Below are positions 1 through 9,707 of a stretch of DNA of 9,707 nt, one piece after another; position 1 is the first letter of the stretch; each line of letters begins with the position of its first letter. The notes beneath the pieces are model-generated. The model was not told where the DNA came from. It was given only the letters and a program-made list of their open reading frames with translations, and did not search any database. Source of the DNA: an uncultured Rubrobacteraceae bacterium (GTDB lineage Bacteria; Actinomycetota; Rubrobacteria; Rubrobacterales; Rubrobacteraceae); the NCBI GenBank assembly GCA_902805985.1, contig CADCUW010000627.1, forward strand, positions 1 to 9,707, written 5' to 3'. The translations under genes were made by a program, and so were the position numbers.

Positions 1-278
1 TCGGCCACGGCGATCCGACCGGGAACACGCCCCCCATTGACGCGGTCGATGCCGTTTGCCGGGAGCACGATTTGTGCTACGCGCTCCTCGGCGACTTTGA
101 CAGCCGATGCGACCAAGACTTCATCGAATGTATGCCAAGTGCCATAGCGAGTACCCCGTCTCCGGCGGGGAGAAATGCGGGGTTTCTGTCACTGCTGTAT
201 CTCTCGTTGGCCGAACGGAACCTCGCACTTGGCGAAACCCTATTCAAAAGGATTAACTTGGAACGCCGAGACGGATAG
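1..278 (+). CDS. Phospholipase A2-like domain protein, C-terminal part (5' end off window)
   Basis: The reading frame is open from the left edge (first full codon at 3) to TAG at 276-278, giving the last 91 residues of a longer protein. The visible start is G-H-G-D-P-T-G-N-T-P-P-I-D-A-V-D, followed by C-R-E-H-D-L-C-Y and about 15 residues later by S-R-C-D-Q-D-F-I-E-C. This fits the phospholipase A2 core: a glycine-rich calcium loop, the catalytic His-Asp pair in C-x2-H-D-x-C-Y, and a second Asp in the C-D motif. Enzymes of this family hydrolyse the sn-2 ester of phospholipids, need calcium and are normally exported; the cysteines would suit an extracytoplasmic, disulfide-bonded domain. The N-terminus, with any signal peptide or fused domain, lies outside the window, so a secreted enzyme cannot be told from the tail of a larger toxin-like protein. 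The domain call rests on motifs only; activity is inferred. Confidence 0.72.
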   Translation, partial: GHGDPTGNTPPIDAVDAVCREHDLCYALLGDFDSRCDQDFIECMPSAIASTPSPAGRNAGFLSLLYLSLAERNLALGETLFKRINLERRDG

Positions 279-310
279 TCTTCTCGGAGACTCGAATAGT
301 CCGAAGAGAC
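279..310 (+). terminator. Possible terminator hairpin after the PLA2-like gene
   Basis: Directly after the stop, GTCTTC..CGGA..CT can fold on AGTCCGAAGAGAC with small bulges around a CGAAT loop. A second small stem, ACCAG/CTGGT (309-313 with 320-324), followed by TATTTA, lies just downstream. Neither has a proper T-run and the first stem is imperfect, so this is a weak call based on position and folding only. Confidence 0.25.
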
Positions 311-377
311 CAGCTCCACCTGGTTATTTAGATTGTTCACCCGAGCACACGAAAGGACCTTCTGCGAATTTTGGTCT

Positions 378-518
378 GAAACTGTCTGAAAAGGGTGTGA
401 GCACTGCTCCGAACGTGGATTTGGGAGTTGTACGGAGGCCAAAATGGAGTGAAAAGCTCCTCCTTGGTGGCCTACAGGGCTACGTTGTGGACGCGTCCGG
501 GACTTTTCAGACAGTTTC
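378..518. repeat. Perfect 16-bp inverted repeat bounding a 141-bp element (MITE/IS-remnant or structured RNA candidate)
   Basis: GAAACTGTCTGAAAAG at 378-393 is the exact reverse complement of CTTTTCAGACAGTTTC at 503-518, with 109 bp between. Inside, AGGCC at 436-440 pairs with GGCCT at 469-473 and a GGAG/CTCC pair continues the stem, so the interior also folds back on itself. The left arm contains a short direct repeat, GTCTGAAA twice, 2 bp apart. No transposase reading frame fits inside. A 2-bp CT flanks both outer ends, too short to count as a target-site duplication. The architecture fits a miniature inverted-repeat element or the closed-up ends of an insertion sequence. A nested-hairpin non-coding RNA is the alternative. 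Confidence 0.5.
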
Positions 519-660
519 CTGACGGTGTTCTCGGAAGTCAGCGTGGCCCCGGTCGTATGCTGACTGTCTATTTTATGTATAAGGTAGAGAGGGTTCGTCT
601 TGTATGTAAGAAGTCGATCCTTGTCCGGTAGCGGGATAGTTGCCCGGCGGAATCTGGTCA

Positions 661-1620
661 CTAAGGTCTCCTGAATACCATCCCGACCCATTCACCCTGC
701 GAGCGCCGCTCCTCCAATTCGAAGCCCGCCGCGCACACGGCGCCGATGACCTCCTCGGCGCGCGCGGCGACCGAGCCGCTAGTGACGAACACACCGCCGT
801 GTCGCACGGTAGCGGCCAGGTCCGGGGCCAGTTCGGTTAGCACGTTGGGGAAGATGTTCGCGGCCACCACCTCGTAGGGGGGGGCCGCGGATTCGATACC
901 GCCCCGGACCACCTCGACCGCACCGGCCAGGCCGTTGAGCGAGACGGTCTTCTGAGCGACGGCGACGGCGGCCGCCTCGATGTCCAGCGCGAGCACCTCG
1001 CCTGCTCCCAGCCTTGCGGCCGCCACAGCCAGGATGCCAGACCCCGTTCCCAGGTCCAGCACCCGATCGCCCGGCCGGACGTGCTCTTCCAGCAAGACCA
1101 GCGCTAGGCGCGTCGTCGGGTGCCGCCCCGTGCCGAACACGCCCCGCCTGGAGCCGTCGCCCACGGGCAGCTCCACGACCAGGTCGGCGGCCGACGCTTC
1201 GTGCGGTTTGCCCGCTGGTTTGATCACGATCGTGCGGCCGACGCGCAGAGGCGTAGCGTCGTCCCACGTTTCGTGGTAGGTCACCGGAAAATCATGGGGA
1301 CCCATCAGCAAAGAGGCAAAGCAGTGGCCGGTCGCCCGCCCGATCTGCTCCTTCTGCCTAGGGGTGAGGACGACCTCGACGACGAACGGACCGCCGCCCC
1401 GCTCTCCGGAAGGCTCGGGCTCGAGCAGCTGCCTGACAGCGGAGCGCGAGACGGGCAGGGATTCGCTGCCAGCCTTCGCCGCGACGCTCGAGAAGCGTTT
1501 TAGTTGCGCTGGGGGCACGCTTACTGAGTGCAGGATCATGCCCGTTCGCCGAAAGTAGTGCTCCTTCTGCGTCGGTGTCAGCCGGATCTCGATCGCATCA
1601 CTGGTAGGTGGATTGGACAC
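661..1620 (-). CDS. PrmA-like SAM-dependent methyltransferase (ribosomal protein L11 methyltransferase family)
   Basis: Chosen start GTG at 1620 gives 319 residues. The mRNA has GAGGGG about 9 nt upstream; the longer alternative GTG at 1737 lies inside a strong hairpin and lacks a ribosome site. PrmA hallmarks are present: F-G-T-G-R-H-P-T-T (about 162-170), SAM-binding motif I V-L-D-L-G-T-G-S-G (187-195), an acidic LALDIE strand, and A-N-I-F-P-N-V-L (254-261) where PrmA has its N-I-x-x-N-V-L loop. The family transfers methyl groups from SAM to amino groups of L11. The N-terminal 150 residues differ from the usual small PrmA substrate domain and contain the motif L-T-P-x-Q-K-E-x4-R-x-T-G twice (about 12-27 and 83-98), so the substrate may not be L11. 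No partner gene is adjacent. The fold is confident, the substrate is not. Confidence 0.85.
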   Translation of the reverse strand: MSNPPTSDAIEIRLTPTQKEHYFRRTGMILHSVSVPPAQLKRFSSVAAKAGSESLPVSRSAVRQLLEPEPSGERGGGPFVVEVVLTPRQKEQIGRATGHCFASLLMGPHDFPVTYHETWDDATPLRVGRTIVIKPAGKPHEASAADLVVELPVGDGSRRGVFGTGRHPTTRLALVLLEEHVRPGDRVLDLGTGSGILAVAAARLGAGEVLALDIEAAAVAVAQKTVSLNGLAGAVEVVRGGIESAAPPYEVVAANIFPNVLTELAPDLAATVRHGGVFVTSGSVAARAEEVIGAVCAAGFELEERRSQGEWVGMVFRRP

Positions 1621-1703
1621 TGAGTTTATCCCCTCGTTGGATCGACTCCCACAAACCGCTAGCAGGCACGGCTCACAACGCATCATAAGCCGTGCGCGAC
1701 GTG

Positions 1704-1739
1704 CAGTGAATAAGGAGAGTCTCCTCTCCTCATTCACTG
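1704..1739 (-). promoter_or_regulatory. Leader hairpin upstream of the PrmA-like gene
   Basis: CAGTGAATAAGGAGAG (1704-1719) pairs with 1724-1739 across the loop 1720-1723. On plus-strand RNA one pair is an A-C mismatch. On minus-strand RNA the same position is a G-U wobble, so all 16 pairs form, and the loop reads GAGA, a GNRA tetraloop. The structure is therefore best in the transcript of the PrmA-like gene, ending 83 nt before its preferred GTG. The 5' arm contains GAGGAG, a Shine-Dalgarno-like string that would be buried. There is no T-run after it, so a simple terminator is unlikely; a regulatory or mRNA-stabilising leader element is inferred. Confidence 0.5.
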
Positions 1740-1740
1740 G

Positions 1741-2282
1741 AGAGCGGAAGGGTTGTTATCCGAAGTCGGCGCGGGCTGGCGCAGGGAGCATCATGCCCCT
1801 GCTAGGTAAACACCGCACCCGGAGGCCCATGGAGAGTGAGGAGGTACGCATCGCATCCAGGACCCACTACCGACCAACAACGGCATTCCGGAAGGGTTGC
1901 CAGCCCGTCAGTACGTCGCCATACTGCTCGACGCCTCGGAACTCGAGGTCGACAAGATCCACCTGCTCGTCAGGGACCGCAGGTCCCATGCCTCCATGTT
2001 TCCTGAGCCAAGCCGGGGCAAACCCAAGCAGCGGGAGGCGCCGGCCCGGCCTTCCACCAGGAGGGCCATCTTCCTCTGCGGGCGAGCCGTCATCGGGAGC
2101 CCCACAGAAGGAGAAGCAGGAGTAAATAGAGGTTCCTACGCTACGAGACGCTGGAGGACAAGGTTACTCTCACGAGGATCCCTAACCTCCGCCCCCGGGA
2201 GCGAAACCCCAACCGGGGTGTAACGATCTTGGCCTTCTTGTGCGTCCAACGCTACAAAGACGTCCCGCGAACGGAGGCCGAT
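1741..2282. other. Intergenic stretch with fragments of apparently decayed coding sequence
   Basis: This divergent gap separates the PrmA-like gene from the stress cluster and should hold both promoters, but I cannot name a clear -35/-10 pair for either. Coding-like pieces appear in different plus-strand frames: one starting M-E-S-E-E-V-R-I-A-S (ATG 1830), one at about 1855-2000, and one at 2130-2282 reading L-R-Y-E-T-L-E-D-K-V-T-L-T-R-I-P. The last is in frame with the downstream CsbD-like gene but has no good start. A small ACCCC/GGGGT hairpin sits at 2206-2219. Confidence 0.4.
1840..2223 (+). pseudogene. Possible gene remnant, unknown product
   Basis: One frame runs from just after a stop at 1837-1839 to TAA at 2221-2223. 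Its stretch G-I-P-E-G-L-P-A-R-Q-Y-V-A-I-L-L-D-A-S-E and the following L-E-V-D-K-I-H-L-L-V-R-D-R look like real protein, with G/C at most third codon positions. No ATG or GTG opens this piece; only a TTG at 1897, with GAAGGG touching it. A good ribosome site (GAGGAGG, 1838-1844) and an ATG at 1830 belong to other frames or positions. After about codon 50 the composition turns Pro/Arg/Ser-rich and unconvincing. I read this as a gene broken by one or more frameshifts. I do not recognise the family. Confidence 0.25.
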
Positions 2283-2525
2283 ATGTCGGAGAAAGCCATA
2301 GGCAAGGCCAAGGAAGCCTACGGCGCCCTGGCGGGCGACGAGGCCAAGAAGGCCGAGGGTCGCGCCCTGCAGAGGAAGGCCGAAGCGGAAGCGGAGGCCG
2401 AGCAGAAGGAGAGGACCAGGCAAGCCGAGGCTGAAGCCAAGAAGGCCGAGCGGCAACGAGACGAGCAAGAGCGCAAGGACAAGGGGGCCTTGGGTGGCCT
2501 CACGGACACCCTGAGCGGCCTCTAG
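2283..2525 (+). CDS. CsbD-like small stress protein with charged helical extension
   Basis: Eighty residues from ATG 2283, with GGAGG at 2273-2277 deciding this start over an upstream in-frame TTG at 2229. Residues 3-29 (A-I-G-K-A-K-E-A-Y-G-A-L-A-G-D-E-A-K-K-A-E-G and on) match the second half of the CsbD motif, G-K-a-K-E-a-x-G-x-L-x-G-D-x-x-x-x-A-E-G. CsbD proteins are small, very hydrophilic proteins induced by general stress in many bacteria; their biochemical role is unsettled. The usual C-terminus is replaced by about 35 Ala/Glu/Lys/Arg residues with Ala-Glu repeats, probably one long helix, then a short amphipathic tail G-A-L-G-G-L-T-D-T-L-S-G-L. The stop lies 3 nt before the next gene's GTG, so the two are probably co-transcribed. 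Confidence 0.75.
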   Translation: MSEKAIGKAKEAYGALAGDEAKKAEGRALQRKAEAEAEAEQKERTRQAEAEAKKAERQRDEQERKDKGALGGLTDTLSGL

Positions 2526-2528
2526 GGC

Positions 2529-3812
2529 GTGGCAGACAAGGCCTCGGTCCACATCCTCGCGCGCGCCGACGGGTGGGCTGTGGTGCGCGAGGGCAGAGAG
2601 CGGGCCACTTCTGTCCACCCCACCCAGGCGGAGGCGGCTCGGGCGGGACGGGAGATAGCCCGCAAAGACGAGACCGAGTTCCTGCTCCATGCCAGAGACG
2701 GGCACATCCGAGACCGCAGCGACTACGGCGGAAACCTCAGCCGTCCCTCTGCACCGCCGGAAGACGCTACCACCGCTCCCGCGGCCGGCGTAGCAGGCGC
2801 GGCGGCCCGGGAGACGGGCAGGGTGGTAGGCCTTGCCACCGGGACCGTTGGTGGGGCGCTCGACGGAGCCGGGCCAACGGCAACTACTGGCGTAGGCCAA
2901 GATACCAAGGCAGCCCACACAGACAGTAGAACCGACAACGCAGAGGAGGCAAGCGGCTTGGCCTACGAGGAACGGTACGCAGATTACGAAGTCCACGGCC
3001 AGGACGACGAGAGGCTAGGCCACGTCGACGCCCTGTTCATAGACGAGGACGATCAGCCGGAGTACTTAGGCGTGAAGATGGGCCTGCTGGGCACCCGCTC
3101 CACCCTCCTCCCCTGGGCGATGGTAACCCGCGCTGACGAGGAGAGAGGCCGCCTCGAGGTAGACGTGGACAAAGAGACGGCCGCGAACGGCCCCGCCTTC
3201 GAGGACGACCAGGAGATCACGCCGGAGCTGGAGCGCAGGGTTCGCGGCCATTACGGGATCGAACAGGCGGCTGAGGACCGTGGCGCCTACGGCGATTATC
3301 GCGTAGGCGCCGAGAATACTGGCGCGACCGCCGGCCTCGACGCTCTCGGCACGGCGACGGGCGGCACCGCAACCGGCGGGTTGCGCGAGCGCCACGACGA
3401 GAGAGAGGCGTTGAGCCGACACGCAAGCGAACCTGTGGCTGAGGAGGAGATCAGGGTACAAAGGAGCGAAGAGGAGCTCGTCGTCGGGACCCGCGAGCGC
3501 GAAGCCGGATCAATGAAGATCCGTAAGCGCGTTCGCACCGAGCGCGAGAGGCTGGATGTACCCGTCAGGCGGGAGGAGGTGCACATCGAGCGGGTCCCGG
3601 TCTCGGAGGAGACCACCGGGGCGGAGATAGGCGAGGAAGAGGTCGTCGTGCCGGTGACCGAGACCGAGGTGGTGGTCTCCAAAAGGCCCGTAGTCAAGGA
3701 GGAGATCCGTATCCACAAGGAGGTGACGGAGAAGACCGAAGTCCTCGAGGAGGACGTGAGGCGCGAGGAGATAGACGTAGTGGACGAGACCGACCGAAGG
3801 AGGGAAGGATAG
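2529..3812 (+). CDS. DUF2188 - PRC-barrel - DUF2382 (YsnF-like) fusion protein
   Basis: 427 residues from GTG 2529, 3 nt after the preceding stop; an AGGG next to the GTG is a tight ribosome site, so translational coupling is likely. Three domains can be read. Residues 6-67 are DUF2188: D-G-W-A-V-V-R-E-G-R-E-R-A-T-S-V-H, then a helix and L-L-H-A-R-D-G-H-I-R-D-R. Residues 150-222 are a PRC-barrel: Y-E-V-H-G-Q-D-D-E-R-L-G-H-V-D-A-L-F-I-D, then Y-L-G-V-K-M-G-L-L-G and L-L-P-W. Residues 305-421 are the Glu/Arg/Val-rich DUF2382 domain of YsnF-type proteins: E-E-I-R-V-Q-R-S-E-E-E-L-V-V-G through repeated E-E-V-V-V-P-V. A Gly/Ala/Thr-rich linker (80-145) follows DUF2188 and a second one precedes DUF2382. 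PRC-DUF2382 proteins are common stress-associated proteins in actinobacteria without a proven activity. No signal peptide is visible. The CsbD neighbours on both sides support a general-stress operon. Confidence 0.9.
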   Translation: MADKASVHILARADGWAVVREGRERATSVHPTQAEAARAGREIARKDETEFLLHARDGHIRDRSDYGGNLSRPSAPPEDATTAPAAGVAGAAARETGRVVGLATGTVGGALDGAGPTATTGVGQDTKAAHTDSRTDNAEEASGLAYEERYADYEVHGQDDERLGHVDALFIDEDDQPEYLGVKMGLLGTRSTLLPWAMVTRADEERGRLEVDVDKETAANGPAFEDDQEITPELERRVRGHYGIEQAAEDRGAYGDYRVGAENTGATAGLDALGTATGGTATGGLRERHDEREALSRHASEPVAEEEIRVQRSEEELVVGTREREAGSMKIRKRVRTERERLDVPVRREEVHIERVPVSEETTGAEIGEEEVVVPVTETEVVVSKRPVVKEEIRIHKEVTEKTEVLEEDVRREEIDVVDETDRRREG

Positions 3813-3815
3813 ATA

Positions 3816-3995
3816 ATGTCCAAGAGGAGCAGCAGGGACAAGGCCGAAGGAGCGATCGACAAGGTCACGGGCCGCGCCAAGGAGGCCGGCGGCTCGCTTA
3901 CCGGCAACAAGGACAAGAAGGCCGAGGGACGCGCCGACCAGGACAAGGGCATCCTCAAGAAGAAGAAGGGCGCCGCCAAGCACCTCCTGAAGTAG
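3816..3995 (+). CDS. csbD: CsbD family stress protein
   Basis: Fifty-nine residues from ATG 3816, 3 nt after the stop of the PRC/DUF2382 gene, with AAGGA at 3805-3809 as a well-spaced ribosome site. The protein matches the full CsbD pattern: R-D-K-A-E-G-A-I-D-K-V-T-G-R-A-K-E-A-G-G, then S-L-T-G-N-K-D-K-K-A-E-G-R-A-D-Q-D-K-G. It has the expected length and is rich in Lys, Gly and Ala, with no aromatic residues or cysteine. The Lys-rich end (K-K-K-K-G-A-A-K-H-L-L-K) is typical of actinobacterial members. It is the third gene of the tight cluster and is followed by a strong hairpin at 4039-4078 that probably ends the unit. CsbD proteins accumulate under general stress in Bacillus; the molecular function is unknown. 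Confidence 0.88.
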   Translation: MSKRSSRDKAEGAIDKVTGRAKEAGGSLTGNKDKKAEGRADQDKGILKKKKGAAKHLLK

Positions 3996-4024
3996 CAGCC
4001 GCACGTCCTCGGGCCAGACCGGGG

Positions 4025-4078
4025 CGGGGTGTAAAGACCCCGGATGGCCGCATGCCTAGCGGCATGCGGCCATCCGGG
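4025..4078 (+). terminator. Strong 18-bp hairpin with an overlapping smaller hairpin after csbD
   Basis: CCCGGATGGCCGCATGCC (4039-4056) and GGCATGCGGCCATCCGGG (4061-4078) form a perfect 18-bp stem with a TAGC loop, 43 nt after the csbD stop. There is no T-run after it, so classic intrinsic termination is uncertain; T-less hairpins are frequent at gene ends in high-GC actinobacteria. A smaller stem, CGGGGT (4025-4030) with ACCCCG (4037-4042), shares bases 4039-4042 with the large one, so the two cannot form together. That is the layout of an attenuator or of a processing site. Confidence 0.65.
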
Positions 4079-4092
4079 AGACTAGTGGAGGA

Positions 4093-4179
4093 GTGCAAGA
4101 GGGCACGAAAAAGGGCGGCGCGGAGGAGGCGGCCGAAAAGACGCTCGGCTGGATAGGCGGGATGGCCGGGAGGATGTAA
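4093..4179 (+). CDS. Possible 28-residue peptide
   Basis: GTG 4093 opens a short frame ending at TAA 4177-4179, reading (V/M)-Q-E-G-T-K-K-G-G-A-E-E-A-A-E-K-T-L-G-W, then I-G-G-M-A-G-R-M. GGAGG (4087-4091) is very close to the GTG, so initiation there is doubtful. The peptide would be an amphipathic helix with a Gly/Met-rich hydrophobic tail, recalling the amphipathic tail of the CsbD-like protein at 2283. It may be a genuine small protein, the remnant of a longer one, or chance. It lies just after the big hairpin and 42 nt before the next gene. Confidence 0.28.
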   Translation: MQEGTKKGGAEEAAEKTLGWIGGMAGRM

Positions 4180-4221
4180 GGGGACGAGACCCTCGAGGCA
4201 CAGGGTAGGACCAGAAAGAGG

Positions 4222-4545
4222 ATGGACGAGAGGACGACCTATTACGTGAGCACCCACGGGGACGGTGGGCGGGAGGTTCGGACCGAGGGAGCAAGCCGAG
4301 CCAGCAGCGTGCACAGGACCAAGAGTGAGACCATAGCAAGCGCAAAGGAGTGGACGAGGGGCCAACATCCTAGCCAGTTGCTCGTCTACAAGCAAAACGG
4401 CACCGTGCATACCGAGCTAAGCTACGGGCAAGACATTGCCCCTCTCAGGCGCGGGCCAACAGGCCCGAAGTGTCGGGACTCTACCGGATACCGGTCCTTC
4501 GGCGATCGGAGACGCGGATGGACAAAGACGTCTCCTACATTGTGA
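4222..4545 (+). CDS. Stand-alone DUF2188 domain protein
   Basis: ATG 4222 begins a 107-residue frame; AAAGAGG ends right before it, so the ribosome site is tight. Residues 7-69 match DUF2188 well: Y-Y-V-S-T-H-G-D-G-G-R-E-V-R, E-G-A-S-R-A-S-S-V-H-R-T-K-S-E-T, and S-Q-L-L-V-Y-K-Q-N-G-T-V-H-T-E-L-S-Y-G. The family usually ends about ten residues after the Y-G, near 75-80 residues in total. Here about 30 further residues, rich in Arg, Gly and Thr, run to TGA 4543-4545 and look non-native, as if the original stop had been lost. A CGGGCC/GGCCCG hairpin (4452-4467) falls in this tail. The frame overlaps the next small gene by 28 nt. The domain also forms the N-terminus of the fusion at 2529. Function unknown; general-stress association is inferred from context. 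Confidence 0.7.
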   Translation: MDERTTYYVSTHGDGGREVRTEGASRASSVHRTKSETIASAKEWTRGQHPSQLLVYKQNGTVHTELSYGQDIAPLRRGPTGPKCRDSTGYRSFGDRRRGWTKTSPTL

Positions 4546-4773
4546 CCGAGGGCGGAGCCCCGCCGTCGAGGAGGCCCCACGGTCGACGGGAAGGTTGCCA
4601 TCATCTGCGAGCAGCCCGACCTCGCCGAAGAGGACAAGATGTTGGAGCCCATTAATCCTAGCGACCTCGTGCTGCTAGGTTCCCGGACCGGCGCCGGTTA
4701 CGTGAGCATCAGGGGCCCCGAGGGACCGGGAACAATCGACAAGCCCGAACTCCTAAGAGAAGCTCATTCCTAG
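4518..4773 (+). pseudogene. Small gene split by an apparent frameshift, unknown family
   Basis: ATG 4518, with GGAGA about 5 nt upstream, starts M-D-K-D-V-S-Y-I-V-T-E-G-G-A-P-P, but that frame soon becomes Arg-rich and stops at 4653-4655. The next frame instead reads P-T-V-D-G-K-V-A-I-I-C-E-Q-P-D-L-A-E-E-D, then K-M-L-E-P-I-N-P-S-D-L-V-L-L-G-S and G-A-G-Y-V-S-I-R-G-P-E-G-P-G, ending at TAG 4771-4773. Removing one base, for example from the C-run at 4576-4579, joins both parts into one protein of about 84 residues. Alternatives are a sequencing error, true decay, programmed frameshifting, or an independent 44-aa protein from ATG 4639, which has GAAGAGGA upstream. I do not recognise the family. 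By position it is the last member of the stress cluster. Confidence 0.45.
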
Positions 4774-5081
4774 ACCCCGAACCGGCGTCCCCGCCACTCG
4801 CGCCAAGGACTTGCGTGAGGATCTATTCGCCCGAGTAGTGCTGGGATTTAGGGTTCCCCGTATAGCACCGGTCTGATCGGGGACCCGTCCAGGCTATGAG
4901 GCGCTTACGCAAGACGGACCTTGAAGGCGGTCGAGTACACGAAAAGCAGTCAGAATACCCGGCCGCTGATTTATGTGGGACACCGTGCTCGTCAGTGAGG
5001 CTCTCGGGCATCGCTTTGCTCGCGTACTCGTGCGCGCGGCCGGCACCTGCGCAACGTCAGGGGAGGGTGTAGGATGCCCTC
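4774..5081. other. Gene-free stretch upstream of the two-TM protein
   Basis: I see no convincing gene here. GGGTTCCCCG (4851-4860) can pair with CGGGGACCC (4878-4886) with a one-base bulge and a 17-nt loop; it may end the stress cluster or shape the leader of the next gene. A 58-codon frame from ATG 4896 has no ribosome site and reads like chance. No -35/-10 pair stands out. Confidence 0.4.
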
Positions 5082-5537
5082 GTGGGAGAAGAGCCCGAAC
5101 GATCGACGTTGAGCAAGCTGATCTCCGTCCCGGGTTTGGTGGCCGTGGCAATCTTGGGCGTAGCAGTCGCCGCTATGGCCCACTTTTTCGGACCGGGTAA
5201 CGTACTTCGAGAGGTGGCCACGGAAATGGTCGCGAGCTTCGGTAGCACGATACTGGTGCTCGCGGTCTTCGGGTTACTCTTTAGGACTGGACTCGAGCAG
5301 TTGCTGCGCGGTGCACCTGGCGGAGACGCCCTCGCGCAGTCTGTGGAGCGTCTCGAAGGCGTCCTGAACGGCCCTGGTGCACAAGATCTAAAGTCGCTAC
5401 AACCCGAGATCGAGTCCAAATTGGATCTCATCGGGAGGGAGGTGCAGTCCCTTACCGACCGTGAAGTTCCCGCACTAAAGAAAGAGGTAACAGAGCTGCG
5501 TAAGATGCTGGCGGATCTACAAAAACACGCTGATTGA
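5082..5537 (+). CDS. Small membrane protein: two TM helices and a helical/coiled-coil C-terminus
   Basis: GTG 5082 gives 151 residues. GGGAGGG (5061-5067) and AGG (5071-5073) lie upstream; an ATG at 5074 is in another frame and stops after 12 codons. The first 12 residues are polar. Residues about 16-36 (S-V-P-G-L-V-A-V-A-I-L-G-V-A-V-A-A-M) and 47-68 (A-T-E-M-V-A-S-F-G-S-T-I-L-V-L-A-V-F-G-L-L-F) are hydrophobic enough to span the membrane. From about residue 83 to the end the sequence is charged and heptad-like, for example E-S-K-L-D-L-I-G-R-E-V-Q-S-L and L-K-K-E-V-T-E-L-R-K-M-L. A hairpin membrane anchor with a cytoplasmic coiled coil is the likely layout. I do not recognise a family. It converges with the methyltransferase gene, with a 116-nt gap and no clear terminator. 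Confidence 0.7.
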   Translation: MGEEPERSTLSKLISVPGLVAVAILGVAVAAMAHFFGPGNVLREVATEMVASFGSTILVLAVFGLLFRTGLEQLLRGAPGGDALAQSVERLEGVLNGPGAQDLKSLQPEIESKLDLIGREVQSLTDREVPALKKEVTELRKMLADLQKHAD

Positions 5538-5653
5538 CCGGCACGCGAGTTCCGTGAAACCGCCTTGAATTCGTCAAAAAGCCACGAAAACTCTGAGAAT
5601 CGCCTTATCGCGCGGAGCCTGTCACTTGACACGCTCTGGCCCGCTGTCGGCCC

Positions 5654-6292
5654 TCAGCCCGCGGGTTTTCTAGCGACGATCTCCCACAACGTCTTCTCGT
5701 ACCCGTAGCGGCTCGTAGTCATCTCCTGCAAGTCCTCTATCCTCCAGCGTGTGGAGAGCAGCGCTATAACGTCGTCACGGTCGAAGAGGCGCTTCGATGA
5801 GCCTTCTACAAGGTAGAGGTGCGGACCGATCTCCTCTTTGCGTGCGGCTGTATAGTAGGGGTCGCTCGTGGAGTTGAGGCGGGTCAGGAGATGGCCGTCG
5901 GGGACGAGGCAACGCCGGACGTCTTCGAGAATCTCTACGGTCTCTGGCCAGGGGAAGTAGTGCAGGGAGAGGCTGGCGACGATGGCGCCGAAGTGGGCGT
6001 CTGGGAACGGAAGGTCCCGGGTAAGGTCTACGAGTTTAGTCTCGGCCTCCGGCGCCCGCCGTCCGGTGAGCTCCAGCGCCTTCCCCGAGAAGTCCGCGGC
6101 GACGACCTCGAAGCCCCATCGCGAGAGGGAGCGGGCGTCCTCTCCGGCGCCACAGCCGAGATCTAGGACGGGCGCGTCGGCGCCCGTCTCGAGGAGGCTC
6201 CGCCGGCGTTCCAGCCAGGCGTCTTCTCCGCCGGGAACTGTGTCTAGCCGGGAGAAGATCCGGTCCCATTCCTCCCTGATATCCGCGGACAC
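5654..6292 (-). CDS. Class I SAM-dependent methyltransferase
   Basis: 212 residues from GTG 6292, with GGAGG about 9 nt upstream. It starts 6 nt after the GNAT stop, so the two are probably co-transcribed. Motif I is V-L-D-L-G-C-G-A-G-E-D (42-52), followed by V-V-A-A-D-F-S (63-69) with the acidic residue that binds the SAM ribose, then D-L-T-R-D-L-P-F-P-D-A-H-F-G-A-I-V-A-S-L (89-108) and the post-motif strand R-C-L-V-P-D-G-H-L-L-T-R-L-N (127-140). This is the small-molecule Methyltransf_11/25 type. The substrate cannot be read from the sequence. The C-terminal D-L-Q-E-M-T-T-S-R-Y-G-Y-E-K-T-L-W-E-I-V-A-R-K matches a conserved end seen in small bacterial tellurite-resistance-like or generic methyltransferases. 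Confidence 0.88.
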   Translation of the reverse strand: MSADIREEWDRIFSRLDTVPGGEDAWLERRRSLLETGADAPVLDLGCGAGEDARSLSRWGFEVVAADFSGKALELTGRRAPEAETKLVDLTRDLPFPDAHFGAIVASLSLHYFPWPETVEILEDVRRCLVPDGHLLTRLNSTSDPYYTAARKEEIGPHLYLVEGSSKRLFDRDDVIALLSTRWRIEDLQEMTTSRYGYEKTLWEIVARKPAG

Positions 6293-6298
6293 TTCCCG

Positions 6299-6910
6299 CT
6301 ACCTCCCTCGGTTGGTCCCCGGCTCGTCCGGTGGCCCTCCGCTTCTCGACGCTTCCCGGCGCTCCCAGTCGGCCTTCGTGAGGGCGTACTCGACGTCCCC
6401 GTGCTCTTCGCCCTCGATGCGCCATGGCCATTCCTGGTGGAACGTCCGCACGTACGTAAGCCCCGCCTTCTCCATCACGCGGCGGGAGGCCGCGTTGACG
6501 ACCATCGTCTGGGCCACCACGCGCCGCACGCCGAGGTCGATGAAGCCCTTGCGGATCAGGGCGCGAGAGCCCTCTGTGGCGTAGCCCTTTCCCCAGGCGG
6601 AAGGGCGCAGCCGGTAGCCGAGCTCCGCTTCTTCAGGGCCGCGACCTTCCGGCGGGTAGAACTCGAACCACCCGATGAATTCGCGGGTCGCCCTCTCGAT
6701 GGCCGCCCAGACGCCGAACCCCTCGAAACGCCCATAAGCGCGGATGAACCGGGGCAGGGTCTCGGCCCGGATCACGTCGCGGGGCGTCGGCCTGCCGCCG
6801 GTGATAAAGCGCATGACCTCGGGGTCGCCGTCGAGGTCGGCCAGGTCTTCCGCGTCGGCCTCGGTGAACCGGCGCAGGACCAGCCGTTCGGTCTCCAGGA
6901 GTACCCGCAT
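6299..6910 (-). CDS. GNAT family N-acetyltransferase (RimJ/RimL type)
   Basis: 203 residues from ATG 6910, chosen over the upstream in-frame codon at 6937 because GGAGGAG lies 6 nt before it and the protein then starts in the family way, M-R-V-L-L-E-T-E-R-L-V-L-R-R-F. Acetyl-CoA site: L-R-P-S-A-W-G-K-G-Y-A-T-E-G (101-114). Family end: N-A-A-S-R-R-V-M-E-K-A-G-L (139-151), where the Asn and the E-K-x-G-L turn are typical of RimJ/RimL-like enzymes, followed by a strand ending V-E-Y-A-L-T-K-A-D-W. They transfer an acetyl group to amino groups of proteins or small molecules; the substrate is unknown here. The last 20 residues are a Pro/Gly/Arg tail. A 69-nt gap separates it from the J-domain gene upstream, so it may belong to the same transcript. 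Confidence 0.9.
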   Translation of the reverse strand: MRVLLETERLVLRRFTEADAEDLADLDGDPEVMRFITGGRPTPRDVIRAETLPRFIRAYGRFEGFGVWAAIERATREFIGWFEFYPPEGRGPEEAELGYRLRPSAWGKGYATEGSRALIRKGFIDLGVRRVVAQTMVVNAASRRVMEKAGLTYVRTFHQEWPWRIEGEEHGDVEYALTKADWERREASRSGGPPDEPGTNRGR

Positions 6911-6979
6911 CGTCAGCTCCTCCACATGACGGAGCATGCCCGGCGGTCTTCGGGCCGCGGGGCGTTCTCCAGGCTCTCC

Positions 6980-7486
6980 CTAGCGCTTCTTCCGCAGACC
7001 GTGGCGTTCTATGGCGTCGTGGGCGGCGTTGATCTCGGCTGTCACCCTCTCGGCGCGGACGCGCTTATCCGGGTCCGAGAACCTGTCCGGGTGGAACTTC
7101 TTGACGAGGTCCCTGCGCTTGCGGTCCACCTCATCCATCGGTACGCCCGGCACGAGGCCGAGCCTGTCGTAGGCGGAGAGTACGTTCGGGGGGTACTTCA
7201 GCGGCGCGAAGGTTCCGGAGGAGGCCCACCCGGAAGTGCGGTTCCCGAAGCTCTGCCGCTCGCTGCCGCCGGACGTCGTGCCCGAGGAACTCCCGCCTTC
7301 CGCGCGGCGGCGCTCTTCGGCGCGGCGCAACTCTTCCTGCGCGCCGCGGAGGGCGGCCTCGAAGGCGCCCCTGAGGGTCTCGCCGCGCTCGCGGCCGGTG
7401 CGGAGCCGCTCGCGGACGCGCTCGTCCTCCCCGAGGGTCGAGAGAAAGCCGCTGGCCAGGCGCCCGAGGCGGCGCGGGATGCTCAC
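6980..7486 (-). CDS. J-domain protein with C-terminal J-domain (Hsp70 co-chaperone type)
   Basis: 168 residues from GTG 7486. The start overlaps the previous stop by 4 nt (GTGA), so translation is probably coupled; no strong ribosome site is seen. Residues about 102-160 form a J-domain: V-L-S-A-Y-D-R-L-G-L, helix II D-E-V-D-R-K-R-R-D-L-V-K-K-F, the diagnostic H-P-D at 132-134, then helix III A-E-R-V-T-A-E-I-N-A-A-H-D-A-I-E. J-domains stimulate the ATPase of DnaK/Hsp70 through H-P-D. The layout is reversed compared with DnaJ: there is no Gly/Phe region, zinc finger or substrate domain. The N-terminal 65 residues instead form a basic amphipathic or coiled-coil region, followed by a Ser/Gly linker. 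This suits a co-chaperone dedicated to one partner, most simply the PspA-type proteins of the same operon. That partner is inferred. Confidence 0.87.
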   Translation of the reverse strand: MSIPRRLGRLASGFLSTLGEDERVRERLRTGRERGETLRGAFEAALRGAQEELRRAEERRRAEGGSSSGTTSGGSERQSFGNRTSGWASSGTFAPLKYPPNVLSAYDRLGLVPGVPMDEVDRKRRDLVKKFHPDRFSDPDKRVRAERVTAEINAAHDAIERHGLRKKR

Positions 7487-8199
7487 CGCTTGCTATCGTC
7501 CCTGGTGTTCCAGTACTCCTCGGAGTCCGAGAGCGGGCCGGGCTGCCTCAAGACCTGCGTGTCGTCCTCGCCAGCCCCGTCGATGGCCTGGGTATCCTCG
7601 CCGGAGGTACGGATCACCTGCGTCTCGTCGCCCGCGGCGTCTTCGCCCGCGGTGGTCTCCTCGGAAGGCTGCTGGGGCTCCCCGTCCGCCTCATCCTGGG
7701 AGAGGCCGAAGAAGCCGCGCACCATGTCGATGTCCTCAAGGCCCGATTCGGCCTCGTCGATCTTGCGCTCCTGCTCGGCGACGCCCGAGTTGCGGGCCTC
7801 CCGGGCCTTGCGGATCTGGTCTTCGAGGTTGCGGATCACATCTTCCGTGTCGTCCTTGAGCTTGCGGATACGGTTCTCGCTGAGGTCTATCTCGGACTCT
7901 AGCCTTGCCTCGCGCGCCCTGATCGAGGAGTCGAGCTCGTTTATGTCGATGCCCGCCGCCTCGAGCGTCTGGCGCACGATGCGGACCGCCGCCGGACGCG
8001 GCACCTCGGGGGGGAGGTTCTTTATGACCTCGGCCGCCCGCTCCACCGTGAAGGCCCGCGAGTGGGGGCTGGTCTCTCGTTCATTCTGACCGTCCGCGCC
8101 TATCTCCGCGCGGGAGTAGATCGAGGTCCCCTCGTTCGCCTCCTGCTCCCTGAACATCCGGGTGAAAAAGTTCTGCCGGTTGGTGCGATCCTCGCTCAT
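7483..8199 (-). CDS. Coiled-coil protein with three acidic-T-Q-hydrophobic motifs, unknown family
   Basis: 238 residues from ATG 8199. The start overlaps the previous stop (ATGA) and GGAGAGG lies about 11 nt upstream. Residues 50-90 look globular and helical (V-E-R-A-A-E-V-I-K-N-L-P-P-E-V, R-P-A-A-V-R-I-V-R-Q-T-L-E-A-A-G-I-D). Residues 90-155 form a long coiled coil with regular heptads (L-E-S-E-I-D-L-S-E-N-R-I-R-K-L-K-D-D). From 165 the chain is acidic and probably disordered, and repeats G-D-E-T-Q-V-I-R, G-E-D-T-Q-A-I-D and E-D-D-T-Q-V-L-R (Thr 193, 203, 214). Acidic residues before a Thr and a hydrophobic residue after it recall the phosphothreonine site of GarA-type proteins read by FHA domains. 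No TM helix or signal peptide is visible. I do not recognise a family; position ties it to PspA and the J-domain protein. Confidence 0.8.
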   Translation of the reverse strand: MSEDRTNRQNFFTRMFREQEANEGTSIYSRAEIGADGQNERETSPHSRAFTVERAAEVIKNLPPEVPRPAAVRIVRQTLEAAGIDINELDSSIRAREARLESEIDLSENRIRKLKDDTEDVIRNLEDQIRKAREARNSGVAEQERKIDEAESGLEDIDMVRGFFGLSQDEADGEPQQPSEETTAGEDAAGDETQVIRTSGEDTQAIDGAGEDDTQVLRQPGPLSDSEEYWNTRDDSKR

Positions 8200-8984
8200 C
8201 TGGCCGCCATCCTCTCCGTAGCGGGCAACGACTCCACGCTCCTTGTGACCTCGTCCAGGCCGCGCCTGAAGTATGCGACCCTCTCCTTTAGCTGCTGCAG
8301 ACCGGGGTCAAGGGAGCCGGGTGATAACCTGTTGTCGACCGCGAGCAGCTCGCCCCGCAGGTTGCCGAGCAGGCTCTCGGCGCTCTCCAGCTGGGCGTTG
8401 ATCATGCTGATGCCGTCCAGTATGTCCCCGTACCCGTCGAGCTCGCCCCGCCTGCCCTCCAGCGCCGCCTCGAACGGCGCCCGCAGCGGCGAGTCCTCCG
8501 GGAGCCGGGCGAGGTCTCTCTCGAGCCCCTTGATGCGGTTCGAGATCCCTCGCCGGTCGACGCTCTCCAGATGCCGCCGCAAGAGCGCCCGACGCCGCGC
8601 GAGCCTCGCGGCATCCCCCACCTCCCCGACGATGGTGAAGATGTCCTCGTCGAGCAGCGGCCTGTACGCCTCGGGCAAGAGCTCCCAGCTCTCAAGGATG
8701 CCGGACTGCAGCGCCGCCAGACGATTGGTCTGGGGTGCGGCCAGCCGGTCCTCGCGGGCCACCCGCCCGAGCTCCTTCACGTTCTCCCGCACCTGGCGCG
8801 AGAGCTCCCGACGTGCGTTCGCCCGCCGGTCCAGGAGACGCTTTCCCGAGAATACGGCGCCCGCGCCGAAGAGGCCGGCGAGCAGGTAGCTCGGGTCGGA
8901 GCCTGTCGCGGCCAGCGCGGCCAGGCCCGAGAACGACCCGAAGGGGACGAGCCTCATCAGGTGCCGGGAGAGTCCGCTAGGCAC
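8196..8984 (-). CDS. Membrane-hairpin plus coiled-coil protein in the pspA operon (PspM-like layout)
   Basis: 262 residues from GTG 8984, with GGAGGAAGG about 6 nt upstream; the start overlaps the pspA stop by 8 nt. Two short hydrophobic stretches lie near the N-terminus, about 11-27 (R-L-V-P-F-G-S-F-S-G-L-A-A-L-A-A-T) and 32-47 (S-Y-L-L-A-G-L-F-G-A-G-A-V-F-S-G), consistent with a re-entrant or two-TM hairpin. The rest is almost all charged helix: R-Q-V-R-E-N-V-K-E-L-G-R-V-A-R-E-D-R, a middle domain around 100-130, and coiled-coil segments at 135-165 and 190-255. Mycobacterial PspM, encoded next to pspA, has a similar size and an N-terminal membrane part; I see the same architecture and position but no recognisable sequence signature. 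A membrane docking partner for PspA is the likely role, as an inference. Confidence 0.78.
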   Translation of the reverse strand: MPSGLSRHLMRLVPFGSFSGLAALAATGSDPSYLLAGLFGAGAVFSGKRLLDRRANARRELSRQVRENVKELGRVAREDRLAAPQTNRLAALQSGILESWELLPEAYRPLLDEDIFTIVGEVGDAARLARRRALLRRHLESVDRRGISNRIKGLERDLARLPEDSPLRAPFEAALEGRRGELDGYGDILDGISMINAQLESAESLLGNLRGELLAVDNRLSPGSLDPGLQQLKERVAYFRRGLDEVTRSVESLPATERMAAR

Positions 8985-9707
8985 GGGGGCCTTCCTCCGG
9001 TCTCTCGGGCTCGGCGGGCGTTCCTTCCGGGGCCGCTATCTGTTCGGGTTCGCGCAGGCCCATCTCTATCTCCATCATCTCGAGTTCGTGCTCGGCGTCC
9101 AGGCGCTTGATGTCTATCTCGGCGGCGGCGATCTGGCGCTCCGTCTCGCTGGTACCGAGCTCGCCGACGGCCTCGGCTTCGTAGGAGGCCTGGCGGATGG
9201 ACTGGCGGGCCTTCTCCAAATCCCTACTGGAGTCGGAGAGGGAGATCTGGGCGCGCGCGTCGTTGGCGGTGCGCAGCGCGCGGGCGCGCTGGTGCTCCTC
9301 CATGAGGGCGGCCCGCTCTCGCGCGACGTCGTTGTAGCGGCGCTCCTGGTCGCGGAAGGCCCGCTCCATCTCCTGGGAGTTCTTGCGCGCCTCCTCCAGC
9401 CTGGCCTCTATGTCGACGAGCTGAGTCTGGGCCTCCTGCTTCTGCTGGACCACCTCGACGGCGGCGTCGCGCTGGCCGCGGGCGGCGAGCTCGCGAGCCT
9501 GGCGCTCCTTGACGGCGAGAACCTTCTGTTTGCCCGCGGCGTCGTTGGCGAGCATCTTCTCGTAGGCCATCGTGCGGGCTGCGGCCACCTGGAGCTTCTT
9601 GAGGTTCTCGAGCTCGTCCTGCACGGCGTTCTCGAGCAGTATCTCGGGGTTGCGCTGCTCGACCCCCGAGAGAAACTTCCCGAAAAAGCCGCGGATCGCC
9701 CTGGTTA
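8977..9707 (-). CDS. pspA: PspA/Vipp1 (IM30) family protein, 5' end off window
   Basis: The frame ends at TAG 8977-8979 and runs open off the right edge; the GTG at 9624 is internal, because the 27 codons before it are clearly family sequence (I-R-G-F-F-G-K-F-L-S-G-V-E-Q-R-N-P-E-I-L, then L-E-N-A-V-Q-D-E-L). That matches the PspA N-terminus: an amphipathic membrane-binding helix followed by the P-E-x-x-L-x-x-A-x-x-x-x-x-x-x-L segment. The rest is one long helical coiled coil with the expected R-Q-A-R-E-L-A-A-R-G-Q-R-D-A-A linker, and ends in an acidic Pro/Glu tail. PspA/Vipp1 proteins are ESCRT-III relatives that assemble on stressed membranes and stop proton leakage. At least 242 residues are visible, near full length. 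It is the first visible gene of a four-gene overlapping operon. Confidence 0.88.
   Translation of the reverse strand, partial: TRAIRGFFGKFLSGVEQRNPEILLENAVQDELENLKKLQVAAARTMAYEKMLANDAAGKQKVLAVKERQARELAARGQRDAAVEVVQQKQEAQTQLVDIEARLEEARKNSQEMERAFRDQERRYNDVARERAALMEEHQRARALRTANDARAQISLSDSSRDLEKARQSIRQASYEAEAVGELGTSETERQIAAAEIDIKRLDAEHELEMMEIEMGLREPEQIAAPEGTPAEPERPEEGPRA

Follow-up and report, generated by a model that had tools for sequence, protein, structure and literature searches.

Throughout the Rubrobacter family, pspA heads a four-gene block that also encodes two proteins matching no known family, P2 and P3, and a J-domain protein. This family-wide coupling of a J-protein gene to pspA points to Hsp70 as the machine for disassembling bacterial PspA polymers. 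We propose that the J-protein calls in the housekeeping DnaK, which would take membrane-bound PspA polymers apart at the expense of ATP, a reading that in our judgement has about an equal chance of being right or wrong, and that the four genes are a PSP variant, probably constitutive and controlled post-translationally.

Architecture of the four-gene block

The block lies at one end of the window, the 9,707-nucleotide stretch of DNA from an uncultured Rubrobacteraceae bacterium that we analysed. Its features are:

6980..9707, minus strand: four-gene block pspA-P2-P3-J, the pspA 5' end lost at the contig end
8977..9707, minus strand: pspA (PspA/IM30, ESCRT-III superfamily; Pfam PF04012), truncated at 5' where the contig stops
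9658..9705, minus strand: putative PspA N-terminal amphipathic helix, alpha0-like, TRAIRGFFGKFLSGVE (sequence, hydrophobic moment)
8977..8984, minus strand: pspA/P2 overlap, 8 nt, GTGCCTAG
8196..8984, minus strand: P2, 262 aa, with a hydrophobic stretch near the N-terminus and a helical domain after it, matches no known family
8835..8960, minus strand: P2 residues 9-50, membrane hairpin predicted at low confidence (hydrophobicity, AlphaFold2)
8196..8199, minus strand: P2/P3 overlap, 4 nt, ATGA
7483..8199, minus strand: P3, 238 aa, FFxRxF start, small helical domain, long helix and acidic tail, matches no known family
8149..8178, minus strand: P3 N-terminal motif RQNFFTRMFR, like RGFFGRF of PspA (profile match)
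7708..7944, minus strand: predicted 79-residue helix of P3, residues 86-164 (AlphaFold2, pLDDT >90 along most of it)
7612..7629, minus strand: P3 tail motif DETQVI
7582..7599, minus strand: P3 tail motif EDTQAI
7549..7566, minus strand: P3 tail motif DDTQVL, its threonine invariant in 29/29 orthologs
7483..7486, minus strand: P3/J overlap, 4 nt, GTGA
6980..7486, minus strand: J-domain protein, 168 aa, J-domain C-terminal (PF00226)
7427..7486, minus strand: predicted cationic amphipathic helix at the J-protein N-terminus, SIPRRLGRLASGFLSTL (conservation, moment, match to PspA)
6998..7174, minus strand: J-domain, residues 105-163
7085..7093, minus strand: HPD motif, invariant in 29/29 orthologs

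The preliminary description had placed overlaps of 8, 4 and 4 nt between the successive genes, and these coordinates are right; its four-gene observation is confirmed, the conservation of gene order and overlaps being beyond chance. It had also made its reading depend on gene order being shared by close relatives. The order pspA-P2-P3-J is conserved throughout the Rubrobacter family, in all 27 loci holding all four genes (26 fetched loci plus the window; the five of 32 loci cut by contig ends were left out). The overlap measures 4 nt between P2 and P3 in 24/29 loci and between P3 and J in 25/27, the latter a count that omits two loci from the 29-row alignment whose J-protein N-terminus reads SLGRR; pspA and P2 overlap in 23/29 loci, a number that depends on the start-codon rule used. 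The complete locus is known from 12 genera, with constant order and 4-nt overlaps mostly kept. The gene after J varies across loci (seven protein clusters plus singletons), and because the order is constant while this neighbor changes, the block itself is held together, not merely the region.

The first gene belongs to the PspA family, as described earlier: the window protein scores 46.2 bits against the PF04012 cut-off of 33.9, all 30 pspA orthologs match this model at E<=0.001, and positions 3-201 of the 250-position PspA profile match the sequence of the Vipp1 structure 7o3w (E=5.4e-6). The pspA frame stays open up to the contig end, and the first start codon within the window, at 9624, is internal; in a close relative (G003) PspA begins MGRLTRAIRGFF. 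The N-terminal helix has a hydrophobic moment of 0.65 across 29 orthologs.

The earlier statement that neither P2 nor P3 matches a recognised family holds: neither protein scores over a curated cut-off, for P2 in both Pfam and NCBIfam. The AlphaFold2 model of P2 is all-helical (mean pLDDT 77). In the P2 alignment, which leaves out three partial copies, every ortholog (28/28) carries a hydrophobic stretch within its first 90 residues. The hairpin itself is less certain: at the chosen threshold just 10/28 orthologs show two separate hydrophobic segments and the other 18 show one, and pLDDT is 41-58 over residues 1-50.

A J-protein with a PspA-like start and its proposed Hsp70 partner

The last gene had been described as encoding a C-terminal J-domain protein. 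The window copy falls below the Pfam cut-off (24.0 versus 27.8 bits), but all 29 orthologs match DnaJ (PF00226) at E<=0.001 and keep the HPD motif, bearing out the assignment. The J-protein is also the operon's own, as its gene belongs to the block and is distinct from the other J-domain genes of these genomes. By contrast, to call the machine self-contained was an overstatement, because the DnaK gene lies elsewhere and a membrane-protein gene is conserved upstream. The earlier interpretation is therefore supported in part, and membrane repair, the function it proposed, is a putative one. DnaK was matched in 8/8 genomes; seven have it at full length, while the draft assembly that contains the window yielded a C-terminal fragment.

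Upon examination of the N-termini, we found a feature not noted before: the J-protein starts with a predicted cationic amphipathic segment that resembles PspA's own N-terminal helix. Its moment is 0.69, versus 0.30 in shuffled sequences and above their 95th percentile (0.57). By column permutation of profile matches, the P3 N-terminus resembles that of PspA at p=0.004 and the J N-terminus does so at p=0.015, while J versus P3 is not significant (p=0.19); these similarities are short, spanning 12-13 columns, and the p-values are modest ones out of three comparisons. With a moment of 0.26, the start of P3 does not qualify as amphipathic.

These features suggest how the four proteins may work together. 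PspA would coat the cytoplasmic membrane via its N-terminal helix, and P2, with its predicted membrane hairpin and helical domain, may anchor or dock this coat. P3, combining the predicted 79-residue helix with the FFxRxF start, could act as a rod-like adaptor on the coat, and the J-protein would be put on the coat surface by its PspA-like amphipathic N-terminus. The C-terminal J-domain would be presented to DnaK in an auxilin-like layout, upon which DnaK would take the PspA polymers apart in an ATP-dependent manner. A bolder version, possible if rather doubtful, makes the J-protein an auxilin-like uncoating factor for a bacterial ESCRT-III coat: it would ride on the coat via its look-alike of the PspA helix, a phospho-gated P3 would admit DnaK, and the Hsp70 machine would fill the role that Vps4 plays in eukaryotes.

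Auxilin carries its J-domain at the C-terminus. In the uncoating of clathrin by auxilin and Hsc70, a coat-directed J-protein brings Hsp70 to a membrane polymer (PMC4436892); coat and membrane differ from those considered here, and we claim no sequence relation between auxilin and the Rubrobacter-family J-protein. The chloroplast VIPP1/HSP70B/CDJ2/CGE1 system of Chlamydomonas likewise pairs a PspA-superfamily polymer with a J-protein that delivers this polymer to an Hsp70, a function demonstrated there and proposed here. That system belongs to a eukaryotic chloroplast and has no operon, and P2- or P3-like proteins are not described in the parts of its literature considered here. Compared with CDJ2, the Rubrobacter-family J-protein is short, carries its J-domain at the C-terminus and is encoded beside pspA. 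A possible role as a coat-directed co-chaperone of the CDJ2 or auxilin type draws on three features: the J-domain itself, its linkage to pspA within one operon and the predicted helix at the N-terminus. We know of no pspA/vipp1-J-protein operon of this kind in Synechocystis. Its Vipp1 nonetheless binds DnaK2 (PMC4297356), so linkage is not needed for function.

HSP70B/CDJ2/CGE1 both assembles and disassembles VIPP1 in vitro (PMC10602608), and disassembly is therefore not the sole possible direction. The J-protein and DnaK might instead be an assembly or holding chaperone that keeps PspA, P2 or P3 loadable or builds the coat, with disassembly being passive. Besides the catalysis of assembly in the VIPP1 system, the overlapping genes would fit co-assembly; however, the amphipathic J N-terminus would sit at the finished coat, which fits turnover better without being decisive, and we regard the assembly reading as unlikely. 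If turnover by DnaK is correct, VIPP1/HSP70B/CDJ2 would be one case of a wider principle, not a chloroplast speciality. The block offers a compact four-protein system suited to studying PspA polymer disassembly in vitro.

P3 tail motifs and proposed control of the block

The P3 tail carries repeated acidic TQ motifs, whose conservation is new here, and, near its end, one invariant threonine. With a pattern that was defined after the alignment had been seen, TQ motifs occur in 27/29 P3 orthologs (50 matches in the tails, whereas shuffling the tails gives 0.1 on average); at least two are present in all 120 P3 homologs listed out of 1432, versus 0 in 402 other proteins of the loci. FHA and Pkinase genes are present in 8/8 genomes, and the exact TQ motif is absent from the nine FHA-protein frames examined. 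Eight phospho-motifs have been found in mycobacteria; of the three named in the part of that report considered here, P3 of the window agrees with Glu-X-X-Thr alone, at its final site (PMC5845002).

A TATAAT box, also new, is conserved 40-75 nt upstream of pspA in 29/29 loci versus 2/387 other genes, a control that includes genes inside operons. The promoter looks constitutive, and control would therefore act after translation. The likeliest switch would be phosphorylation of the P3 threonines by a Ser/Thr kinase, followed by FHA binding. We infer the contacts among the proteins, the DnaK step and this phospho-control. Upstream of pspA, 28 of the 29 loci that extend there encode a membrane protein whose end is GGDEF-like but degenerate (three of the 28 were left out of its alignment).

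The same elements could belong to a stress sensor, in which misfolded membrane proteins titrate DnaK off the J-protein and P3, the phospho-motifs of P3 relay the signal, PspA is the effector and turnover is secondary. The conserved TQ motifs, the FHA and kinase genes and the conserved upstream membrane protein would all be in line with such a sensor, but the four-gene set lacks a DNA-binding regulator and the promoter looks constitutive, and the sensor strikes us as quite improbable.

Related pspA operons and distribution

The mycobacterial ClgR-PspA-PspM-PspN system is likewise actinobacterial, with pspA followed by a protein of ~270 aa whose N-terminal half contains a hydrophobic region. The PspM parallel drawn at the outset is one of architecture at most: the P2 gene lies directly after pspA, and 10/28 P2 orthologs show two separate hydrophobic segments. 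Neither P2 nor P3 is recognisable as PspM (Rv2743c) or PspN; for P2, hhalign gave a probability of homology of 0.8-1.4% in comparison with 12 PspM-like proteins, which were chosen by gene position from 12/16 loci. Two hydrophobic segments occur in 10/12 of these PspM-like proteins and one in 2/12. None of the four proteins matches DUF3046 at E<=1, as PspN would, and no ClgR-like gene was seen in the loci. Unlike the mycobacterial operon, the Rubrobacter-family block has a J-domain protein. PspA operons with AAA+, CesT/Tir, band-7 or TPM partners have been described (Ravi et al. 2024, PMC11237479), and these likewise link pspA to chaperone-like or remodelling partners; neither J-domain nor DnaJ appears in the main text of that paper.

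Among the genomes examined, the J-coupled pspA arrangement is found in one bacterial family only. We compared 40 genomes from 39 other families, drawn from the pspA matches listed (one per family, two for one). J-proteins are present in 40/40 (Pfam J model), yet all of them are encoded more than 10 kb from the listed pspA, the nearest being 10.7 kb away; this comparison covers the listed pspA and leaves out further copies in those genomes. In agreement, when the retrieved stretches were scanned with a profile, a J-domain turned up in 0/40 outside the family versus 28/31 family loci. P3 occurs in 0/357 genomes of the phylum outside the family.

That the J-protein has an unrelated client and owes its position to a frozen accident of one lineage would fit this single-family distribution but is highly improbable, since the order, mostly with its 4-nt overlaps, persists over 12 genera while downstream genes change, and accidents would be expected to break somewhere. 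Within the family, pspA, P3 and the J-protein gene are present in 22/22 near-complete genomes, and 35/39 genomes, including all 22 near-complete ones, have a single pspA match.

A four-gene pspA operon in Rubrobacteraceae

The window's final 2.7 kb carry four minus-strand genes, encoding PspA, P2, P3 and the J-domain protein (J-protein). Successive members share 8, 4 and 4 nt, in line with the overlaps claimed for them in the preliminary description. The assembly is fragmented (707 contigs); the window corresponds to its contig C627, where pspA extends past the contig end. In G003, a close relative, the PspA N-terminus reads MGRLTRAIRGFFGKFLSGVE. PspA scores over the Pfam cut-off, and a search with its profile matched experimentally solved structures of Vipp1 along positions 3-201 of 250; both results support the family first assigned to it. 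The Rubrobacter PspA is divergent: its profile did not recover the majority of the pspA genes from other actinobacterial loci. The J-domain is C-terminal in the fourth protein, as had been proposed: all 29 of 29 orthologs are matched by the DnaJ model and have the HPD motif, with the window copy scoring below the Pfam gathering score. In the profile search, neither P2 nor P3 matched a Pfam or NCBIfam family over its cut-off, in agreement with the preliminary description, and coiled-coil models matched P3 weakly (best E 0.002, all under their cut-offs). P2 is modeled as all-helical, preceded by a low-confidence hydrophobic stretch, and P3 as a 79-residue helix with a small helical domain on one side and, on the other, a tail modeled at low confidence. 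Fold comparison returned no significant match for either model.

Gene order and strand are identical in 27/27 loci with all four genes, across 12 genera, so that the order is indeed conserved in relatives (the locus set comprised 31 fetched loci and the window; five loci interrupted by contig ends lie outside the 27). Because the gene 3′ of the J-protein gene is variable (7 protein clusters plus singletons), the four-gene block is kept beyond general synteny. The genes next in line on the same strand in the window (5654-6937, minus strand) encode a GNAT acetyltransferase and a SAM methyltransferase, an arrangement shared by part of the genus; other genes are found there elsewhere.

PspA is present in 35/39 family genomes, with a single match apiece, and the operon-type J-protein in 32/39 (threshold E below 1e-15). 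The genomes missing PspA or this J-protein all fall outside the near-complete set (≥90% completeness, ≤5% contamination), within which pspA, the J-protein gene and P3 occur in 22/22 family genomes. P3 was found in 32/396 genomes of the phylum, that is 32/39 in the family and 0/357 outside it, and its 22 matches in high-quality genomes are every one within the family. P2 follows the same line, with 31/60 genomes overall (31/36 in its own family, 0/24 outside). A non-exhaustive scan of genome contigs with two short peptide patterns, using one genome per species, placed P2 relatives in at least 22 loci labelled Rubrobacter, Rubrobacteraceae or Actinobacteria/actinobacterium/Actinomycetota, R. marinus included.

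J-protein linkage and known PSP systems

Outside the family, the linkage was assessed at one pspA locus in each of 40 genomes from 39 other families of the same phylum. By the Pfam J model, J-proteins are encoded in 40/40 of these genomes and within 10 kb of the examined pspA in 0/40; the closest lies 10.7 kb away, in one genome (G043). With a J profile derived from family members, none of the stretches fetched around the 40 pspA genes gave a match, against 28/31 Rubrobacteraceae loci; the remaining three are cut loci. We regard the lineage-wide PSP variant with a J-protein inside the operon as real, and infer its function.

Judged by the titles of the papers listed, the open-access literature without supplements yielded no description of a PspA/J-protein operon. 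DnaJ, J-domain and Rubrobacter are all absent from Ravi et al. 2024 (main text, PMC11237479) and from the available text of PMC9239133, and in that of PMC6544083 PspA appears solely within a table of indels.

By sequence, P2 is distinct from PspM: when profiles were compared, the probability was 0.8-1.4% against 12 PspM-like proteins, which are encoded directly after pspA in probable mycobacterial relatives and were named by position and hydrophobic segments, not annotation. Neither P3 nor the J-protein is PspN, as DUF3046 is absent. The nearest functional analogues of the J-protein are CDJ2 and auxilin, with no membership claimed.

A proposed PspA coat cycle

J-proteins act by recruiting Hsp70 to a client. 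The gene set, its conservation and its motifs are most economically read as a scheme in which PspA would form a membrane coat, P2 would dock this coat, P3 would bridge it, and the J-protein would pass it to DnaK for disassembly. The sequences show the gene set, its conservation and the motifs, from which we infer both the protein contacts and disassembly. The least certain part of the scheme is its direction, disassembly and not assembly. For VIPP1, a PspA relative, an Hsp70/J-protein pair of this kind has been described: HSP70B/CDJ2/CGE1 both assembles and disassembles it (PMC10602608). A 2026 paper gives Hsp70/DnaK and CDJ2 as the Vipp1 partners found early (PMC13051332), and DnaK2 is bound by Vipp1 in Synechocystis (PMC4297356).

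Upon inspection of the P3 tails, we noticed a motif of the form acidic-acidic-T-Q/R-V/I-hydrophobic, present in 27/29 proteins. With the pattern defined only once the alignment had been inspected, the 29 tails contain 50 motifs, versus a mean of 0.1 in shuffled tails (maximum 2, 500 rounds), and at least two occur in 120/120 homologs listed and in 0 of 402 other proteins of the loci. The last tail threonine is invariant (29/29). In its shape, the P3 motif resembles threonine sites that Ser/Thr kinases phosphorylate and FHA domains bind; FHA and Ser/Thr kinase families are both present in 8/8 genomes. In FhaA-like proteins (L173, L174 and L175), the linker preceding the FHA domain contains GQTRIF, whose shape is close to that of the P3 tail motif.

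The consensus N-terminus of the J-protein, MSIPRRLGRLARGFVS, is amphipathic (moment 0.69 versus 0.30 for shuffles, 95th percentile 0.57) and aligns with PspA RLTRAIRGFFGR (p=0.015). Near the N-terminus of P3, KGFFSRMFG aligns with PspA RGFFGRFLS (p=0.004). The moment of the P3 segment (0.26) does not mark it as amphipathic, and the similarity between the J-protein and P3 N-termini is not significant.

A putative pspA promoter and neighboring genes

TATAAT starts 40-75 nt upstream of the pspA start in 29/29 loci, with TG immediately 5′ of it in 26/29, and is found at the equivalent position in 2/387 other called genes and 76/20000 random windows. For the window's own pspA, it would fall past the contig end. 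This promoter of Rubrobacteraceae pspA looks constitutive from its sequence and would thus differ from those of systems under PspF or ClgR control.

An additional conserved gene lies upstream of pspA in 28/29 loci reaching that far:

L032 (a Rubrobacteraceae locus) 9849-10829, minus strand in L032, and 27 other loci: upstream conserved gene, outside the window because the contig ends

Its product has 4-7 hydrophobic segments (25 members examined) and a degenerate GGDEF-like end, assigned from visual inspection together with weak Pfam scores (2/25 members at E ≤ 0.1, best 0.0031); these features suggest a possible membrane sensor. A stand-alone degenerate GGDEF-like protein or a lipoprotein-family member recurs near the operon in many loci (upstream of pspA in L038, L039, L055 and others). 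Elsewhere in the window, a plus-strand gene (2529-3812) encodes a protein with DUF2188, PRC-barrel and DUF2382 (YsnF/AvaK) domains and is adjoined by one for a small Lys/Glu-rich protein (2229-2525). A further small protein without a family (5082-5537, plus strand) combines a hydrophobic stretch at the N-terminus with an end that resembles a coiled coil, and a piece 72% identical to it lies near the operon in locus L035.
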